NCBI RefSeq assembly: GCF_900112755.1 | Contig: NZ_FOMW01000008.1 | Span: 124,001-188,000 of the forward strand | Origin: Sulfitobacter brevis | Lineage (GTDB): Bacteria > Pseudomonadota > Alphaproteobacteria > Rhodobacterales > Rhodobacteraceae | Direction of reading: 5' to 3' | Length of the DNA stretch: 64,000 bases | Part shown: in pieces, positions 1 to 64,000 of the stretch | How the letters are laid out: each line of letters begins with the position of its first letter | Numbering within the stretch: the first letter of the stretch is position 1 | The notes under the pieces: model-generated | Database searches by the model: none | Seen by the model: only the letters and a program-made list of their open reading frames with translations | What the model was told of the DNA's origin: nothing | Program-made: the position numbers and the translations under genes

Positions 1-2
1 TC

Positions 3-380
3 ACCGACATCTTTGGCCTGAGCGGGCAGGGGCGTGCCGTATTGCAGGCGTTTTGCTATATCGGTGTCGGCGGCTTTGTCTTTGTCGGCGGGCTCTTTGT
101 GTCGAACGCCGCGTTCAACAATCTAGGCAAGCCTGCACGGTCTACGCTGGTGAACTGGCTCAAAGATGGCGCGAGTTGGCCAGCGGCGCTGGCGCTGGCC
201 ACGCTGTTTGGCGCACCGGGGGTAATATATGGCCAGACACTGGCAGGCGCGGTGATGGGGGTTATTGCCGCGATCTGGGGCTGGATATACGTCAACCGCC
301 TGCAGGCAGCCGATCTGCGCACCCTTGACCCGCCGCCGCCGCGCCCCTACCCGAACCCTGATAGATACCGGAGAAGATAA
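3..380 (+). CDS. MATE-family efflux transporter, C-terminal part (partial)
   Basis: The frame is already open at the first bases, so this is the 3' end of a longer gene that begins before the window. The visible 125 residues contain three hydrophobic stretches, separated by a loop with a G-K-P-A-R segment. They end in a proline- and arginine-rich cytoplasmic tail. This resembles the last helices of MATE (multi-antimicrobial extrusion) transporters, which export drugs or metabolites against Na+ or H+; the assignment rests on general resemblance only. The stop codon shares one base with the prmA start (TAATG), so the two genes are probably cotranscribed and translationally coupled. Confidence 0.6.
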   Translation, partial: TDIFGLSGQGRAVLQAFCYIGVGGFVFVGGLFVSNAAFNNLGKPARSTLVNWLKDGASWPAALALATLFGAPGVIYGQTLAGAVMGVIAAIWGWIYVNRLQAADLRTLDPPPPRPYPNPDRYRRR

Positions 381-1252
381 TGCCCACCTATACCGCACTG
401 ACCACCCTTGAGGGCCGCGATGCGGCCTATAACCTCGGCGACGCCATGGAACGGCTTGTGCCTGAGCCAACCGGCGTGGGCGTTTTCGAAATGGAAGATG
501 GCTCGGGCCTTTGGGAAGTCGGCGGTTATTTCGAAGATGTGCCCGATAGCACCGGACTGTCGGTATTGGCGGCCGCGATGGGGGCCAAGCCCTTTGTGGT
601 CTCCGAAGTGCCCGAAACCGATTGGGTCGCCCATGTGCGGCGCGAGCTGGCACCGGTCGAGGCGGGGCGGTTTTTTGTCTATGGCAGCCATGACGCAGAC
701 AAGGTGCCTGCGGATTGCGAACCTTTGTTGATCGAGGCCGCGATGGCTTTCGGCACTGGCCACCACGGGACGACCTTGGGCTGCTTGCGCGCGCTGGACC
801 GTTTGGCGACAGACGGGTTTGCGGGACGCAATGTGGTGGATATCGGTTGTGGCACCGCGGTGCTGGCGATGGCGGCGGCGCGGATCTGGCCCGAGACTGT
901 CATGGCCAGCGACATCGACGAAGTTGCCGTAGATGTGGCGCAGGCCAACGTAACCGCAAATGATCTCGAAGGGCGGGTGCAATGTTATGAGGCGGCAGGC
1001 TTTGATCATCCCAAGCTGGCCGAGGCCGCGCCTTTTGATCTGGTCTTTGCCAATATCCTGAAAGGGCCGCTGATCGCGCTGGCCCCCGATATGGCCACTG
1101 CCCTGCAACCTCAGGGGTATGCGATTCTTTCCGGCATCCTGAACGAGCAAGCCGACGAAGTGATCGAGGTTTATGCACGATCCGGCATCAGTCTGGTGCA
1201 CCGCGAGAGCATTGTTGACTGGACCACGCTGACCTTACAGAAAAAGACATAA
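380..1252 (+). CDS. prmA: Ribosomal protein L11 methyltransferase PrmA
   Basis: S-adenosylmethionine-dependent methyltransferase that trimethylates ribosomal protein L11 at several amino groups. The 290-residue product has the family's two-part layout: an N-terminal L11-recognition domain and a C-terminal Rossmann methyltransferase domain. The segment FGTGHHGTT is the characteristic linker motif. The SAM-binding glycine motif VVDIGCGTAVLA starts near residue 152, and the NILKGPL segment matches the family's catalytic N-[IL]-L block. The start overlaps the stop of the upstream transporter by one base. Nothing in the gene looks damaged. Confidence 0.95.
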   Translation: MPTYTALTTLEGRDAAYNLGDAMERLVPEPTGVGVFEMEDGSGLWEVGGYFEDVPDSTGLSVLAAAMGAKPFVVSEVPETDWVAHVRRELAPVEAGRFFVYGSHDADKVPADCEPLLIEAAMAFGTGHHGTTLGCLRALDRLATDGFAGRNVVDIGCGTAVLAMAAARIWPETVMASDIDEVAVDVAQANVTANDLEGRVQCYEAAGFDHPKLAEAAPFDLVFANILKGPLIALAPDMATALQPQGYAILSGILNEQADEVIEVYARSGISLVHRESIVDWTTLTLQKKT

Positions 1253-1362
1253 TTCCGTCCGCATTTTAGGTGCATTTGAGGCAATTGCCCAGAAAATGCC
1301 GCATTTCAAACGTATACATAACGGGTCAAACGGTGGGGGCCGATTGAACATTAGAGGCTGCC

Positions 1363-1710
1363 ATGGTTGAGACACATGACCATTTCATCAAACGCCTGAA
1401 GTCCCTAGGGCGCAAACATGCCCAACTGACCCACGGCTATGTCACCCGCGTCGGAAAAGACGGTCTGATCGTTGTGAAACCCAAGCGGGCACGTCGCGGA
1501 TTTCCGTTCCAGATGCTGTTTATGCTCGTCATCGGGTTCTTCGGTTTCAAAGCCTTCATGTTGTCGGCGATTGGTCCGGTGACCTATAACGAGCGTCTGG
1601 CAAAGCTGGAGAATGGCTCGGTTCTGGAACAGGCTGGCGCCAAGGCGCTTGGCATCGACCCGATCACCGCGTCGGTCGCGAAAATCTCCGGTCCAATGTT
1701 GCGCCGCTAA
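1363..1710 (+). CDS. Conserved small membrane protein of unknown function
   Basis: A 115-residue protein I do not recognise by function. The N-terminal 45 residues are basic and rich in histidine and lysine. They are followed by one clear transmembrane helix at about residues 48-68, then a roughly 45-residue tail. A GAGG sequence lies seven bases before the ATG, which supports the start. Similar short proteins are common in Rhodobacteraceae genomes. It is separated from prmA by 110 bases and is followed by a bidirectional terminator shared with the convergent DUF1127 gene, so it may be its own unit. Confidence 0.6.
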   Translation: MVETHDHFIKRLKSLGRKHAQLTHGYVTRVGKDGLIVVKPKRARRGFPFQMLFMLVIGFFGFKAFMLSAIGPVTYNERLAKLENGSVLEQAGAKALGIDPITASVAKISGPMLRR

Positions 1711-1870
1711 ACGATGCGGCGCCACCAAGGTTTGTTAACCAGTTTTTAGTTTCTGTCAAAAGTCTGTTGCGCCGCGTTGTTTGCCTTCAGCCCCGCATGT
1801 GCCATGTGCTGCACTGCGCGTGTCTTTAACGAGTTGCTCTCTGCCTCTTCAATTGCCGGAGGGGAAACAG

Positions 1871-1910
1871 AAAAAGCCGCGCCCCATTATAGAGGGACGC
1901 GGCTTTTTTT
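1871..1910. terminator. Bidirectional rho-independent terminator
   Basis: A GC-rich stem (GCCGCG at 1876-1881 with CGCGGC at 1898-1903) is flanked by five A on the left and seven T on the right. It can therefore end transcription in both directions. It lies between two convergent genes, the small membrane protein on the plus strand and the DUF1127 gene on the minus strand. Confidence 0.85.
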
Positions 1911-1954
1911 GTATCTGTCAGCAGGGCGCAGTGGACGCCACCGCGCGACTGGAT

Positions 1955-2173
1955 TTAGCGAATGAAATCGCTGTGGCTGACCATATCGATGTCGCCACGG
2001 ATCAGGCCGATATCGTCCAGCTCGCGGTCTGTCAGCGATACCAGGGCATTGCGTGTTACGCGGGCGTCATTCCAGGCAACAACAGCGCCGAAAACGCCAG
2101 TCACAAAGGAAGTTACGCGGGAGACGGCCATTACGGAGCCGTATGCGGTGCGGGTCGTGTCGAAAGTAGCCAT
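1955..2173 (-). CDS. DUF1127 domain protein
   Basis: A 72-residue protein. Its C-terminal half carries the DUF1127 signature: an arginine-containing helix, then LTDRELDDIGL followed by R-G-D-I. DUF1127 proteins are small, arginine-rich and frequent in alphaproteobacteria. Some have been linked to RNA turnover and to phosphate and carbon metabolism in Agrobacterium and Rhodobacter, but the role of this one cannot be deduced. A GGA-rich ribosome site (complement of 2176-2190) precedes the ATG. The gene stands alone and ends at the shared terminator at 1871-1910. Confidence 0.85.
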   Translation of the reverse strand: MATFDTTRTAYGSVMAVSRVTSFVTGVFGAVVAWNDARVTRNALVSLTDRELDDIGLIRGDIDMVSHSDFIR

Positions 2174-2517
2174 TGTAGCCGTCCTCTTTTTCTAAATCGT
2201 TAAGCCGATTTCCTCGGCGGTGTGCTGGGCAAATAGGCGGAAATGAAATCCGGCACAATCGCCAGAAACGCATGTGTGATCTGCGCTTTTTGCATAGGTG
2301 CGAAACGGCCTGATTGCCCAATGAAATATGACGCTTTTGTGTCTTTCACCCTGTCGTTTTCAGCCTTGGAAGCGACGGAATTATTCCCGCAACGCATAGC
2401 GCGTCCTGAATGCGACATTGGCCGTGTCGTGAGCGGCATCGCAGCGGAAAGGCTTGGCGGATGTTCGCCTTTCGTGCTAGTGCATCAAAAAAACAACAAT
2501 TCGAGGCGGGCAGGGAC
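2174..2517. other. Intergenic region between divergent DUF1127 gene and ruvC
   Basis: About 340 bases holding the 5' regions of two divergent genes. Short open frames exist on both strands, but none has a ribosome site with codon use like the neighbours, and no tRNA-like fold or terminator is visible. A GGCGGGCAGGGA purine-rich sequence just before 2518 is the likely ruvC ribosome site. Confidence 0.5.
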
Positions 2518-3024
2518 ATGATACGGATAATTGGCATCGATCCGGGGCTGCGAAAGATGGGTTGGGGCGTGATCGACGTTACCGGCAACAAGATTTCTCA
2601 TGTCGCGAACGGCGTTTGCGAATCGCTGGGTGACGATCTGGCGCAGCGGCTTTTGTCGCTGCACAGTCAGTTGACCCGCGTGGTGGTTACCTATCGGCCA
2701 CAGTCGGCGGCGGTCGAGCAGACTTTTGTTAACAAAGACGGGGCAGGCACGCTCAAGCTTGGCCAGGCGCGCGGGATTGCGATGTTGGTGCCAGCGCAAG
2801 CAGGGTTGGCGGTGGGCGAATACGCCCCGAACAAGATTAAGAAAACCGTCGTTGGCGTGGGCCATGCCGATAAAGGGCAGGTGGCGCATATGATCCGGAT
2901 GCAATTGCCCGGCGTTGAGATCGCGGGGCCGGATGCGGCGGACGCTTTGGCGATTGCGATCTGTCACGCCCATCATGGCGGGGCGAGCACATTGGCACAG
3001 GCAGTCGCGAGGGCGAGCGCATGA
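2518..3024 (+). CDS. ruvC: Crossover junction endodeoxyribonuclease RuvC
   Basis: Resolves Holliday junctions by paired strand cuts after RuvAB branch migration. The 168-residue product has all four acidic active-site residues of the RNase-H-like fold: D8 in the GIDPG motif, E67 in AVEQTF, and D139 and D142 in GPDAADALA. The frame extends upstream to 2410, but residue 1 at 2518 gives the usual [10 protein letters not shown] start and has a purine-rich ribosome site (GGGCAGGGAC). The gene overlaps ruvA by four bases (ATGA), so ruvC-ruvA translation is coupled. Confidence 0.95.
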
Positions 3025-3683
3025 TAGGTAAAATTACCGGCAGAATTGATTATCGTGCCTCTGACCACCTTTTAATTGATGTGCGCGGCGTCGGCTATCT
3101 GGTCTATTGCTCGGACCGGACGATGGCGGCGATGCCTTCTGTTGGCGAGGCGGTAGCGCTTTATACCGATCTGACGGTGCGCGAGGATCTGATGCAGCTT
3201 TTCGGCTTTCAAACCTTGGTAGAGAAGGAGTGGCACCGCTTGCTGACTTCTGTCCAAGGGGTAGGGGCCAAGGCTTCGCTGGCTATTTTGGGCGCGCTCG
3301 GACCCGACGGGGTGAGCCGCGCGATCGCTTTGGGCGACTGGAATGCCGTCAAGGTCGCCAAGGGCGTCGGCCCCAAAATCGCACAACGCGTCGTGCTCGA
3401 CCTCAAAGACAAGGCACCGGGCGTGATGGCGATGGGCGGCACCATGGCGCAGGCCGAAGGTGTCGAAGAGGCGCAGGTGATCGAGCCTTCCGCCCCGTCG
3501 CGCACCAAAACCACTCCGCAGACGCAGTCAGCGCAGGCCGAGGCCCTCTCGGCGCTTGGCAATCTGGGTTATGGTCCGGGCGATGCGGCGGGGGCGGTGG
3601 CGCAGGCCGCCGGAGAGATGCCCGATGCCGATACCTCGGCTTTGGTCCGCGCGGCGTTGAAGTTGCTGGCACCAAAAGGCTAG
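3021..3683 (+). CDS. ruvA: Holliday junction branch-migration protein RuvA
   Basis: Tetrameric DNA-binding partner of the RuvB motor. The 220 residues show the N-terminal OB fold (MIGKITGRI...). Two helix-hairpin-helix motifs follow ([17 protein letters not shown] and [19 protein letters not shown]). After a variable linker rich in A, Q and T comes the C-terminal three-helix domain III that contacts RuvB ([20 protein letters not shown]). The order ruvC-ruvA-ruvB is the standard one. ruvB follows after 49 bases. Confidence 0.96.
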
Positions 3684-3732
3684 GGTGCGCCCACGGGTAG
3701 CCCCCTCGTGCTACCCCACCGCAGGATGACAG

Positions 3733-4758
3733 ATGACAGAGATTGACCCCACCGTGCGGCCCGACCCCCTGCCCGGAGATCACGACCGCGCCTTGCGCCC
3801 GCAGATGCTTGATGAATTTGTTGGTCAGGCCGAGGCGCGCAGCAACCTCAAGGTCTTTATCCAATCAGCCCGCCAGCGCGGCGAGGCGATGGACCACACG
3901 CTGTTCCACGGCCCCCCCGGTTTGGGCAAGACCACTTTGGCGCAGATCATGGCGCGCGAGCTTGGGGTCGGGTTTCGCATGACCTCCGGTCCGGTGCTTG
4001 CCAAGGCGGGTGATCTGGCCGCGATCCTCACCAATCTTGAGGCCCGTGATGTGTTGTTCATTGATGAAATTCACCGTCTGAACCCGGCCGTAGAAGAAGT
4101 ACTGTACCCCGCGCTGGAGGATTTCGAGCTGGATCTGGTGATCGGCGAAGGCCCCGCCGCGCGGACCCTGCGGATCGAGCTTCAGCCCTTTACGCTCGTC
4201 GGAGCGACCACGCGGATGGGGCTGCTCACCACACCACTGCGAGACCGTTTTGGCATCCCCACACGGTTGCAGTTTTATACCGAAGACGAGCTATTCATTA
4301 TTGTGGAACGCAATGCCCGCAAGCTGGGTGCACCCGCAGACGAGGGCGGCGCGCGCGAGATTGCCCGGCGTGCCCGTGGCACCCCGCGTATTGCGGGCCG
4401 GTTGCTGCGCCGCGTGGTGGATTTTGCTGTGGTCGAGGGCGACGGCAAGGTCACCAAAGCCTTGGCGGATATGGCGCTGACGCGGTTGGGCGTGGATTAT
4501 CTGGGGCTTGATGGCGCGGATCGGCGCTATCTTAAGCTGATTGCGGAGTCCTATCAGGGCGGGCCGGTCGGGATTGAAACCCTCTCTGCCGCACTGTCGG
4601 AATCGCGCGATGCACTGGAAGAAGTGATTGAGCCCTTCTTGCTGCAGCAAGGTTTGATCCAACGGACCCCGCGCGGGCGGATGCTGGCGCCAAAAGCATG
4701 GACGCATTTGGGCATGGCACCCCCACGTACGGCGAACGACCTGTTCTCCGAGGGTTGA
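3733..4758 (+). CDS. ruvB: Holliday junction helicase motor RuvB
   Basis: AAA+ ATPase that drives branch migration with RuvA. The 341-residue protein, normal in length, has Walker A GPPGLGKT at residues 60-67, Walker [10 protein letters not shown], sensor 1 GATTRMGLL followed by the arginine finger region PLRDRFG, and the C-terminal winged-helix domain. The start follows a short hydrophilic leader typical of the family. It completes the ruvCAB cluster. The next gene begins 60 bases downstream. Confidence 0.97.
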
Positions 4759-4817
4759 TATACCCGTGCCCGCCTGTCAGACCAAAGCCGCTAACTGATC
4801 GTCGAGAATAGGCTCCT

Positions 4818-5471
4818 ATGACCCAAGATAACGCCACCGAAAGCCTGATGACCCCGCGTGAGGTCGAGACGCTTTTCACCCGTGCCGATGGCAGCTTTGC
4901 CTTTGCGCGGTGGGGGCGACCTATCGCGCCTGTGGTGTTCGGGGTGGAGGACACCACGCTGTCAGTGGTCAAAGGTGCATTGGAGGCGGTGGTGACCTTG
5001 GCGGGCCACGACATTGCCGAGACAGATCCCGAACTCGGCAGCAACCTGATGGTGTTCTTCCTGCGCGATTGGGCGGAGCTTACCGATGTGTCCGGCATGG
5101 CGGGACTGGTGCCGGAGCTTGAACCCTTGCTGGTGCGGTTGCAGGCGGCGGATGCCAACCAGTACCGGTTTTTCCGGTTTGACGCGGCGGGCGCGATCAA
5201 GGCCTGCTTTGTGTTCCTGCGGATGGATGCGCATCTGGCAGAAATACCTGCCGACACGCTGGCGCTTGGCCAAATGGTACAGGCGATGCTTTTATGGTCC
5301 GACACCGCGTTCCGCGACCAGTCGCCGCTGGCGGTAGTCGGTAAGACGACAATCCTGCGCCCCGAGATCTCGGGGCTGGTCCGTGCGGCATATGATCCGG
5401 TGCTGCCTCTGTCGGCACAAGACCCCTCCCACGCGCTGCGCTTGGCCGCGCGGCTGGCGGTGCAGCGATGA
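4818..5471 (+). CDS. Conserved protein of unknown function between ruvB and ybgC
   Basis: A 217-residue soluble protein that I do not recognise. It has no signal peptide, membrane helix or cysteine motif. It is acidic and leucine-rich, with a mixed alpha/beta look: a central segment ending in NLMVFFLRDW, then a FFRFDAAGAIKACFVFLRMD strand pair. It overlaps the start of ybgC by four bases (ATGA), so it is likely translated with the Tol-Pal genes. That context suggests, but does not show, an envelope or housekeeping role. The codon use matches its neighbours. Confidence 0.75.
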   Translation: MTQDNATESLMTPREVETLFTRADGSFAFARWGRPIAPVVFGVEDTTLSVVKGALEAVVTLAGHDIAETDPELGSNLMVFFLRDWAELTDVSGMAGLVPELEPLLVRLQAADANQYRFFRFDAAGAIKACFVFLRMDAHLAEIPADTLALGQMVQAMLLWSDTAFRDQSPLAVVGKTTILRPEISGLVRAAYDPVLPLSAQDPSHALRLAARLAVQR

Positions 5472-5854
5472 GCCATTCTTTTCCTGTCCGAATCTTCTAC
5501 GAAGACACCGACATGGCGGGCATCGTCTATTACGCCAACTACCTGCGCTATATCGAACGGGCGCGATCCGACATCGTCGAGCAGATGGGGTTGGATCAGC
5601 GGGCGATGCGCGACGAAGGTATCGTTTTTGCGGTGACGCGGGTCGAAGCGGATTACATCGGGTCGGCGCGCTTTGGCGACCGTTTGGACGTGCGCACCAC
5701 CCATGCCGCCAAAGGGCCGGTCCGATGGGTGTTCGACCAAGAGGTTTTTCGCGACGACATGCTGATCTTTCGGGCCATTGTCACGGCCGTCTGCATGACC
5801 ACCGAGGGAAAACCGACCCGTTTGCCAGCGAAACTTCGCTTAACGCAAGCGTGA
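5468..5854 (+). CDS. ybgC: Tol-Pal-associated acyl-CoA thioesterase YbgC
   Basis: Hot-dog-fold thioesterase of the 4-hydroxybenzoyl-CoA thioesterase family that usually opens the tol-pal operon. It hydrolyses acyl-CoAs and is thought to act in envelope phospholipid metabolism. The 128-residue protein carries the active-site block YEDTDMAGIVYYANYLRYIERAR at residues 11-33, in which the second aspartate (D15) is the catalytic residue. It is followed after 129 bases by tolQ. That gap contains no gene and could hold a tol promoter. Confidence 0.93.
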   Translation: MSHSFPVRIFYEDTDMAGIVYYANYLRYIERARSDIVEQMGLDQRAMRDEGIVFAVTRVEADYIGSARFGDRLDVRTTHAAKGPVRWVFDQEVFRDDMLIFRAIVTAVCMTTEGKPTRLPAKLRLTQA

Positions 5855-5983
5855 CCGGCGTTTAGGCAGCATAATCCTAGCTTTCGTCGTTGCAGTCCGC
5901 TAGTTTCGTGCCAAATGGAGCCTTGGAAAACAGGGCCTATAAGGCAGTGCGCCGCAAAGCGGCAGGATTAAAGAGCAGGACTG

Positions 5984-6679
5984 ATGGAAACAGAGACGCT
6001 GGCATTGGCGCAGGAGATTGATTTCTCCTTGTGGGGGTTGTTCGCACGGGCGACCATCACCGTGAAACTTGTGATGATATCGCTGATTATCGCTTCGTTC
6101 TGGTCGTGGGCGATCATTGTGCAGAAGCTGATCCAGTATCGCGCTGCGCGGTCCGAGGCGACTCGCTTTGACCGCGCGTTCTGGTCGGGTGAGCCTTTGG
6201 ACGGGCTCTATGATGGCATCGGCGCGGATCCTAGTGGGTCGTCCGAGAGCATTTTCGCCTCTGGCATGACGGAATGGCGGCGGTCGCATCGCGATGACGG
6301 AGGGTTGATCCCCGGTGCCACCTCACGGATTGACCGTTCAATGGATGTGGCGATCACCAAAGAGGCCGAGCGTCTGCAAAAGGGTCTGCCGGTTCTGGCA
6401 ACTGTCGGATCTGTCGCGCCCTTTGTCGGCCTGTTCGGGACCGTCTTTGGTATCATGAACGCCTTTATCGAAATCGCCGCCCAACAAAACACCAATCTCG
6501 CTGTCGTTGCGCCTGGTATCGCCGAGGCGCTTTTGGCGACGGGCATGGGCCTGATGGCCGCGATCCCTGCCGTGGTGTTCTACAACAAGCTCAGCGCTGA
6601 CAGCGACCGCATTATCGGCGGCTACGAAGCATTCTCGGACGAGTTCGCCACCATCCTCAGCCGCCAGTTGGACGCTTGA
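5984..6679 (+). CDS. tolQ: Tol-Pal system proton-channel protein TolQ
   Basis: Inner-membrane motor subunit that, with TolR, uses the proton gradient to energise TolA. The 231-residue product has three membrane helices: one near residues 25-47 and two near residues 135-155 and 170-190. Between the first and second lies the large cytoplasmic loop. The segment VGLFGTVFGIMNAF followed by APGIAEALLATGMGL is the conserved MotA/TolQ/ExbB channel core. tolR follows after three bases. Confidence 0.95.
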   Translation: METETLALAQEIDFSLWGLFARATITVKLVMISLIIASFWSWAIIVQKLIQYRAARSEATRFDRAFWSGEPLDGLYDGIGADPSGSSESIFASGMTEWRRSHRDDGGLIPGATSRIDRSMDVAITKEAERLQKGLPVLATVGSVAPFVGLFGTVFGIMNAFIEIAAQQNTNLAVVAPGIAEALLATGMGLMAAIPAVVFYNKLSADSDRIIGGYEAFSDEFATILSRQLDA

Positions 6680-6682
6680 GCG

Positions 6683-7156
6683 ATGGGCGCGGGTGTCATG
6701 CAAAAAGAAGGCGGACGGGGCAGGCGGCGCAGCCGCAATCGTCCCATGTCGGAAATTAACGTCACGCCCTTTGTCGACGTGATGCTGGTGTTGCTGATCA
6801 TCTTTATGGTGGCGGCACCTCTGCTGACAGTCGGTGTGCCGGTCGAGTTGCCTAAAACTGCAGCCGGAGCCTTGCCCGCCGCACAGGAAGAGCCGCTGAC
6901 CGTCACAGTAACCGCCGAGGGTGCAATCCAGATCCAGACCACCGACGTGCCGCGCGACGAGCTTGTGACCCGCCTGCGCGGGATCGCCTCCGAGCGCGCC
7001 AGCGACCGGGTCTATCTGCGGGCCGATGGCCGCGTGCCTTATAGCAACGTCATGGAAATCATGGGCGCGCTGAATGCAGGCGGGTTTTCCAATATCGGTC
7101 TGGTCACGGACATCGGCGGGCCCGCACTTGACGGCACCGCGCCTTCGGGCGGCTAA
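6683..7156 (+). CDS. tolR: Tol-Pal system motor protein TolR
   Basis: ExbD/TolR-family protein with a short basic N-terminus, one membrane helix and a periplasmic domain. The helix contains the proton-carrying aspartate D32 in the motif [18 protein letters not shown]. The 157-residue length is normal. The periplasmic part ends in a glycine-rich tail. It lies three bases after tolQ and two bases before tolA, so these three motor genes form one translation-coupled unit. Confidence 0.95.
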
Positions 7157-7158
7157 AC

Positions 7159-8391
7159 GTGCACGCAGGTCATTATATTTCTGGCGCAGGCCACACAGCG
7201 CTGATCTTTTGGCTGCTGTTTGGTGGCGTCTTCCGGTCTGAGCCGCCCCCCTTCGAGATGTCCGAAGTCTCGGTGATTACGGGCGCGGAGTTCGACGCGC
7301 TGCTGGCCGCGCAACAGCCCCCCGATACGGTGGTTGACGTAGCCCAGCCAAGCGCCCCCGAAGCCACACCCGAGGCCCCCGAAGTTGTGGCCGCTCCTGA
7401 TGCGGTGATCGAACAGCCCGCGCCGGTCCAAACCGAAACGCCGCCCCCCGATGTGGCCCCCGAGATCACCGAAACCACCCCGCCGCCCGAGGCCGAAGTC
7501 ACCGACACGCCGCCGGTAATGGACGAGCCTGTGGGCGATGTGGTTGTTGTGGCGCCGAATATCGCCCCCGTTGCAGTGCCGCGTCCTGTGGAGCGTGTGG
7601 CCCCCGAACCCGTGGCACAGCCCCAGCCTGACGTTGCACCGGCAGAGACACCGCAAGAGGCCGTGGCCCCCGATGCCGAGGGCGAAACTGTCGAAGAACC
7701 TAAAGAGGCGCAGGCCCCTGAAGAGGCGACAACCGAGATTGTAACCGAAGCTGCAAAGGCTCCGGCTGCCTCGCCGCGCCCGCCCGGCAAACGCCCAAGC
7801 GCGCCAGCGCCGCAAGTGGCCGAGGCAGTAAAGCCGGTCGAGACACCAAAGCCCGCAGAGAAACCAGCAGATAAGCCTGTTGAGAAACCAGTCGAGAAAC
7901 ACGCAGAAAAGCCAGCTGAGAAGCCCGCCGAGAAACCGGTCGAGAAGCCCAAGCCCGCCGAGAAACCGGCAGACAAGCCTGTGGATGTAGATGCCGCTGC
8001 CATCGCGGCTGCGGTCGCCGCGTCGCAAACGGCCAGCGATACGCCTGCCAAGGCCGCGCCCAGTGGTCCGCCCCTGTCGGCAGGCGAAAAGGAATCGCTA
8101 CGGGTTGCGGTATCGGCTTGCTGGAACGTAGGATCGCTCTCATCCGAGGCGCTGCGCACGACCGTTGTGGTCAGTGTTGCGATGAACCAAGACGGCACGC
8201 CCAATACCGGCACTATCCGGTTGGAAAGCAGTTCCGGCGGCACAGACGCTGCCGCCAAACAGGCCTTTGAGGCCGCCCGCCGCGCCATTATCCGGTGCGG
8301 TACAAAAGGCTATACACTTCCCGTCGAGAAATTCGGCCAATGGCAGAATATCGAGATGACCTTTAATCCCGAAAGGATGCGGATCAAATGA
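7159..8391 (+). CDS. tolA: Cell-envelope integrity protein TolA
   Basis: Connects the TolQR motor to outer-membrane Pal and TolB. The start is GTG at 7159, two bases after the tolR stop. Domain order: one N-terminal membrane helix ([13 protein letters not shown], about residues 13-25), then a periplasmic stalk of about 270 residues, unusually rich in proline, glutamate, alanine and valine. The stalk includes a run of EKP[AV] and DKPV repeats at about residues 233-275. The C-terminal globular domain (about residues 305-410) has a cysteine pair: VSACWNV and IRCGTK. The stalk composition replaces the alanine-lysine helix of E. coli TolA. The stop overlaps the tolB start by four bases. Confidence 0.93.
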
Positions 8392-9710
8392 CACTGAGGT
8401 TCCTGAGCATTATTCTGGCGCTGGTCTGTGCCTTTGTCGGTCCCGTACAGGCCCAAGACGGGCCGCTGCGGATCGAAATCACCGAAGGCGTGATCGAGCC
8501 TTTGCCCTTTGCGGTGCCGAGCTTTCAACCCGAAAGCGGTGAATCGGGCCAGATGGCGAACGACCTTGCCCGCGTGGTGGCCGAAGATCTGATCGGCACC
8601 GGTTTGTTTCGCGAAGTGCCCGCTTCGGCCTTCATCTCGACGGTCAGCGATTTTAACGCGCCCGTGCAATATGCCGACTGGAAGGCGATCAACGCGCAGG
8701 CGCTGGTAACAGGCGCGGTCAATGTTTCGGGCAATACGCTCAACGTGAAATTCCGGCTCTATGACGTGTTTTCCGGCGCTGAGTTGGGCAGTGGACTGCA
8801 GTTCTCCGGCACCACGGACGGCTGGCGGCGCATGGCCCACAAAGTGGCCGACGCGGTTTATAGCCGGATCACCGGCGAAGGCGGGTATTTCGACAGCCGC
8901 GTGGTTTATGTCTCGGAAACCGGACCCAAGGATGATCGCAAAAAGCGGCTCGGGATCATGGACTATGACGGGGCCAACAACAAATTTCTCACCGAATCCG
9001 GCTCGATCGTTCTGGCGCCACGGTTCTCGCCCTCCGGCGATCGGGTGCTCTACACCAGTTATGAAAGCGGATTTCCGCGCATTTATGTGATGGACATCGG
9101 CAGTGTCTCGCGCCGTGCGCTGGAAGGGGCCGAAGGCTCGATGAGCTTCGCGCCACGTTTCTCGCCCTCGGGCCAGACGGTGGTTTATTCGCTGACAAAT
9201 GGCGGCAATACCGACATTTATACCATGGACGTGAACTCCGGCCAGTCGGTGCGGCTGACCAACACACCGTCGATTGAGACCGCGCCCAGCTATTCGCCCG
9301 ATGGCAGCCGCATCGTGTTCGAGAGCGACCGCTCGGGCAACCAGCAACTCTACGTTATGTCCGCCACTGGCGGCGAGCCGACGCGGATTTCCTTTGGCGA
9401 AGGGCGCTATGGCACGCCGGTCTGGTCACCGCGCGGCGATTTGGTGGCCTTTACCAAACAGAACAAAGGCCGCTTCCACATCGGGGTGATGCGTCTGGAC
9501 GGCTCCGAAGAGCGTCTGCTGACCGCGTCGTTTCTGGACGAAGGTCCGACATGGGCGCCCAATGGCCGCGTAATCATGTTTGCCCGCGAAACGCAAGGGG
9601 CGGGGGGCGCATCCTCGCTCTACTCCGTAGATATCTCGGGGCGCAACCTGCGGCCGGTTCGCACCCCCGAAGGCGCCTCGGACCCGTCATGGTCGCCCTT
9701 ACAGCAATAA
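8388..9710 (+). CDS. tolB: Periplasmic Tol-Pal beta-propeller protein TolB
   Basis: Periplasmic protein that binds Pal and TolA and is needed for outer-membrane constriction at division. The 440-residue precursor begins with a signal peptide ending near AQA (about residue 23). An N-terminal alpha/beta domain follows, then a six-bladed propeller with repeated [22 protein letters not shown] and PVWSPRGD-type blade motifs. Coupled to tolA by an ATGA overlap and followed by pal. Confidence 0.96.
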
Positions 9711-9806
9711 CAACGCGTGCTGCGGCAACAGGGTAATTCCCTCAGCCGCAGCACTGTGTTAACAGATTTCAAAGAACAAGAACGCCACGAACGAGAGGCA
9801 GCACAA

Positions 9807-10346
9807 ATGAAACGAATTCTTACCGGCACCCTTCTGATCGCCGCATTGGCCGTATCGGCCTGTACCAACCCCAATCGCTTTGGCGCAGACGGCTCTGCCA
9901 ACGGTCTTGGTGCCAATGGCGCCAACGGCTCGGCTGGCATCAACAGCGGCGTAATCCCCGGCAGCGCCAACGATCCCGCATCCTCCGCCTATTTTCAGCA
10001 GGCCATCGGCGACCGTGTGTTGTTTCTGGTCGACCAGTCCAACCTGACCGACATCGGTCGTTCAACGCTCGACGGGCAGGCTCGGTGGTTGCTGACCAAT
10101 TCCGACTACCAAGCCGTGATCGAAGGCCACGCAGACGAACAGGGCACCCGCGAATACAACATCGCCTTGGGCGCGCGCCGTGCAACAGCCGTGCAAGAAT
10201 ACCTCATCTCCCAAGGCGTGCCATCGTCGCGTCTGCGGATCATCAGCTATGGCAAAGAACGCCCGATCGAAGTGTGTTCGCAAGAAGCCTGCTATGCCAA
10301 GAACCGCCGTGCCGTCACCGTTCTGGCGGGCGGCCTGACAAGCTAG
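9807..10346 (+). CDS. pal: Peptidoglycan-associated lipoprotein Pal
   Basis: Outer-membrane lipoprotein that binds peptidoglycan through an OmpA-like domain. The open frame reaches back to 9717, but the ATG at 9807 gives a perfect lipoprotein signal, MKRILTGTLLIAALAVSAC, with the lipobox cysteine at residue 19. The 179-residue product has a glycine/asparagine linker and then the OmpA C-terminal domain. That domain carries the peptidoglycan-binding helix (IEGHADEQGTREYNIALGARRA) and a conserved cysteine pair (VCSQEACYAKNRRA). Confidence 0.96.
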   Translation: MKRILTGTLLIAALAVSACTNPNRFGADGSANGLGANGANGSAGINSGVIPGSANDPASSAYFQQAIGDRVLFLVDQSNLTDIGRSTLDGQARWLLTNSDYQAVIEGHADEQGTREYNIALGARRATAVQEYLISQGVPSSRLRIISYGKERPIEVCSQEACYAKNRRAVTVLAGGLTS

Positions 10347-10359
10347 GACAGTCTGACCT

Positions 10360-11214
10360 ATGAAGATGCGTTTTTTAATGGTTTTGGCGACAGGGGTGAT
10401 GATCAGCCCTGTCGTCGCGGGTGCACAGGACGCCGAGACTTTGGCGGATGTGCGTCAGGAACTCACTGTGCTGAATGTCGAGGTGCAAAAGCTGCGCCGC
10501 GAATTGTCCACTACAGGCGGGGCGTCGGTAGAGATCGGGGCCGGTTCTGTGCTGGAGCGGGTCTATACGATGGAGAGCGAACTCCAACGTCTGACATCGA
10601 AAACCGAAGAGCTGGAAAACCGCGTCAACCGGGTGGTCGGCGATGGCACCAACCGTCTTGGCGATCTTAATTTCCGTCTCTGCGAGCTGGAGCCGGCCTG
10701 TGATATCGGTGCGCTCCCCGAAATGACACCGCTGGGCGGCGCGGGACAGACCGCGACTTCGGCACCGCTGGCGCCCCCCGTGACGGCGCCATCGGCACCC
10801 AGCACTACCCTTTCCAACCAGTCAGAGCTCGCAGTAAGCGAAGCTGCCGATTTCGAGCGGGCGCAGGCGGCGCTCGCATCCGGTGACTTTCGCACCGCCG
10901 CTGACCAGTTTGAGGCCTTCAACCAGACCTACCCCGGTGGTCCGCTAGCCGCCGAAGCCGAGTTGCGCCGTGGCGAGGCATTGTCCGGTTTGGGCGACAC
11001 CCGCGAAGCAGCGCGTGCCTTTTTGGCAGGCTTCAGCAGCAATCCGACCGGTCCGATTGCACCGCAGACCCTGTTTGAGCTGGGCCGTGCGCTTGGCAAG
11101 CTCGATCAAACCCAAGAAGCCTGCGTGACCCTGTCCGAAGTCGGGCTGCGGTTCCCAGGCGATCCGGCCGCCCTTCAGGCCGAGACTGAGAAACTGACAC
11201 TCGGCTGTTCGTAA
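10360..11214 (+). CDS. cpoB: Tol-Pal coordinator CpoB (YbgF)
   Basis: Periplasmic protein that in E. coli links Tol-Pal with peptidoglycan synthesis during division. The 284-residue precursor has a cleavable signal (ending AGA, about residue 22). A coiled coil of about 90 residues (LADVRQELTVLNVEVQKLRREL and after) mediates trimerisation. A linker rich in alanine, proline and threonine leads to tetratricopeptide repeats (DFERAQAALASGDFRTAADQF...). It lies 13 bases after pal and four bases before tilS, at the end of the tol-pal block. Confidence 0.93.
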   Translation: MKMRFLMVLATGVMISPVVAGAQDAETLADVRQELTVLNVEVQKLRRELSTTGGASVEIGAGSVLERVYTMESELQRLTSKTEELENRVNRVVGDGTNRLGDLNFRLCELEPACDIGALPEMTPLGGAGQTATSAPLAPPVTAPSAPSTTLSNQSELAVSEAADFERAQAALASGDFRTAADQFEAFNQTYPGGPLAAEAELRRGEALSGLGDTREAARAFLAGFSSNPTGPIAPQTLFELGRALGKLDQTQEACVTLSEVGLRFPGDPAALQAETEKLTLGCS

Positions 11215-11218
11215 CCCC

Positions 11219-12475
11219 ATGCCGCTGCGCCTCACTCAACAGGTTGCGGATGCCTTCTTGCCGCATCCGCCCGAGAGAGTGGGTGTGGCGGTGTCAGGCG
11301 GCGGCGATTCGATGGCGCTGCTGCATTTGATGCACCAGATGTGCAGCCTGCATAACATCACCCTACGGGCTGTCACGGTCGATCACGGGTTACGCGCCGG
11401 ATCGGATGGCGAGGCGCAGATGGTGCACCGGTTTTGCGCAGGGCTGGGAATTTCCCATGACACCCTGCACTGGCAGGACTGGGACGGCACTGGCAATCTC
11501 CAGAACGCCGCGCGCGATGCCCGCTACCGGCTGATGTCGGAGTGGGCGCGCACCCATCGCATCGATACCATCGCTTTGGGCCATACCGCGGATGATCAGG
11601 CCGAGACCGTCCTGATGCGGCTGGCGCGACAGTCTGGCGTGGACGGTCTGGCGGCGATGGCCGCGCGCAAAACCCGCGCAGGCCTGACGTGGGTGCGCCC
11701 GTTACTGGGGGCCAGCCGCGAAGATTTGCGCGGCCACTTGCGCGACAGTGGCATCACTTGGGCCGAAGACCCCAGCAACGAAGACCTATCTTACGACCGC
11801 ATCAAGGTGCGCAAAGCCTTGGAGGTGCTCGCCCCTTTAGGAATTGGCGTCCAGGGGCTGGCAGCGGTGGCAAGCAGCATGGCCGAGGCCCGCAGCGCAC
11901 TTGATTGGCAGACCTTTACAGCGGCCCGCGACGCGGCGGTGGTCGATGCGGGCGCGGTGGTGATCTGCGAACGCAAGCTGCGCATCATGCCGGTGGAAAT
12001 TCAACGCAGGCTCTTGGTCCATGCAATCGGGTGGATCAGCGGTGCCAAATATCCGCCCCGTCGCGGGGCCATTGCAAATCTGATGACCGCCCTACGAGAC
12101 GGCCAAGCGGGAACGCTTGATGGCTGTCATGTTTGCCGTGCGCAGGGGAAGGTCTGGATTTTCCGTGAGTTGAACGCGGTGCGCGATGTCGCGGCGCCAC
12201 ACGATGCGCTTTGGGACGGGCGTTGGCGGGTGTCGCCAGCGGACGCGCAGGAAGACACCGAGGACACCACGCTGCGCGCCTTGGGGCCTGACGGGCTGCT
12301 GCAAGTGCCAGACTGGCGCGCGACAGGCCGCCCCCATGCGATGCTTTTATCGACCCCGGCAGTATGGAAGGGCGACCGGCTTGTCGCGGCCCCCCTTGCA
12401 GCTATGGGTCAGAAGTGGCATGCCCACGTCGATGGTGGCGAAGAAGCTTTCTTTGCTGCCCTGTTGTCGCATTGA
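11219..12475 (+). CDS. tilS: tRNA(Ile)-lysidine synthetase TilS
   Basis: ATP-dependent enzyme that adds lysine to the wobble cytidine of tRNA-Ile(CAU), changing its identity from Met to Ile. The P-loop SGGGDS is at residues 26-31, followed by the N-type ATP pyrophosphatase domain with the HTADDQAETVLMRL motif. The C-terminal half is less conserved. Length (418) is typical for alphaproteobacteria. The neighbours cpoB and ftsH match the usual order in this family of bacteria. Confidence 0.93.
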   Translation: MPLRLTQQVADAFLPHPPERVGVAVSGGGDSMALLHLMHQMCSLHNITLRAVTVDHGLRAGSDGEAQMVHRFCAGLGISHDTLHWQDWDGTGNLQNAARDARYRLMSEWARTHRIDTIALGHTADDQAETVLMRLARQSGVDGLAAMAARKTRAGLTWVRPLLGASREDLRGHLRDSGITWAEDPSNEDLSYDRIKVRKALEVLAPLGIGVQGLAAVASSMAEARSALDWQTFTAARDAAVVDAGAVVICERKLRIMPVEIQRRLLVHAIGWISGAKYPPRRGAIANLMTALRDGQAGTLDGCHVCRAQGKVWIFRELNAVRDVAAPHDALWDGRWRVSPADAQEDTEDTTLRALGPDGLLQVPDWRATGRPHAMLLSTPAVWKGDRLVAAPLAAMGQKWHAHVDGGEEAFFAALLSH

Positions 12476-12566
12476 ACTAGGGCGTATGATGTCTATCTAA
12501 TGGGCAGGGTGCGTCGGAGGGATGTGCTATCATGGTCAGCGCAATCTGTGCGCGACCCTCGCTGTT

Positions 12567-12581
12567 AGGAGAGTTTCTTTG
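12567..12581 (+). promoter_or_regulatory. Ribosome site deciding the TTG start of ftsH
   Basis: AGGAG at 12567-12571 is followed seven bases later by TTG at 12579-12581. The spacing favours the TTG over the ATG at 12588. A TTG start often lowers initiation, which could limit FtsH synthesis; that consequence is inferred. Confidence 0.6.
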
Positions 12582-14492
12582 GGAAACATGCGTAATCTCG
12601 CCTTTTGGGTTGTTCTGCTGGTGCTCATTGTAGCGCTGTTCAACCTGTTCAACGGATCAGGCGGCACGCTGCAAAGCAACGAGGTAAGCTACTCGGAATT
12701 CGTCGGTTCGGTTAAATCGGGGGATGTGCGCAATGTGACGCTTGATGGCGAACAGGTCCGCTTCCGCCGGGCCGATGGCACCGACTATGTGACGGTCAAG
12801 CCGGACGACGCCGAGATTACCTCTTTGCTGATCGACAATTCCGTGCCGATCAAGGTGCAGCCACAACAGCAATCGGGCTTCCAGACTTTCCTGATGTCGC
12901 TGCTGCCAATCATTCTGTTGATCGGGGTGTGGATCTATTTCATGAACCGCATGCAGGGCGGCGGCAAAGGCGGCGCGATGGGCTTTGGCAAATCCAAAGC
13001 CAAGATGCTGACCGAAAAGCAGGGTCGCGTGACCTTTGAAGATGTCGCTGGCATTGATGAGGCCAAAGAAGAGCTTGAAGAAATCGTTGAATTCCTGCGC
13101 AACCCGCAGAAATTCTCGCGCCTTGGCGGCAAGATCCCCAAAGGTGCTTTGCTCGTCGGCCCTCCCGGTACTGGGAAGACCTTGCTGGCCCGCGCGATTG
13201 CGGGAGAGGCGGGCGTGCCGTTTTTCACAATTTCGGGTTCCGACTTCGTTGAAATGTTCGTCGGTGTCGGTGCATCCCGTGTGCGCGACATGTTCGAGCA
13301 GGCCAAAAAGAATGCACCGTGCATTGTCTTTATCGATGAAATTGACGCCGTTGGTCGCCACCGTGGCGCCGGCTATGGCGGCGGTAACGACGAGCGTGAG
13401 CAGACCTTGAACCAGCTTCTGGTCGAGATGGACGGTTTTGAGGCCAACGAGGGTGTGATCATCCTTGCGGCGACCAACCGTCGTGATGTGCTTGACCCTG
13501 CCTTGCTACGTCCGGGTCGTTTTGACCGTCAGGTCACAGTACCGAACCCCGACATCAAAGGCCGCGAGAAGATCCTGCACGTACACGCGCGCAAAACACC
13601 GCTTGGCCCTGACGTTGATCTGCGCATCATCGCCCGTGGCACGCCCGGTTTCTCAGGTGCCGATTTGGCGAACCTTGTGAACGAAGCGGCTTTGACCGCT
13701 GCGCGCATCGGGCGTCGTTTCGTGACGATGATCGATTTCGAGCAGGCCAAGGACAAGGTCATGATGGGCCCCGAGCGGCGCTCGATGGTGATGACTGCCG
13801 AGCAGAAAGAAATGACCGCGTATCATGAGGCTGGCCACGCGCTGGTTGGCATGTCCCTACCGAAATGTGATCCGGTCTATAAAGCAACGATCATTCCACG
13901 CGGTGGTGCGCTGGGTATGGTGATGAGCCTGCCTGAAATGGACCGCCTCAATATGTTCAAGGACGAATGCCACCAGCGCTTGGCTATGACCATGGCGGGC
14001 AAGGCGGCAGAGATCCACAAATACGGCCCTGATTCCGTGTCAAACGGTCCTGCGGGCGATATCCAGCAGGCGTCAGCCTTGGCACGCGCAATGGTGCTGC
14101 GCTGGGGCATGTCGGATAAGGTTGGTAATATCGATTATTCCGAAGCCGCAGAAGGCTATCAGGGTAATACGGCGGGTTTCTCGGTCTCGGCCAACACCAA
14201 GGAACTGGTGGAAAAGGAGGTCCAGAAGTTCATTCAGGACGGTTATGACCATGCGATGCAGATCATTACTGAAAAGGAAGTCGAGTTCGAGCGTCTGGCC
14301 CAAGGCCTGCTGGAATACGAGACCCTGACCGGCGATGAGATCAAGCGCGTGATCAACGGCCTGCCACCGACCGACGATAAGGACGAAAGCGGTCCGGACG
14401 AGGGCAACGCGCCCAGCGTCACAGCGATCCCCAAGGCCAAGGGTAAAAAGACCCCGCCAGCCGGCGATTTGGAGCCTGAACCTTCGGTTTGA
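12579..14492 (+). CDS. ftsH: ATP-dependent membrane zinc protease FtsH
   Basis: Membrane-anchored AAA protease that degrades unstable membrane and soluble proteins. I place the start at TTG 12579: AGGAG at 12567-12571 lies seven bases upstream, whereas the next in-frame ATG at 12588 is 16 bases away. Reading then begins [10 protein letters not shown]. Domains: two membrane helices (about residues 7-25 and 103-122) around a periplasmic loop; AAA domain with Walker A GPPGTGKT at about 194, Walker [13 protein letters not shown] and the [10 protein letters not shown] second region of homology; peptidase domain with zinc motif HEAGH at about 416-420. A basic/acidic tail ends the 637-residue protein. 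Confidence 0.96.
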
Positions 14493-14521
14493 GTCCGGAC
14501 AGCGTTAGCAAACTAGAACAC

Positions 14522-14550
14522 CAAGGCCTTGCTTTTGCGGGGCCTTGTGC
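14522..14550 (+). terminator. Hairpin after ftsH, weak terminator candidate
   Basis: CAAGGCC at 14522-14528 pairs with GGCCTTG at 14541-14547 across a 12-base loop. The T-tract that follows is poor (TGCGTTT), so termination may be incomplete. Confidence 0.4.
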
Positions 14551-14657
14551 GTTTAGGAGTGCGCGAGTTTCGTTGCTGCACTTGCAAGCGGATGCGGGAT
14601 TGGCCATCTTCTGCCAGCGTGAGCGCACCACGGTTTGAACAGTATACAGGAATGGAC

Positions 14658-15228
14658 ATGGCCGAGCTTAGACCGACAGATTTTGTAGCCACGATACGCT
14701 GGCTTGGCACGGTCCCCCAAGACAGGCGCAACATCCGCTCGATATCGGTTCAGTCGCTGACCGCCACTTTCGCAGGGATCGTGGGGGATTATCATGGCGG
14801 GCTAACGCGCGGCGCTTGTGTGCGGGTGAAAGAGCAACATCCCCGAGGTACCGAAATCCGCAATACGCGGCAGCTTTCCATCCTGTCAGTCGAAGAGATT
14901 GCCGAGATTGCCGCGGAGATGGGGGTGGATGACCTCGATCCGGCGCTGCTTGGGGTGTCGATCGTGGTGGAGGGGATACCGGATTTCACCCATCTGCCGC
15001 CTGCTTCACGCTTGCAAACCATGAGTGGCACAACACTTGTTGTGGACGTCGAGAACGGCCCCTGCACGCGAAATAGAAACCGTGGCACCGGGGCAGGGAA
15101 AACTCTTCAAACCCGCCGCACGCGGCAAGCGTGGCGTGACGGGGTGGATCGAGCGCGAAGGGCAACTTGCCGTGGGCGATACTTTGCGGCTGCATGTGCC
15201 GAACCAGCGGGTCTGGGCGCACCTTTAA
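14658..15228 (+). pseudogene. MOSC-domain protein, frameshifted
   Basis: MOSC domains bind molybdenum cofactor or act in metal-sulfur transfer. From ATG 14658 (AGGA eight bases upstream) the first frame reads a normal MOSC N-terminal part: SVQSLTATFAGIVGDYHGG, RNTRQLSILSVEEI, and the cysteine segment VDVENGPC ending at 15065. The second half, AREIETVAPGQGKLFKPAA then RRGVT-type segment GKRGVTGWIEREG to the stop at 15228, is in the next frame from 15064. The first frame continues as an arginine-rich shadow to 15332. Family members as I recall them have a few residues between the ENGPC and AREIE blocks, so a short deletion is more likely than one inserted base. The product should be non-functional unless this is an assembly error. 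Confidence 0.8.
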
Positions 15229-15235
15229 GGGACAA

Positions 15236-15255
15236 CGGTTTCCGAAAAGAAACCG
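15236..15255. other. Hairpin downstream of the MOSC gene
   Basis: CGGTTTC (15236-15242) and GAAACCG (15249-15255) form a perfect seven-base stem with a six-base loop. No T-tract follows. A second perfect stem, GCCCCTC (15316-15322) with GAGGGGC (15331-15337), lies 39 bases before the fhs start. Either could affect message stability or fhs expression; I cannot say which. Confidence 0.4.
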
Positions 15256-15375
15256 CAGCACCGCCCGCCGCCGCATCGGGTGGTGGATATGTCGGAAATG
15301 CCATGTCGCCTATGAGCCCCTCCCCTGTATGAGGGGCACAACGACATCGCCCAAGGCGGCAACAGGGGAACTGAC

Positions 15376-17052
15376 ATGGCTTTCAAGACCGACATCGAAA
15401 TCGCACGCGAAGCGAAAAAACGCCCTATCCAAGAGATCGGTGAAAAGCTGGGCATCTCTAGCGCCGACCTGCTGCCCTACGGCCATGACAAGGCAAAGGT
15501 CAGCCAGACCTTTATCGACAGCGTTCAGGGCAATCCGAACGGCAAACTAATCCTTGTGACCGCGATCAACCCGACGCCTGCGGGCGAAGGCAAGACCACT
15601 ACAACCGTGGGTCTGGGCGATGGTCTGAACCGGATTGGCAAGAAGGCAGCGGTCTGCATCCGCGAAGCCTCGCTTGGTCCGAACTTTGGTATGAAGGGCG
15701 GGGCCGCCGGCGGTGGATATGCTCAGATCGTGCCGATGGAAGAGATGAACCTGCATTTCACCGGTGACTTCCACGCTATCACCAGCGCACACAACCTGCT
15801 GTCGGCGATGATCGACAACCACATCTATTGGGGCAATGCGCTTGAGATCGACACCCGTCGCGTGGTGTGGCGTCGCGCGCTCGATATGAACGATCGTGCC
15901 TTGCGGACCATCACAGCGAGCCTTGGAGGGGTTGCCAACGGTTTCCCGCGTGAGGCTGGTTTTGATATCACTGTGGCCTCCGAGGTCATGGCGATCTTGT
16001 GTCTGGCGACAAACCTCAAAGACCTTGAGAAGCGCTTGGGCGATATGATCGTGGCCTACACCCGCGAGCGCAAACCGATCTATGCGCGCGACATCAAGGC
16101 CGACGGTGCAATGACTGTGCTGTTGAAGGACGCGATGCAGCCCAACCTCGTGCAGACGCTGGAGAACAATCCGGCCTTCGTGCACGGCGGCCCGTTTGCG
16201 AATATCGCGCATGGCTGTAACTCGGTCATTGCCACAACAACCGCACTGAAGCTGGCGGATTATGTGGTGACCGAAGCGGGTTTCGGTGCCGACCTTGGCG
16301 CCGAGAAGTTCATGAACATCAAGTGTCGTAAGGCCGGTTTGGCGCCTTCCTGCGTAGTGGTTGTGGCGACTGTGCGCGCAATGAAGATGAACGGCGGCGT
16401 GGCTAAGGCTGATCTCGGTGCCGAGAATGTCGATGCGGTCAAAAGCGGGTGTGCGAACCTTGGGCGTCACATCGAAAACGTCAAAAGCTTTGGTGTGCCG
16501 GTGGTCGTGGCGATCAACCACTTTGTCACTGACACAGATGCCGAGGTGCAGGCCGTTAAGGAATACGTGAAGGATCAAGGCTCCGAGGCCATCCTGTCCC
16601 GGCATTGGGAATTGGGCTCCGAAGGTTCTGCCGAACTGGCAACCCGCGTGGCCGAGATTGCCGATGGTGATTCAGCGAACTTTGCGCCGATCTATCCCGA
16701 CGAAATGCCGTTGTTCCAAAAGATCGAGACTATCGCCAAGCGTATCTATCGTGCGGACGAGGTTTTGGCCGACACAAAAATTCGCAACCAGTTGAAAGAA
16801 TGGGAAGAGCAGGGCTATGGCCATCTGCCGGTCTGCATGGCCAAGACGCAGTACAGCTTCACCACGGATCCTGAACGCCGCGGCGCCCCTACGGGATTCT
16901 CTGTGCCGGTGCGTGAGGTTCGCCTTTCTGCTGGGGCCGGTTTCGTCGTGGTAATCTGTGGTGAGATCATGACCATGCCGGGCCTGCCACGGGTGCCATC
17001 AGCCGAGAATATCCGGTTGAATGCAGACGGTGACGTCGAAGGTTTGTTCTAG
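15376..17052 (+). CDS. fhs: Formate-tetrahydrofolate ligase Fhs
   Basis: Makes 10-formyl-tetrahydrofolate from formate, ATP and tetrahydrofolate. The 558-residue protein, normal in length, has the ATP-binding loop [18 protein letters not shown] and the family block [20 protein letters not shown]. It also has [19 protein letters not shown] and the C-terminal [20 protein letters not shown] signature. The start has a GGGGAA ribosome site. With folD 103 bases downstream it forms a one-carbon unit. In roseobacters this commonly serves oxidation of methyl and methylated compounds, and here a formaldehyde dehydrogenase is also in the window at 58235. Confidence 0.97.
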
Positions 17053-17104
17053 TAAGTCGGGTGGTGCGGCGCGCGGCGGTGCCGACGCCCCGCCCACCCC
17101 CCCT

Positions 17105-17140
17105 CTGCCTCCGGCGGGGATATTTTAGCCAGAAAGAGAC
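17105..17140 (+). repeat. Intergenic element with GGGATATTTTAGCC core
   Basis: The sequence GCCTCCGGCGGGGATATTTTAGCCAGAAAGAG lies between fhs and folD, preceded by a C-rich stretch. A diverged copy in the opposite orientation is at 51862-51893 (GGGATATTTAACGCCCAAAAGAG on the minus strand). Both sit in gaps between genes. From memory, closely similar elements are frequent between genes in Rhodobacteraceae; their role is unknown to me. Confidence 0.5.
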
Positions 17141-17155
17141 AGGGATCCTTACGAT

Positions 17156-18046
17156 ATGTCAGCGACGGTAATCGACGGTAGAGCTTTTGCAGCGAAAGTG
17201 CGCGAGCAGGTGGGCGAACATGTCACGCGCCTGAAAGAAGCGCATGGCATTACGCCGGGCCTGGCTGTTGTGTTGGTCGGGGAGGATCCAGCGTCAGAGG
17301 TTTATGTGCGATCCAAGGGTAAGATGACCTTGGAAGTGGGGATGAAGTCTGTCGAGCATAAGTTGAGCGCGCAAACGGGGCAGCAGGAATTGCTCGATCT
17401 GATTGACGCCCTGAATAATGATCCTGAAATCCACGGAATTCTGGTGCAGTTGCCTTTGCCGGATCATCTGGACGAGGATCTGGTGATCAATTCGATTGCG
17501 CCTGCGAAGGATGTGGACGGCTTTCATGTATCTAACGTGGGGCTGTTGGGCACCGGCCAGAAGAGTATGGTGCCTTGTACGCCGCTGGGCTGTCTGATGA
17601 TGTTGCGTGCCCATCACGGGTCGTTGTCCGGCATGAATGCGGTCGTAATCGGGCGGTCGAATATCGTCGGCAAGCCGATGGCGCAATTGCTGCTGGGGGA
17701 TAGCTGTACTGTGACGATTGCCCATTCGCGGACTAAAGATTTGCCTGAGGTGGTGCGCCGGGCCGATATTGTCGTGGCCGCCGTTGGGCGCCCCGAGATG
17801 GTGCCGGGTGATTGGATCAAACCGGGCGCGACAGTGATTGATGTGGGCATCAACCGCATTGAGCGAGACGGAAAGAAAAAGCTGGTCGGCGATGCCGATT
17901 ATGACAGTTGTGCTGCTGTGGCAGGGGCGATTACGCCGGTGCCGGGCGGTGTAGGGCCGATGACCATTGCTTGCCTGTTGGCCAATACCGTGACGGCCTG
18001 CTGTCGGGCGAACGGGTTGGAGGAGCCGGAGGGGCTGACGGCCTGA
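17156..18046 (+). CDS. folD: Methylenetetrahydrofolate dehydrogenase/cyclohydrolase FolD
   Basis: Bifunctional enzyme interconverting 5,10-methylene-, methenyl- and 10-formyl-tetrahydrofolate with NADP. The 296-residue product has the active-site motif [10 protein letters not shown] (catalytic tyrosine and lysine), the signature [13 protein letters not shown], and the dinucleotide-binding region [16 protein letters not shown]. The C-terminal signature [17 protein letters not shown] is also present. It lies downstream of fhs and ends three bases before the stop of the convergent thioesterase gene. Confidence 0.97.
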
Positions 18047-18049
18047 TCG

Positions 18050-18472
18050 TCAGCCAAGGGGTACCGGAATCATGGTGCCTTGCAGCAGAGCGATAAGCGT
18101 CTCTTGCTGGCCGTTTATCGCATGAACCTCGGCGGTGACGACGCTGAGACGTCTGCCCGCTTTCACGACCTTGCCCGTCGCGATCAAATGGTCGCCACGG
18201 GCAGGGGCGAGCAGGTTTAATTTGATCTCCGCCGTGACGACCTCCTGATCCAATGGCAGCAGGGTAAGTGCGGCGAAACCGGCGGCGGAATCGCCGATGG
18301 AAAAGGTCAGTCCCGCGTGACCGAAACCCTGTTGTTGTAGGGTTGTCGGCAGGATTGGCGCCTTGATGCGGATATGCCCCTCGGCCACTTCGATCAATGA
18401 TGCGCCCAGCGTTTTCATCATGCTTTGCGCGTCAAAGCTGCGGTGGATGCGATCGATAGCCGGTTGGATCAT
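18050..18472 (-). CDS. PaaI-like hot-dog thioesterase
   Basis: A 140-residue protein of the PaaI/YdiI hot-dog family, which hydrolyses acyl-CoA thioesters. Family features are the segment QQQGFGHAGLTFSIGDSAAGFAALTLLP, where the H-G/D pattern lines the active site, and the strand VVTAEIKLNLLAPARGDHLIATGKVVKAGRRL. Its start overlaps the end of pdeM by four bases, so it is co-translated with that DNA-repair gene. The substrate cannot be told from sequence. Confidence 0.85.
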   Translation of the reverse strand: MIQPAIDRIHRSFDAQSMMKTLGASLIEVAEGHIRIKAPILPTTLQQQGFGHAGLTFSIGDSAAGFAALTLLPLDQEVVTAEIKLNLLAPARGDHLIATGKVVKAGRRLSVVTAEVHAINGQQETLIALLQGTMIPVPLG

Positions 18473-19161
18473 GAGGATACTTTTCTAAACAGGGGAATCG
18501 CGATGGGTGTGGCACCTGTCAGGATTGCGCAGGTTGCCGGCAGCATCAAGGCTTCGAGCACAGGTGATGTGCTGCATAATCCGCCAGTATATGTGCCGTA
18601 GGCGGGCATGATCATCCGGTCGCTGTCCACCAGAAACGCGGGGCGCGATATCCGGCGTCCGCCAAGCTGGACCGAAGCTTTAGGATGATAATGGCCGGAG
18701 ATTTCGGCGCGGGCATTTTTCTGGGCAATATGGCGAAATGTCAGCGGCGCGAGATTTAATTCGCGCAAATGTGTGCCGCCAAGCTCGACCGGACCAGGGT
18801 CATGGTTGCCCTCAATCCAAATCCAGCGACGTCCGGCTTGCAGGCGTGCGAGCCACGAACGCTCGGCTTCGGGCAGGGCGAGCGCGGCATTGAGATCGTC
18901 GAAACTGTCGCCGAGGCAGACCACGATATCCGGCTCGGTGAGCGCGATGTCTGCCGCGAGCCGAGTCAGCGTATCGCGGGTTTCATACGGCGGCAGTGTA
19001 GCCCCACCGCGCCGCGCGATGCGTTCGGATTTTCCCAAGTGCAGGTCACTGACGCAGAGCAGGCTCTGCGCGGCCCAATAAAGTGCACCGCTCCCTAGGG
19101 CGGTGAAATGGGTGGACGCGAATGAGAATTGATATCCGTTCATCCTTTGTTCATGTTTCAA
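18469..19161 (-). CDS. pdeM: Ligase-associated metallophosphoesterase PdeM
   Basis: Calcineurin-like phosphoesterase of the ligase-associated DNA damage response group. The 230-residue product carries the metal-binding motifs in order: DLHLGKSE (D-x-H), CLGDSFDD (G-D-x-x-D), EGNHDPG (G-N-H-D/E) and SGHYHPKA (G-H-x-H). It lies 23 bases downstream of the Lhr-like helicase gene on the same strand. The two are usually found with an ATP-dependent DNA ligase and a beta-lactamase-fold exonuclease, neither of which is in this window. An alternative start six codons in (ATG of MNGYQF) is possible. Confidence 0.92.
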   Translation of the reverse strand: MKHEQRMNGYQFSFASTHFTALGSGALYWAAQSLLCVSDLHLGKSERIARRGGATLPPYETRDTLTRLAADIALTEPDIVVCLGDSFDDLNAALALPEAERSWLARLQAGRRWIWIEGNHDPGPVELGGTHLRELNLAPLTFRHIAQKNARAEISGHYHPKASVQLGGRRISRPAFLVDSDRMIMPAYGTYTGGLCSTSPVLEALMLPATCAILTGATPIAIPLFRKVSS

Positions 19162-19184
19162 AAGGCATGATTTGGCAAGGGGGC

Positions 19185-21638
19185 TTAGGGCTTGGCGCGC
19201 CAGTGCGGCTTGTCGGATGGCGGTGGGGTGATCTGAGCCAGACCGGAAGCTTCCATCAGGCGGGCGGCCTCTTCGGCGAGCAAGCGCTCTTCGGCCTGAC
19301 CTTTAACAGGGACGCGGCCCATTTCGAGGAACAGCGGGGCGGCAAGCGGGGTGACACGGGGCAGAACACGGTGATCAATGCGGCCGTCAATGCGGGTGAT
19401 CATCTCTTCGATGCGGCCAAAATCGACGAGACCGCGCAGGGCTTCTTCGCGGGTAATCTCCAGCATTAAATGGTCGGGGTCGTAGCGAAGAAGAGTATCG
19501 TAGAGGATGTCGCTCGAAAACGTCGCCTGCCGTCCGGATTTGCGGGCGCTGGGGGTGTTCCGCTCGATCAGCCCTGCGATCGTTGCGGAGGCGCGAAAGG
19601 TGCGTTTCATTACTGCGTTGCCCGCCAGCCAAGTGTCCAAACCGTCCTGCAGGGCGCCAAGATCAAAGAGCGGCGCGGGATCGGTGATCGGATCGAGCCC
19701 CCAGATCAGGGTGGCATAATCGGTGGAGACAAAACCAAGTGGATGCAGGCCCAGCTCCTCCATGCGCTTGGTCAGAAGAAGCCCGAGCGTTTGCATCCCA
19801 TTGCGTCCGGCAAAGCCATAGATGACGGTTTGCGCCCGCCCGTCATGTGGAAAGCTCTCGATCAGCAAGCGGCCAGGCTGCGGCAACTCGCTGACCTCGC
19901 GTTGCAAGTGAAGCCATTGGGCGGTGTGGTCAGGCAATTCGGGCCAACTGGGGGCCGTAAACATCTGTTGCACGCGGGCGGAGAGTTGGGTCGAGGTGGC
20001 AAATTTGGTGCCCATGAAGGTCGCGATCTTGGGCTTCTTCGCGGAATCGCGGCTGACCTCGACGGTCATCTCGCGCAGGCCTTCATATTTGACGATTTGG
20101 CCGCCGATCAAGAAGGTATCACCAGGCGTCAGAGAGGCGGCAAAGCCCTCTTCGATCTCGCCCAGAGGTTTGCCACCACGATTGCGCCGCATCCTCACTT
20201 TGAGGGTGTCGGTATCCTGAATGGTGCCAATGTTCATCCGGATGCGCTGCGCCGCGCGGGGGTCGCGCAATTGCCAAAGGCCGTCGGGGCGCTGAAGCAG
20301 GCGTTGCCAGCGGTCGTAGGCGCGCAGCGCATAGCCACCAGTGGCCGCGAAATCGAGGCAGGCATCGAAATCGGGGCGCGACAGGGCGGCGTAGGCTCCG
20401 GCAGAAGTGACTTCTCGGTAGAGCGCATCTGCGTCAAACGGGCCCGCCGCAGCAGCGATTAGAATGTGCTGGCACAGGACGTCACGCGGACCGGGGCCGC
20501 GCGGTTCTCCATCCAGCGCGCCTTCGAGGACGGCCTCAAGCGCTGCCACACATTCGACGACTTCGAACCTGTTTGCGGGGACCAAAAGGGCTTTTGACGG
20601 GGCGTTGTAGCGGTGGTTGGCGCGGCCAATCCGCTGGACCAACCGTTTGACATTTTTCGGCGCACCGATCTGGATGACAAGATCGACATCGCCCCAATCG
20701 ATCCCGAGATCGAGCGAACCGGTGCAGACGATGGCGCGAAGGTCGCCCCGCACCATCGCGGCTTCGACCCTTTCACGCTGGGTACGATCCAGCGAGCCGT
20801 GATGGATGCCGATCGGAAGATGATCGTCGTTGGCGAGCCATAGGTTGTGAAAAAATATTTCCGCTTGGGCGCGGGTGTTGTGAAAGATCAGCGTGGTTTT
20901 ATGTTGGCGAATTTGGTCGAGCACGGCGGGGATGGCATAGGCGGCGCCGCCGCCGGACCAAGGTGGCGCTTCGGTGGTGGTCAGCATCGAGATATCCGGC
21001 GCGGGGCCGGGATCAGCGAGCAGAACTTCGCACGGATCGGGGTGGCGCGCCATGTAATGGGCGATGGCGGCGGGGTCTTCGACCGTGGCGGAAAGGCCCA
21101 CGCGTTTGAGAGCGGGGCAGAGGGTTTGCAGGCGGGCGAGTGCGAGCATCATCTGGTCGCCGCGCTTGGATTCGGCCAGCGCATGAATTTCGTCGATCAC
21201 CACGCGTTTGAGGTTTTTGAACATATGCGCGGCGTCGGGATAACTGACCAGCAGAGCAAGGCTTTCTGGAGTGGTCAGAAAGATGTTTGGCGGATCGGCG
21301 CGCTGACGCTTTCGGCGGCTTTGCGGGGTGTCACCGGTACGCTCATCAATCGTGATCGGCAGGTGCATTTCCTTAACCGGCGTGGTCAGGTTGCGCTTGA
21401 TATCTGCGGCCAAGGCCTTGAGCGGCGAGATATAAAGTGTGTGCATGCCCTCATGCCCGCCTTCGGCGAGATCGAGCAGGGTAGGCAGGAAGCCCGACAG
21501 CGTTTTGCCGCCGCCGGTAGGGGCGATGAGCAACAGGGCAGGCGCATCGGCGCGGTCCAGCATGGCCTGCTGGTGCGGGTGGATCGACCAGCCTTTGGTG
21601 GCAAACCAGTTGTTAAATTTAGGGGGTAAGGCGCGCAT
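19185..21638 (-). CDS. Ligase-associated DEXH-box helicase (Lhr-like)
   Basis: ATP-dependent 3'-5' helicase of the Lhr-Core type, part of the ligase-associated DNA damage response group. The 817 residues begin with a Q-motif-like segment, then Walker A APTGGGKTLSGFLPTL near residue 41 and the DEIH box in VVIDEIHALAESKRGDQM. SAT motif III (GLSATVEDP) follows, and then RecA domain 2 with LIFHNTRAQAE, ICTGSLDLGIDWGDVD and the motif VI QRIGRANHRY. The C-terminal winged-helix and beta-barrel domains follow. Length fits the family. pdeM follows directly. Confidence 0.93.
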   Translation of the reverse strand: MRALPPKFNNWFATKGWSIHPHQQAMLDRADAPALLLIAPTGGGKTLSGFLPTLLDLAEGGHEGMHTLYISPLKALAADIKRNLTTPVKEMHLPITIDERTGDTPQSRRKRQRADPPNIFLTTPESLALLVSYPDAAHMFKNLKRVVIDEIHALAESKRGDQMMLALARLQTLCPALKRVGLSATVEDPAAIAHYMARHPDPCEVLLADPGPAPDISMLTTTEAPPWSGGGAAYAIPAVLDQIRQHKTTLIFHNTRAQAEIFFHNLWLANDDHLPIGIHHGSLDRTQRERVEAAMVRGDLRAIVCTGSLDLGIDWGDVDLVIQIGAPKNVKRLVQRIGRANHRYNAPSKALLVPANRFEVVECVAALEAVLEGALDGEPRGPGPRDVLCQHILIAAAAGPFDADALYREVTSAGAYAALSRPDFDACLDFAATGGYALRAYDRWQRLLQRPDGLWQLRDPRAAQRIRMNIGTIQDTDTLKVRMRRNRGGKPLGEIEEGFAASLTPGDTFLIGGQIVKYEGLREMTVEVSRDSAKKPKIATFMGTKFATSTQLSARVQQMFTAPSWPELPDHTAQWLHLQREVSELPQPGRLLIESFPHDGRAQTVIYGFAGRNGMQTLGLLLTKRMEELGLHPLGFVSTDYATLIWGLDPITDPAPLFDLGALQDGLDTWLAGNAVMKRTFRASATIAGLIERNTPSARKSGRQATFSSDILYDTLLRYDPDHLMLEITREEALRGLVDFGRIEEMITRIDGRIDHRVLPRVTPLAAPLFLEMGRVPVKGQAEERLLAEEAARLMEASGLAQITPPPSDKPHWRAKP

Positions 21639-21716
21639 ATCAGGGAAGGTAGCATGGCTTCGACCCTGCGCCAGCCCCCCGACCCCCGGAGTTTAATCGG
21701 CTAACTGAACAGGGCC

Positions 21717-22529
21717 CTAGTTTCGGGACGTGAGCGCGCGGATCCGGGCTTGGACAGTTTCGGGCAGAGTGGTGTCTGCACCTTCGGGCGCGGCATCAAG
21801 CGCGCTTTGCACGTCCTTAACCAAGATGCCGATGCTATTGTCGGGTGCATGGCCGTGTTTGGCAAATTCGATTTCGTTAAAGCCGGAGGCGAGCCAGTTT
21901 TGCCCCGAAGATGTGTGGATCAGGTCGAGCAGCTTGTTGCTGTCCAATCCGGCGTCATCTGCCCAGTCGAGCACCAGCCGTGTCATCGCGGTGTGGGAGG
22001 CGGCCAGCAAGTTGTTGAGGACCTTGGCTTGCATGCCGTTGCCGAATTTACCCATATGGTGGAAATGTTTGCCCATCGCGTTGAAGAGCGGCTGTGCGGC
22101 GTCAAGCTCGGCTCGGTTCCCGCCAAGCATGAAGGAAAGGCTGGCATTTTGGGCGGCGTTTTGTGCGCCTGACATAGGGGCATCGATGAGCGAGACGTGA
22201 GGCGGGACACGGTCACGCAGGGCGCGAACATAGCGGGGGGATAGTGTGGAGCAGACTATGATCTGTTTGAGGTTGGGCGCCGTGGCGAAGCCCTGCGTTT
22301 CAAACAGCGCGGCGTCGGTTTGTTCTATGTCGCGAACGACAGCGATCAATATTTCGACGTGCGCGCGGAACGCGGCAGCATCGGAGGTGACACCTTCGTA
22401 AGGTGTCGACACCACATCAAAGCCGATTGCGTCGAAGCCAGCGGCGCGCAAAGCGTCCAGCATCGGGCCACCCATACGCCCGCAGCCCGCCACGCCGATC
22501 CGAGCCGTCACGGCAGGTGACAGTGTCAT
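21717..22529 (-). CDS. 3-hydroxyisobutyrate dehydrogenase-like NAD(P) oxidoreductase
   Basis: Beta-hydroxyacid dehydrogenase family. Rossmann motif GVAGCGRMGGPMLDAL at the N-terminus, substrate motif LIDAPMSGAQNAAQNASLSFMLGG, and the catalytic lysine region NGMQAKVLNNLLAASHTAM. The length of 270 is slightly short of the usual 290-300 residues. The ATG overlaps the stop of the upstream AAA ATPase by four bases, so it is translated with the last tad-locus gene. Whether it has anything to do with pilus assembly or simply uses the promoter is unclear. The substrate is not predictable from these motifs. Confidence 0.85.
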   Translation of the reverse strand: MTLSPAVTARIGVAGCGRMGGPMLDALRAAGFDAIGFDVVSTPYEGVTSDAAAFRAHVEILIAVVRDIEQTDAALFETQGFATAPNLKQIIVCSTLSPRYVRALRDRVPPHVSLIDAPMSGAQNAAQNASLSFMLGGNRAELDAAQPLFNAMGKHFHHMGKFGNGMQAKVLNNLLAASHTAMTRLVLDWADDAGLDSNKLLDLIHTSSGQNWLASGFNEIEFAKHGHAPDNSIGILVKDVQSALDAAPEGADTTLPETVQARIRALTSRN

Positions 22530-23833
22530 TTTACGATAACTTCATCTTTGACAAACATATTGGCCCAAGCACGGTCAATCAGGGCGGGGGACATCTGATA
22601 GGGGATGCCTTCAAAATCACAGATCGCGATCATCTGGTCGATTAGAAAGATTGGCTGATAGTTGGCGTAAACATTTTCGATGGTCGGGTATTTGACCTTG
22701 AGCAGATGCACCAACGAAGCCTCGTCGAGCGCCATTTTGCGCTTTCGGGCGACCATGGCAAAAATTTTCAGGAAGTTTTCCTGATTGGGGCCGTCGATTT
22801 TGATCTTGAAAAAGATCCGGCGCAGGGCCGCTTGGTCAAAGATCTCGTTCGGATGAAAGTTGGTGGAGAAAATCACCAGTGTATCGAAGGGAACTTCGAA
22901 TTTTTCACCCGACTGCAATGCAAGAATGTCCTTGCCCTCTTCGAGCGGAACAATCCAGCGGTTAACGATGCTCTGCGGCGGTTCTTTCTGGCGACCAAGG
23001 TCGTCAACGATGAAAATGCCACCGGTTGATTTGAGCTGGAGCGGCGCCTGATAGGTGCGTGCTGTCGGGTTATACACCAGGTCAAGCATGTCGATTGTCA
23101 GTTCACCGCCCGTGATAACTGTGGGTCGTTCGCAACAGACATAACGGCCATCATACCGGGTGACGCGCCGCAGCGAGGTCGGGTCCTGCTCCGCTTCTTT
23201 GGCGATCACATGCACGATCGGGTCGAAAACCGTGATCACCTGACTGGCGTATTCAATGGCGCGGGGCACGTAGACCTGATCGCCGAGCGCGTCGCGGATA
23301 CCGTTGGAGATGGAGGATTTCCCGTTTCCGGGAGGGCCGTACATCAGGATCGAGCGGCCCGCAGAGACCGCGGGGCCGAGATGATCCAGCAGGCTGTCGG
23401 GCAGGACCAGATGACCCATCGCGCCGGTGAGCTGGCTGCGGGTGATCTGGAGGTTTCGCACAGATTGCCGCGCGACCTGTTCGCGGTAGACATCAAGCGG
23501 GACCGGCATCGCGCCGAAATATTCCGACTGGGCCAGCGCATCGAGGGCACGCGCCTTGCCAGCGTCGGTCAGCTGATAACCCATTTCATTGCCGTTATTG
23601 GCGTTCAATGTGCCTGTTGCTTCCAACAAACGCTGAGTGCGCGCCATATCCACCAGCTCTTGCGTCACCGGAACCGGCAGGCAGATCGCCTTGGCCAAGT
23701 CACTGACCAGATCAACGTTTTTGCGGAAGATCGTTTTGAGCAAAATATCCCGCATCATGACGATGGGGAGCTTCATATCCTCAAGCCGCTTTGGTGGCGG
23801 CGGGGCCACTACCGAGGTTGGCTGCATGTTCAT
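22526..23833 (-). CDS. AAA ATPase associated with the tad pilus locus
   Basis: The frame is open to 23881, but the ATG at 23833 has AGGAG seven bases upstream and gives a 435-residue protein. The N-terminal 130 residues look like a helical/winged-helix domain. The ATPase core has Walker A YGPPGNGKSS near residue 172, then GGIFIVDDLGRQ (Walker B) and a sensor region DTLVIFSTNFHPNEIFDQAALRR. A second DNA- or partner-binding helical part follows. Proteins like this follow the tad genes in several roseobacters in my experience, but I know of no demonstrated role. The start is 78 bases after the prepilin peptidase stop. Confidence 0.8.
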   Translation of the reverse strand: MNMQPTSVVAPPPPKRLEDMKLPIVMMRDILLKTIFRKNVDLVSDLAKAICLPVPVTQELVDMARTQRLLEATGTLNANNGNEMGYQLTDAGKARALDALAQSEYFGAMPVPLDVYREQVARQSVRNLQITRSQLTGAMGHLVLPDSLLDHLGPAVSAGRSILMYGPPGNGKSSISNGIRDALGDQVYVPRAIEYASQVITVFDPIVHVIAKEAEQDPTSLRRVTRYDGRYVCCERPTVITGGELTIDMLDLVYNPTARTYQAPLQLKSTGGIFIVDDLGRQKEPPQSIVNRWIVPLEEGKDILALQSGEKFEVPFDTLVIFSTNFHPNEIFDQAALRRIFFKIKIDGPNQENFLKIFAMVARKRKMALDEASLVHLLKVKYPTIENVYANYQPIFLIDQMIAICDFEGIPYQMSPALIDRAWANMFVKDEVIVK

Positions 23834-23911
23834 AGAGCAACTCCTAAAGCCGGGGGGCGGGCAAGCGTCACCCTGCACCATGAGGGTTGAAGATGGCGTG
23901 AATATGGAAAT

Positions 23912-24406
23912 TCAGTTTCCAAATTGCACCGCTAGAATAAGGTAAATCGCCAGTGTCGGGCCAAGCGCGAGGCCCATGGGGAATTTCTTGGTCTGTGCCC
24001 AGCTTTCCCAATGTGGCGCGAGCTGGCGTAGTGGTGTGCGTTTGATGCCGCGATGGGCAATGGCCGCGGCGAGAAGCACGGCGGTAAACAATGCGAGGAC
24101 AAACCGCAGATCCCCGATTGGGATATAGGGCGCGGCGGCGGCAGCAAATTTGGCGTCACCAGCGCCAAGTGCGCCCGCGAAATTAAGCACCATTCCCACA
24201 ACCAAGACGATAACCAGCCCCGAGAGCCGCCACAGATATGTCTCGAAAGGCAAAATGAACACGCCGAGCACGATAAAAACCAACGCCAGCGCCACGACAG
24301 CCTGATTGGTAATCCGCATCTGCGCCATGTCGGTGAACGCAACGTAGAGACAGATTGGCAGAACAAAGGGCAGAAACCATAGAGCAGTTGCGGCAGAGAG
24401 TGCCAT
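23912..24406 (-). CDS. cpaA: Prepilin peptidase (TadV/CpaA type)
   Basis: Integral-membrane aspartic peptidase that removes the short leader from Flp pilins. The start at 24406 avoids a long overlap with the preceding TPR gene; a frame open to 24520 would add a non-hydrophobic extension. The 164-residue product has six hydrophobic segments and both catalytic aspartates: the first in AFTDMAQMRITN, the second in the GxGD-type motif GALGAGDAKF. No N-methylation domain is present, as expected for Tad systems. Confidence 0.88.
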   Translation of the reverse strand: MALSAATALWFLPFVLPICLYVAFTDMAQMRITNQAVVALALVFIVLGVFILPFETYLWRLSGLVIVLVVGMVLNFAGALGAGDAKFAAAAAPYIPIGDLRFVLALFTAVLLAAAIAHRGIKRTPLRQLAPHWESWAQTKKFPMGLALGPTLAIYLILAVQFGN

Positions 24407-24410
24407 CGCC

Positions 24411-25268
24411 CTAGCCGTTGCTGTTTTCAAGCGCTCGAAGCGAACGGACGGCGGCTTCGAAGTGCTGGGGATGGGTATCAATCGCTTCCTGCAACAAAGT
24501 TTTGCCGGTTTCGACATCACCCTGTTTGATCGCGCTCAATGCCATTGTGTGCAGCAGCTGCGCCCGCTCGGTCTGGTCCATCGGAATGACTGGCAGGGTG
24601 TAATCGCGCTGTGCCGAACGGGCGAGCACGAGGTTATTCTTGGCGGTAAACAGTGTGGTGTCTTGCCGGATCGCGTCAGAGAATAACACTTCGGCATTCT
24701 TATAGTCGCCACGTGTCAGTTTGGAATAGCCCCAGTTGTTCATTACCGAAGCGGGCGTAGTGGTCAGCCCGACGGCGGTTTCGTAAAAACTGTCGGCCTT
24801 GGTCCATTCTTGTTTGCTGTCCGCGACCAGCGCCTCAAGACGGTAACGCGCGAAGGTCTCGTGGGTGGGGGGCACGCCGTTCAAAACTTTCTCCGCTTTG
24901 ATCCAATCGCCGGATCTGATCAGCGCATCGGCGTATTCGATGTGATCATCGGGGGTCGCTTTGGGCATCTTCGTGACTTTTTGCCACTCGATCGCGCCTT
25001 CGGTGACGCGTTTAGCGCGCACGAGAGACAGGGCCAAACCACGCTGGTGATCAATGCGGGTAGGGTCCTCGGCGAGCGAGCGGGTGAAGTAGGAGACCGC
25101 TTCGTTTGGGTCTGCCACCGTCAACATCACGTCGGAAAGATTGGCGTCGTTTACGACGTTCACGTCCTTGAAGGCACGTTGAACCGTTGCGTTGCCATTT
25201 TTTTCACCGCAGCCTGCCAAAGCGGTGACGCTTGCAATGCAAGCGGCCAGAATAACGGGGTGGCGCAT
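24411..25268 (-). CDS. Tetratricopeptide lipoprotein of the tad locus
   Basis: A 285-residue protein starting with a lipoprotein signal (lipobox LAGC, cysteine at about residue 20), so it should sit in the inner or outer membrane facing the periplasm. The rest is alpha-helical TPR-like repeats (AVSYFTRSLAEDPTRIDHQRGLAL, SVMNNWGYSKLTRGDYKNAEVLFSDAI). Together with the shorter TadD at 25329 it makes a pair of TPR lipoproteins. TadD-type proteins help secretin assembly. The stop is four bases before the prepilin peptidase start. Confidence 0.85.
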   Translation of the reverse strand: MRHPVILAACIASVTALAGCGEKNGNATVQRAFKDVNVVNDANLSDVMLTVADPNEAVSYFTRSLAEDPTRIDHQRGLALSLVRAKRVTEGAIEWQKVTKMPKATPDDHIEYADALIRSGDWIKAEKVLNGVPPTHETFARYRLEALVADSKQEWTKADSFYETAVGLTTTPASVMNNWGYSKLTRGDYKNAEVLFSDAIRQDTTLFTAKNNLVLARSAQRDYTLPVIPMDQTERAQLLHTMALSAIKQGDVETGKTLLQEAIDTHPQHFEAAVRSLRALENSNG

Positions 25269-25328
25269 TTTTGCGTCCTCTTTACTGCTCTGCCTCGATT
25301 TGGTGTCGTTCGCAGGCGTGAAGGCAGA

Positions 25329-25910
25329 TCAGAGATTAGAGCTGATCAGGTAGTCGCCCGTGCCGCGCCGCACCAATTTATAATTCTCTTCTTCTACATC
25401 GGTGATAACAGAATTTTCTAATTTTGCGAGTGCTAAGCGAAGATTGTCACGGATTGCGTCACTTTCGCCATTATCCAATGCATAGGCTTTTCGGAAAATG
25501 TGCACCGCTTCGGGTGTTTTTCCGCTTTCCATCAACACAACGCCGAGGTTGTTCCATGTCTCGGGTTGGGTTTCATCCGCTTTTACGGCACGGCGCAACA
25601 GTGTTTCGGCTTGGCCCAAGCGGCCGAGCCCCAGATTTGCACTGCCCAAACCCGACAGGATTTCAGAGTCGATGCCTTGGGCGAGGGCGGCGCGGTTGAA
25701 AGATTTGATCGCAAGCTCGAACTGGCCCGCGGCCATCAGACGGTGACCGACTTCGATGCCATCCACAGCTTCGGCGCGCTGGTTCACGCCAGGAGCGTAG
25801 GGGTTGTCATTACCGCGCGTGGAAAAACCGCCTTTGGAACAGGCGGTTAATCCGAAAATCGATACGAGGCTCAGAGCGCAAAGAAGACTGCGCCTGATGG
25901 CTGGTTTCAT
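25329..25910 (-). CDS. tadD: Tad pilus assembly lipoprotein TadD
   Basis: A 193-residue TPR lipoprotein. The signal peptide ends in the lipobox LTAC (cysteine at about residue 24). Three TPR units follow (GHRLMAAGQFELAIKSFNRA, GSANLGLGRLGQAETLLRRAV, NLGVVLMESGKTPEAVHIFRKA). In Aggregatibacter, TadD is needed for pilus assembly and for the secretin's stability. Its ATG shares one base with the tadC stop (TAATG), which supports the operon. Confidence 0.88.
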   Translation of the reverse strand: MKPAIRRSLLCALSLVSIFGLTACSKGGFSTRGNDNPYAPGVNQRAEAVDGIEVGHRLMAAGQFELAIKSFNRAALAQGIDSEILSGLGSANLGLGRLGQAETLLRRAVKADETQPETWNNLGVVLMESGKTPEAVHIFRKAYALDNGESDAIRDNLRLALAKLENSVITDVEEENYKLVRRGTGDYLISSNL

Positions 25911-26893
25911 TACTGACCTGGTCCTGTCATATTGCCCAACTGCGTGATGCCATGCGCCGAAGGACCAACGAGAATGATGAGCAACGGCGGCACCGTCAGC
26001 ATCATTGTGGCGAGGGTCATCTTGGTTGGCAACTTGTTTGCGGCTTCTTCGGCTTTCATCACACGTTTATCACGCATTTCGGCCGCATATACCCGCAGCG
26101 CGTCGGAGATAGAGGTACCAAAAGCAGCCGACTGCACCAGAACGGTCACGAAGGACGATACGTCCTGCACGCCGCAGCGTTCGCCCATGTCATTCAAGAC
26201 CGAAACCTTGTCTTTACCAGCCTTCATCTCATAGGCGACGACTTCGAATTCGTCGGCCAATGCTTTGTAGGAGGCACGCAGCTCGCGGGCGACACGGACA
26301 ATGCATTGATCCAAAGACTGTCCCGCTTCGACGCAGACCAACATCATATCAAGTGCATCAGGAAAGCCGCTCTCGATCTGCTTTTTGCGTTCGCCAACGC
26401 GTCGAGTGACCCAATATTTCGGCAGGTAGTATCCGATCGCACCCGGCCCGATGGTCCACATGATTGTTTTTTGCGTGCTCATGCCTTCGCCACCGCCAAG
26501 GAAGTTGGTATAGACGACCCCCAAGATCAAACCGATGATCGCCAGAGTAAACTGTGCGAAATAAAACATGCGCACGGCATCGCGGGACTGGTATCCGGCT
26601 TGCCGCAGCAGCAACTGCTTGGCAGAAAGTTCGGCAACGTCTTCGGGTTCAAGAAATTTTGCGAACTTTTGCAGCTGCTCGTTGCGGTCGGACTGGCGCA
26701 GCTGCGCCCGCTCGGTCGAGGAAGTAACTGTACTTGACCGTTTGAGCTTTGACAGCGGATCTTCGGGCTGGCGCAGCATCATCACAAGAGTAAAGGCGAC
26801 CAAAGTCAGGCCCAGCACCCCCACGATAATGATGAGCCCCATTGGCCCGAGGATCGCGTCAAGTTGACCAGTAATTTGTGTTAGGGATTCCAT
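25910..26893 (-). CDS. tadC: Tad pilus platform protein TadC
   Basis: Inner-membrane platform protein of the type II secretion F (GspF/PilC) fold that works with TadB and the CpaF ATPase. The 327 residues contain an N-terminal helix (LIIIVGVLGLTLVAFTLVMM), a pair of central helices, the T2SSF domain with FPDALDMMLVCVEAGQSLDQCIVRVA, and a C-terminal hydrophobic segment (ATMMLTVPPLLIILVG). It follows tadB by 12 bases. Confidence 0.92.
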   Translation of the reverse strand: MESLTQITGQLDAILGPMGLIIIVGVLGLTLVAFTLVMMLRQPEDPLSKLKRSSTVTSSTERAQLRQSDRNEQLQKFAKFLEPEDVAELSAKQLLLRQAGYQSRDAVRMFYFAQFTLAIIGLILGVVYTNFLGGGEGMSTQKTIMWTIGPGAIGYYLPKYWVTRRVGERKKQIESGFPDALDMMLVCVEAGQSLDQCIVRVARELRASYKALADEFEVVAYEMKAGKDKVSVLNDMGERCGVQDVSSFVTVLVQSAAFGTSISDALRVYAAEMRDKRVMKAEEAANKLPTKMTLATMMLTVPPLLIILVGPSAHGITQLGNMTGPGQ

Positions 26894-26905
26894 CGTTAAT
26901 GCTCC

Positions 26906-27868
26906 TTACACTTTGATGTCGGTGAGTACGCGCATCACCAGAAGGTTCACGGCAAGGAAAATACCGACGGCGAAACAGGCCGGGATGAACATCGGATTAT
27001 CGCGCACTTCATCATAATAGTGCGGGTCGGCGACGTTGATCACGATTAGGGCGACGATTGGAAAAGCCGAGAGAAACTTGCCCGACCACTTCGCCTCGGC
27101 CGTGATAGCTTTGACACGGCGGAACAGACGGAAGCGTGCCCGGATCACCTTTGCCAGACCGGCCAGAATTTCAGCGAGGTTGCCTCCCGATTGCTGCTGG
27201 ATGGTCACAGCAACCGCGAGAAAGCGCAAATCCTGCATGTCCAGGCGCTCGGCCATGTCTTTGAGGGCTTCACCCACATCGCGGCCATAGGCGCTTTCGT
27301 CGGCGATCACACCAAATTCTGAGGCGAGCGGATCCTGGATTTCTTTCGAAACAATAGAGATCGCGCTGCTAAACGGATGCCCGACTCGCAGGGACCGCAC
27401 CATTAGCTCAACCGCATCGGGCAATTGCTCTTCGATCATGCCCATCCGTTTATTTGCCTTGGACGATACCCAGAAATAGACACCGCCAACGCCGATACCC
27501 ACGGCCAGCAGGGCACGCACGGGTGGCTCAGTTTCGGTACCAATAGTCAGAGCCATAAAGGCCACGGCGGCGAGGCCACCCATGATCATGATCAACTGTT
27601 TCGGGCTGAAGGCGATCGCGGCTTTCTGCGCCTTTTCAGACAACAGCGAATAGAGCGGGATAGATTTCGCCGACATATGCTGCTGCATTTCCTTGCGCAG
27701 CTTGTCGAGAACCTCTTCGCGGCGGGCGCCTTTTTCCAGCATCTCAAGGCGGCGGTTGACGCGGCTGTTGAGGCTGATGGATTTGCCAAAGGCGACAAGG
27801 TATAGGCCTTCGACCAGCACCAGAACCCCGATGAAGATCAGACCGTAAATGATTGGTTCGGCGCTCAT
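26906..27868 (-). CDS. tadB: Tad pilus platform protein TadB
   Basis: Second T2SSF-domain platform protein. The 320 residues show an N-terminal helix (IIYGLIFIGVLVLVEGLYLVAFG), a central helix pair, the LPDAVELMVRSLRVGHPFSSAISIVSKE motif of T2SSF, and C-terminal helices. An AGGAAAAG ribosome site precedes the ATG. It lies between cpaF and tadC with a gap of 11-12 bases on each side, the usual tadABC order. Confidence 0.93.
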   Translation of the reverse strand: MSAEPIIYGLIFIGVLVLVEGLYLVAFGKSISLNSRVNRRLEMLEKGARREEVLDKLRKEMQQHMSAKSIPLYSLLSEKAQKAAIAFSPKQLIMIMGGLAAVAFMALTIGTETEPPVRALLAVGIGVGGVYFWVSSKANKRMGMIEEQLPDAVELMVRSLRVGHPFSSAISIVSKEIQDPLASEFGVIADESAYGRDVGEALKDMAERLDMQDLRFLAVAVTIQQQSGGNLAEILAGLAKVIRARFRLFRRVKAITAEAKWSGKFLSAFPIVALIVINVADPHYYDEVRDNPMFIPACFAVGIFLAVNLLVMRVLTDIKV

Positions 27869-27879
27869 GGCACTTTTCC

Positions 27880-29316
27880 TTACTGGGCTGCGATGGGTTC
27901 GTAGATGGATGAAGGCAGATCATAGCCCCACATCTTGAACCGTTCGGCATAGTGGCTGCGGACACCTGTTGCGGTGAAATGTCCGATGATTTTGTTTTCC
28001 GGGGTCAAGCCGACACGCTGATACCGAAAGATTTCTTGCATGGAGATCACATCGCCTTCCATACCGGTGATTTCGGTAATCGAGGTCATGCGGCGCGAGC
28101 CGTCCTGTAAACGTGAAGCCTGCACGATCAGGTTCACAGCCGACGAAATCTGGCTACGGACCGCTTTGAGCGGCATCTCAATCCCGGCCATCGCGATCAT
28201 GTTTTCCAGTCGTGACACACCATCGCGCGCCGAGTTGGCGTGGATCGTGGTCATTGATCCGTCATGGCCTGTGTTCATGGCCTGCAACATGTCGATAACT
28301 TCTTCACCACGGGTTTCGCCAACGATGATCCGGTCAGGACGCATTCGCAGAGCGTTTTTCAAACAATCGCGCGGACTGACTTCGCCCTTGCCTTCAACGT
28401 TGGGCGGACGGCTTTCCATCCGGCCCACATGTGTCTGCTGCAACTGGAGTTCGGCGGTGTCTTCGATGGTCAGGATACGTTCGGCGTTGTCGATAAACGA
28501 CGACAGGGCGTTGAGCGTGGTGGTTTTACCTGAACCGGTACCGCCCGAGACGATGATATTCAGCCGGGTCGCCACGGCGGCCTGAAGATAGGCGGCCATC
28601 TCTTCGGTGAAAGCACCGAAACCAACCAGATCGTCGATGCCAAGTTTGTCTTTTTTGAATTTACGAATGGAAACGAGGCTGCCATCCACGGCCACCGGCG
28701 GCACCATCGCGTTAAATCGCGAGCCGTCTTTCAGGCGCGCATCCACGTAAGGATTGCTTTCATCCACGCGACGTCCCACGGCGGAGACGATTTTGTCGAT
28801 GATCCGCAGCAGGTGCTTTTCGTCCTTAAAAGTGACATCCGTCAGCTCTAGCTTGCCTGAACGTTCCACAAAAATCTGCTGCGGGCCGTTGACCAGAATA
28901 TCGTTAACGGTCTCGTCTTTAAGCAGCGTCTCCAATGGGCCAAGACCGGTGACCTCGTCATAAAGTTCGGAGTTGAGCGTCATGCGGTCTTCGCGGTTGA
29001 GAACGATGGCCTTTTCCTCAAGAATTTCGGCCGCGATATCGTTGATTTCCTGACGTAAATCCGCCTCGGTCGCATGTTCAAGCGCGGCGAGGTTGAGGTT
29101 GTCCAGCAGGGCGCGGTGAAGCTCCAGCTTGATTTCGCTCATCCGTTGCTTGCGTTTCACATCCTTATCAATTGGCGCGGCGGCAGCGGGTTGTAACGCC
29201 TTGCGCATCGATGCGGTATTGACGGGTGCTGCAGCCTGGATTGGCGTCACCTTGCTTGGCGCGCCCGGCTTGGAAGCAGGGGCGGCAGCATCTGTCTTTT
29301 TATATTTTGAAAACAT
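27880..29316 (-). CDS. cpaF: Tad pilus motor ATPase CpaF/TadA
   Basis: Cytoplasmic hexameric ATPase powering Flp pilus assembly. The 478-residue product has a low-complexity alanine/proline N-terminus (residues 1-50) and then the GspE/VirB11-type ATPase. Walker A is [14 protein letters not shown], the Asp box is [17 protein letters not shown], and Walker B/His box is [33 protein letters not shown]. It lies 23 bases downstream of cpaE. Confidence 0.95.
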
Positions 29317-29339
29317 CTTTGCGCTCTTTCGGTTCGGGG

Positions 29340-30578
29340 TCAGGCCGCTTTGGCCGTTACACCCTTGAGGTCGTGGATCGACGCTGCCAGCTTGGCAATT
29401 TCGCGCCGCAGCGGGCTTTTGGGGGCGGAGTTTGCCAGGGGGAGACCGTGGTCGTTCGCCTGCGTGATCGGCTTGCCGCCATCCGGCAATTGCACATCAA
29501 TCGAAATGCTCAGTGATTCCGCCATCCGTTTGACGCGGCCTTTGGCATTTAGATCAGTGAATTTTGGGGCGCGGTTCAGCACATAGCGCAGCTTTTCAAC
29601 CGGAAGCTCTTCGGATTGAAGGGCGCGTTTGAAACGCAGCGTGTTCTGTGCGGAGCGCATATCAAGTTCAAGCATCGCAAAATAGATATGCGCGTTGCTC
29701 AACACGGTTTCGGACCATTGCACCAGCGTCGAGGGCATGTCGACGATGACATAGTCAAACTGGTTGCGGGCCATATCCAGAATACGGTTTACGTCTTCTG
29801 CGGTGATCAGATCCAGCGGCAACATGTCAGGCGGCGCGGTCAATACGTGCAGCTTGTCTTCGTAAGTCAGCAGAGATTGACCAAAAATTTCTTCGTCCAT
29901 GCCTTCGGTGTCGGAAAGCATCTGGTACACCACTTCGCGGCGCGGCAGATCAAGGAAAGTCGCAACGCTGCCGTACTGAAGGTCCAGATCCAGCAGGCAG
30001 ACCGAGGGTGGGTCTTTCTTATCCGCGTTGGCGAGTTCCCAAGCGATATTAACCGCGAGTGTGGTTGCGCCGGTTCCGCCAGCGAGACCGTGTACCACGA
30101 TCAGGGCACCATCTTTGCGCGCGCCAGCCTTGAGCTGCGGTGCCTGAACCGCCGCGGGCTCAGGTTCTGCTTCGGCTTTTCTGACGCGTTCGATTGCCTG
30201 GGCCAGTTCGCCGTTTGGCAGCGGATAGGGCACGAATTCATCAGCGCCCTGACGCAAAAGGGAATGTAGCGCCACTGGCGTCACGTCCTCGGCAATCAGG
30301 ATCACCTTGATGTCACGCGCTTTTGCCTGGGTGATAATCTCGCCCATCAGCACAACGTTATCTTCGTCGGATTCATCCAGCGCAAGCGCGATGAATTCCA
30401 ATGTCTCCGCTTCGGGTTGGCCAAAGAAAGCGAGGGCTTCTGCGAACCCTAAATCGCCCCAGCTTTCGCCCAGCACCTCTTCCATGTCTTCGATCAACAG
30501 ATCAAAGTTCTGGACGTCGCGGCTGACGGTACAGGCCACGATTGGCGCTGTCTCTGGTTGTGGCATCGTACTGCTCAT
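29340..30578 (-). CDS. cpaE: Pilus localisation ATPase CpaE/TadZ
   Basis: MinD/ParA-like ATPase that directs the Tad machine to its site in the cell. I choose ATG 30578, because the ATG at 30587 directly abuts the AAAGG ribosome site. The N-terminal 130 residues form a receiver-like domain without an obvious phosphorylation centre. The ATPase domain has the deviant Walker A HGLAGGTGATTLAVNIAWEL, switch segment LDLDLQYGSVATFLDL and the VIVDMPSTL block. This gene starts the downstream tad transcript after the terminator at 30810-30853. Confidence 0.9.
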   Translation of the reverse strand: MSSTMPQPETAPIVACTVSRDVQNFDLLIEDMEEVLGESWGDLGFAEALAFFGQPEAETLEFIALALDESDEDNVVLMGEIITQAKARDIKVILIAEDVTPVALHSLLRQGADEFVPYPLPNGELAQAIERVRKAEAEPEPAAVQAPQLKAGARKDGALIVVHGLAGGTGATTLAVNIAWELANADKKDPPSVCLLDLDLQYGSVATFLDLPRREVVYQMLSDTEGMDEEIFGQSLLTYEDKLHVLTAPPDMLPLDLITAEDVNRILDMARNQFDYVIVDMPSTLVQWSETVLSNAHIYFAMLELDMRSAQNTLRFKRALQSEELPVEKLRYVLNRAPKFTDLNAKGRVKRMAESLSISIDVQLPDGGKPITQANDHGLPLANSAPKSPLRREIAKLAASIHDLKGVTAKAA

Positions 30579-30867
30579 TGCCTTCATCCTTTAACGTTAA
30601 AGGGTTACCGAAACATTTGCGGAGGCACTTTGCGCCTCTCTTTGCATCTGATCGCGTCACCCATCCCCGACGATCCGTGGGGCACAGTTGTCCTATAACA
30701 GCGAATATCGCCGCCAACTGAGGCAGGATTGGGGCCGAAAAGCTTCGATTGTTAGGTATTTTGAAACGATCAGCTGTTTTGGTGCTGATTGACCCAGACC
30801 AAATTATGCAAAATGCCCTGTTCCCAGCCGGTTATCCGGGCGGGGCAGGGCACTGCGTGGTCTGAGG
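30579..30867. other. Gap between the ompA-like gene and cpaE
   Basis: About 290 bases with no convincing gene. It holds the terminator at 30810-30853 and presumably the promoter for the cpaE-cpaF-tadBCD transcript. An inverted TTTAACGTTAAA sequence lies at 30590-30601, just before cpaE. Confidence 0.45.
30810..30853 (-). terminator. Terminator after the ompA-like lipoprotein gene
   Basis: On the minus strand TGCCCTG (complement of 30846-30852) pairs with CAGGGCA (complement of 30814-30820), with an inner GC-rich stem. TTTTGC follows. It ends the cpaC-ompA-like message before cpaE. Confidence 0.7.
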
Positions 30868-31536
30868 TTACTCTGAAACAGACCCGATGGCTGCCGAGGT
30901 CAATTGCGTCGGAGGAACCGCGCTGGCGACATAGTCGCGATAGATGATTTGAGCGTATTTTCCATCCAGAACAGTAGGATGGCGCTTCACGAAGCCACTG
31001 ACTTCGGTCACGGTGCGGCGATTCTTGCGCTCGCGCCCTTGGGTCACGACCAGCGGCTGTGTTTCGCCGTAGGAAACCAAAGCTTCCAGCCTGTTGCGGC
31101 TGATGCCCAGTGTTGACAGATAGGAAACAACCGCATTGGCGCGGCGCAGGCCCAGATCGCGGTTATAGGCATTCGAGCCGACGGCATCGGTGTGGCCATA
31201 AACGCGGAACCGGATCTCGGGGAACTGGCGGATCCAGTCGGCCTGCTGGCGCAGGACATTCTGTGCCAGACCGTCAAGCTGATCAGAGTTGAATGCAAAG
31301 GTCACCACCGAAGTCACCTCGGTCGAGAACCGGTTCGCCATGCCGGCAGTGTATTCGCCAGTCATTACCAGACGGTTATTCAGCGTCGCATTGCCAAAAT
31401 GGCCAGTATCGACAATCGCACCGGCTTCGCGGTGGAACTGGGTGTAGGTCGGATCGTGGCTGACGCACCCAATAAGAGTGGCAAGGCTCAGAGTCAGACA
31501 GGAAATCTTGAGTTTCGAGATCATCGCGCTTTTCAT
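30868..31536 (-). CDS. OmpA-family lipoprotein of the tad locus
   Basis: A 222-residue protein beginning five bases after the cpaC stop. It has a lipoprotein signal (lipobox IGC, cysteine about residue 24) and a C-terminal OmpA domain. In that domain FRVYGHTDAVGSNAYNRDLGLRRANAV is the peptidoglycan-binding helix region and RERKNRRTV the closing motif. The position directly after the secretin gene is typical for roseobacter tad loci and suggests that it anchors the pilus secretin to peptidoglycan. A start at 31524 is also possible. Confidence 0.82.
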   Translation of the reverse strand: MKSAMISKLKISCLTLSLATLIGCVSHDPTYTQFHREAGAIVDTGHFGNATLNNRLVMTGEYTAGMANRFSTEVTSVVTFAFNSDQLDGLAQNVLRQQADWIRQFPEIRFRVYGHTDAVGSNAYNRDLGLRRANAVVSYLSTLGISRNRLEALVSYGETQPLVVTQGRERKNRRTVTEVSGFVKRHPTVLDGKYAQIIYRDYVASAVPPTQLTSAAIGSVSE

Positions 31537-31540
31537 CGGA

Positions 31541-32977
31541 TCAATCCAGTACATAGCCGTAGGACCCGCCAAAGTCCTGTTTGGCAACTTCACCAGCGGC
31601 CCCTTTGTTCGGGGTGCGCGCTCCTTCGGAGGTCCGACCGTAGAGGAACAAATCTTTCTCGGTCGGCGGTTTGATCCGGTCTGTCGGCAACGCAAGTGCA
31701 TCGCCACGGGTCGGCGTGACCAGATGGGCGGTGATGATGATCACCAATTCGGTCTGGTTGCGCGAGTAGGCGGCAGAGCGGAACAAGGCGCCAAGGATTG
31801 GCACATCGCCAATCCACGGTAGCTGACTTGAATTGTCGGTAAATTCGTCGGTGAGCAGGCCGGCGATGGCAAAGCTCTCACCGTCGCGCATTTCGACGGT
31901 TGTCGATGTTTCGCGGCGGGTGAAGGCGGAGATTTCCACGCCGTTGCCCAATGCGATGCTGTTACTCGGGTCAATCGCCGACACAGCCGCCTTCAATTCG
32001 AGGTTGATGATGTCCTTGTCCACCACACGGGGGATAAACGACAGCTCGACACCGAAAGGTTTAAACTCGACGGAGATTTGATCAGAGGATTGTGCGACAG
32101 GGACGGGGTATTCGCCCCCTGCGAGAAACTTTGCTTCCTGCCCCGAAAGTGCAACGAGGTTGGGCTCTGCGAGGAAACGCACAACGCCTTTTTGTTCAAG
32201 AGCTTCGAGCAGAATGCCGACCTGTGTCGATCCGGCGTTGAAGCCAAAAAGAACAGCACCTGCATTCTGGTTATTGCCAGGGATATTGCCGCCGAGCGAG
32301 GTTGTTACACCGCCCGAACCGTTGGTTGTGCCGGTGCCGCCGTTAATTCCCGTGCCCCCGATGGAGCCGTTGAGAGCCAGCGAAGAGCTGAGCGATTTGG
32401 ATACGTTACGCTGCATTTCAGCAAAACGTACCTTGAGCATGACCTGCTGAATGCCGCCAACGCTCATCAAATTGGATACCCGTTCAGGGGCGTAGCGCTC
32501 GGCCAGATCAAGAGCGCGCTGCAGGCGCTGGATCGACGAGACAATGCCGGAAAGTACGATGCCATCATTGGCCGTGCGCACTTCGATATTCTCGCCGGGC
32601 AGGATCTGCCGCAGGCGTTCTTTGAATTCCGAGACATCCGCCGCCACGCGAACATCGACGTTGGTGATCAACTGGCCGTTGGCATCCAGCAAGGTCAGTG
32701 TGGTCAGACCCGGCGATTTGCCAAGAACATAAATGGTGCGATCAGAGAGCGACGAGATGTCGGCAATGCCAGGGTTGGCAATGCTCAATTCCGCGAACGG
32801 AATGTCACTCTCGACAACCACAGCGCGGTTCATCGGCACATCAAGCGTGGCGTTGGTACCGCGCTTCACAATGCGTAGCGTATCCGCAAAAGCAGGGCTC
32901 GAACCCGTTATCGCCATTGGGATGGCGGTAAGCGTCAGCCCTAGGAGAGCTGCCTTCAGAAATCTATCGATTTTCAT
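31541..32977 (-). CDS. cpaC: Flp pilus secretin CpaC/RcpA
   Basis: Outer-membrane secretin through which the Flp pilus leaves the cell. The start is ATG 32977 (AGG five bases upstream); the frame extends to 33037 but without a ribosome site. The 478-residue precursor has a signal peptide ending near AFA. Domains: the pilus-specific N0-like domain (DTLRIVKRGTNATLDVPMNRAVVVESD), a BON-like domain, and the secretin C-domain with EAKFLAGGEYPVPV and the FAIAGLLTDE...LPWIGDVPILGALFRS signature. A glycine-rich stretch occurs at about residues 225-265. Confidence 0.93.
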   Translation of the reverse strand: MKIDRFLKAALLGLTLTAIPMAITGSSPAFADTLRIVKRGTNATLDVPMNRAVVVESDIPFAELSIANPGIADISSLSDRTIYVLGKSPGLTTLTLLDANGQLITNVDVRVAADVSEFKERLRQILPGENIEVRTANDGIVLSGIVSSIQRLQRALDLAERYAPERVSNLMSVGGIQQVMLKVRFAEMQRNVSKSLSSSLALNGSIGGTGINGGTGTTNGSGGVTTSLGGNIPGNNQNAGAVLFGFNAGSTQVGILLEALEQKGVVRFLAEPNLVALSGQEAKFLAGGEYPVPVAQSSDQISVEFKPFGVELSFIPRVVDKDIINLELKAAVSAIDPSNSIALGNGVEISAFTRRETSTTVEMRDGESFAIAGLLTDEFTDNSSQLPWIGDVPILGALFRSAAYSRNQTELVIIITAHLVTPTRGDALALPTDRIKPPTEKDLFLYGRTSEGARTPNKGAAGEVAKQDFGGSYGYVLD

Positions 32978-33113
32978 GTGACCTGCCTTTTTGATCACGC
33001 CTCGGAAGTGGGTCTTAGTGCCCGTCGTTTCAAACACTGTGGGGTAAATCGGTTTTTATTGCAAGAATCAAAGAGTTCACGGGGGTTCCGCATGTGGACA
33101 AATAGCAACATAA

Positions 33114-33153
33114 CAAAAAGCTCAGGCGCCGCTTCGGGGAAGGGCGCCTGAGC
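33114..33153 (-). terminator. Strong terminator after cpaB
   Basis: An 11-base perfect stem (33120-33130 with 33143-33153, GCTCAGGCGCC/GGCGCCTGAGC) is followed on the minus strand by TTTTTG. It lies 33 bases beyond the cpaB stop and before cpaC, so cpaC probably has its own promoter or depends on readthrough. Confidence 0.85.
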
Positions 33154-33185
33154 AAGTGATTGGTTTTGTGTCACCTTATGACAGA

Positions 33186-34037
33186 TTAGTTTGTGCAGGG
33201 GATCGGGATCTCGACCACTTCGGCACCGCGGCGTGTCCGAATTGTGCAGACCTTCTTCTGTGCAACTTCTGCTTTCACTTCCTGTGTGGCGATACCGAGC
33301 AACGAACGTTGGTCAACTTCGATGGCAGAGGCGATGGTATCATCCTCGGCGCCGACAAGGGACAAAGACAGTCTGCCGGTGGATTGTGCCTGAGCCAGCC
33401 CAGCGACCTGCTGGGGGCTGATGGCGACAGTTACAGTGCGAGCGATGTTCGCTTCATTCATCTGGCCGCCCGCGCTTTGGTCGATCGCAATCAGCTTGAT
33501 GCCCGCTTCAATCAGCTTGGTCACGTCGCTGTTGTCACGACCGACATTCACGCGGCCTGTCCAGTAGATATCGACCTTATCGCCGGGGCGTAGGAAGCCC
33601 GAAACACCGCTGGAGACGTCGACCTTGATCGTGAAAGCACGCTTGCCACGTTCAAGGCGCGAGGTCAGGCCGGTGTCTTCACCAGGTTCGGTGACCTTCA
33701 GCGCCATAATGGCTTCGTCTTTCTCAATGGCGCGCAGGACAACACGCAACTCGTCAGTGTTTTCAGGAAACAAAGCTACCTCTTCTAAAAAGGATCCCTC
33801 GGGAATGGCATTTTCAGGCCATGCGACGGGGCGAACATCTTCGCGGGTGAGGCGCTGGCCGTATTTGAGGGGGCTTTTCGCAACGAACACCGTAACAGTC
33901 GGCACAACCTGCGCCAAGGCTGCTTGGGCTTGCGCGTTTGCCATCTGATACTGCGCGATCCGGTCCTTGGCCAGATATACGGCACCACCGGCAAGGGCGA
34001 TGCCTACCAGAAGAACCAATCCAAATACCATACGCAT
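33186..34037 (-). CDS. cpaB: Flp pilus assembly protein CpaB/RcpC
   Basis: Periplasmic, membrane-anchored protein of Tad systems. The 283 residues have an uncleaved N-terminal helix (MVFGLVLLVGIALAGGAVYLA), a linker, then the SAF domain (VFVAKSPLKYGQRLTREDVRPVAWP) and the RcpC/CpaB C-terminal part (GFLRPGDKVDIYWTG). It probably contacts the secretin. It starts about 240 bases after the second Flp-like pilin and has a terminator on each side. Confidence 0.92.
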   Translation of the reverse strand: MRMVFGLVLLVGIALAGGAVYLAKDRIAQYQMANAQAQAALAQVVPTVTVFVAKSPLKYGQRLTREDVRPVAWPENAIPEGSFLEEVALFPENTDELRVVLRAIEKDEAIMALKVTEPGEDTGLTSRLERGKRAFTIKVDVSSGVSGFLRPGDKVDIYWTGRVNVGRDNSDVTKLIEAGIKLIAIDQSAGGQMNEANIARTVTVAISPQQVAGLAQAQSTGRLSLSLVGAEDDTIASAIEVDQRSLLGIATQEVKAEVAQKKVCTIRTRRGAEVVEIPIPCTN

Positions 34038-34243
34038 GTGTCATACCTCTTTGAGTTTCTATGCCAGTCGCTGGGGGCTGGCTGCGGTTAATTTTTTTCC
34101 TTCATACTGGCCAACTTGGGCCATTTTTCGCCAAAAAATTGGCAAAATGAGGGAAAGTTCGGATCACATAAATCCGATGTTGATCGCGGTTGGCGCATCG
34201 GACAACCGGTTTTACCGTCCCCCTAAGCGGAGGGATAACTGGT

Positions 34244-34268
34244 CTAAGAAAAGGCCGACACCGGCCTT
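34244..34268 (-). terminator. Terminator after the second Flp-like pilin gene
   Basis: AAGGCCG (34251-34257) pairs with CGGCCTT (34262-34268) around a four-base loop. On the minus strand TTTTCTTAG follows. It begins nine bases after the pilin stop codon. Confidence 0.75.
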
Positions 34269-34276
34269 TAACAGCG

Positions 34277-34462
34277 TTATTCGCCGACTGCGCGATCGGA
34301 TATATATGTCTGCGTTTTTACAGCCAAGCTGTCTGAATTCTCTTTCAGACTGACCGTTGCGATTGCTGCGAGCGAGACGATGGCTGCGGTCAACACGACC
34401 CAATCAACCGTCACGGCGCCCTCTTCGTCACCGACAAATGCTAATAAACTTATCATCATCAT
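34277..34462 (-). CDS. Second Flp-like pilin (short)
   Basis: A 61-residue protein with the same core as the main Flp: EEGAVTVDWVVLTAAIVSLAAIATVSLKE. The glycine before AVTVDW is the expected cleavage site for the prepilin peptidase. The leader is MMMISLLAFVGDEEG and the mature part about 46 residues. As in the main pilin, D-W takes the place of the usual E-Y of the Flp motif. It may be a minor pilin. It has its own terminator and a weak ribosome site (GAGAG). Confidence 0.78.
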   Translation of the reverse strand: MMMISLLAFVGDEEGAVTVDWVVLTAAIVSLAAIATVSLKENSDSLAVKTQTYISDRAVGE

Positions 34463-34500
34463 TTTACTCTCAATCCTCGGTTCAGCTTAATGGTGTGACA

Positions 34501-34535
34501 GAAAAGGGCTGCATCATTCGCTTACAATGCAGCCC
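34501..34535 (-). terminator. Terminator after flp
   Basis: Nine-base perfect stem GGGCTGCAT (34506-34514) with ATGCAGCCC (34527-34535), followed on the minus strand by TTTTC. It ends a short message carrying flp alone, as expected for a highly expressed pilin. Confidence 0.82.
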
Positions 34536-34566
34536 CAAATTCTGTTAGATTAACTCAAGTCGAGAT

Positions 34567-34773
34567 TTAGCCGCCGGAAGTATCAGCAGGGGCGTCAGCA
34601 GGACCACGGGTTCCGAGATAAGTCGCTGTCTTGCCTGTCAGATCTTCTGCGCCTTCTTTGATCGAGGAATAAGCAGCAACGGCCAGGCCAACAACAGCAG
34701 CGGTCAAAACGACCCAGTCAACAGTCACGGCGCCACACTCATCGTTACGGAAGTTTTTGATAAAGTTCATCAT
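34567..34773 (-). CDS. flp: Flp family type IVb pilin
   Basis: Major pilin of the Tad system. The ATG at 34773 has GGAGGGA eight bases upstream; an upstream TTG at 34788 lies inside that ribosome site and is rejected. The 68-residue prepilin has a leader MMNFIKNFRNDECG, then AVTVDWVVLTAAVVGLAVAAYSSI, the hydrophobic assembly helix. A tail rich in glycine, alanine and threonine ends in ADAPADTSGG. The canonical Flp motif is G-x4-E-Y; here the residues are D-W. It is first in the locus and is followed by a strong terminator. Confidence 0.88.
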   Translation of the reverse strand: MMNFIKNFRNDECGAVTVDWVVLTAAVVGLAVAAYSSIKEGAEDLTGKTATYLGTRGPADAPADTSGG

Positions 34774-35142
34774 GGTATGTCCCTCCAAGGATCATCAGGT
34801 TTTAAAGTCTAACCCTGTCGTCCGTCTGGCACCGTCTCTCTCAGTTGAGTGCCTGTCCGACTTGGTATGAACATATATAGCCCTCTGATTGGGGCATGAA
34901 TTTGGCGGCAAATGCGGCATTTCGCGTTCCCCCCACACTTTTTACGAACAAAATAGCAACCTTATGATTTCACTCACTTTATAATTTAACATATCGTTGG
35001 CCGCGTCGAAAATGCGGGGTTTGCAGCGCCAAATGTGTCAAAACTGCCATTATTGATGCCTTGATTTGCTGGTTTGAAGGGTGCTTTTGTGAGACATTCC
35101 TTCGCAGAGGCGCGCCAAGCGCACGGAAATGAGCAGGCAGGC
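34774..35142. other. AT-rich divergent promoter region of flp and the lytic transglycosylase
   Basis: About 370 bases with lower GC than the surroundings and no credible gene. A TATATA sequence at 34874-34880 could be part of the flp promoter, but I cannot fit a good partner element. The stretch CACTTTATAATTTAAC near 34977-34992 could serve the rightward gene. I see no terminator or RNA gene. Confidence 0.4.
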
Positions 35143-35949
35143 ATGCATAATATAATCAGCTATACGCTTTTGGCGGGGTTGATCGCCGTTGGACCCACCT
35201 TTGCCGAGGTCCCCGCGCCATTCCCCGAGTTTACCTCCAAACGGGTCAAGCCACCCAAAGCAGGCCAAAAGCGTATCACCATCCAGATCGACCCCACTGT
35301 TCAGCTTAAAGCGACACCGGCCGCCGTTGCCGTGCCGTCGGGTGCGATCGTGCCCAAGGCACCGGGCAGCTATGACTGGTTCTGGGAAAAGGTCTCGCCC
35401 GAGGCCGCGCAGTCTGGTCCCGGCAGGTTGGAGGTGGCGATGACCACGCTTGCGGCCGCGACAAACCGTGTCGCCAGCCCGCGCATGCAGCAGATGCAAG
35501 ATATCGCCCGCGCCAACGGGATCGACATTCTACGCGCGACAATCGGCACACAGGTCTCTCCGGCGCTGGTGCTCGCGGTGATCTCGGTTGAATCCTCAGG
35601 CCGTCATGATGCGGTCAGCGGGGCAGGGGCGCAGGGGTTGATGCAATTGATGCCCGACACGGCCAGCCGCTTTGGCGTGACCGACAGCCTCGCACCGACC
35701 CAGAATATCACTGGCGGTGTGAAATACCTGAACTGGCTGATGGAAGAGTTTAACCGCGATCCGATCTTGGTGCTCGCGGGATATAATGCGGGCGAAGGCT
35801 CGGTGCGCAAACATGCAGGCGTGCCGCCCTTCGCAGAAACCCGCGACTATGTACCAAAAGTGTTGGCAGCGTTCCAGGTGGCCAAGGGGCTGTGCCAGAC
35901 GCCGCCCGAACTGATCAGCGATGGCTGTGTCTTTGTCGCGATGAACTGA
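35143..35949 (+). CDS. Lytic transglycosylase (SLT family)
   Basis: Cleaves peptidoglycan strands with formation of 1,6-anhydromuramic acid. The frame is open from 35074, but only TTG and GTG codons precede ATG 35143, which begins a signal peptide (MHNIISYTLLAGLIAVGPTFAE). The 268-residue precursor has the Slt domain with the catalytic glutamate in VISVESSGRHDAVSGAGAQGLMQLMPDTA and the GGVKYLNWLM and AGYNAGEGSVRKHAG motifs. It lies next to the pilus genes and could open the wall for the pilus; that link is inferred from position only. Confidence 0.88.
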   Translation: MHNIISYTLLAGLIAVGPTFAEVPAPFPEFTSKRVKPPKAGQKRITIQIDPTVQLKATPAAVAVPSGAIVPKAPGSYDWFWEKVSPEAAQSGPGRLEVAMTTLAAATNRVASPRMQQMQDIARANGIDILRATIGTQVSPALVLAVISVESSGRHDAVSGAGAQGLMQLMPDTASRFGVTDSLAPTQNITGGVKYLNWLMEEFNRDPILVLAGYNAGEGSVRKHAGVPPFAETRDYVPKVLAAFQVAKGLCQTPPELISDGCVFVAMN

Positions 35950-35964
35950 ACGCGACAAGGATGC

Positions 35965-36244
35965 CTATACCTTAAAGACATCTGCCCATTCAGGGTGACG
36001 GCGGCGCATTGCATTAACGAAGGGGCAAAGCGGCACAATCACAAAGCCTTCGGCGCGGGCATCGGCGACCAACCGTTCCACCAGCGCCCGTGCCCGCAAG
36101 CGCCTCGGGCACTTCGGTGTGGTCGGCAATCACCTGCGTCGGGCCTAACTGCGAATAGGTAAGTTCCGCCGCGTGGTCCTCACGGGTCAGCACATAGCGC
36201 CCTTTGCTGCCCGTAACCTCGCGGCGGATATCTTCTTTAGACAA
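35965..36244 (-). pseudogene. Small GNAT acetyltransferase (YjdJ-like), frameshifted
   Basis: Reads from a TTG start at 36244 that overlaps the scoB stop: MSKEDIRREVTGSKGRYVL, AELTYSQLGPTQVIADHTEVPEALAGTG. After about 36090 the family sequence continues in another frame (ALVERLVADARAEGFVIVPLCPFVNAMRRRHPEWADVF) to a stop at 35965. Restoring 11 bases, as if one unit between two CGGGCGC repeats had been lost, gives 96 residues with GTGAGRALVERL intact, the expected acetyl-CoA loop and the family length. As written the product would lose the acetyl-CoA-binding half. Confidence 0.75.
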
Positions 36245-36860
36245 TGGTGGCTTCCGTCGCGGCGCGCAGCTCTTCTTCCGAAACGCCATCCGCACATTCA
36301 ACGATCCGCAATCCGCCTTCAACCACATCGAGCACACCAAGATTGGTGATGATGCGGTCTACCACAGCTTTGCCCGTCAACGGCAGGGTGCATTCCTTCA
36401 GCAACTTGCTGTCGCCATGCTTGCTGGTGTGATCCATGACCACGATCACGCGGCCCACGCCCGCAACCAGATCCATCGCACCGCCCATACCTTTGACGAG
36501 CTTCCCCGGAATCATCCAGTTTGCCAAATCACCGTTCTGCGCCACTTCCATCGCACCAAGGATCGCCGCAGCGATCTTGCCGCCACGGATCATTCCAAAG
36601 GATGTCGCGGAATCGAAATAGGCCGTGCGGTTCAATTCGGTGATGGTCTGTTTGCCCGCATTGATCAGGTCAGGGTCTTCGTCACCTTCAATAGGGAAAG
36701 GGCCCATCCCCAACATCCCGTTCTCCGACTGCAGGGTAATATCCTTGTCGCCGACATAGTTCGCCACCAGCGTCGGAATACCGATGCCAAGGTTCACATA
36801 CATGCCGTCTTCAAGCTCTTGTGCCGCGCGTGCGGCCATCTGGTTGCGATCCCAAGCCAT
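36237..36860 (-). CDS. scoB: 3-oxoacid CoA-transferase subunit B
   Basis: Beta subunit of succinyl-CoA:3-ketoacid CoA transferase, which activates acetoacetate or a related 3-oxo acid with CoA from succinyl-CoA. The 207-residue protein has the catalytic glutamate in the SENGMLGMGPFP motif, the N-terminal GMYVNLGIGIPTLV, and GGAMDLVAGVGRVIVVMDHTSK. The ATG shares a base with the scoA stop (TAATG), so the two subunits are made in coupled fashion. Confidence 0.94.
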   Translation of the reverse strand: MAWDRNQMAARAAQELEDGMYVNLGIGIPTLVANYVGDKDITLQSENGMLGMGPFPIEGDEDPDLINAGKQTITELNRTAYFDSATSFGMIRGGKIAAAILGAMEVAQNGDLANWMIPGKLVKGMGGAMDLVAGVGRVIVVMDHTSKHGDSKLLKECTLPLTGKAVVDRIITNLGVLDVVEGGLRIVECADGVSEEELRAATEATIV

Positions 36861-37564
36861 TATGCGTCCTCCCGCTTGCGGGTTGTCCGCTGCTCGATAC
36901 GTTTCTCATGCGTGCCCTTGATGATCCGGTGCACATAGATGCCCGGCAGGTGGATTGCATCGCCGTCCAATTCGCCGCGCGGTACAATCTCTTCGACTTC
37001 GGCGATACAGATTTTGCCACACATTGCAGCGGGTGGATTGAAATTGCGCGCCGTCTTGCGGAACACGAGGTTGCCGGTATCATCGGCCTTCCACGCTTTT
37101 ACGATGCTCAGATCAGCGACGATCCCGCGCTCAAGGATGTAATCCTGACCGTCGAAGTTCTTCACTTCTTTACCTTCGGCGATCTGGGTGCCGACACCGG
37201 TTTTTGTGTAGAAACCGGGAATGCCACAACCGCCCGCGCGCATCCGCTCGGCCAAAGTGCCCTGCGGGGTGAACTCAAGCTCAAGCTCGCCGCTGAGGTA
37301 TTGGCGCATGAACTCGGCGTTTTCGCCCACATAAGACGAGATCATCTTTTTGACCTGCCGCGTTTGCAAAAGAATGCCAATGCCGAAATCATCGACGCCT
37401 GCATTGTTGGATGCGAAGGTCAGGTTCTTGGCCCCGCTCTCCTTGATCGCCTGCAAAAGTAGTTCTGGAATGCCGCAAAGGCCAAAGCCGCCCGCTGCGA
37501 TCAGCATCCCGTCAGAAAGGACACCCTCGAGCGCATCGGCGGCGGAATCATAGACTTTTTTCAT
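36860..37564 (-). CDS. scoA: 3-oxoacid CoA-transferase subunit A
   Basis: Alpha subunit of the same CoA transferase. I choose ATG 37564, with GGAGA upstream; the frame open to 37834 adds only unlikely sequence. The 234-residue product has the CoA-binding motif IAAGGFGLCGIPELLL, the segment NNAGVDDFGIG, and the C-terminal EVEEIVPRGELDGDAIHLPGIYV. Used in ketone-body, polyhydroxybutyrate or amino-acid breakdown. Confidence 0.94.
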   Translation of the reverse strand: MKKVYDSAADALEGVLSDGMLIAAGGFGLCGIPELLLQAIKESGAKNLTFASNNAGVDDFGIGILLQTRQVKKMISSYVGENAEFMRQYLSGELELEFTPQGTLAERMRAGGCGIPGFYTKTGVGTQIAEGKEVKNFDGQDYILERGIVADLSIVKAWKADDTGNLVFRKTARNFNPPAAMCGKICIAEVEEIVPRGELDGDAIHLPGIYVHRIIKGTHEKRIEQRTTRKREDA

Positions 37565-37781
37565 GAAAGTTCTCCGTACCTGTCGGGTACAGTTTCTGAC
37601 CCCCGACGTAGAGGAAGTCAATTGCATGCGCCTGCCAACGTCATCGACGTGCGAATGGGGCGAACGATCTCTGATCCGCCCCCGTATTCCTAGAACGCAA
37701 ATATTTCGAGAGTTCCGGGAGCAGAGCCCCCGTTCCAGTGCTTCAGTTATCCCAAGCCAGAATATTAACTGATGCCAGCCC

Positions 37782-38354
37782 TCAGATAATCCGAACCTGC
37801 GTGCCAATCGGCGCGATCTGGTAGAGCGATTCAACCATCCGGTTATACAGGCCGATACACCCGTCCGAGCTCTGACGCCCGATCTTGCGGGTATCGTGAG
37901 TGCCGTGAATCAAATAGGCGGGCCAGCTGAGGTACATCGCGTGGGTGCCAAGCGGATTATCAGGGCCGGGCGGCATATATTTCAGTGTTGGATCGCGCTC
38001 GACCATCGATTGGGTCGGCGTCCAGTCGGGGCCAACGCGTTTGCGCACGATTTTGGTATAGCCGCGCTTGGTCAGCTCGTCGGTGCGCGGCACGGAGGTC
38101 GGATAGATGTTATAGGTCTGGCCGTCCCCGCTCCAGAAATGCAGCGCGCGGCTGGTAGTGTCGGCGACAATCGCGGCCTTGCCCAATGTCTCGAAGTGGT
38201 CCTGCCATTTCTGGCTGGTAAAGCTTGTGGCGTTGCGGCGCACGCCCAGTACTTCATCAGATTCAGTAGATTGCGCGCGCAGGATCGCAGGGGCAAATGC
38301 GAATGCACCTGCGCCCACGATCAGCCCGCGTCGGGAAAATTTATGCTCTGCCAT
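37782..38354 (-). CDS. L,D-transpeptidase (YkuD family)
   Basis: Periplasmic cysteine transpeptidase that makes 3-3 crosslinks or anchors proteins in peptidoglycan. The ATG at 38354 has GGAG seven bases upstream. A twin-arginine-like signal (SRRGLIVGAGAFAFAPAILRA) starts near residue 6. The YkuD domain has the conserved histidine in IHGTHDTRKIG and the active-site motif SSDGCIGLYN with the nucleophile cysteine; the usual S-H-G-C is S-D-G-C here, a common variant. The 190-residue length is normal. Confidence 0.9.
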   Translation of the reverse strand: MAEHKFSRRGLIVGAGAFAFAPAILRAQSTESDEVLGVRRNATSFTSQKWQDHFETLGKAAIVADTTSRALHFWSGDGQTYNIYPTSVPRTDELTKRGYTKIVRKRVGPDWTPTQSMVERDPTLKYMPPGPDNPLGTHAMYLSWPAYLIHGTHDTRKIGRQSSDGCIGLYNRMVESLYQIAPIGTQVRII

Positions 38355-38456
38355 CAACTTGCTCCGCTTTTACGTGGTTATCTCCCCGAGGGGTCGCAAA
38401 CTTGGGCAAGTGATGCAAATCACATATTCATGATCTGAAATGTGATATTGTGATCG

Positions 38457-41123
38457 TCATTCTTCAGACTTTGCAGCAGGCTTTTTAGTTGCTGCCTTTT
38501 TAGCGGGGGCTTTCTTGGCAGGCGCCTTTTTAGCTGCCGCTTTCTTGGCAGGGGCTTTATTCGCCGCAGCCTTCTTCGGCGCGGCTTTCTTTGCTGCCTT
38601 ACGCTTGGCCGGAGATTTCGCCAGCTTTTCCTCAATCAACTCAACCGCGCGTTCCATTGTCAGGTCCGCAGGTTCAATCTCTTTCGGAATCGTCGCGTTG
38701 ACCTTTTCCCACTTCACGTAAGGGCCGTATTTGCCCTCCATGATATTGACCGCGCCGCCCATATCAGGGTGATCGCCCATTTCGCGGATCGGCGGGGCCG
38801 CTTTACCGCGCCCGCCACGGCTGGCGACCTTTTCGGCGAGCAGCTGCACTGCGCGGTTCATCCCGACGGAAAAAACCTCGTCCAGCCCCTCCAGGTTGGC
38901 ATTGGTGCCGCCACGGTCCGATGTGCTTTCGGCGTGTTTGATATAGGCGCCATAGCGCCCGATATTGGCCCAGACCATTACGCCGTCTTCGGGGTGCGGA
39001 CCAATCTCGCGGGGCAGGGACAACAGGCGCACGGCGGCCTCAAGCTCCAGCTCCTCGGCGGGCCATTCTTTCGGTACAGACTGGCGTGGCGGCTTTTTGT
39101 TTTCTTCCGTCATCGGGCCGCGCTGCACATAGGGGCCAAAGCGCCCTTTGAATACGCGGATCTCGTCTCCCATGTCCTCGCCGAGCAATTTGCCATCGGG
39201 CGAGATCGCACTGGCCTCGGCCTCAGGATCGGGTGGGCCGAAGGGGCGGGTATAGCGGCACTCGGGATAATTCGAGCAGCCGATAAAAGCACCACCCGAG
39301 CGTGCCGTGCGCATCGACAGCCGCCCTGCGCCGCAGTTCGGACAGAGACGCGGATCGCCACCATCTTCGGTGGCAGGGAATAGATGCGGCTCCAGCACCT
39401 CGTTGATCTTTTCCAAGACCTCGGTAATGCGCAAATCGGCTGTTTCGGCAATCGCCGCCGAGAAATCGCGCCAGAACCGGCTGAGCACGTCTTTGTAGTT
39501 GGCATCCGCCGCGCTGACCTTATCAAGCTGGTCTTCAAGATCGGCGGTGAAATCATAACCGACATAGCGGCGGAAATAGTTTTCAAGGAATGCCGTGACC
39601 AAACGCCCCTTGTCCTCGGGGATCAGGCGGTTGCCTTCCTTGCGGACATATTCGCGGTCCTGAATCGTTGTAACGATGCTGGCATAGGTCGAGGGGCGCC
39701 CGATGCCGAGTTCTTCCATCCGCTTGACCAGCGTCGCTTCTGTATAGCGCGGCGGCGGCTGGGTGAAATGCTGCTCGGGCGTGACGGCGCGTTTGTCCAT
39801 CTTGTCGTCTTTGCTGATCTGCGGCAGGCGCTTGTCGTCGTCATCCACCACATCATCGTCGCGGCCTTCCTCATAAACCTTGAGGAAACCGTCAAACAGT
39901 ACGACCTGTCCGGTGGCGCGCAAGCCGACCTGACCATCCTTCGCGCCGACCTCGACGGTGGTCCGCTCCATCCGTGCCGATTCCATCTGGCAGGCCAGCG
40001 TGCGCTTCCAGATCAGATCATAAAGCTTGGCCTGATCAGGCTCGAGCTTCAGTGACGCCGCATCGCGGGTCATCTCGGTCGGCCGGATACATTCGTGCGC
40101 TTCTTGCGCGTTCTTGGCTTTGTTTTTGTAAATGCGCGGCTGGTCGGGCACATAGTCAGCGCCAAACCGTTCCTTGATTGCATCGCGAGCCATGACCACG
40201 GCCTCGGGCGCCATATCGATGCCATCGGTCCGCATATAAGTGATGTGGCCCGCTTCATAAAGCCGCTGTGCGGTGCTCATGGTCTGGCGCGCACCCATGC
40301 CAAACTTGCGGCTGGCTTCTTGTTGCAGGGTCGAGGTCATAAATGGCGCCGAGGGATTGCGGCTGGCGGGTTTCGCCTCAACCGAGGTCACGCTCAGATC
40401 GCGGCTAGTGATCGCTTGCACAGCCATTTCGGCTTGCGTCTGGTTGCCCAAATCAAATTTATCGAGCTTTTTGCCCGCTAGCGTGACCAGCCGCGCTTCG
40501 AATTCCTGACCGCGCGGTGTGGCCAGCAGTACCTTGACCGACCAGTATTCACGGTTGCGGAACGCTTCGATCTCCATCTCGCGCTCGACGATGATGCGCA
40601 GGGTGACCGATTGCACGCGCCCGGCGGATTTTGCACCCGGCAGCTTGCGCCACAGCACGGGGCTGAGGTTGAAGCCCACCAGATAATCGAGCGCGCGGCG
40701 GGCCAGATAGGCCTCCACCAGCGGCATGTCGACTTGGCGCGGGTTCTTCATCGCTTCGGTCACGGCGTTTTTGGTGATCGCATTGAACACCACGCGGCTC
40801 ACCGGCGTGTCTTTCTTGATCGATTTGCGCTTGGTCAGGGCTTCCTGCAAATGCCAGCTGATCGCTTCACCTTCGCGGTCAGGGTCAGTCGCGAGGATCA
40901 GTTCGTTGTCTTTCGCCAGCGCATCGGCGATGGCTTTGACGTGTTTTTTACTGTCGCTCGCGATCTCCCAGAGCATTTCGAAATCGCGCTCGGGATCGAC
41001 GGAGCCATCTTTGGGTGGCAGGTCGCGGACATGACCGTAGGAGGCCAAAACGGTATAATTGTCCCCAAGATATTTATTGATCGTCTTTGCCTTGGCGGGC
41101 GATTCGACTACAACAACTGGCAT
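38457..41123 (-). CDS. topA: DNA topoisomerase I
   Basis: Type IA topoisomerase that relaxes negative supercoils. The 888 residues begin with the Toprim domain (MPVVVVESPAKAKTINKYLG, then TDPDREGEAISWHL for metal binding). The active-site tyrosine is in AGHITYMRTDG. A four-cysteine zinc finger (LCPNCGAGRLSMR... GCSNYPECRY) and two further topoisomerase C-terminal repeats follow. The last 45 residues are a lysine/alanine/proline tail of AAKKAPAKK-type repeats, histone H1-like, commonly found in alphaproteobacterial TopA and likely to bind DNA nonspecifically. Confidence 0.96.
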   Translation of the reverse strand: MPVVVVESPAKAKTINKYLGDNYTVLASYGHVRDLPPKDGSVDPERDFEMLWEIASDSKKHVKAIADALAKDNELILATDPDREGEAISWHLQEALTKRKSIKKDTPVSRVVFNAITKNAVTEAMKNPRQVDMPLVEAYLARRALDYLVGFNLSPVLWRKLPGAKSAGRVQSVTLRIIVEREMEIEAFRNREYWSVKVLLATPRGQEFEARLVTLAGKKLDKFDLGNQTQAEMAVQAITSRDLSVTSVEAKPASRNPSAPFMTSTLQQEASRKFGMGARQTMSTAQRLYEAGHITYMRTDGIDMAPEAVVMARDAIKERFGADYVPDQPRIYKNKAKNAQEAHECIRPTEMTRDAASLKLEPDQAKLYDLIWKRTLACQMESARMERTTVEVGAKDGQVGLRATGQVVLFDGFLKVYEEGRDDDVVDDDDKRLPQISKDDKMDKRAVTPEQHFTQPPPRYTEATLVKRMEELGIGRPSTYASIVTTIQDREYVRKEGNRLIPEDKGRLVTAFLENYFRRYVGYDFTADLEDQLDKVSAADANYKDVLSRFWRDFSAAIAETADLRITEVLEKINEVLEPHLFPATEDGGDPRLCPNCGAGRLSMRTARSGGAFIGCSNYPECRYTRPFGPPDPEAEASAISPDGKLLGEDMGDEIRVFKGRFGPYVQRGPMTEENKKPPRQSVPKEWPAEELELEAAVRLLSLPREIGPHPEDGVMVWANIGRYGAYIKHAESTSDRGGTNANLEGLDEVFSVGMNRAVQLLAEKVASRGGRGKAAPPIREMGDHPDMGGAVNIMEGKYGPYVKWEKVNATIPKEIEPADLTMERAVELIEEKLAKSPAKRKAAKKAAPKKAAANKAPAKKAAAKKAPAKKAPAKKAATKKPAAKSEE

Positions 41124-41354
41124 AGAAAATAAGACCTTACTAAAATGGGGCAGGCAGTTCGTGCGGTGTCACATGTGGGATGGTGGCGGTGATTGTCAAT
41201 GCATCAGACGCGCCGCCGGGCTGTTGGTGCATCTTGTCAGCCCCCTGCAATGGCCCGAAAGCGGCCTTTTAGAAACGGTATCTGGCACCCGTTTGGCGGG
41301 TGGTGAGCAGGCCACCGACATGGACAGATGCGACGACAGTACAGGAGAGGAGTG

Positions 41355-42523
41355 TTAAATAGTGCGGGTCAGTAGGCCGCCCGGGCGGCGGATTACGTGG
41401 CCCTCAAGCTCCAGATCCATTAACGCGGGGGCAACTTCGGCCGCTGGCGCGCGCAGATCCCGGATCAATTGGTCCTCCGCTATAGGAGAGGCACCGAGCA
41501 GTGACAGTATTCGTTTGTGAAGGTCCGCGAGTGAGCGTGGTTTGGGAGAGGGCGTGGCAGTAGGCGTAGCAGCAGGCATGGCTGCGCCGCGTGATTGTGC
41601 GCGCGCTTGCGGATGTGTTTCCCCCTCAGTCCCGATAACCTCCAGCACATCGCGTGCCGTACGGACCAGCATTGCCCCGTCGCGGATCAGCATATTGCAG
41701 CCTGAGGACCGCGCATCCAGCGGATGTCCCGGAACTGCCATCACTTCGCGGCCCTGATCCAGCGCGTCGCGGGCAGTGATCAGGCTGCCGGACCGCGCTG
41801 CCGCCTCAATGACAATGGTGGCGCGGCTGAGGCCGGAGATGATCCTGTTGCGGCGCGGGAAATGTCGTGCTGTTGGTTGCAGACCCATCGGTTGCTCCGA
41901 AAGGCGCAGGCCCTGTTCCGCGATCTGATGTGCCAGAACGGTGTTTTCAACCGGATACATTACGTCAACGCCGCCAGCTTGTATCGCAATGGTGCCCGTA
42001 TCCAGCGCCGCCAGATGCGCGGCGGCATCAATGCCGCGTGCCAAGCCCGAGACAACGACCATTCCAGCCGTTCCCAAATCGCTCGCCAGCGACCGCGCCA
42101 TACGCATTCCTAACGAGGAAGCATTGCGCGCCCCGACCAGCGAGATCATTGGCCGCGTCAGCAGCGCCGTATTTCCAATGGCCCACAAAAAGGGCGGGGC
42201 ATCATCGAGTTCGGACAGGATCTCGGGTAGGGGGCTTCGCCGCGCAACAGTAATTTCGCACCAGCGGCCCGCGCGGACCTTAATTCCGCGTGAATAACCC
42301 CCTCGGGGCAGGCCTTGTAACCGGAGACACCCGCCGCCTGTGCCACTTGCGGCAATGCACGCAAGGCCTCGCGGGCTGAGCCGTGCTCTGACAGCAGCCT
42401 GTTGAAGGTCACAATACCCACACGGTTGGATCGCAACAGGCGGAGACGGGCAAACTGTTCGTCTTCCGGGGTGGGTGGGATTGGGGGGTGATTGGAAGAA
42501 GGATGTAGGTCCTTGTCAGTCAC
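41355..42523 (-). pseudogene. dprA: DNA-processing protein DprA, frameshifted
   Basis: DprA loads RecA on incoming DNA in natural transformation. From GTG 42523 (GGAG seven bases upstream) the first frame gives the N-terminal SAM-like domain and runs to GAKLLLRGEAPYP. At about 42225-42235 the frame breaks: the family continuation EILSELDDAPPFLWAIGNTALL is in the frame that runs to the stop at 41355. That second part has the Rossmann-like DprA core (SLVGARNASSLG, VVSGLARGIDAAAH, GGVDVMYP, FPRRNRIISGLS) and a C-terminal winged helix. One missing C in the CCCCCTACCCGAG context explains it, and restoring it gives 389 residues. It could be a sequencing error in a C run or a real loss. Confidence 0.82.
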
Positions 42524-42620
42524 GCCCTGTCTCCGCCTGGTGCAGAATCAGGTATAGAAGTTGTTGGTTAACAAGACCTGAACAATTTCAGGACAATTTA
42601 CATGTCCCTCAAGCCGCTGG

Positions 42621-44042
42621 TCACGCCGCAGCTCCTCCGACCGTCAATCCGCCAATCATCAAGGTTGGCTGACCGACGCCCACGGGCACCCACTGGCCTT
42701 GCTTGCCGCAATTGCCCATGCCGGGGTCAAGGGCCGGATCATTACCGATGGCGCGGATTTGCTGCAACGCAGTCGCGCCGTCACCGATCAATGTCGCCCC
42801 TTTGACGGGGGCGCCGACCACACCATTCTGCACGCGGTAGGCTTCGGTGCAGGAGAACACGAACTTGCCGTTGGTGATATCCACCTGACCGCCGCCAAAG
42901 CCCACGGCATAGATGCCATCCTTCAGCCCCGCTACAATGTCGCCGGGTGCGGTATCGCCGCCCAACATATAGGTATTGGTCATCCGCGGCATCGGAATAT
43001 GCGCATAGGACTGCCGCCGCCCGTTGCCAGTGCTTTCAACGCCCATCAGGCGGGCGTTCTGACGGTCCTGCATATAGCCGACCAACACGCCGTCTTCGAT
43101 CAGTACATTGCGGCGCGAAGCGGTGCCTTCGTCGTCCACCATGATCGAGCCGCGCCGGTCGGGGATCGTGCCATCATCCAGCACAGTCACGCCTTTAGCG
43201 GCGATCTGTTGGCCCATCAATCCGGCAAAAGCACTGGAGCCCTTGCGGTTGAAATCACCCTCTAGCCCGTGGCCAATGGCCTCGTGCAGCAAAATGCCGG
43301 GCCAGCCGGGGCCAAGTACCACGTCCATCACGCCCGCAGGGGCAGGCACAGCGTCGAGGTTTACCAGCGCGATGCGCAGCGCCTCACGCACCTTGCCTTG
43401 CCAGTGTTCGGGCGCCAGCATGCCATCAAGTGCGATGCGGCCGCCGCCGCCCACACCACCGCTTTCACGGCGTCCGTCCTGCTCGACGATGACCGAGACA
43501 TTCACCCGCGTCATGGGGCGGATATCGCGGACCGAGCCGCCTTCGGGGCGGAGTATCTCGATCTCCTGCAGGCTCGCGGCGATGGTCGCGCTGACCTGCA
43601 CCACCCGTTTGTCCAAGGCCCGCGCAAAATCGTCGATCTCGCGCAGGGTCTCGACCTTGACGCCAAAGGCAGCCCCGGCAATCGGGTCCTGATCACTGTA
43701 AAGCCTGACATTGGTGCCCTTGGGCGCATCCGCCCATGTGCCGCCGCCATCGCCCACGGCGAGGCGCGCGGTTTCGCTGGCACGGCGCAGGGCGGCCTCA
43801 GAGATTTCGGTGGAGTGGGCGTAACCCGCGACCTCGCCCCGCACAGCGCGCAGCCCGAACCCTTCTGAGGCGTCATAGCTCGCATTTTTAATGCGTCCGT
43901 CATCAAAAGTCAGCGCTTCTGAGCGGTGACGCTCGAAAAACAACTCGCCATCGTCGGCTCCGGCGACGGCATCGCGCAGGATGCGCAGGGCGCTGTCACG
44001 GTCCAGATTTGTGCCCAAAGGGGCAAAGGCGCTGCTGCTCAT
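42621..44042 (-). CDS. tldD: Metalloprotease TldD
   Basis: Zinc protease that with TldE/PmbA degrades unfolded peptides and matures some modified peptides. The 473-residue protein has the HEAIGHGLEGDF metal motif and the usual TldD/PmbA fold blocks (FTSCTEAYR-like segment FVFSCTEAYRVQNG and GNCGKQGQWVPVGVGQP). A partner gene is not in the window. The gene is divergent from the cytochrome oxidase block with a 183-base gap. Confidence 0.94.
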   Translation of the reverse strand: MSSSAFAPLGTNLDRDSALRILRDAVAGADDGELFFERHRSEALTFDDGRIKNASYDASEGFGLRAVRGEVAGYAHSTEISEAALRRASETARLAVGDGGGTWADAPKGTNVRLYSDQDPIAGAAFGVKVETLREIDDFARALDKRVVQVSATIAASLQEIEILRPEGGSVRDIRPMTRVNVSVIVEQDGRRESGGVGGGGRIALDGMLAPEHWQGKVREALRIALVNLDAVPAPAGVMDVVLGPGWPGILLHEAIGHGLEGDFNRKGSSAFAGLMGQQIAAKGVTVLDDGTIPDRRGSIMVDDEGTASRRNVLIEDGVLVGYMQDRQNARLMGVESTGNGRRQSYAHIPMPRMTNTYMLGGDTAPGDIVAGLKDGIYAVGFGGGQVDITNGKFVFSCTEAYRVQNGVVGAPVKGATLIGDGATALQQIRAIGNDPALDPGMGNCGKQGQWVPVGVGQPTLMIGGLTVGGAAA

Positions 44043-44225
44043 CGTAATAATACCTCATCTTGATGCCACAAAATCGCGTGTCGCGTCTGTTTGACGCAAC
44101 CGGATGGCTTTATCTTGTGATCAGAATATGATTGTAAGCAGACAGGAATTCAACGGCAGGCTACGCCGCGCGCACCGCCAACGCCGAATCGTAAACAGGC
44201 TTTGGTCACAAGATCAGGACGACAC

Positions 44226-45149
44226 ATGAAAAAACTTCTCTCCCTTAGCGGTCTGATGACCGGACTTGCGGCACTGCCGGTCATGGCGCAGGAAAATCTG
44301 CGGATCGACGGGCTTGAAACGGTCGGCAGACCGATTGACGGCAAAATGGGCTTCCAGCCCGCCGTGACGCGCGTCGCCCAAGACATCCACGATCTGGACT
44401 ATCTGCTTTTGGTGGTTTGCACCGTGATCACCCTGTTCGTGACCGGTTTGATCCTCTGGATCGTCGTTCGCTATAACAAGAAGCGCAACCCGACTGCTGC
44501 TGCCTTTACCCACCACACCCCGATCGAGATTGCATGGACGCTTGTTCCGATCCTGATCCTGCTGCTGATCGGTGCCTATTCGCTGCCGATCCTGTTCCGC
44601 CAGCAAGAGATTCCGACGGCTGACATCACGATCAAAGCGACAGGCAACCAGTGGTACTGGACCCATGAATATGTCGACGAAGGCTTTGGCTTTGACAGCT
44701 ACATGATCGGCGCACCTGCCACGATGACCGCCGAAGACGAAGAGGCCGGCGGCGTTGCCCATGTCTTAAACGACGCGATGGTCGCCAAGCTTGAGCGAGC
44801 CGGCTACGCCCGCGAAGACTTCCTGCTGGCCACCGATACCTCCGTTGTTCTGCCTGTAGGCAAGACAGTGGTCGTGCAGGTGACCGGTGCCGATGTGATC
44901 CACGCTTGGACGATCCCCGCTTTCGGCGTCAAACAAGACGCGGTTCCCGGTCGTCTGGCAGAGTTGTGGTTCAAGCCCGAGCGTGAAGGCGTGTACTACG
45001 GCCAGTGCTCCGAGCTTTGCGGTCAGGCACACGCCTATATGCCGATCACTGTGAAAGTCGTCTCCGAAGAGGCCTATGCCGAATGGCTGGGCAAGGCGAA
45101 GGCCGAATACGCAGGTATCGACCAGCCGCTAACGGTTGCGTCCAAGTAA
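44226..45149 (+). CDS. ctaC: Cytochrome c oxidase subunit II
   Basis: Copper-A subunit of the aa3-type oxidase. I choose ATG 44226 (AGGACGAC upstream). The 307-residue precursor has a signal peptide (MKKLLSLSGLMTGLAALPVMA), two membrane helices (about residues 60-82 and 103-125) and a periplasmic cupredoxin domain. The CuA ligands are in GQCSELCGQAHAYM, and the aromatic patch QWYWTHEY passes electrons from cytochrome c. Subunit I (ctaD) is not in the window. Confidence 0.96.
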   Translation: MKKLLSLSGLMTGLAALPVMAQENLRIDGLETVGRPIDGKMGFQPAVTRVAQDIHDLDYLLLVVCTVITLFVTGLILWIVVRYNKKRNPTAAAFTHHTPIEIAWTLVPILILLLIGAYSLPILFRQQEIPTADITIKATGNQWYWTHEYVDEGFGFDSYMIGAPATMTAEDEEAGGVAHVLNDAMVAKLERAGYAREDFLLATDTSVVLPVGKTVVVQVTGADVIHAWTIPAFGVKQDAVPGRLAELWFKPEREGVYYGQCSELCGQAHAYMPITVKVVSEEAYAEWLGKAKAEYAGIDQPLTVASK

Positions 45150-45159
45150 TCTTCGTGGA

Positions 45160-45191
45160 CCGAAGGGCAGGGCGCTTTGCCCGCCCTTCGG
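45160..45191 (+). other. Strong hairpin between ctaC and ctaB
   Basis: CCGAAGGGC (45160-45168) pairs with GCCCTTCGG (45183-45191), with an inner GGGC/GCCC stem. No T-tract follows, so it is not a classical terminator. It may protect the ctaC message or slow readthrough, giving more subunit II than assembly factors. Confidence 0.6.
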
Positions 45192-45298
45192 ATCACAAAG
45201 CCGAACACTGTCGCGGGGGGACCCCCTCGCGCCTAGCCTTTTGAAAGCTTCGCAAGGTGGACGATCTGTCTGCTCCAGAAACAAAGCGAGGGTGCGGG

Positions 45299-46252
45299 AT
45301 GACCGACATCACTAATACACCAGCAATGGAATACGAGGCACAGTTGGGGGATTATTTCGCCCTGCTAAAGCCGCGCGTGATGTCACTGGTGGTGTTCACC
45401 GCACTCGTCGGCATGTTGGCGGCCCCCGTGGGCGTGCATCCCGTCGTTGGTTTTGCATCGATTTTGTTTATCGCCATCGGGGCTGGCGCCTCGGGCGCGC
45501 TTAATATGTGGTGGGACGCTGATATCGACGCGATCATGCGCCGCACGCAAAGTCGTCCGATCCCCTCGGGCCGCGTCCAACCCGGTGAGGCGCTGGCACT
45601 CGGTGTGGCACTTTCCGGTATGGCGGTGGTGATGCTCGGACTGGCGGCTAACCTGCTGGCTGCTGGGATGTTGTTATTTACCATTCTGTTTTATGCCGTG
45701 TTCTATTCCATGTGGCTTAAGCGTGCGACCCCACAGAACATCGTCATCGGTGGCGCCGCCGGTGCCTTCCCGCCGGTGATCGGCTGGATCGTGGCAACGG
45801 GCAGCTTTTCTGTCGAAGCATGGCTGATGTTCGCGCTGATCTTCATGTGGACCCCGCCGCACTTCTGGGCGCTGGCACTGTTCATGCGCTCTGACTACGA
45901 CGATGCAGGTGTGCCGATGCTGACCGTGACCCACGGTCGCCCCGCTACCCGCCGCCATATCCTTGCCTATACCGTTTTGCTGGTAGTCCTTGCTGTCGGC
46001 ACTGCCTTTTCCGCGATTGGCGGCTGGGTCTATCTGGCGACCGCGCTGGTGCTCAACGCGCTCTTCCTGCTCGGTGCCTACCGGATCTGGCAACGCGACG
46101 AGGTTGATGCCGAGGCCGACAACTATGCAGTTGAGCGCAAGTTCTTCCGCCTGTCACTCTATTACCTGTTCCTGCATTTCGGCGCGATCCTGATCGAAGG
46201 CAGCCTGCGGGCATGGGGCATCAGCGCGCCGCTTTCACTGGGGTGGTTCTGA
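45299..46252 (+). CDS. ctaB: Protoheme IX farnesyltransferase (heme O synthase)
   Basis: Makes heme O from heme B for the oxidase; UbiA-family membrane enzyme. The ATG at 45299 has GAGGG six bases upstream; a GTG at 45257 is less likely. The 317-residue protein has about nine membrane helices and the two aspartate motifs NMWWDADIDAIMRRTQSRP and RSDYDDAGVPML that bind the farnesyl diphosphate magnesium. The stop shares a base with the next start (TGATG). Confidence 0.95.
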   Translation: MTDITNTPAMEYEAQLGDYFALLKPRVMSLVVFTALVGMLAAPVGVHPVVGFASILFIAIGAGASGALNMWWDADIDAIMRRTQSRPIPSGRVQPGEALALGVALSGMAVVMLGLAANLLAAGMLLFTILFYAVFYSMWLKRATPQNIVIGGAAGAFPPVIGWIVATGSFSVEAWLMFALIFMWTPPHFWALALFMRSDYDDAGVPMLTVTHGRPATRRHILAYTVLLVVLAVGTAFSAIGGWVYLATALVLNALFLLGAYRIWQRDEVDAEADNYAVERKFFRLSLYYLFLHFGAILIEGSLRAWGISAPLSLGWF

Positions 46253-46437
46253 TGGCGATCCGTAAGGAACATGAAATTCACACGCGTCGGCGGGGCCGCA
46301 ATGTTGGCGTCGGCCTGATGCTGGCCGGGTTCGTGGTGCTGGTTATGGTGCTGACCTTCGTCAAGATCACCAGCACCGATTTTACCAACGCCCCCGGCAC
46401 CCCTTCGCTTCCAGCGGCGACCAAGGGGACAAACTGA
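46252..46437 (+). CDS. Small membrane protein of the cytochrome oxidase operon (CoxF-like)
   Basis: A 61-residue protein: 20 basic residues, one membrane helix (VGVGLMLAGFVVLVMVLTFV, about 18-37) and a short periplasmic tail. It is coupled by TGATG overlaps to ctaB before and ctaG after. Small proteins in this place are found in many alphaproteobacterial cox operons and are sometimes named CoxF; their role in oxidase assembly is suggested by position only. Confidence 0.75.
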   Translation: MAIRKEHEIHTRRRGRNVGVGLMLAGFVVLVMVLTFVKITSTDFTNAPGTPSLPAATKGTN

Positions 46438-47012
46438 TGCCCTTGACCGGACCCCAGAAGACCGTAGCCCAAACCGTGAGCGTAGTCGTGCTTATGGGCG
46501 GGCTGGCTTGGGCCTCGGTGCCGTTTTATGACTGGTTCTGCCGTGTTACCGGCTTTGGTGGCGTGCCCGGTCAAGTGGCGCAGGGGTCTGACGAGATTCT
46601 CGACGAAACCATCAAAGTGCGCTTTGACGGATCGTTGAATGCAGGCATGCCGTGGGAGTTCAAACCCGTCGTGCGCGAGATGGAACTGCGCATTGGCGAA
46701 ACCGGACTGGCCTTCTACGAGGCTTACAATCCGACCAACCGCCCCATTGCAGGGCAGGCGAGCTATAACGTGACCCCCTATGCGGCGGGCGCGTTTTTCG
46801 AGAAGATCGACTGCTTTTGCTTTACCGAACAGGTGCTCGCCCCCGGTGAGCGCGTGATGATGCCGGTCAGCTTTTACGTTGACCCAGAAATCGTAAATGA
46901 CCGTGACGGGAAGTTTGTGCATTCCATCACACTGTCTTATACGTTTTACCAAATCGACCTGCCCGAGGGCTATGCCGCCCTTGATCAGGAAACAACAACA
47001 AACCTGAATTGA
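46437..47012 (+). CDS. ctaG: Cytochrome c oxidase assembly protein CtaG (Cox11)
   Basis: Membrane-bound copper chaperone that helps insert CuB into subunit I. The 191 residues have a cytoplasmic N-terminus, one helix ([21 protein letters not shown], about 11-31) and an immunoglobulin-like periplasmic domain. The copper motif C-F-C-F lies in [17 protein letters not shown]. It shares one base with the preceding gene and is followed by ctaE. Confidence 0.95.
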
Positions 47013-47034
47013 CACTGGTGAGGGACGCCGCGAC

Positions 47035-47844
47035 ATGGCCCATGCAAAGAACCACGATTACCATATTCTGACACCTTCCAGCTGGCCGCTGCTTGGCTCG
47101 CTTTTCGGCGTTGTCATGTTGTTTGGCGCCGTCCTATGGATGCACGCCATCACGCCCTTCGTCTTCCTCGCGGGCTTTGTCGGCGTGCTATACGTCATGT
47201 TCGGCTGGTGGCGCGAAGTCGTGATCGAAAGCCATGTTGGCGATCACACCGGCGTTGTGCAGATCGGCCTGCGCTACGGCTTTATCCTGTTCATCATGTC
47301 CGAAGTGATGTTCTTCGTCGCGTGGTTCTGGACCTTCTTCAAACAGGCGATGTACCCGATGAACGAATACGCCGGGTCCGAATATGTCCCGCCGGTATTC
47401 GATCCAGTCAATGCCTTTGAACTGCCGCTGATCAACACGCTGATCCTGCTGCTGTCGGGTTGTGCGGTGACATGGGCGCACCACGCGCTGGTGCATGAAA
47501 ACAACCGCAAGGACCTGATCACCGGTCTGGCGATCTCCATTGTGCTGGGCGTGTTCTTTACCGCGCTGCAGGCTTACGAATATGGCGAATTGCTGCTGCA
47601 CCACGATTGGAAATTTGGCGAGGATGCGTTCTTCTCGGCGTTCTTCATGGCCACCGGCTTTCACGGGTTCCACGTCGTGATCGGCACGATCTTCCTCACG
47701 GTCTGCCTGATCCGCGCAATCCGCGGTGATTTCACCCCCGAGCAGCACGTCGGTTTCGAGGCCGCAGCTTGGTACTGGCACTTTGTTGATGTGGTCTGGC
47801 TGTTCTTGTTCTTCGCCGTCTACGTCTGGGGTGTTCCATCCTGA
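47035..47844 (+). CDS. ctaE: Cytochrome c oxidase subunit III
   Basis: Integral membrane subunit with seven helices in 269 residues. Typical family segments are [13 protein letters not shown] at the start, [20 protein letters not shown], and the C-terminal [13 protein letters not shown] and [23 protein letters not shown]. It follows ctaG by 22 bases and is followed by a terminator at 47887. Confidence 0.96.
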
Positions 47845-47886
47845 TCTTGCGGGCTTGCATCCGCGCCCGCAGTCACTAAAACCCTC

Positions 47887-47923
47887 AAACGCGCGAAGCC
47901 TAGCGGTCTCGCGCGTTTTCCTT
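47887..47923 (+). terminator. Terminator between ctaE and the SURF1 gene
   Basis: AACGCGCGA (47888-47896) pairs with TCGCGCGTT (47909-47917) in a perfect nine-base stem, with TTTTCCTTT after it. It may separate the oxidase genes from SURF1, though SURF1 starts only 15 bases later, so it may act as an attenuator. Confidence 0.75.
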
Positions 47924-47937
47924 TGACCAAAGACGTG

Positions 47938-48621
47938 ATGATGCGCCGGACACTGTTCCTTTTGATTGTTGGCCTTGGCGGTGCCGCCATTCTGCTGGCG
48001 CTTGGCGTTTGGCAAGTGCAGCGGCTGGCGTGGAAACAGCAGATCATCCAGACCATCGAAAGCCGCATCGCCGCCGATCCCGTGGCCTTGCCCGCAGCGC
48101 CTGACGCGGAGGCAGACGCTTACCGCCCCGTTGCTGTTCAAGGCACGCTCGGCACCGGCGCATTGCATGTGCTGGTCTCGCAAAAAGAAACCGGTGCTGG
48201 CTACCGCGTCATCGCGCCGTTGTCGCTAGGCGAGGGCCGGATGATCATGGCCGATCTTGGTTTTGTGCTGGCCGCTGACAAAGCCAGCGTCGCGCCATCC
48301 GGCCCCGTCACTCTGACCGGCAATCTTCAATGGCCGCAAGAGGTCGATGGATTCACTCCTGCACCGGATATCCAAGGCAACATCTGGTTCGCCCGCGATG
48401 TCCCCGCGATGGCCGAGGTGCTTGGCACCGAACCCACGCTGGTCGTCGCACGCCGGATCGAGCCTGCCATTGCGGGGCTGAGTCCGCTGCCCGTGGCCAC
48501 AGCCCGCATCCCCAACGATCACTTGCAATACGCCATTACATGGTTCTCTCTGGCCGCGATCTGGCTGGCCATGTCGATCATGTTCCTGCGCCGCCGCCGC
48601 GCTCCCCAAACGAAAGGCTGA
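47938..48621 (+). CDS. SURF1 family heme A chaperone
   Basis: Assembly factor that delivers heme A to cytochrome oxidase subunit I. The product has two helices at its ends (LFLLIVGLGGAAILLALGVW and YAITWFSLAAIWLAMSIMFL) and a periplasmic core. Family motifs are GVWQVQRLAWKQ, the PV..G..L segment RPVAVQGTLG, and the conserved N-x-x-Y-x-x-T-W-F near the second helix (NDHLQYAITWFSL). No good ribosome site was seen; starts at 47935 (GTG), 47938 and 47941 are all possible. The gene ends three bases before thrC. Confidence 0.88.
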   Translation: MMRRTLFLLIVGLGGAAILLALGVWQVQRLAWKQQIIQTIESRIAADPVALPAAPDAEADAYRPVAVQGTLGTGALHVLVSQKETGAGYRVIAPLSLGEGRMIMADLGFVLAADKASVAPSGPVTLTGNLQWPQEVDGFTPAPDIQGNIWFARDVPAMAEVLGTEPTLVVARRIEPAIAGLSPLPVATARIPNDHLQYAITWFSLAAIWLAMSIMFLRRRRAPQTKG

Positions 48622-48624
48622 CCC

Positions 48625-50010
48625 ATGCGTTACATCTCCACCCGTGGCACGGCTCCTGTCCTGAGCTTTGAAGAGGCGATGCTGACAGGGCTGGCCCGCG
48701 ATGGCGGCCTTTACGTGCCCGAAACCATCCCGACGCTTAGCCGCGACGAGATCGCCGGTATGGCAGGGCAATCCTACGAAGAAGTCGCCTTTACCGTCAT
48801 GCGCCCTTTCATCGGCGATACTTTCACGGACGACGAATTTCGCGATCTGATCACCAAAGCCTACGCATGTTTTGGCCACTCCGCCCGTGCGCCAATGGTG
48901 CAACTTGCGCCCAACCATTTCCTGCTCGAGCTGTTCCACGGTCCCACATTGGCGTTCAAAGACTTCGCCATGCAGTTGATCGGCCAGATGTTCCAGAAAG
49001 CACTGGGTCGCAAAGGGGATCGTGTCACCATCGTCGGCGCCACTTCTGGCGATACCGGCTCTGCCGCGATCGAAGCGTTTCGCGGGCTGGATAATGTCGA
49101 TGTCTTCATCCTCTACCCGCATGGCCGCGTCAGCGAGGTGCAGCGCCGCCAGATGACCACGCCAAGCGAATCCAACGTCCACGCGCTTGCTGTTGATGGC
49201 GATTTCGACGATTGCCAAGCGCGCCTGAAAGACATGTTCAACGACTTCGAGTTCCGTGACGGCGTCAAGCTCGCCGGTGTAAATTCGATCAACTGGGGCC
49301 GCGTGTTGGCGCAGGTGGTCTACTACTTTACCGCCGCTGTCTCGCTTGGCGCGCCGGACCGCGAGGTCAGCTTTACCGTACCTACCGGCAACTTCGGCGA
49401 CATATTCGCAGGCTATATTGCCAAGCGTATGGGCCTGCCGATTGCCGATCTGGTGGTCGCGACCAACCAGAACGACATTCTTGACCGCTGCCTCAAGGGC
49501 CAAGGCTATCATAAGGGCGAGGTGCACGCCTCTATCAGCCCGTCGATGGACATTCAGGTTTCCTCCAATTTCGAACGTGCTCTGTTTGATGCCTACGAGC
49601 GCGATGGCAATGCTGTGGCGCAACTGATGGCTGAGCTGGGGCAGGGCGGCTTTGACGTCTCCCAAGGTGCGATGCAGGCGCTGCAAGATCTTTATCGCTC
49701 GGGCCGCGCCTCCGAGGCAGAAACAACCGAGACCATCGCGCAACTGCACACAACCACCGGCGAGCTGCTGTGCCCGCATTCCGCGGTCGGTGTGAAGGTC
49801 GCAGAAGACCAGCGCGATCCGTGTGTGCCGATGGTGACGCTGGCCACCGCTCACCCTGCCAAATTCCCCGATGCTGTGGAAAACGCCACTGGCATCCGCC
49901 CGGGCCTGCCGTCGCGCATGGCCGACCTGTTTGACCGCCCCGAACGTGTGACCCGTGTGGCCAACGATCTTGAAGCGCTTAAAACCCATATCAGAAAGGC
50001 GCTCGCATGA
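48625..50010 (+). CDS. thrC: Threonine synthase
   Basis: PLP enzyme converting O-phosphohomoserine to threonine. The 461-residue product has the N-terminal signature MRYISTRGTAPVLSFEEAMLTGLARDGGLYVPE, the PLP lysine in FHGPTLAFKDFAMQL, and the phosphate loop GATSGDTGSAA. The position after SURF1 and before an M16 peptidase gene is common in roseobacters. Overlaps the next gene by four bases (ATGA). Confidence 0.97.
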   Translation: MRYISTRGTAPVLSFEEAMLTGLARDGGLYVPETIPTLSRDEIAGMAGQSYEEVAFTVMRPFIGDTFTDDEFRDLITKAYACFGHSARAPMVQLAPNHFLLELFHGPTLAFKDFAMQLIGQMFQKALGRKGDRVTIVGATSGDTGSAAIEAFRGLDNVDVFILYPHGRVSEVQRRQMTTPSESNVHALAVDGDFDDCQARLKDMFNDFEFRDGVKLAGVNSINWGRVLAQVVYYFTAAVSLGAPDREVSFTVPTGNFGDIFAGYIAKRMGLPIADLVVATNQNDILDRCLKGQGYHKGEVHASISPSMDIQVSSNFERALFDAYERDGNAVAQLMAELGQGGFDVSQGAMQALQDLYRSGRASEAETTETIAQLHTTTGELLCPHSAVGVKVAEDQRDPCVPMVTLATAHPAKFPDAVENATGIRPGLPSRMADLFDRPERVTRVANDLEALKTHIRKALA

Positions 50011-51269
50011 GCCTGAACCACCACCGTCTTTCCAACGGCTTCCGCATCGTCACCGAACACATGCCCGGACTGGCCTCGGCCTCTATCGGGATTTGGGTCA
50101 ATGCTGGCGGACGTCATGAGACGCCCAACCAAAACGGCATCGCGCATTTTCTTGAGCATATGGCTTTCAAGGGCACCGCGCGCCGCACCTCGCTGCAAAT
50201 TGCCGAGGCGATCGAAGATGTGGGCGGTTATATCAACGCCTATACCTCGCGCGAAGTCACTGCCTATTACGTGCGGGTTCTGGAAAATGACGTGGCGTTG
50301 GGGCTTGATGTGATTGCCGATATCTTGCGCAATCCGATCCTTGATGACAGCGAGATCGAGGTCGAGCGCGGTGTGATCCTGCAAGAAATCGGTCAGGCGC
50401 TTGATACGCCAGATGACGTGATATTTGACTGGTTGCAGGAAGAAGCCTATCCGGACCAGCCCATCGGGCGTACCATTCTCGGCCCCGCAGAACGGGTCTC
50501 GGCCTTCAACCGCGAAGACCTGAAAACCTTCATCGCTGATCATTACGGCCCCGAACAAATGATCCTCTCGGCGGCGGGCGCCGTTGACCACGACCAGATT
50601 GTGAAACTGGCCGAAGAGCTTTTTGGCGATATGCCCGCCAAACCGCTGTTCGAAGTCGATGTCGCACGGTTCAGAGGGGGCGAGATGCGGCAGGTGAAAA
50701 CGCTGGAGCAAGCCCACTTCGCGCTTGGCTTTGAGTCCCCCGGTTACCGCGCCGAAGACATCTATATCGCCCAGATTTACGCCTCGGCGCTCGGCGGCGG
50801 CATGTCGTCACGGCTGTTCCAGGAAATCCGCGAAAACCGTGGCCTGTGCTATACGATCTTTGCCCAAGCAGGCGCCTATGCTGACACGGGCATGATGACG
50901 ATCTACGCCGGCACTTCTGCCGAACAGCTGCCCGATCTTGCTGGCATCACCATCGACGAGATGAAACGCGCCGCCAGTGATATGTCTCCTGCCGAGGTCG
51001 CCCGCGCCCGTGCGCAGATGAAGGCAGGCCTGTTGATGGGGCTGGAGAGCCCGTCAAACCGTGCCGAACGTCTGGCCCGTCTGATGCAGATCTGGGACCG
51101 TATTCCGCCGCTGGAAGAAACCATCGCACAAATCGACGCGGTCACCACCGGCGACGTGCGCGATTTTGCCCAGACCATGGCCGCTACCGCCCCCGCCGCT
51201 TTGGCGCTTTACGGTCCGGTCGAGGGTGCCCCGACTCTGGCCCAGCTTCAGGAGCGTCGCGCCGCCTGA
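50007..51269 (+). CDS. M16 family zinc metallopeptidase (processing-peptidase-like)
   Basis: Pitrilysin-family protease resembling the mitochondrial processing peptidase beta subunit. The inverted zinc motif HFLEH is near residue 48, with the third ligand glutamate in the EVERGVILQEI segment. The second half has the glycine-rich loop region ASALGGGMSSRLFQEIRENRGLCY. The 420-residue length is normal. It probably has all parts of one catalytic and one non-catalytic domain. Overlaps with thrC (ATGA) and the GNAT gene (TGATG) make this one operon. Confidence 0.92.
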   Translation: MSLNHHRLSNGFRIVTEHMPGLASASIGIWVNAGGRHETPNQNGIAHFLEHMAFKGTARRTSLQIAEAIEDVGGYINAYTSREVTAYYVRVLENDVALGLDVIADILRNPILDDSEIEVERGVILQEIGQALDTPDDVIFDWLQEEAYPDQPIGRTILGPAERVSAFNREDLKTFIADHYGPEQMILSAAGAVDHDQIVKLAEELFGDMPAKPLFEVDVARFRGGEMRQVKTLEQAHFALGFESPGYRAEDIYIAQIYASALGGGMSSRLFQEIRENRGLCYTIFAQAGAYADTGMMTIYAGTSAEQLPDLAGITIDEMKRAASDMSPAEVARARAQMKAGLLMGLESPSNRAERLARLMQIWDRIPPLEETIAQIDAVTTGDVRDFAQTMAATAPAALALYGPVEGAPTLAQLQERRAA

Positions 51270-51853
51270 TGCTGCTCCTGAAACGCAAACTCAAGGTCGA
51301 GACGGAGCGGCTGACCCTGCGTCCGCCAATCCACTCAGACTTTCGGGCGTGGACAGCGTTGAGGACCAACAGCGAGAACTTCCTCACGCCGTGGGAGCCG
51401 ACATGGGCTGCCGATCATCTAACCCGCAAGGCGTTTACCAATAGAGTCTACTGGGCGCAGCGGTCGGTCTCGGCGGGAACCGCGATGCCGCTCTTCCTGA
51501 TCCGCCGCAGCGATCAAACGCTCATCGGTGCCATCACCCTCGACAATATTCGCCGCGGTCCGGCCCAAGCGGGCACTCTGGGATATTGGACAGGTGCACC
51601 CTTTGCCCGCCAAGGTTTCATGCGCGAAGCCATCGAAGCGGTGGTGCACCAAGCCTTCAACCGCCTAGATCTGTCGCGGATTGAAGCTGCTTGTCTGCCA
51701 GAGAACGCTGCCTCGCGCGGCTTGTTGGAAAAATCGGGCTTCAAATACGAGGGCGTCGCTCAAAGCTATCTGCAAATCGATGGCCGCTGGCGCACCCACG
51801 TCCTCTATGCCGCCTTGCGCAAAGACCGTCGCGGCAAATCCGAAGCAGGTTAA
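51269..51853 (+). CDS. RimJ/RimL-type N-acetyltransferase
   Basis: GNAT-fold acetyltransferase of 194 residues. Conserved features are an N-terminal RLTLRPPI strand, the acetyl-CoA region TLGYWTGAPFARQGFMREAIEAV and the LDLSRIEAACLPENAASRGLLEKSGFKYEG block of ribosomal-protein acetyltransferases. The substrate is probably a protein N-terminus but that is not certain. The start shares one base with the peptidase stop. Confidence 0.9.
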   Translation: MLLLKRKLKVETERLTLRPPIHSDFRAWTALRTNSENFLTPWEPTWAADHLTRKAFTNRVYWAQRSVSAGTAMPLFLIRRSDQTLIGAITLDNIRRGPAQAGTLGYWTGAPFARQGFMREAIEAVVHQAFNRLDLSRIEAACLPENAASRGLLEKSGFKYEGVAQSYLQIDGRWRTHVLYAALRKDRRGKSEAG

Positions 51854-51861
51854 GCCCTCTT

Positions 51862-51905
51862 TTGGGCGTTAAATATCCCACGGGGGCGTGGGGGTGTGCC
51901 TCCCC
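51862..51905 (-). repeat. Diverged copy of the 17105 intergenic element, with hairpin
   Basis: On the minus strand this reads GGGATATTTAACGCCCAAAAGAG, close to the core at 17105-17140. It is preceded by GGGGG/CCCCC inverted repeats (51888-51905) that can form a hairpin. It lies between the GNAT gene and the oxidase gene. Confidence 0.4.
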
Positions 51906-52013
51906 CTACAAACATCTTAAAGTCGCGGCTCCTCATCGCGAACTATCCTCAACCTCACTTCCCGCTCAGATCATCCCTTGCATCCGCCCCCTAGCCGCAG
52001 GATCAATACACAC

Positions 52014-53432
52014 ATGAACTTGAACCCTGCTGATAGCGCCTTTGCCGCACGCCTCTCCGCCGATCTCGGTCCTGATATCCTGCGTCCCGCCGAGGCACGC
52101 TACCTCGAGGAACCGCGCGGTCTCTATGCAGGCCAGCAAGGTCTGCTGGCCCTGCCGCGTGATACGGCCGAGGTCGCGACCCTCATTTGCCACGCCAATG
52201 ACGCCCGCGTCGCGGTGATCCCTTATGGCGGGGGCACGGGACTGGTCGGCGGGCAGGTCATGCCCGAAGGTCCGACACCGCTGATCGTGTCATTGGAACG
52301 AATGAATCGCCTGCGCGGCACATATCCGCAGGAAAACACCTTGATCGCCGAAGCCGGGATGATCCTCGCCGATGTTCAGGCCGCCGCCGAGGCAGCCGAC
52401 CGGCTTTTCCCGCTGTCATTGGCTGCCGAAGGCTCGGCGCGGATCGGCGGAAATCTGGCGACCAACGCGGGCGGTACCGGCGTGCTGCGCTATGGCAATG
52501 CCCGCGACCTCTGTCTGGGGTTGGAGGCCGTACTGCCGGACGGGAAAATCTGGAACGGGCTGACCCGCCTGCGCAAGAACAATACCGGCTATGATCTGCG
52601 CCATCTGCTGATTGGCGCCGAAGGAACGCTCGGCATTATTACCGCTGCAGCTCTCAAACTCTTTTCGCCGCCCGCCCAAACCGGCACAGCGCTTATGATT
52701 GTCGACAGCCCCGCCGCCGCTTTGGCGCTATTGGCGCAGGCCCGCAGCCAGTTGGGCGAGATGGTCAGCGCCTTCGAATTGATGCATCGCCAAGGCTACG
52801 ACTTCCTCGCCGAAAAACTCCCCGAAATTCGCCAGCCGTTTGACGCGCCACCAGAGTGGAGCGTTTTGATCGATGTCGGTGTCAGCGGTGGCATTAATCC
52901 ATCGGAAGCGCTCGAAACCCTGTTTGCCAGTGGCATGGAGGCGGGCTTGGTCCACGACGGACTGATCGCGCAAAACCGCCAACAGGCTGATGATTTCTGG
53001 CGGATCCGGGAAATGATCCCCGAGGCAAACCGGCTCATCGGCTCGGTTTCGAGCCACGATATCTCGGTGCCGCTCGGGGCGCTGGCTGACTTCATCAAAC
53101 AAGCGGGTGCACGCGTCGCCGCAATCGGGGATTTTCGCATCAATTGCTTTGGCCATGTTGGCGATGGCAACCTACACTACAATGTCTTTCCACAGGTGGG
53201 CAAAGCCCGCGACGAGCATGATGGCCAGCGCGATGGCATCAAACGCGCGGTGCATGATCTTGTCGATGAACTTGGCGGCTCGGTCAGTGCCGAACACGGT
53301 ATCGGGCGGGTCAAGGTCGGCGATCTGGAGCGCTACGGTGATCCGGCGAAACTGTCGGCAATGCGCGCTATCAAAGCGGCGCTTGATCCAAACGGCATTA
53401 TGAACCCCGGTGCGGTTCTGCGCGCAGGGTAA
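52014..53432 (+). CDS. FAD-linked oxidase of the D-2-hydroxyacid dehydrogenase family
   Basis: Vanillyl-alcohol-oxidase-type flavoprotein related to D-2-hydroxyglutarate, D-lactate and glycolate (GlcD) dehydrogenases. The ATG at 52014 begins MNLNPADS. The FAD-binding part has PYGGGTGLVGGQ, EGSARIGGNLATNAGGTGVLRYGNARDLCLGLEAV and the LIGAEGTLGIITAA block. The C-terminal part has CFGHVGDGNLHYNV and SAEHGIGRVK, the metal- and substrate-binding segments of this family. Length 472. The substrate is not determined; D-2-hydroxyglutarate is a fair guess. Confidence 0.88.
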   Translation: MNLNPADSAFAARLSADLGPDILRPAEARYLEEPRGLYAGQQGLLALPRDTAEVATLICHANDARVAVIPYGGGTGLVGGQVMPEGPTPLIVSLERMNRLRGTYPQENTLIAEAGMILADVQAAAEAADRLFPLSLAAEGSARIGGNLATNAGGTGVLRYGNARDLCLGLEAVLPDGKIWNGLTRLRKNNTGYDLRHLLIGAEGTLGIITAAALKLFSPPAQTGTALMIVDSPAAALALLAQARSQLGEMVSAFELMHRQGYDFLAEKLPEIRQPFDAPPEWSVLIDVGVSGGINPSEALETLFASGMEAGLVHDGLIAQNRQQADDFWRIREMIPEANRLIGSVSSHDISVPLGALADFIKQAGARVAAIGDFRINCFGHVGDGNLHYNVFPQVGKARDEHDGQRDGIKRAVHDLVDELGGSVSAEHGIGRVKVGDLERYGDPAKLSAMRAIKAALDPNGIMNPGAVLRAG

Positions 53433-53468
53433 GGGAAGAGGGCGCGCCTCTTCCCTGTGAGGCTTAGT

Positions 53469-53999
53469 TTAGTGGCCGTCGAAGGCGCACAAAGCGTTCA
53501 CTTCCATGCCCATCGCCTCCAACCGCTTGCGGCCACCAAGTTCTGGCAGATCAATGATAAACGCGGTCGAGACGATCTCTCCGCCCAAGCGTTCGATCAA
53601 CTTGATGCCCGCCTCGGCTGTGCCACCGGTGGCCAGCAGGTCATCGACCACCAGCACCTTTTCACCGGGTTTGATGGCGTCGTCGTGAATTTCCACGATT
53701 GCCTCACCGTATTCCAGTTTGTAATCCTGACTGATTGTCCGCCCGGGCAGCTTGCCCTTCTTGCGGATCGGGACAAACCCCACCGAGAGTTGGTGCGCAA
53801 TCGCGCCGCCGAGGATAAATCCGCGTGCCTCCAGCCCCACCACTTTATCAATGTCGATACCCGCATAGGGATGCAACATCTGGTCAATCGCCATGCGAAA
53901 CCCACGCGGATCGGCGAAAAGCGTGGTCACGTCGCGAAACATGATCCCTTCGTGCGGGAAATCGACGATGGTGCGGATGTAGTCCTGAACCTGTTTCAT
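53469..53999 (-). CDS. apt: Adenine phosphoribosyltransferase
   Basis: Purine salvage enzyme making AMP from adenine and PRPP. The ATG at 53999 has AGGAG seven bases upstream. The 176 residues show the N-terminal [24 protein letters not shown], the adenine-binding [15 protein letters not shown], and the PRPP motif [14 protein letters not shown]. Stands alone, convergent to the FAD oxidase gene. Confidence 0.96.
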
Positions 54000-54142
54000 G
54001 AGGGGGCTCCTGCGCGCAAAGGCAATGATCGTTAAACGCCGCAAAGGCGCCAAAACAGTGAATGACAGGTAAACCAAATGACAGCATCGCCCGACGGGAC
54101 GCAACCGCGAATTTCGCTAGCAGAGCCCGGGGCGCTGACCGT

Positions 54143-54595
54143 TTAGCCCTTCAGCGGAGCATCGGTCTTGATTCGACGCAGCACAACATTGGTCTGGGCC
54201 GAGTTCACCGCGGGTTGGGTAAACAAAAACCCTTCGAGAAAATCGTTATAGGCCTCGATGTCGCGGCAGATCACCCGCAGGTGATAGTCGGCCTGACCGG
54301 TGGTGGCATAGCAATCTGTGACCTCGTCACGGCCCAACACGGCCTTGATAAACCGCTCCAGCGCGGGGGCGTCATGGCGCGTTAGATGCACATGCACGAT
54401 GGCCTCGAAACTCAGCCCCATCTTGGCCGGATCGACGACAGCGGCATAGCGGGTGATCACCCCCGCATCCTCCAACGCCTTGACCCGCCGCCAACAGGCC
54501 GAGGCGGAAATGTTTAACCGCTCCGCCAGTTGCGCATTGGGCAGGCGCGAATCTTGTTGCAGCAGCAAAAGCAGTGTGGTGTCAGTCGCGTCCAT
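54143..54595 (-). CDS. Lrp/AsnC family transcriptional regulator
   Basis: A 150-residue regulator: N-terminal helix-turn-helix (LLLLQQDSRLPNAQLAERLNISASACWRRVKALEDAGVI) and C-terminal RAM ligand-binding domain ending with the TNVVLRRIK strand. It is divergent from the indolepyruvate oxidoreductase gene with 137 bases between. Regulators in this place usually control the neighbouring amino-acid catabolism gene, so an aromatic amino acid or its keto acid could be the effector (inference). Confidence 0.92.
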   Translation of the reverse strand: MDATDTTLLLLLQQDSRLPNAQLAERLNISASACWRRVKALEDAGVITRYAAVVDPAKMGLSFEAIVHVHLTRHDAPALERFIKAVLGRDEVTDCYATTGQADYHLRVICRDIEAYNDFLEGFLFTQPAVNSAQTNVVLRRIKTDAPLKG

Positions 54596-54689
54596 ATCGG
54601 GCCTTTGGTGAATTTTTCCGTTGTGCGTTCCAATTGAGAAATGTTTACCCGATAGTCAGGCGTAGGGCTACAGGAATAGATGCGTAAAT

Positions 54690-54702
54690 CCACCAATGGT
54701 GG
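54690..54702. promoter_or_regulatory. Palindrome in the Lrp/indolepyruvate oxidoreductase gap
   Basis: CCACC-AAT-GGTGG is a perfect inverted repeat 30 bases before the oxidoreductase ATG. It is a candidate operator for the divergent Lrp-type regulator; I have no other support for this. Confidence 0.3.
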
Positions 54703-54732
54703 TGTAGGCTCGTCATTCAGGAGGCCCTTGCC

Positions 54733-57700
54733 ATGACCAAACCCGACCACACATTCGCGACCTATCAACTGGAAGACCGCTATGCGCAGCCGCGCGGGCG
54801 GGTGTTTCTGACCGGCACCCAAGCCTTGGTGCGGATCATGCTGGATCAGGCGCGGCGCGACCGCGAGGCGGGGCTCAACACTGCCGGGTTCGTGTCGGGG
54901 TATCGCGGGTCTCCTCTGGGGGGCTTGGATCAGGAAATGTGGCGCGTCGGCAAGCGGCTGGAAGCGGCCCGCGTCAAATTCCTGCCTGCCGTGAACGAAG
55001 ACCTCGGTGCCACCGCCGTTTTAGGCGCACAGCAGGCCCATCTTGATCCGCATTGCGAGGTCGAGGGTGTGTTTTCGATGTGGTATGGCAAGGGGCCGGG
55101 GGTGGACCGGTCCGGTGATGCGCTGAAGCACGGTAACGCCTATGGCTCCGCGCCCAAGGGCGGCGTGCTGGTGGTGGCGGGGGATGACCACGGTTGCGTG
55201 TCCTCCTCCATGCCGCACCAATCCGATGTCGCCTTCATGTCGTGGTTCATGCCGACGCTGAACCCTGCCTCGGTCGCCGAATTCCAGAGCTTTGGTGAAT
55301 ACGGTTTTGCCCTGTCGCGGTTCTCCGGCACCTGGGTCGGTTTCAAGGCGATTTCTGAGACGGTGGAGAGCGGGGCGTCGGTCGATCTCGCGCCGGACCG
55401 TGTGTTCGTGCAACCCGACTACACCGCGCCGCAGGGAGGCTTGCACGTGCGCTTGGGCGATCTGCCGTCGCCCGCGATTGAAACGCGTATTCACGACAAG
55501 CTTGAGGCGGTGCGTGCCTTTGTCGAAGCGAACCCGATCGACCGCCATATCTATGAAATCAAGGACGCGGCTTATGGTATCGTGACCACGGGGAAAGGCC
55601 ACCTTGATACGATGGAGGCGCTGCGTCTGCTGGGGCTGGACGAAGCGAAATGCCGCGATCTGGGCATCGATATCTATAAGGTCGGCATGGTCTGGCCGCT
55701 GGCAGTGCGCGATGCGCTGGATTTTGTAAAAGCCAAGCGCGAAGTGCTGGTGATCGAGGAAAAGCGCGGCATCATCGAAAGCCAGTTCAAGGAGGCTTTC
55801 TATGACTGGCCCGGCTCCAAACCGGCGCGGATGGTCGGCAAGCACGACGAGAATCTCGAAGAGCTGATTCCGTGGACGGGAGAGCTGTCGCCGCTCTTGC
55901 TGGTGCCGGTGATCGCCGCGCGGCTGGATGCGTTTTTCCCCGAAGAAAAGCTATTGGAGAAAGCCCGCGCGTTGACCGACACGCCGCCGGTGTTGCTCAA
56001 TGTCGCTGGGGCCACGCGCACGCCCTATTTCTGCTCGGGCTGTCCGCATAATACCTCGACCAAGGTGCCCGAGGGCTCCACCGCGAATTCCGGCATCGGT
56101 TGCCATGTGATGGCGAGCTGGATGGACCGCGACACCGCCGGATTTGCCCAGATGGGCGGCGAAGGCGTGCCGTGGATCGCAACCTCGCTGTTCAATGGCG
56201 GCAAGCATGTCTTCCAGAATTTGGGCGAGGGTACGTGGTATCATTCGGGCAGTCTCGCGATCCGGCAGGCGGTCGCGGCCAAGGCGAACATCACTTACAA
56301 GATACTTTACAACGACGCTGTGGCGATGACCGGCGGGCAACCCGTCGATGGTCCTGTTTCGGTCAGCTGCATCGCACAGGCAGCACGGGCCGAAGGCATT
56401 GCGCAGATCGCCGTGGTCTCCGATCAGCCCGAGAAGTTTGTGAAGGCGGATTTCCCCGGCGATACCAGTTTTGACCATCGGCGCGACCTCGACACTGTGC
56501 AGCGCGAGTTGCGCGAGATTCCGGGCGTGACGGTACTGATTTACGAGCAAACCTGCGCGACTGAAAAGCGCCGCAAGCGCAAACGCGGGACGATGGAGGA
56601 CCCGAAGAAATTCGTTATGATCAATGATCTGGTCTGCGAAGGCTGCGGCGATTGCAGCCTTGAGAGTAATTGTCTGAGTGTGGAGCCCATAAAAACCGAG
56701 TTTGGCACCAAACGGAAAATTAACCAGTCGACCTGTAACAAGGATTATTCCTGCCTCAACGGGTTCTGCCCGTCTTTTGTGACTATTGAGGGCGGCACGC
56801 GGCGTAAGAAAGCCGGTGCTGGATTGGATGCAGAGGCGCTCGCGGCAGATTTGCCGCAGCCCCCGCTGCCGACGTTGGATCGGCCATACGATCTGCTGGT
56901 GACAGGTGTTGGCGGCACGGGTGTTGTAACGGTGGGGGCGTTGATTTCAATGGCGGCCCATCTGGAAGGCAAAGGCTCCAGCGTGCTGGATTTCACTGGC
57001 TTTGCGCAGAAATTCGGGACCGTTCTGGGCTATGTCCGCTTGGCCGCGAGCCCGCGCGACGTACATCAGGTGCGCATCGGGCAGGGTGCGGCGGATGCAG
57101 TTATCGGCTGCGATATGGTGGTAAGCTCTGCGCCCAAGGCTTCGGCGCATTACCGGCGTGGCACCCGCGTGGTGCTGAACCGTGCCGAGATGCCGACAGG
57201 TGATCTGGTGCTCAACCGCGATGCTGATCTGGCGATCGACCAGCGCGAACAGGTGGTGGTTCAGGCAGTGGGCGCGCAGAATGTGCAGGCCTTTGATGCC
57301 AACGCGATGGCCGAACGGTTAATGGGCGATGCAGTGTTTGCCAACGTGATGATGCTCGGCTTTGCGTGGCAGCAGGGCTTGGTGCCGGTGTCGCTGACAG
57401 CGCTTTATCAGGCGATCGAGCTGAACGGCGTGGCACCTGAGAAGAACAAGTCGGCCTTTGCTTTTGGCCGTGTTATGGCTGCAAATCCAGACGCGCTGAA
57501 CGCGCCGCAAGAGGTGCAGGGCGAAGAGACTGTGGCGGACCTGATCGCCCGTCGCATGGCCTTTTTGACCGACTACCAGAACGACGCTTATGCGGCGCGT
57601 TATAAGGCGCGGCTGGACGCTGTGACCCCGCATCTGACCGACGACCAACAGCGTTTAGCGGCGACATCGCTGTTCAAGCTGATGGCCTATAAGGACGAGT

Positions 57701-58134
57701 ACGAGGTTGCACGTCTCCACACGCAGACCGGATTTGACACGCGCATCGCTGATGCTTTCGAAGGCGACTATAAGGTGCATTACCACCTCGCACCGCCGAT
57801 GTGGCCGACGGGCAAAGACACCCGCGGCAGGCCGTTTAAACGCAAGTTCGGCCCGTGGATGGGCGCGGCCTTCAAAGTATTGGCCAAGATGAAACCGCTG
57901 CGCGGCACCTGGGCCGATATCTTCGGCTATGGCGCAGACCGCAAGCTGGAGGTCGCCTTGATTGCGTGGTTCGAAGGGGTGCTGGATCAAGTCGCGCAGA
58001 CGGATATGGACGATGTGACCAAGAGCAAACTGCTTGTCGCGCCAATGGAAATTCGCGGCTACGGTCCGGTGAAAGAGGCTGCCGCGCACCGCGTTCAGGG
58101 TGAGGTCGCGGCACTGTTGGCTGTGTCTATTTAA
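54733..58134 (+). CDS. Indolepyruvate ferredoxin oxidoreductase, fused subunits
   Basis: Thiamine-diphosphate enzyme that oxidatively decarboxylates aromatic 2-oxo acids to acyl-CoA with ferredoxin. The 1133 residues combine the alpha (IorA) and gamma (IorB) parts. In order: pyrimidine domain (FVSGYRGSPLGGLDQEM), thiamine-binding domain (GIGCHVMASWMDRD, GEGTWYHSGSLA, NDAVAMTGGQPVDG), and an iron-sulfur region with two cysteine groups (CEGCGDCSLESNC and CNKDYSCLNGFCP). The gamma domain follows, starting near VTGVGGTGVVTVGALI. The AGGAGGCCC ribosome site is strong. Such fused enzymes are usual in alphaproteobacteria; the gene is likely controlled by the divergent Lrp. Confidence 0.93.
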   Translation: MTKPDHTFATYQLEDRYAQPRGRVFLTGTQALVRIMLDQARRDREAGLNTAGFVSGYRGSPLGGLDQEMWRVGKRLEAARVKFLPAVNEDLGATAVLGAQQAHLDPHCEVEGVFSMWYGKGPGVDRSGDALKHGNAYGSAPKGGVLVVAGDDHGCVSSSMPHQSDVAFMSWFMPTLNPASVAEFQSFGEYGFALSRFSGTWVGFKAISETVESGASVDLAPDRVFVQPDYTAPQGGLHVRLGDLPSPAIETRIHDKLEAVRAFVEANPIDRHIYEIKDAAYGIVTTGKGHLDTMEALRLLGLDEAKCRDLGIDIYKVGMVWPLAVRDALDFVKAKREVLVIEEKRGIIESQFKEAFYDWPGSKPARMVGKHDENLEELIPWTGELSPLLLVPVIAARLDAFFPEEKLLEKARALTDTPPVLLNVAGATRTPYFCSGCPHNTSTKVPEGSTANSGIGCHVMASWMDRDTAGFAQMGGEGVPWIATSLFNGGKHVFQNLGEGTWYHSGSLAIRQAVAAKANITYKILYNDAVAMTGGQPVDGPVSVSCIAQAARAEGIAQIAVVSDQPEKFVKADFPGDTSFDHRRDLDTVQRELREIPGVTVLIYEQTCATEKRRKRKRGTMEDPKKFVMINDLVCEGCGDCSLESNCLSVEPIKTEFGTKRKINQSTCNKDYSCLNGFCPSFVTIEGGTRRKKAGAGLDAEALAADLPQPPLPTLDRPYDLLVTGVGGTGVVTVGALISMAAHLEGKGSSVLDFTGFAQKFGTVLGYVRLAASPRDVHQVRIGQGAADAVIGCDMVVSSAPKASAHYRRGTRVVLNRAEMPTGDLVLNRDADLAIDQREQVVVQAVGAQNVQAFDANAMAERLMGDAVFANVMMLGFAWQQGLVPVSLTALYQAIELNGVAPEKNKSAFAFGRVMAANPDALNAPQEVQGEETVADLIARRMAFLTDYQNDAYAARYKARLDAVTPHLTDDQQRLAATSLFKLMAYKDEYEVARLHTQTGFDTRIADAFEGDYKVHYHLAPPMWPTGKDTRGRPFKRKFGPWMGAAFKVLAKMKPLRGTWADIFGYGADRKLEVALIAWFEGVLDQVAQTDMDDVTKSKLLVAPMEIRGYGPVKEAAAHRVQGEVAALLAVSI

Positions 58135-58234
58135 ACGGGCGCATCGGCGGCGGCGTGCCTTGACAGCCCGCGCCCCGCTTGACATTCCGGCGCTCCGTGG
58201 GCCCCATGCGCCCAACGTAAAGGAGTCTGAACCG

Positions 58235-59350
<1,116 letters not shown>

Positions 59351-59380
59351 TCCTCGTGGGCAACCGACATTGTTAAATAA

Positions 59381-59417
59381 TAGCCGGTCCAACACCAGAT
59401 GTAGGGCCGGTTTTTTT
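59381..59417 (+). terminator. Terminator after the formaldehyde dehydrogenase gene
   Basis: CCGGTCC (59384-59390) pairs with GGGCCGG (59404-59410), one G-T pair, followed by TTTTTTT at 59411-59417. Confidence 0.85.
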
Positions 59418-59522
59418 GTGCCGCAATGCCCCACCGCTGACGCGGGGGAACGGCCAATGCGCGCTTTACACGCGGGCCTGTAGCTGTACCCTGAACCGAC
59501 CAGTTTAGCAGGAGCCGCCCCC

Positions 59523-59981
59523 ATGCAACTTACCGTTAACGGAACCGCCCATGAGGTGGATGCAGAGGATGACATGCCGCTGCTCTGGGTGTTGCGCGAC
59601 GAGCTTGGCATTACTGGTCCGAAATATGGCTGCGGGATTGCCCAATGCGGTGCGTGCACGGTGATGGTTGATGGTGTCGCTGTGCGCTCGTGCCAACTGG
59701 CGCTGGGCGATGTGGACGGCGAAGTCACCACCATCGAAGGGCTGGGTACGCCCGAAGCATTGCATGTGGTGCAAGCGGCTTGGGTGCAGCATCAGGTTGC
59801 GCAATGCGGCTATTGCCAGTCGGGGCAGATCGTTCAAGCGGCCTCCCTGCTTGATCTCAATCCCGAACCGACAGACGCCCAGATTGACGCGGCGATGAGC
59901 GGTAATCTGTGCCGTTGCGGGACCTATCCGCGCATCCGCGCGGCGGTTCGCACCGCGGCCAACAAATTGCAGGGGGCCTGA
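59523..59981 (+). CDS. Molybdenum hydroxylase 2Fe-2S subunit
   Basis: Small iron-sulfur subunit of a xanthine-oxidase-family hydroxylase of the isoquinoline 1-oxidoreductase type. The 152 residues contain the plant-type 2Fe-2S motif [11 protein letters not shown] and the second cluster in an all-helical domain (CGYCQSGQ, then CRCGTYPRI). The next gene starts three bases after its stop, forming a two-subunit enzyme without an FAD subunit. Confidence 0.94.
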
Positions 59982-59984
59982 ACC

Positions 59985-62228
59985 ATGGGGCGCATCAAGA
60001 CCATCGCGCGGCGCAGCTTTCTGATTGGTTCTGTTGCAATTGCGGGCGGGGTGGCATTTGGCATTTACGCCTATAAGCGCGAGGGTAAGAACCCGTTGCT
60101 CGACACGCTGGCCCCCGGCGAGGCGAGCTTTAACCCCTACGTCAAGGTCGATGCCAATGGCGTCACCCTTATCACGCCACGCGCCGATGTCGGGCAGGGG
60201 GCTTACTCCATTCAGGCGCATCTGATCGCCGAGGAGATGGATGTCGATTTGGCCACCGTTCGGATCGATCCGGGTCCCCCTTCGGCTGTCTATTACAATG
60301 GTGTTGTCGGGATAGAGGCGATGCCGATTGCTGCGACTTCTGAAACGTTTCTGGCCAATACCGGGCGCGGCGCGGCGGATGTCGCAGGCAAGTTTTTAGG
60401 GCTGCAACTGACCGGTGGATCGACGACCGTGCCGGATATGTTTGACCGATTACGCCATGCGGGGGCGGTGGCGCGGGCCACGCTGATCGCAGCAGCAGCC
60501 GAGCAGACCGGTCTGCCAGCCGACCAGTTGCGCACCGACATGGGCGCCGTGGTGCTGCCCGATGGGGTGCGTCTGGAATATGCCGATCTTGCCGCCACCG
60601 CAGCCGAGATCGAACCCGTGCAAGAGGTGACACTCAAGGACCCGTCAGACTGGAAATATCTGGGCAAGCCACAGCAGCGTACCGATATTCTTGCGAAATC
60701 CACCGGCACCCAGACCTATGGCATCGACATGGTGATGGACGGGATGGTTTATGCCACCACCCGCACCAACCCAGCGCAGGGCGGCGCGATACGCGGCTTT
60801 GATGCGTCAACGGCGAAAGAACGGCGCGGGGTGAAAGCGGTATTGCCCATCACCGGCGGAGTCGCGGTGATCGCCGACAACACCTGGCGCGCTTTTCAAG
60901 CGGCTGCCGAGGTGAAGTGCGACTGGGACGATGCACCCTATATTGGCGACAGCGACAAACAGTTCGCTGCCGTCGCTGCAGCTTTTGATCCTGCCAGGCA
61001 AGACAGCCGCTTTCGCGACGAAGGCGATGTTGATGCGGCGTTCGAGGCCGCAGCCGAGGTGATCGAGGCGGAATACCGCATTCCCTATCTGGCCCACGCA
61101 CCGCTGGAGCCGATGAGCGCGATGGTTTTGCTGGCCGAGGGGCGATTGGACATCTGGACCGGCACCCAGATCCCGCGCTTTATGCAGGCCAATGCCGCCA
61201 AACGCGCAGGGCTGGAGGCTGAAAACGTCCATGTGCATGTGCTGATGTCGGGCGGCAGTTTCGGGCGGCGGCTGGAGGATGACTATGTCTTGCAGGCGGT
61301 CGAGATCGCGATGCAATTGCCTGATGTGCCGATTAAAATGGTCTGGTCCCGCGAAGAAGATTTTACCCATGACTTTCCCCGACCGCTGGCGATGTCGCGG
61401 GCGCGCGGCACTGTGAGCGATGGCAAGATTGCCGCTTATGATCTTGCGGTTGCCGCCCCCTCCACGGCGGAATCGCAGATGGCGCGGCTTGGCCAGCCGG
61501 TGATGGGGCCGGATATGGCGATTGTGCAATCGACATGGGACCAGCCCTTTGCGATCCCCGACTACCGCGTCACCGGATACCGCGTGCCCGCGATGGTGCC
61601 GGTGTCGTCGTGGCGGTCTGTCGGGGCGTCGGGCAACGGGTTTTTGCACGAGTGTTTTATTGACGAGCTTTGCCTTGCCGCCGGAGCCGATCCGCTGGAG
61701 GAACGGCTGCGCCTTTGCAGCCACGATGTATCGCGCAAGGTGTTGGAGGCCGTGGGCGAGATGTCGGGCTGGGGTAGCGAGATGGCGCAGGGGCGCGGGC
61801 GTGGCTTGGCCTTTGTGCTGGCCTTTGGAGTGCCGGTCGCACAGGTGATTGAGGTGACCGATGTGGAGGGCGCAATCCGCATCGACAAGGTATTTGTCGC
61901 CGCTGATGTGGGTCGCGTGATCGATCCGGTGAATTTTGAGGCGCAGGTTTCGGGCGGGGTAATCTTTGGCCTCGGGCACGCGATGAACTGCGAGCTGACC
62001 TATAAGAACGGGGTGCCGCAGCAGGACAATTATCATGCCTACGAGGGCATGCGGCTCTATCAATGCCCCGAGGTTGTGGTGCGCGGATTGGAGAATGGTA
62101 CGGAAATTCGGGGCATTGGCGAGCCCGGCGTGCCGCCGTCGGCGCCCGCGCTGGCCAATGCGATCTTTGCTGCCACTGGCAGCCGAATTCGCACGCTGCC
62201 GCTGTCTCATTCGGTGAGGTTCGTTTGA
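59985..62228 (+). CDS. Molybdenum hydroxylase large subunit (isoquinoline 1-oxidoreductase type)
   Basis: Molybdopterin-binding catalytic subunit of 747 residues. A twin-arginine signal (ARRSFLIGSVAIAGG, arginines at residues 9-10) suggests export to the periplasm or membrane anchoring. Family segments include VGQGAYSIQAHLIAEEMD, MSGGSFGRRLEDDYV, and the C-terminal EIRGIGEPGVPPSAPALANAIF with the active-site glutamate. The enzyme hydroxylates N-heterocycles or aldehydes, with electrons likely leaving through the 2Fe-2S subunit to the diheme cytochrome that follows. The substrate is unknown. Confidence 0.9.
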   Translation: MGRIKTIARRSFLIGSVAIAGGVAFGIYAYKREGKNPLLDTLAPGEASFNPYVKVDANGVTLITPRADVGQGAYSIQAHLIAEEMDVDLATVRIDPGPPSAVYYNGVVGIEAMPIAATSETFLANTGRGAADVAGKFLGLQLTGGSTTVPDMFDRLRHAGAVARATLIAAAAEQTGLPADQLRTDMGAVVLPDGVRLEYADLAATAAEIEPVQEVTLKDPSDWKYLGKPQQRTDILAKSTGTQTYGIDMVMDGMVYATTRTNPAQGGAIRGFDASTAKERRGVKAVLPITGGVAVIADNTWRAFQAAAEVKCDWDDAPYIGDSDKQFAAVAAAFDPARQDSRFRDEGDVDAAFEAAAEVIEAEYRIPYLAHAPLEPMSAMVLLAEGRLDIWTGTQIPRFMQANAAKRAGLEAENVHVHVLMSGGSFGRRLEDDYVLQAVEIAMQLPDVPIKMVWSREEDFTHDFPRPLAMSRARGTVSDGKIAAYDLAVAAPSTAESQMARLGQPVMGPDMAIVQSTWDQPFAIPDYRVTGYRVPAMVPVSSWRSVGASGNGFLHECFIDELCLAAGADPLEERLRLCSHDVSRKVLEAVGEMSGWGSEMAQGRGRGLAFVLAFGVPVAQVIEVTDVEGAIRIDKVFVAADVGRVIDPVNFEAQVSGGVIFGLGHAMNCELTYKNGVPQQDNYHAYEGMRLYQCPEVVVRGLENGTEIRGIGEPGVPPSAPALANAIFAATGSRIRTLPLSHSVRFV

Positions 62229-62809
62229 TGCGTTTGGTTTTTGCTTTGATGGTCGCGGCTGCTCCGGCACTGGCGCAAGAGGTTGTGACGCCGCAAATCC
62301 CGCGTGAAGAGGGGCTGGCAGCCTGGGACCGGATTTTCGAGGTCACCTCGCACCCGCGCTGCACCAATTGCCACGTCGGTGACGCGGGCATCCCGATGTG
62401 GGAGGCTTTGGGTTACGGTGAAGAGCGGGTCCACGGGATGGGCATTGTTGCGGACGATAGCCGCATTGGTGCCGAAAGCGTGCCGTGCCGGACCTGCCAT
62501 GTCACCTCTGCGCGGGCCAACACCGTGCCACACGCGCCGCCGCATATTGATGACGCGTGGCGGCTGCCGCCGATCGAGCTGGAATGGCTTGATAAATCGA
62601 GTGCCGAGGTTTGCGCCCAGATGCGCGACCCTGAGACCAATGACGGAAATACCATCGCGGAACTGGTTGAGCATCTGCAGACTTCCGCCTTTGTGGCATG
62701 GGGCTTTGATCCGGGTGCGGGGCGGTCTGCGCCGACCGGCACAGTGGAGGATATCGCCCGCGATGTCGCACTTTGGGGAGAGGCAGGCACGCCCTGCGTC
62801 GAAGGCTGA
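62228..62809 (+). CDS. Diheme cytochrome c, partner of the molybdenum hydroxylase
   Basis: A 193-residue periplasmic protein. The signal peptide MRLVFALMVAAAPALA is followed by two heme-binding motifs, CTNCH (about residue 42) and CRTCH (about residue 88). The start overlaps the large-subunit stop by one base (TGATG). It probably accepts electrons from the hydroxylase and passes them to the respiratory chain; the partner is inferred from the overlap only. No third CxxCH is present. Confidence 0.88.
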   Translation: MRLVFALMVAAAPALAQEVVTPQIPREEGLAAWDRIFEVTSHPRCTNCHVGDAGIPMWEALGYGEERVHGMGIVADDSRIGAESVPCRTCHVTSARANTVPHAPPHIDDAWRLPPIELEWLDKSSAEVCAQMRDPETNDGNTIAELVEHLQTSAFVAWGFDPGAGRSAPTGTVEDIARDVALWGEAGTPCVEG

Positions 62810-62884
62810 CCGTAGGAATTCAGCCGCACGCGCGGTTGCGGTCTTGACCCTTGATGCGCTTTGAAATAACCCTTCAACTGTAGC

Positions 62885-62920
62885 GCGGGCGTTGTGTAAT
62901 GGTAAGACCTCTGCCTTCCA
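62885..62920 (+). pseudogene. 5' fragment of tRNA-Gly(UCC), cut at the anticodon loop
   Basis: The 36 bases match the 5' half of tRNA-Gly(UCC): acceptor strand GCGGGCG, the D arm with GTGTAATGGTAAGAC, the 5' side of the anticodon stem (TCTGC), and loop CTTCCA with anticodon TCC. The downstream bases (CACAAAAGAACG...) do not pair with the anticodon stem, which would require GCAGA. There is also no TTCGA T-loop and no CGCCCGC acceptor strand. The gene thus ends at the loop, exactly where AT-richer DNA with an integrase begins, so this is a likely attachment junction. Confidence 0.8.
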
Positions 62921-62922
62921 CA
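62915..62922. other. Candidate attachment (crossover) site in the anticodon loop
   Basis: The tRNA match ends within CCTTCCA(C). Tyrosine integrases often use the anticodon loop and its stem as the crossover core. To the left is ordinary chromosomal sequence after the cytochrome gene; to the right is the putative element. The exact core can be fixed only by comparison with the far end. Confidence 0.55.
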
Positions 62923-63048
62923 CAAAAGAACGCGATTTCCTGCACGTTCCATTATATTCCACCGTATTATTATCATTGACTAAATTGTTCATTGGCTTTC
63001 TTGTGATTTCATACCCCTTCAGGGTGATGCCGACAAAAAGCAGACAAA

Positions 63049-64000
63049 ATGCCAAAACTGACAGAGACTTTTTCTCGCAAGATACCCCACGCAATATCGG
63101 GGACAGAAAAGCACTGGGATAGTGAAATAAGAGGACTTGTGCTTTTCGTCGGGAAAAAATCGAAGACATGGTACTTTCAGAAAGATGTCGGCGGACGAAC
63201 ACGTCGTGTTTTGATCGGGCGACATCCGGTTATCTCTGCTGAAGCGGCACGCCAGACCGCACTTGAATTTACTCTTCAATGGAGTAGGGGGGCAGGCAGG
63301 CAAATCCAAATTGGCGCGCCTACGCTTGCAGCCGCTATGGAAGTTTACCTAGTACGCCCGAAACTACGCTCGGAAAGCCATAAGAGTGGAACCCGCGCGC
63401 AGCTGACGCTCCATCTCAAAGACTGGCTGCGGTTGCCGTTAGATGAAATAAGCAAAGCAATGGTCGTCCGTCGTCATCTAGAAATGGCAAAGACGCCCTC
63501 TGGGGCCAATCACGTACTCCGGGCGTTCCGAACAATTTACAACCATGCACGTCGAACCTGTGACCTCCCAGAGTGCCCTACTATGGCGATTGAGTGGTTC
63601 GAAGAGAAACCCGATGGTAGGACTATCGAAGATCTTCAGGATTGGCGCTCGACTATTGATAGTCTTGAAAACCCAATCCATCGGGCTTTCTATTATTTCT
63701 TATTGTTCACTGGCTTCAGAAAATCTGAGGCCTTCACCCTTCAGTGGTCCCAAATATTGGATGACCGAATCCATTTGCCAATGACAAAGAATGGCAGAAG
63801 TTTTGACTTACCAATCCTTCCGATACATCGGGAAATCTTGGCCCCTTTACGCCTCCTAAGCCCAAATTGGGTGTTCCCCTCACCAAAGTCGATGACGGGA
63901 CACATCACAAGGCCTGATAGGCTTAAGTATAATCCTCATATGCATCGTCGGACATTTGCCACGGTCGCAATGGAGGCGGGCGTTTTGGAAGAAATCGTTG
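63049..64000 (+). CDS. Tyrosine recombinase/integrase (partial, runs off the window)
   Basis: The frame from ATG 63049 is open to the last base, giving 317 residues without a stop. The N-terminal part resembles the arm-binding domain of P4/phage-type integrases (DSEIRGLVLFVGKKSKTWYF, RRVLIGRHPVISAEAARQTALEF). A core-binding domain follows, then the catalytic domain with R224 in TGFRKSEAF, K247 in MTKNGR, and the H-x-x-R box H297-R300 in HMHRRTFATVAM. The nucleophile tyrosine must lie beyond the window. Base composition is AT-richer than in the rest. It lies 128 bases from the truncated tRNA-Gly, as expected for an element integrated there. Confidence 0.88.
   Translation, partial: MPKLTETFSRKIPHAISGTEKHWDSEIRGLVLFVGKKSKTWYFQKDVGGRTRRVLIGRHPVISAEAARQTALEFTLQWSRGAGRQIQIGAPTLAAAMEVYLVRPKLRSESHKSGTRAQLTLHLKDWLRLPLDEISKAMVVRRHLEMAKTPSGANHVLRAFRTIYNHARRTCDLPECPTMAIEWFEEKPDGRTIEDLQDWRSTIDSLENPIHRAFYYFLLFTGFRKSEAFTLQWSQILDDRIHLPMTKNGRSFDLPILPIHREILAPLRLLSPNWVFPSPKSMTGHITRPDRLKYNPHMHRRTFATVAMEAGVLEEIV

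Follow-up and report, generated by a model that had tools for sequence, protein, structure and literature searches.

Probable integration of a genomic island into tRNA-Gly(UCC) without restoration of the gene: a left junction in Sulfitobacter brevis and related islands in its family

The window, a stretch of 64 kb (G000:C36:124001-188000) from a Sulfitobacter brevis genome of 68 contigs and 4.24 Mb, was analyzed around a broken tRNA gene. Its right-hand part is very probably (about 0.9) the attL of an island that integrates into the host tRNA-Gly(UCC) gene at its anticodon loop without restoring the gene and supplies its own tRNA in a tRNA-attP-int cassette. Sequence comparison established the split, the places of both halves and the recurrence of this arrangement, and it gave no intact Gly(UCC) gene other than that of the element.

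The two junctions of the focal island and the empty site

The sequence GCGGGCGTTGTGTAATGGTAAGACCTCTGCCTTCCA at 62885-62920 corresponds to tRNA-Gly(UCC) up to the anticodon loop and is followed by non-tRNA DNA. Together with the last core base, these 36 nt form the orphan 5' half of the host gene (62885..62921, plus strand, as are all features of this junction). The probable crossover core, CTTCCAC (62915..62921), is the anticodon loop of the tRNA and the stretch identical in attL and attR; the deduced attB is TCTGC-CTTCCAC-GCAGA, and the deduced attP is TTTGT-CTTCCAC-ACAAA. The left end of the element, that is, the A+T-rich P arm of attP, occupies the next 127 nt (62922..63048). A tandem putative arm-type motif, CCGACAAAAAGCAGACAAAA, is located directly 5' of the integrase ATG (63030..63049, by motif). 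The tyrosine integrase gene (358 aa) extends from 63049 to the window end at 64000 and on to G000:C36:188125, and its full ORF (L033:2049-3125) matched the Pfam families Phage_integrase (7.1e-12) and Arm-DNA-bind_3 (6.9e-8). A split of Gly(UCC) in the anticodon loop beside an integrase had been proposed in the earlier note and is borne out, as is the absence of the 3' half from the window: ARAGORN found no tRNA anywhere in the 64 kb, and Rfam gave no family in 62500-63100 at E up to 1. The G+C content falls from approximately 0.6 to 0.40 over 62910-63039, so the description of the replacing DNA as AT-rich holds.

Upstream of the split gene, a probable sigma-70 promoter of the disrupted host tRNA was recognized by consensus (TTGACC ... 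TGAAAT, 62844..62867), and TTGAC at about -41 also precedes native and element tRNA-Gly genes. The chromosomal left flank (62227..62809) lies within the ORF 62063-62809; we take it to be c-type-cytochrome-like, its name and its start inside the ORF being assigned by reading. Further 5' of the split tRNA, positions 54733-62228 presumably carry a fused indolepyruvate-oxidoreductase-like ORF, a class III alcohol-dehydrogenase-like ORF and a two-subunit molybdenum-hydroxylase-like pair, as judged by eye.

The other end of the element was found on contig C25. The genome contains 37 tRNAs by CM search, and ARAGORN, run on the 30 retrieved as loci, reported a single gene each for Gly(GCC), Gly(CCC) and Gly(UCC). 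This sole intact Gly(UCC) gene found lies near the end of C25, inside the element. An orphan 3' half, CTTCCACGCAGAAGACGTGGGTTCGATTCCCGCCGCCCGCTCCA, is located 1375 nt past the anticodon loop of the intact tRNA on the same strand; it has the CTTCCAC core, and the DNA before this core is non-tRNA. The Gly(UCC) 3'-portion pattern had exactly two matches in the genome, namely the orphan half and the element tRNA. The stem TCTGC of the 5' half in the window pairs with GCAGA of the orphan 3' half. The intact tRNA has the anticodon stem CCAGT/ACTGG, and its acceptor stem also differs from that of the host gene, indicating a separate gene and not a reformed host tRNA. Hence, the target tRNA was restored at neither junction. 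When the two halves were joined, they matched intact tRNAs of relatives at 99% over 80 bp (G012 and G005) and 94% over 93 bp (G013). A chance tRNA-like string was rejected on this 99% match, on the uniqueness of the 36-mer (single-copy in the 4.24 Mb at up to three mismatches) and on the reversed control, which gave zero matches.

The flanking genes gave a consistent account of the site before insertion. The ORF 3' of the orphan half on C25, presumably ABC-transporter-like (named by reading), adjoins the intact tRNA in all 12 relatives tested. In a wider set, 33 of the 38 loci that lack an orphan half have this gene (three of them only in part or at a distance), and in 14 of 21 element loci it comes after the orphan half. 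Among the other seven, L026 ends before the gene, which is present on C25; L149 and L161 are short; and L097, L098, L108 and L237 showed no match to it. The left flank is less conserved: among the 12 relatives, a clear homologue (71% over 128 aa, L043) occurs only in G026, upstream of the intact tRNA, with a weak 42-residue match in G030 and none in the other ten. In G026, both flanks surround one intact tRNA, indicating that C36 and C25 were adjacent before insertion.

These results bear on the two explanations offered in the earlier note, which had called for a search for the other end and the missing 3' half; the half was found on C25, next to the host's downstream ABC gene. The first explanation, a full tRNA reformed at the far end, does not apply to this genome, where the orphan 3' half precedes the host's downstream gene and the intact tRNA is separate. 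The second, true disruption with another Gly(UCC) gene elsewhere, was right about the split and the existence of a second gene, which turns out to be the element's own. As for relatives, the intact genes of G012 and G005 share the sequence at 99%, as had been expected; the junction was also not expected without an integrase, and here G028 departs in part, with an integrase remnant of 38 residues only.

The focal element is atypical in its details. Its ends lie on separate contigs (C36 and C25) with the middle unassembled, and its tRNA-orphan distance is 1375 nt versus the usual 137. The focal tRNA is followed by an arm-like site with approximately 50 nt of G035-like DNA, 1.2 kb of debris, a second arm site and the core. 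The debris (L026, minus strand) contains fragments of a mutator transposase and a zinc-ribbon recombinase. The focal island is damaged or composite.

Recurrence of the split and architecture of the far ends

Of the family's 394 genomes, 22 gave relatives of the integrase (E up to 1e-60), as did 5 of the 58 in the genus (E up to 1e-40), the focal genome being included in both counts. A scan of named genomes gave 78 integrase loci, which we take to belong mostly to the roseobacter group. Nine lacked the integrase N-terminus and two had too little upstream DNA, leaving 67 testable loci. In 65 of these, the integrase is preceded by the 5' half of a Gly tRNA gene, cut off in the anticodon loop (63 UCC-like and two CCC); L200 and L252 have no such half. 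The strict pattern was fitted by 61 halves, and the visibly mutated halves of L198, L201, L211 and L227 were recognized by a looser one. The distance from loop to integrase was 128 nt in 39 of the 65 left ends and 117-138 nt overall, and the 39 left ends of equal length share the motif consensus TaCCgACAAAAAgCcGACAAAATG.

An island of the canonical kind, which once restored the 3' half at its integrase end and lost it later while a second tRNA was acquired by chance, is exceedingly improbable as an explanation. Canonical integration is the usual mode, and two integrases of 34-38% identity (G691 and G733) lie by a displaced Gly(GCC) half. Nevertheless, the junction fails to restore the gene in 65 of 67 testable loci, the far ends usually share one fixed layout, and a chance loss would not recur in this way; the explanation was rejected on these grounds.

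The two integrases just mentioned were the only ones outside the family in a class-wide search of 385 genomes. In G691 (L303/L319/L321) and G733 (L302/L320/L323), which belong to two other families, the integrase lies by the displaced Gly(GCC) 3' half on the opposite strand, and the intact Gly(GCC) gene is 15 kb off in G691 and on a separate contig in G733. With a displaced half and an intact gene elsewhere, both loci appear canonical and were left uncounted; they look like a natural contrast with canonical restoration. Separately, in G069, L088 and L159, an integrase of 50% identity lies by a reversed tRNA-Gly(CCC) 3' half with an intact Gly(CCC) gene approximately 13 kb off, which may be a mirror-image form of the design. 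Two family integrases occur together in G002 (C1:3540086-3571433), in G128 (C1 and C9) and on one contig in L197/L260, and this pairing suggests stacked islands that target the tRNA of a resident island.

Nine elements with both ends on one contig were examined whole (approximately 14 to 62 kb); G002 and G214 are likewise two-ended and stand outside this set. Each element has one tRNA by ARAGORN, near its far end. The element tRNA isoacceptor equals the disrupted isoacceptor in 9 of 9 (UCC in G014, G199, G436, G129, G275, G128 and G008; CCC in G418 and G287). The spacing is equally regular: the distance from element loop to orphan loop is exactly 137 nt in 18 of 20 distinct UCC far ends (among the 18, the tRNA of G396 is cut by a contig end), the other two being G010 (138 nt) and G000 (1375 nt). 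The 20 far ends exclude G002 and G003, whose mutated orphan halves were missed by the pattern. In G415, whose integrase is 70% identical, a Gly(CCC) gene is split and another contig carries Gly(CCC) 137 nt from an orphan half; the other Gly(CCC) spacings are 149 nt (G214), 119 nt (G418) and 1199 nt (G287).

Within this interval, CCA lies 100 nt from the core end, and the conserved motif TTTCCGACA-N5-ACCTACAAA lies 11 nt after CCA in most element tRNAs. A similar tandem motif, CCGACAAAAAGCCGACAAAATG, occurs at the opposite end and runs into the integrase start. The motifs at both ends are read as putative arm-type integrase sites. The 58 nt before the core have a mean identity of only 40% among 17 far ends, which indicates that the fixed length is not merely recent copying. 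Moreover, the tRNA is locked beside attP; in the circular form, tRNA, attP and int would make up one cassette of approximately 1.4 kb.

The far ends also bear on an alternative in which the element carries a replacement 5' half, the tRNA is reformed at the far end and the extra 3' half was left by an earlier island of the canonical kind. The position of the intact tRNA close to the far end agrees with it, and G128 and G028 have a left half that resembles the 5' half of the intact tRNA, upstream DNA included, with no orphan 3' half in G028. On the other hand, the left half finds its pairing partner in the orphan half in G000, G014 and G436, whereas the 3' part of the intact tRNA does not pair with it; the ABC gene follows the orphan half in the 14 element loci noted above; a remnant would not hold 137 nt and an arm motif in 18 of 20 far ends; and in 12 of the 16 genomes compared the left flank differs from the DNA that precedes the element tRNA. 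On pairing, ABC gene, spacing and flank, a replacement 5' half in attP was rejected as a general rule, and the alternative is highly improbable.

The exceptions behind this alternative were inspected individually. When the 60 nt preceding the left half were compared with those preceding the element tRNA in the 16 genomes, similarity was 82-98% in G090, G095, G128 and G325 and 42-67% in the remaining 12. G128 has two integrases, and its left half pairs with the island's tRNA and not with its orphan half; G095 has three 5' portions. The duplicated upstream DNA in the four genomes could reflect stacking, gene conversion, capture of a host gene or an element with a replacement 5' half. In G028 (L324, C14:1794500-1806400), a mutated 5' half is followed by the integrase remnant (38 residues, 53% identity), and an intact Gly(UCC) gene with native-like DNA after it lies 11 kb on; the DNA before the 5' half and that before the intact tRNA are nearly identical, and no arm motif or orphan half was found beside the intact tRNA. 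This locus is read as a far end collapsed by recombination between two 3' parts, and taken alone it would also fit the replacement-5'-half element.

Under the preferred reading of non-restoring integration, further incomplete loci were considered. In G003, G010, G021 and G035 (L153, L154, L158 and L155), tRNA, arm motif and orphan 3' half are kept, and no integrase was found in the genome at E 1e-40; these are possibly scars of islands lost via recombination between two 5' parts. In G298, G242 and G156, the left junction is present and a far end of the usual form is absent; the integrase is a fragment in G242 and contains a stop codon in G156.

The decay of the orphan halves was assessed against a native reference of 45 genes without an orphan half within 1500 nt (15 distinct 5' sequences), a set that may hold some genes once carried by elements. 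Of 29 distinct orphan 5' halves (CCC-type and GCTCAATGG-type left out), 16 had bases unseen in this reference, versus 1 of 19 element tRNAs, a comparison biased by ARAGORN, which favours well-formed tRNAs. In the leave-one-out control, an unseen base was present in 1 of the 15 native sequences. The single deviating element tRNA is that of G128, and the same type occurs as a half in another genome. At the level of sequence, the orphan halves were shown to decay more often than the element tRNAs.

The element tRNAs also have promoter-like sequences: TTGAC is present 39-47 nt upstream in 20 of 20 UCC element tRNAs, as in native genes. For CCC elements, the usual -35 is absent in three of four, and only G415 has TTGAC at that place. 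The Gly(UCC) pattern gave exactly two matches (intact and orphan) in 15 of 20 integrase-bearing UCC genomes, three in G396 and one each in G002, G156, G242 and G298. By pattern, one intact Gly(UCC) copy is present in G000 and 14 others of these 20 genomes. Among 32 genomes without the integrase, 28 had one match; of the other four, the second match in G005 is spurious (by eye), and G010, G021 and G035 retain the far end of an island. Furthermore, the 3' part of the element tRNA resembles the orphan half of the same host, with a mean identity of 0.921 versus 0.855 for shuffled pairs (20 far ends, relatedness uncorrected); 9 of 20 pairs are identical, and none of 10,000 shuffles reached 0.921.

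Cargo of the islands and comparison with known systems

When the proteins of ten elements were clustered, the integrase alone was common to more than three; it appears in nine of the ten in the cluster table, that of G275 having been omitted at ORF selection. The Pfam families listed include BREX (G008), an MmeI-type restriction enzyme (G014), copper and signalling genes (G436), and cytochrome-d1, Ku and LigD-primase domains in the pool of G275 and G128. The focal island carries int, an HTH_17 protein and a VapE-type helicase, then TRAP and ABC transporters, with hydantoinase, aconitase-like, PEP-mutase-like and IclR genes and IS66 and DDE_3 transposases. Among the Pfam families listed for elements other than G418 and G287 (up to 25 per list, and the full list for the assembled part of the focal island), neither relaxase nor type IV secretion genes were found.

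The cargo was further explored with PHROGs, the scan covering ORFs of at least approximately 110 aa (80 aa for the focal island) inside the locus borders of elements other than G275, G128, G418 and G287. No capsid, portal, terminase or tail family was present in the complete lists of G014, G436, G129 and G199, and no phage structural family was present among 25 of 26 families of G008 and 25 of 29 of the assembled focal island. Moreover, no integrase of at least 60% identity was found among 50,697 phage or 72,556 plasmid records, and in viral contigs, scanned with exact peptides as seeds, the best match was 43% identical over a short segment. A prophage, that is, ordinary tRNA-dependent lysogeny, shares its logic with the actinophages discussed below, and it would agree with the matches of the integrase to PHROG integrase families and with the VapE-type helicase/primase in three elements. 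Given the absence of structural families among those listed for five whole elements and the assembled focal part, and of close phage integrases, it was rejected and is quite unlikely.

tRNA-dependent lysogeny has been described for the actinobacteriophages Fionnbharth, LeBron, Gaia and others (Guerrero-Bustamante and Hatfull, mBio 2024, PMC10865867). According to the consulted parts of that study, experiments showed cores of 8-17 bp, a tRNA that is not rebuilt and a requirement for a phage tRNA of the same isotype for lysogeny, and a possible case in Lactobacillus was pointed out. On the same account (PMC10865867), actinophages and islands alike have a tyrosine integrase with an arm-binding domain and attB in a tRNA gene; the core is short (8-17 bp versus 7 bp in the islands), with no rebuilding at either junction; and both encode a tRNA of the lost isotype with a promoter, promoter-like in the islands. 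They differ in that the actinophages are temperate phages of Actinobacteria with Lys, Ile2 and Leu targets and experimental support, whereas the islands target Gly(UCC) and Gly(CCC) and are known from sequence evidence; in Fionnbharth, the tRNA overlaps gene 37, whereas the island tRNA is in most cases fixed next to the P' arm, at 100 nt from the core (PMC10865867).

As for the features of tRNA-dependent lysogeny, the integrase domain (Pfam) and putative arm sites (by motif) are present in the islands, attP and attB are identical over 7 bp, too short to rebuild the tRNA, and a tRNA of the same anticodon is carried in 9 of 9. The remaining feature, a temperate phage, contrasts with the PHROG results above. 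The islands work like tRNA-dependent lysogeny yet are not phages by this measure.

Closer in taxonomy, a Lo5R7ANS-like prophage splits tRNA-Leu(UAG) mid-gene in two Sinorhizobium meliloti strains and carries a tRNA of the same isoacceptor (PMC11476347, PMC12429752). These cases and the islands both belong to Alphaproteobacteria and share a split tRNA gene with a same-isoacceptor replacement; they are prophages with a Leu target, two in number, and the consulted parts of the reports mention no fixed tRNA-attP-int arrangement (PMC11476347, PMC12429752). The canonical islands of Islander, as far as described in the consulted parts, share the tyrosine integrase, a tDNA target, a displaced fragment marking one end and mixed cargo, but restore the target gene with their own sequences, whereas the present islands carry a separate whole gene instead (PMC4383910). 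Prophages in tRNA genes, including Gly, are also mentioned in part of another source (PMC8224337). No earlier report of this arrangement in Rhodobacteraceae was found in the main texts of the literature searched. The non-phage cargo, the isoacceptor-matched glycine targets and the proposed tRNA-attP-int cassette set the present islands apart from the known cases.

Proposed mechanism and its meaning for the family

As a general rule, elements entering tRNA genes restore them. In the proposed mechanism, the tyrosine integrase would act on a core of 7 bp whose sequence is that of the host Gly(UCC) anticodon loop, the crossover probably falling within the loop. Since attP outside the core is unlike the tRNA, integration would inactivate both parts of the gene, with the 5' half left next to the integrase and the 3' half at the far end. 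To compensate, the island would bring its own complete tRNA-Gly(UCC) gene, which has a promoter-like sequence. The circular form would carry tRNA, P' arm, core, P arm and int in this order as one cassette, and integration would place its two parts at opposite ends of the island. The isoacceptor match, the usual fixed spacing and the arm-like motifs, all established from the sequences, agree with this arrangement. The island tRNA would presumably be expressed and keep the cell alive, excision would restore the host gene, loss of the tRNA-bearing end would be lethal, and the host tRNA promoter would now read towards int. For CCC elements, survival is no explanation of the spare tRNA, because the cell may be able to do without Gly(CCC).

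A broader reading is tentative: a portable tRNA-attP-int cassette may be standard for the islands of the family, each arrival killing and replacing the single host Gly(UCC) gene. Islands lost through recombination between the repeated 5' parts would leave tRNA, arm and orphan half as a scar, and host tRNA genes would pass between lineages over evolutionary time. Under this cassette reading, the island tRNA replaces the killed host gene, and hence the tRNA-bearing end could not be lost, a form of non-toxic addiction. The far ends without an integrase (G003, G010, G021 and G035) and the host-matched element alleles fit the portable cassette.

If the finding is true, it would offer many integrase/attP/tRNA sets for integration vectors in these bacteria, and it would account for tRNA fragments that annotation may list as odd pseudogenes. 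It would also define a tight, reusable architecture and offer an easy way to test mobile islands for control over a function that the host cannot do without. Furthermore, the exception to restoration would extend to non-phage islands in many genera of one alphaproteobacterial family.
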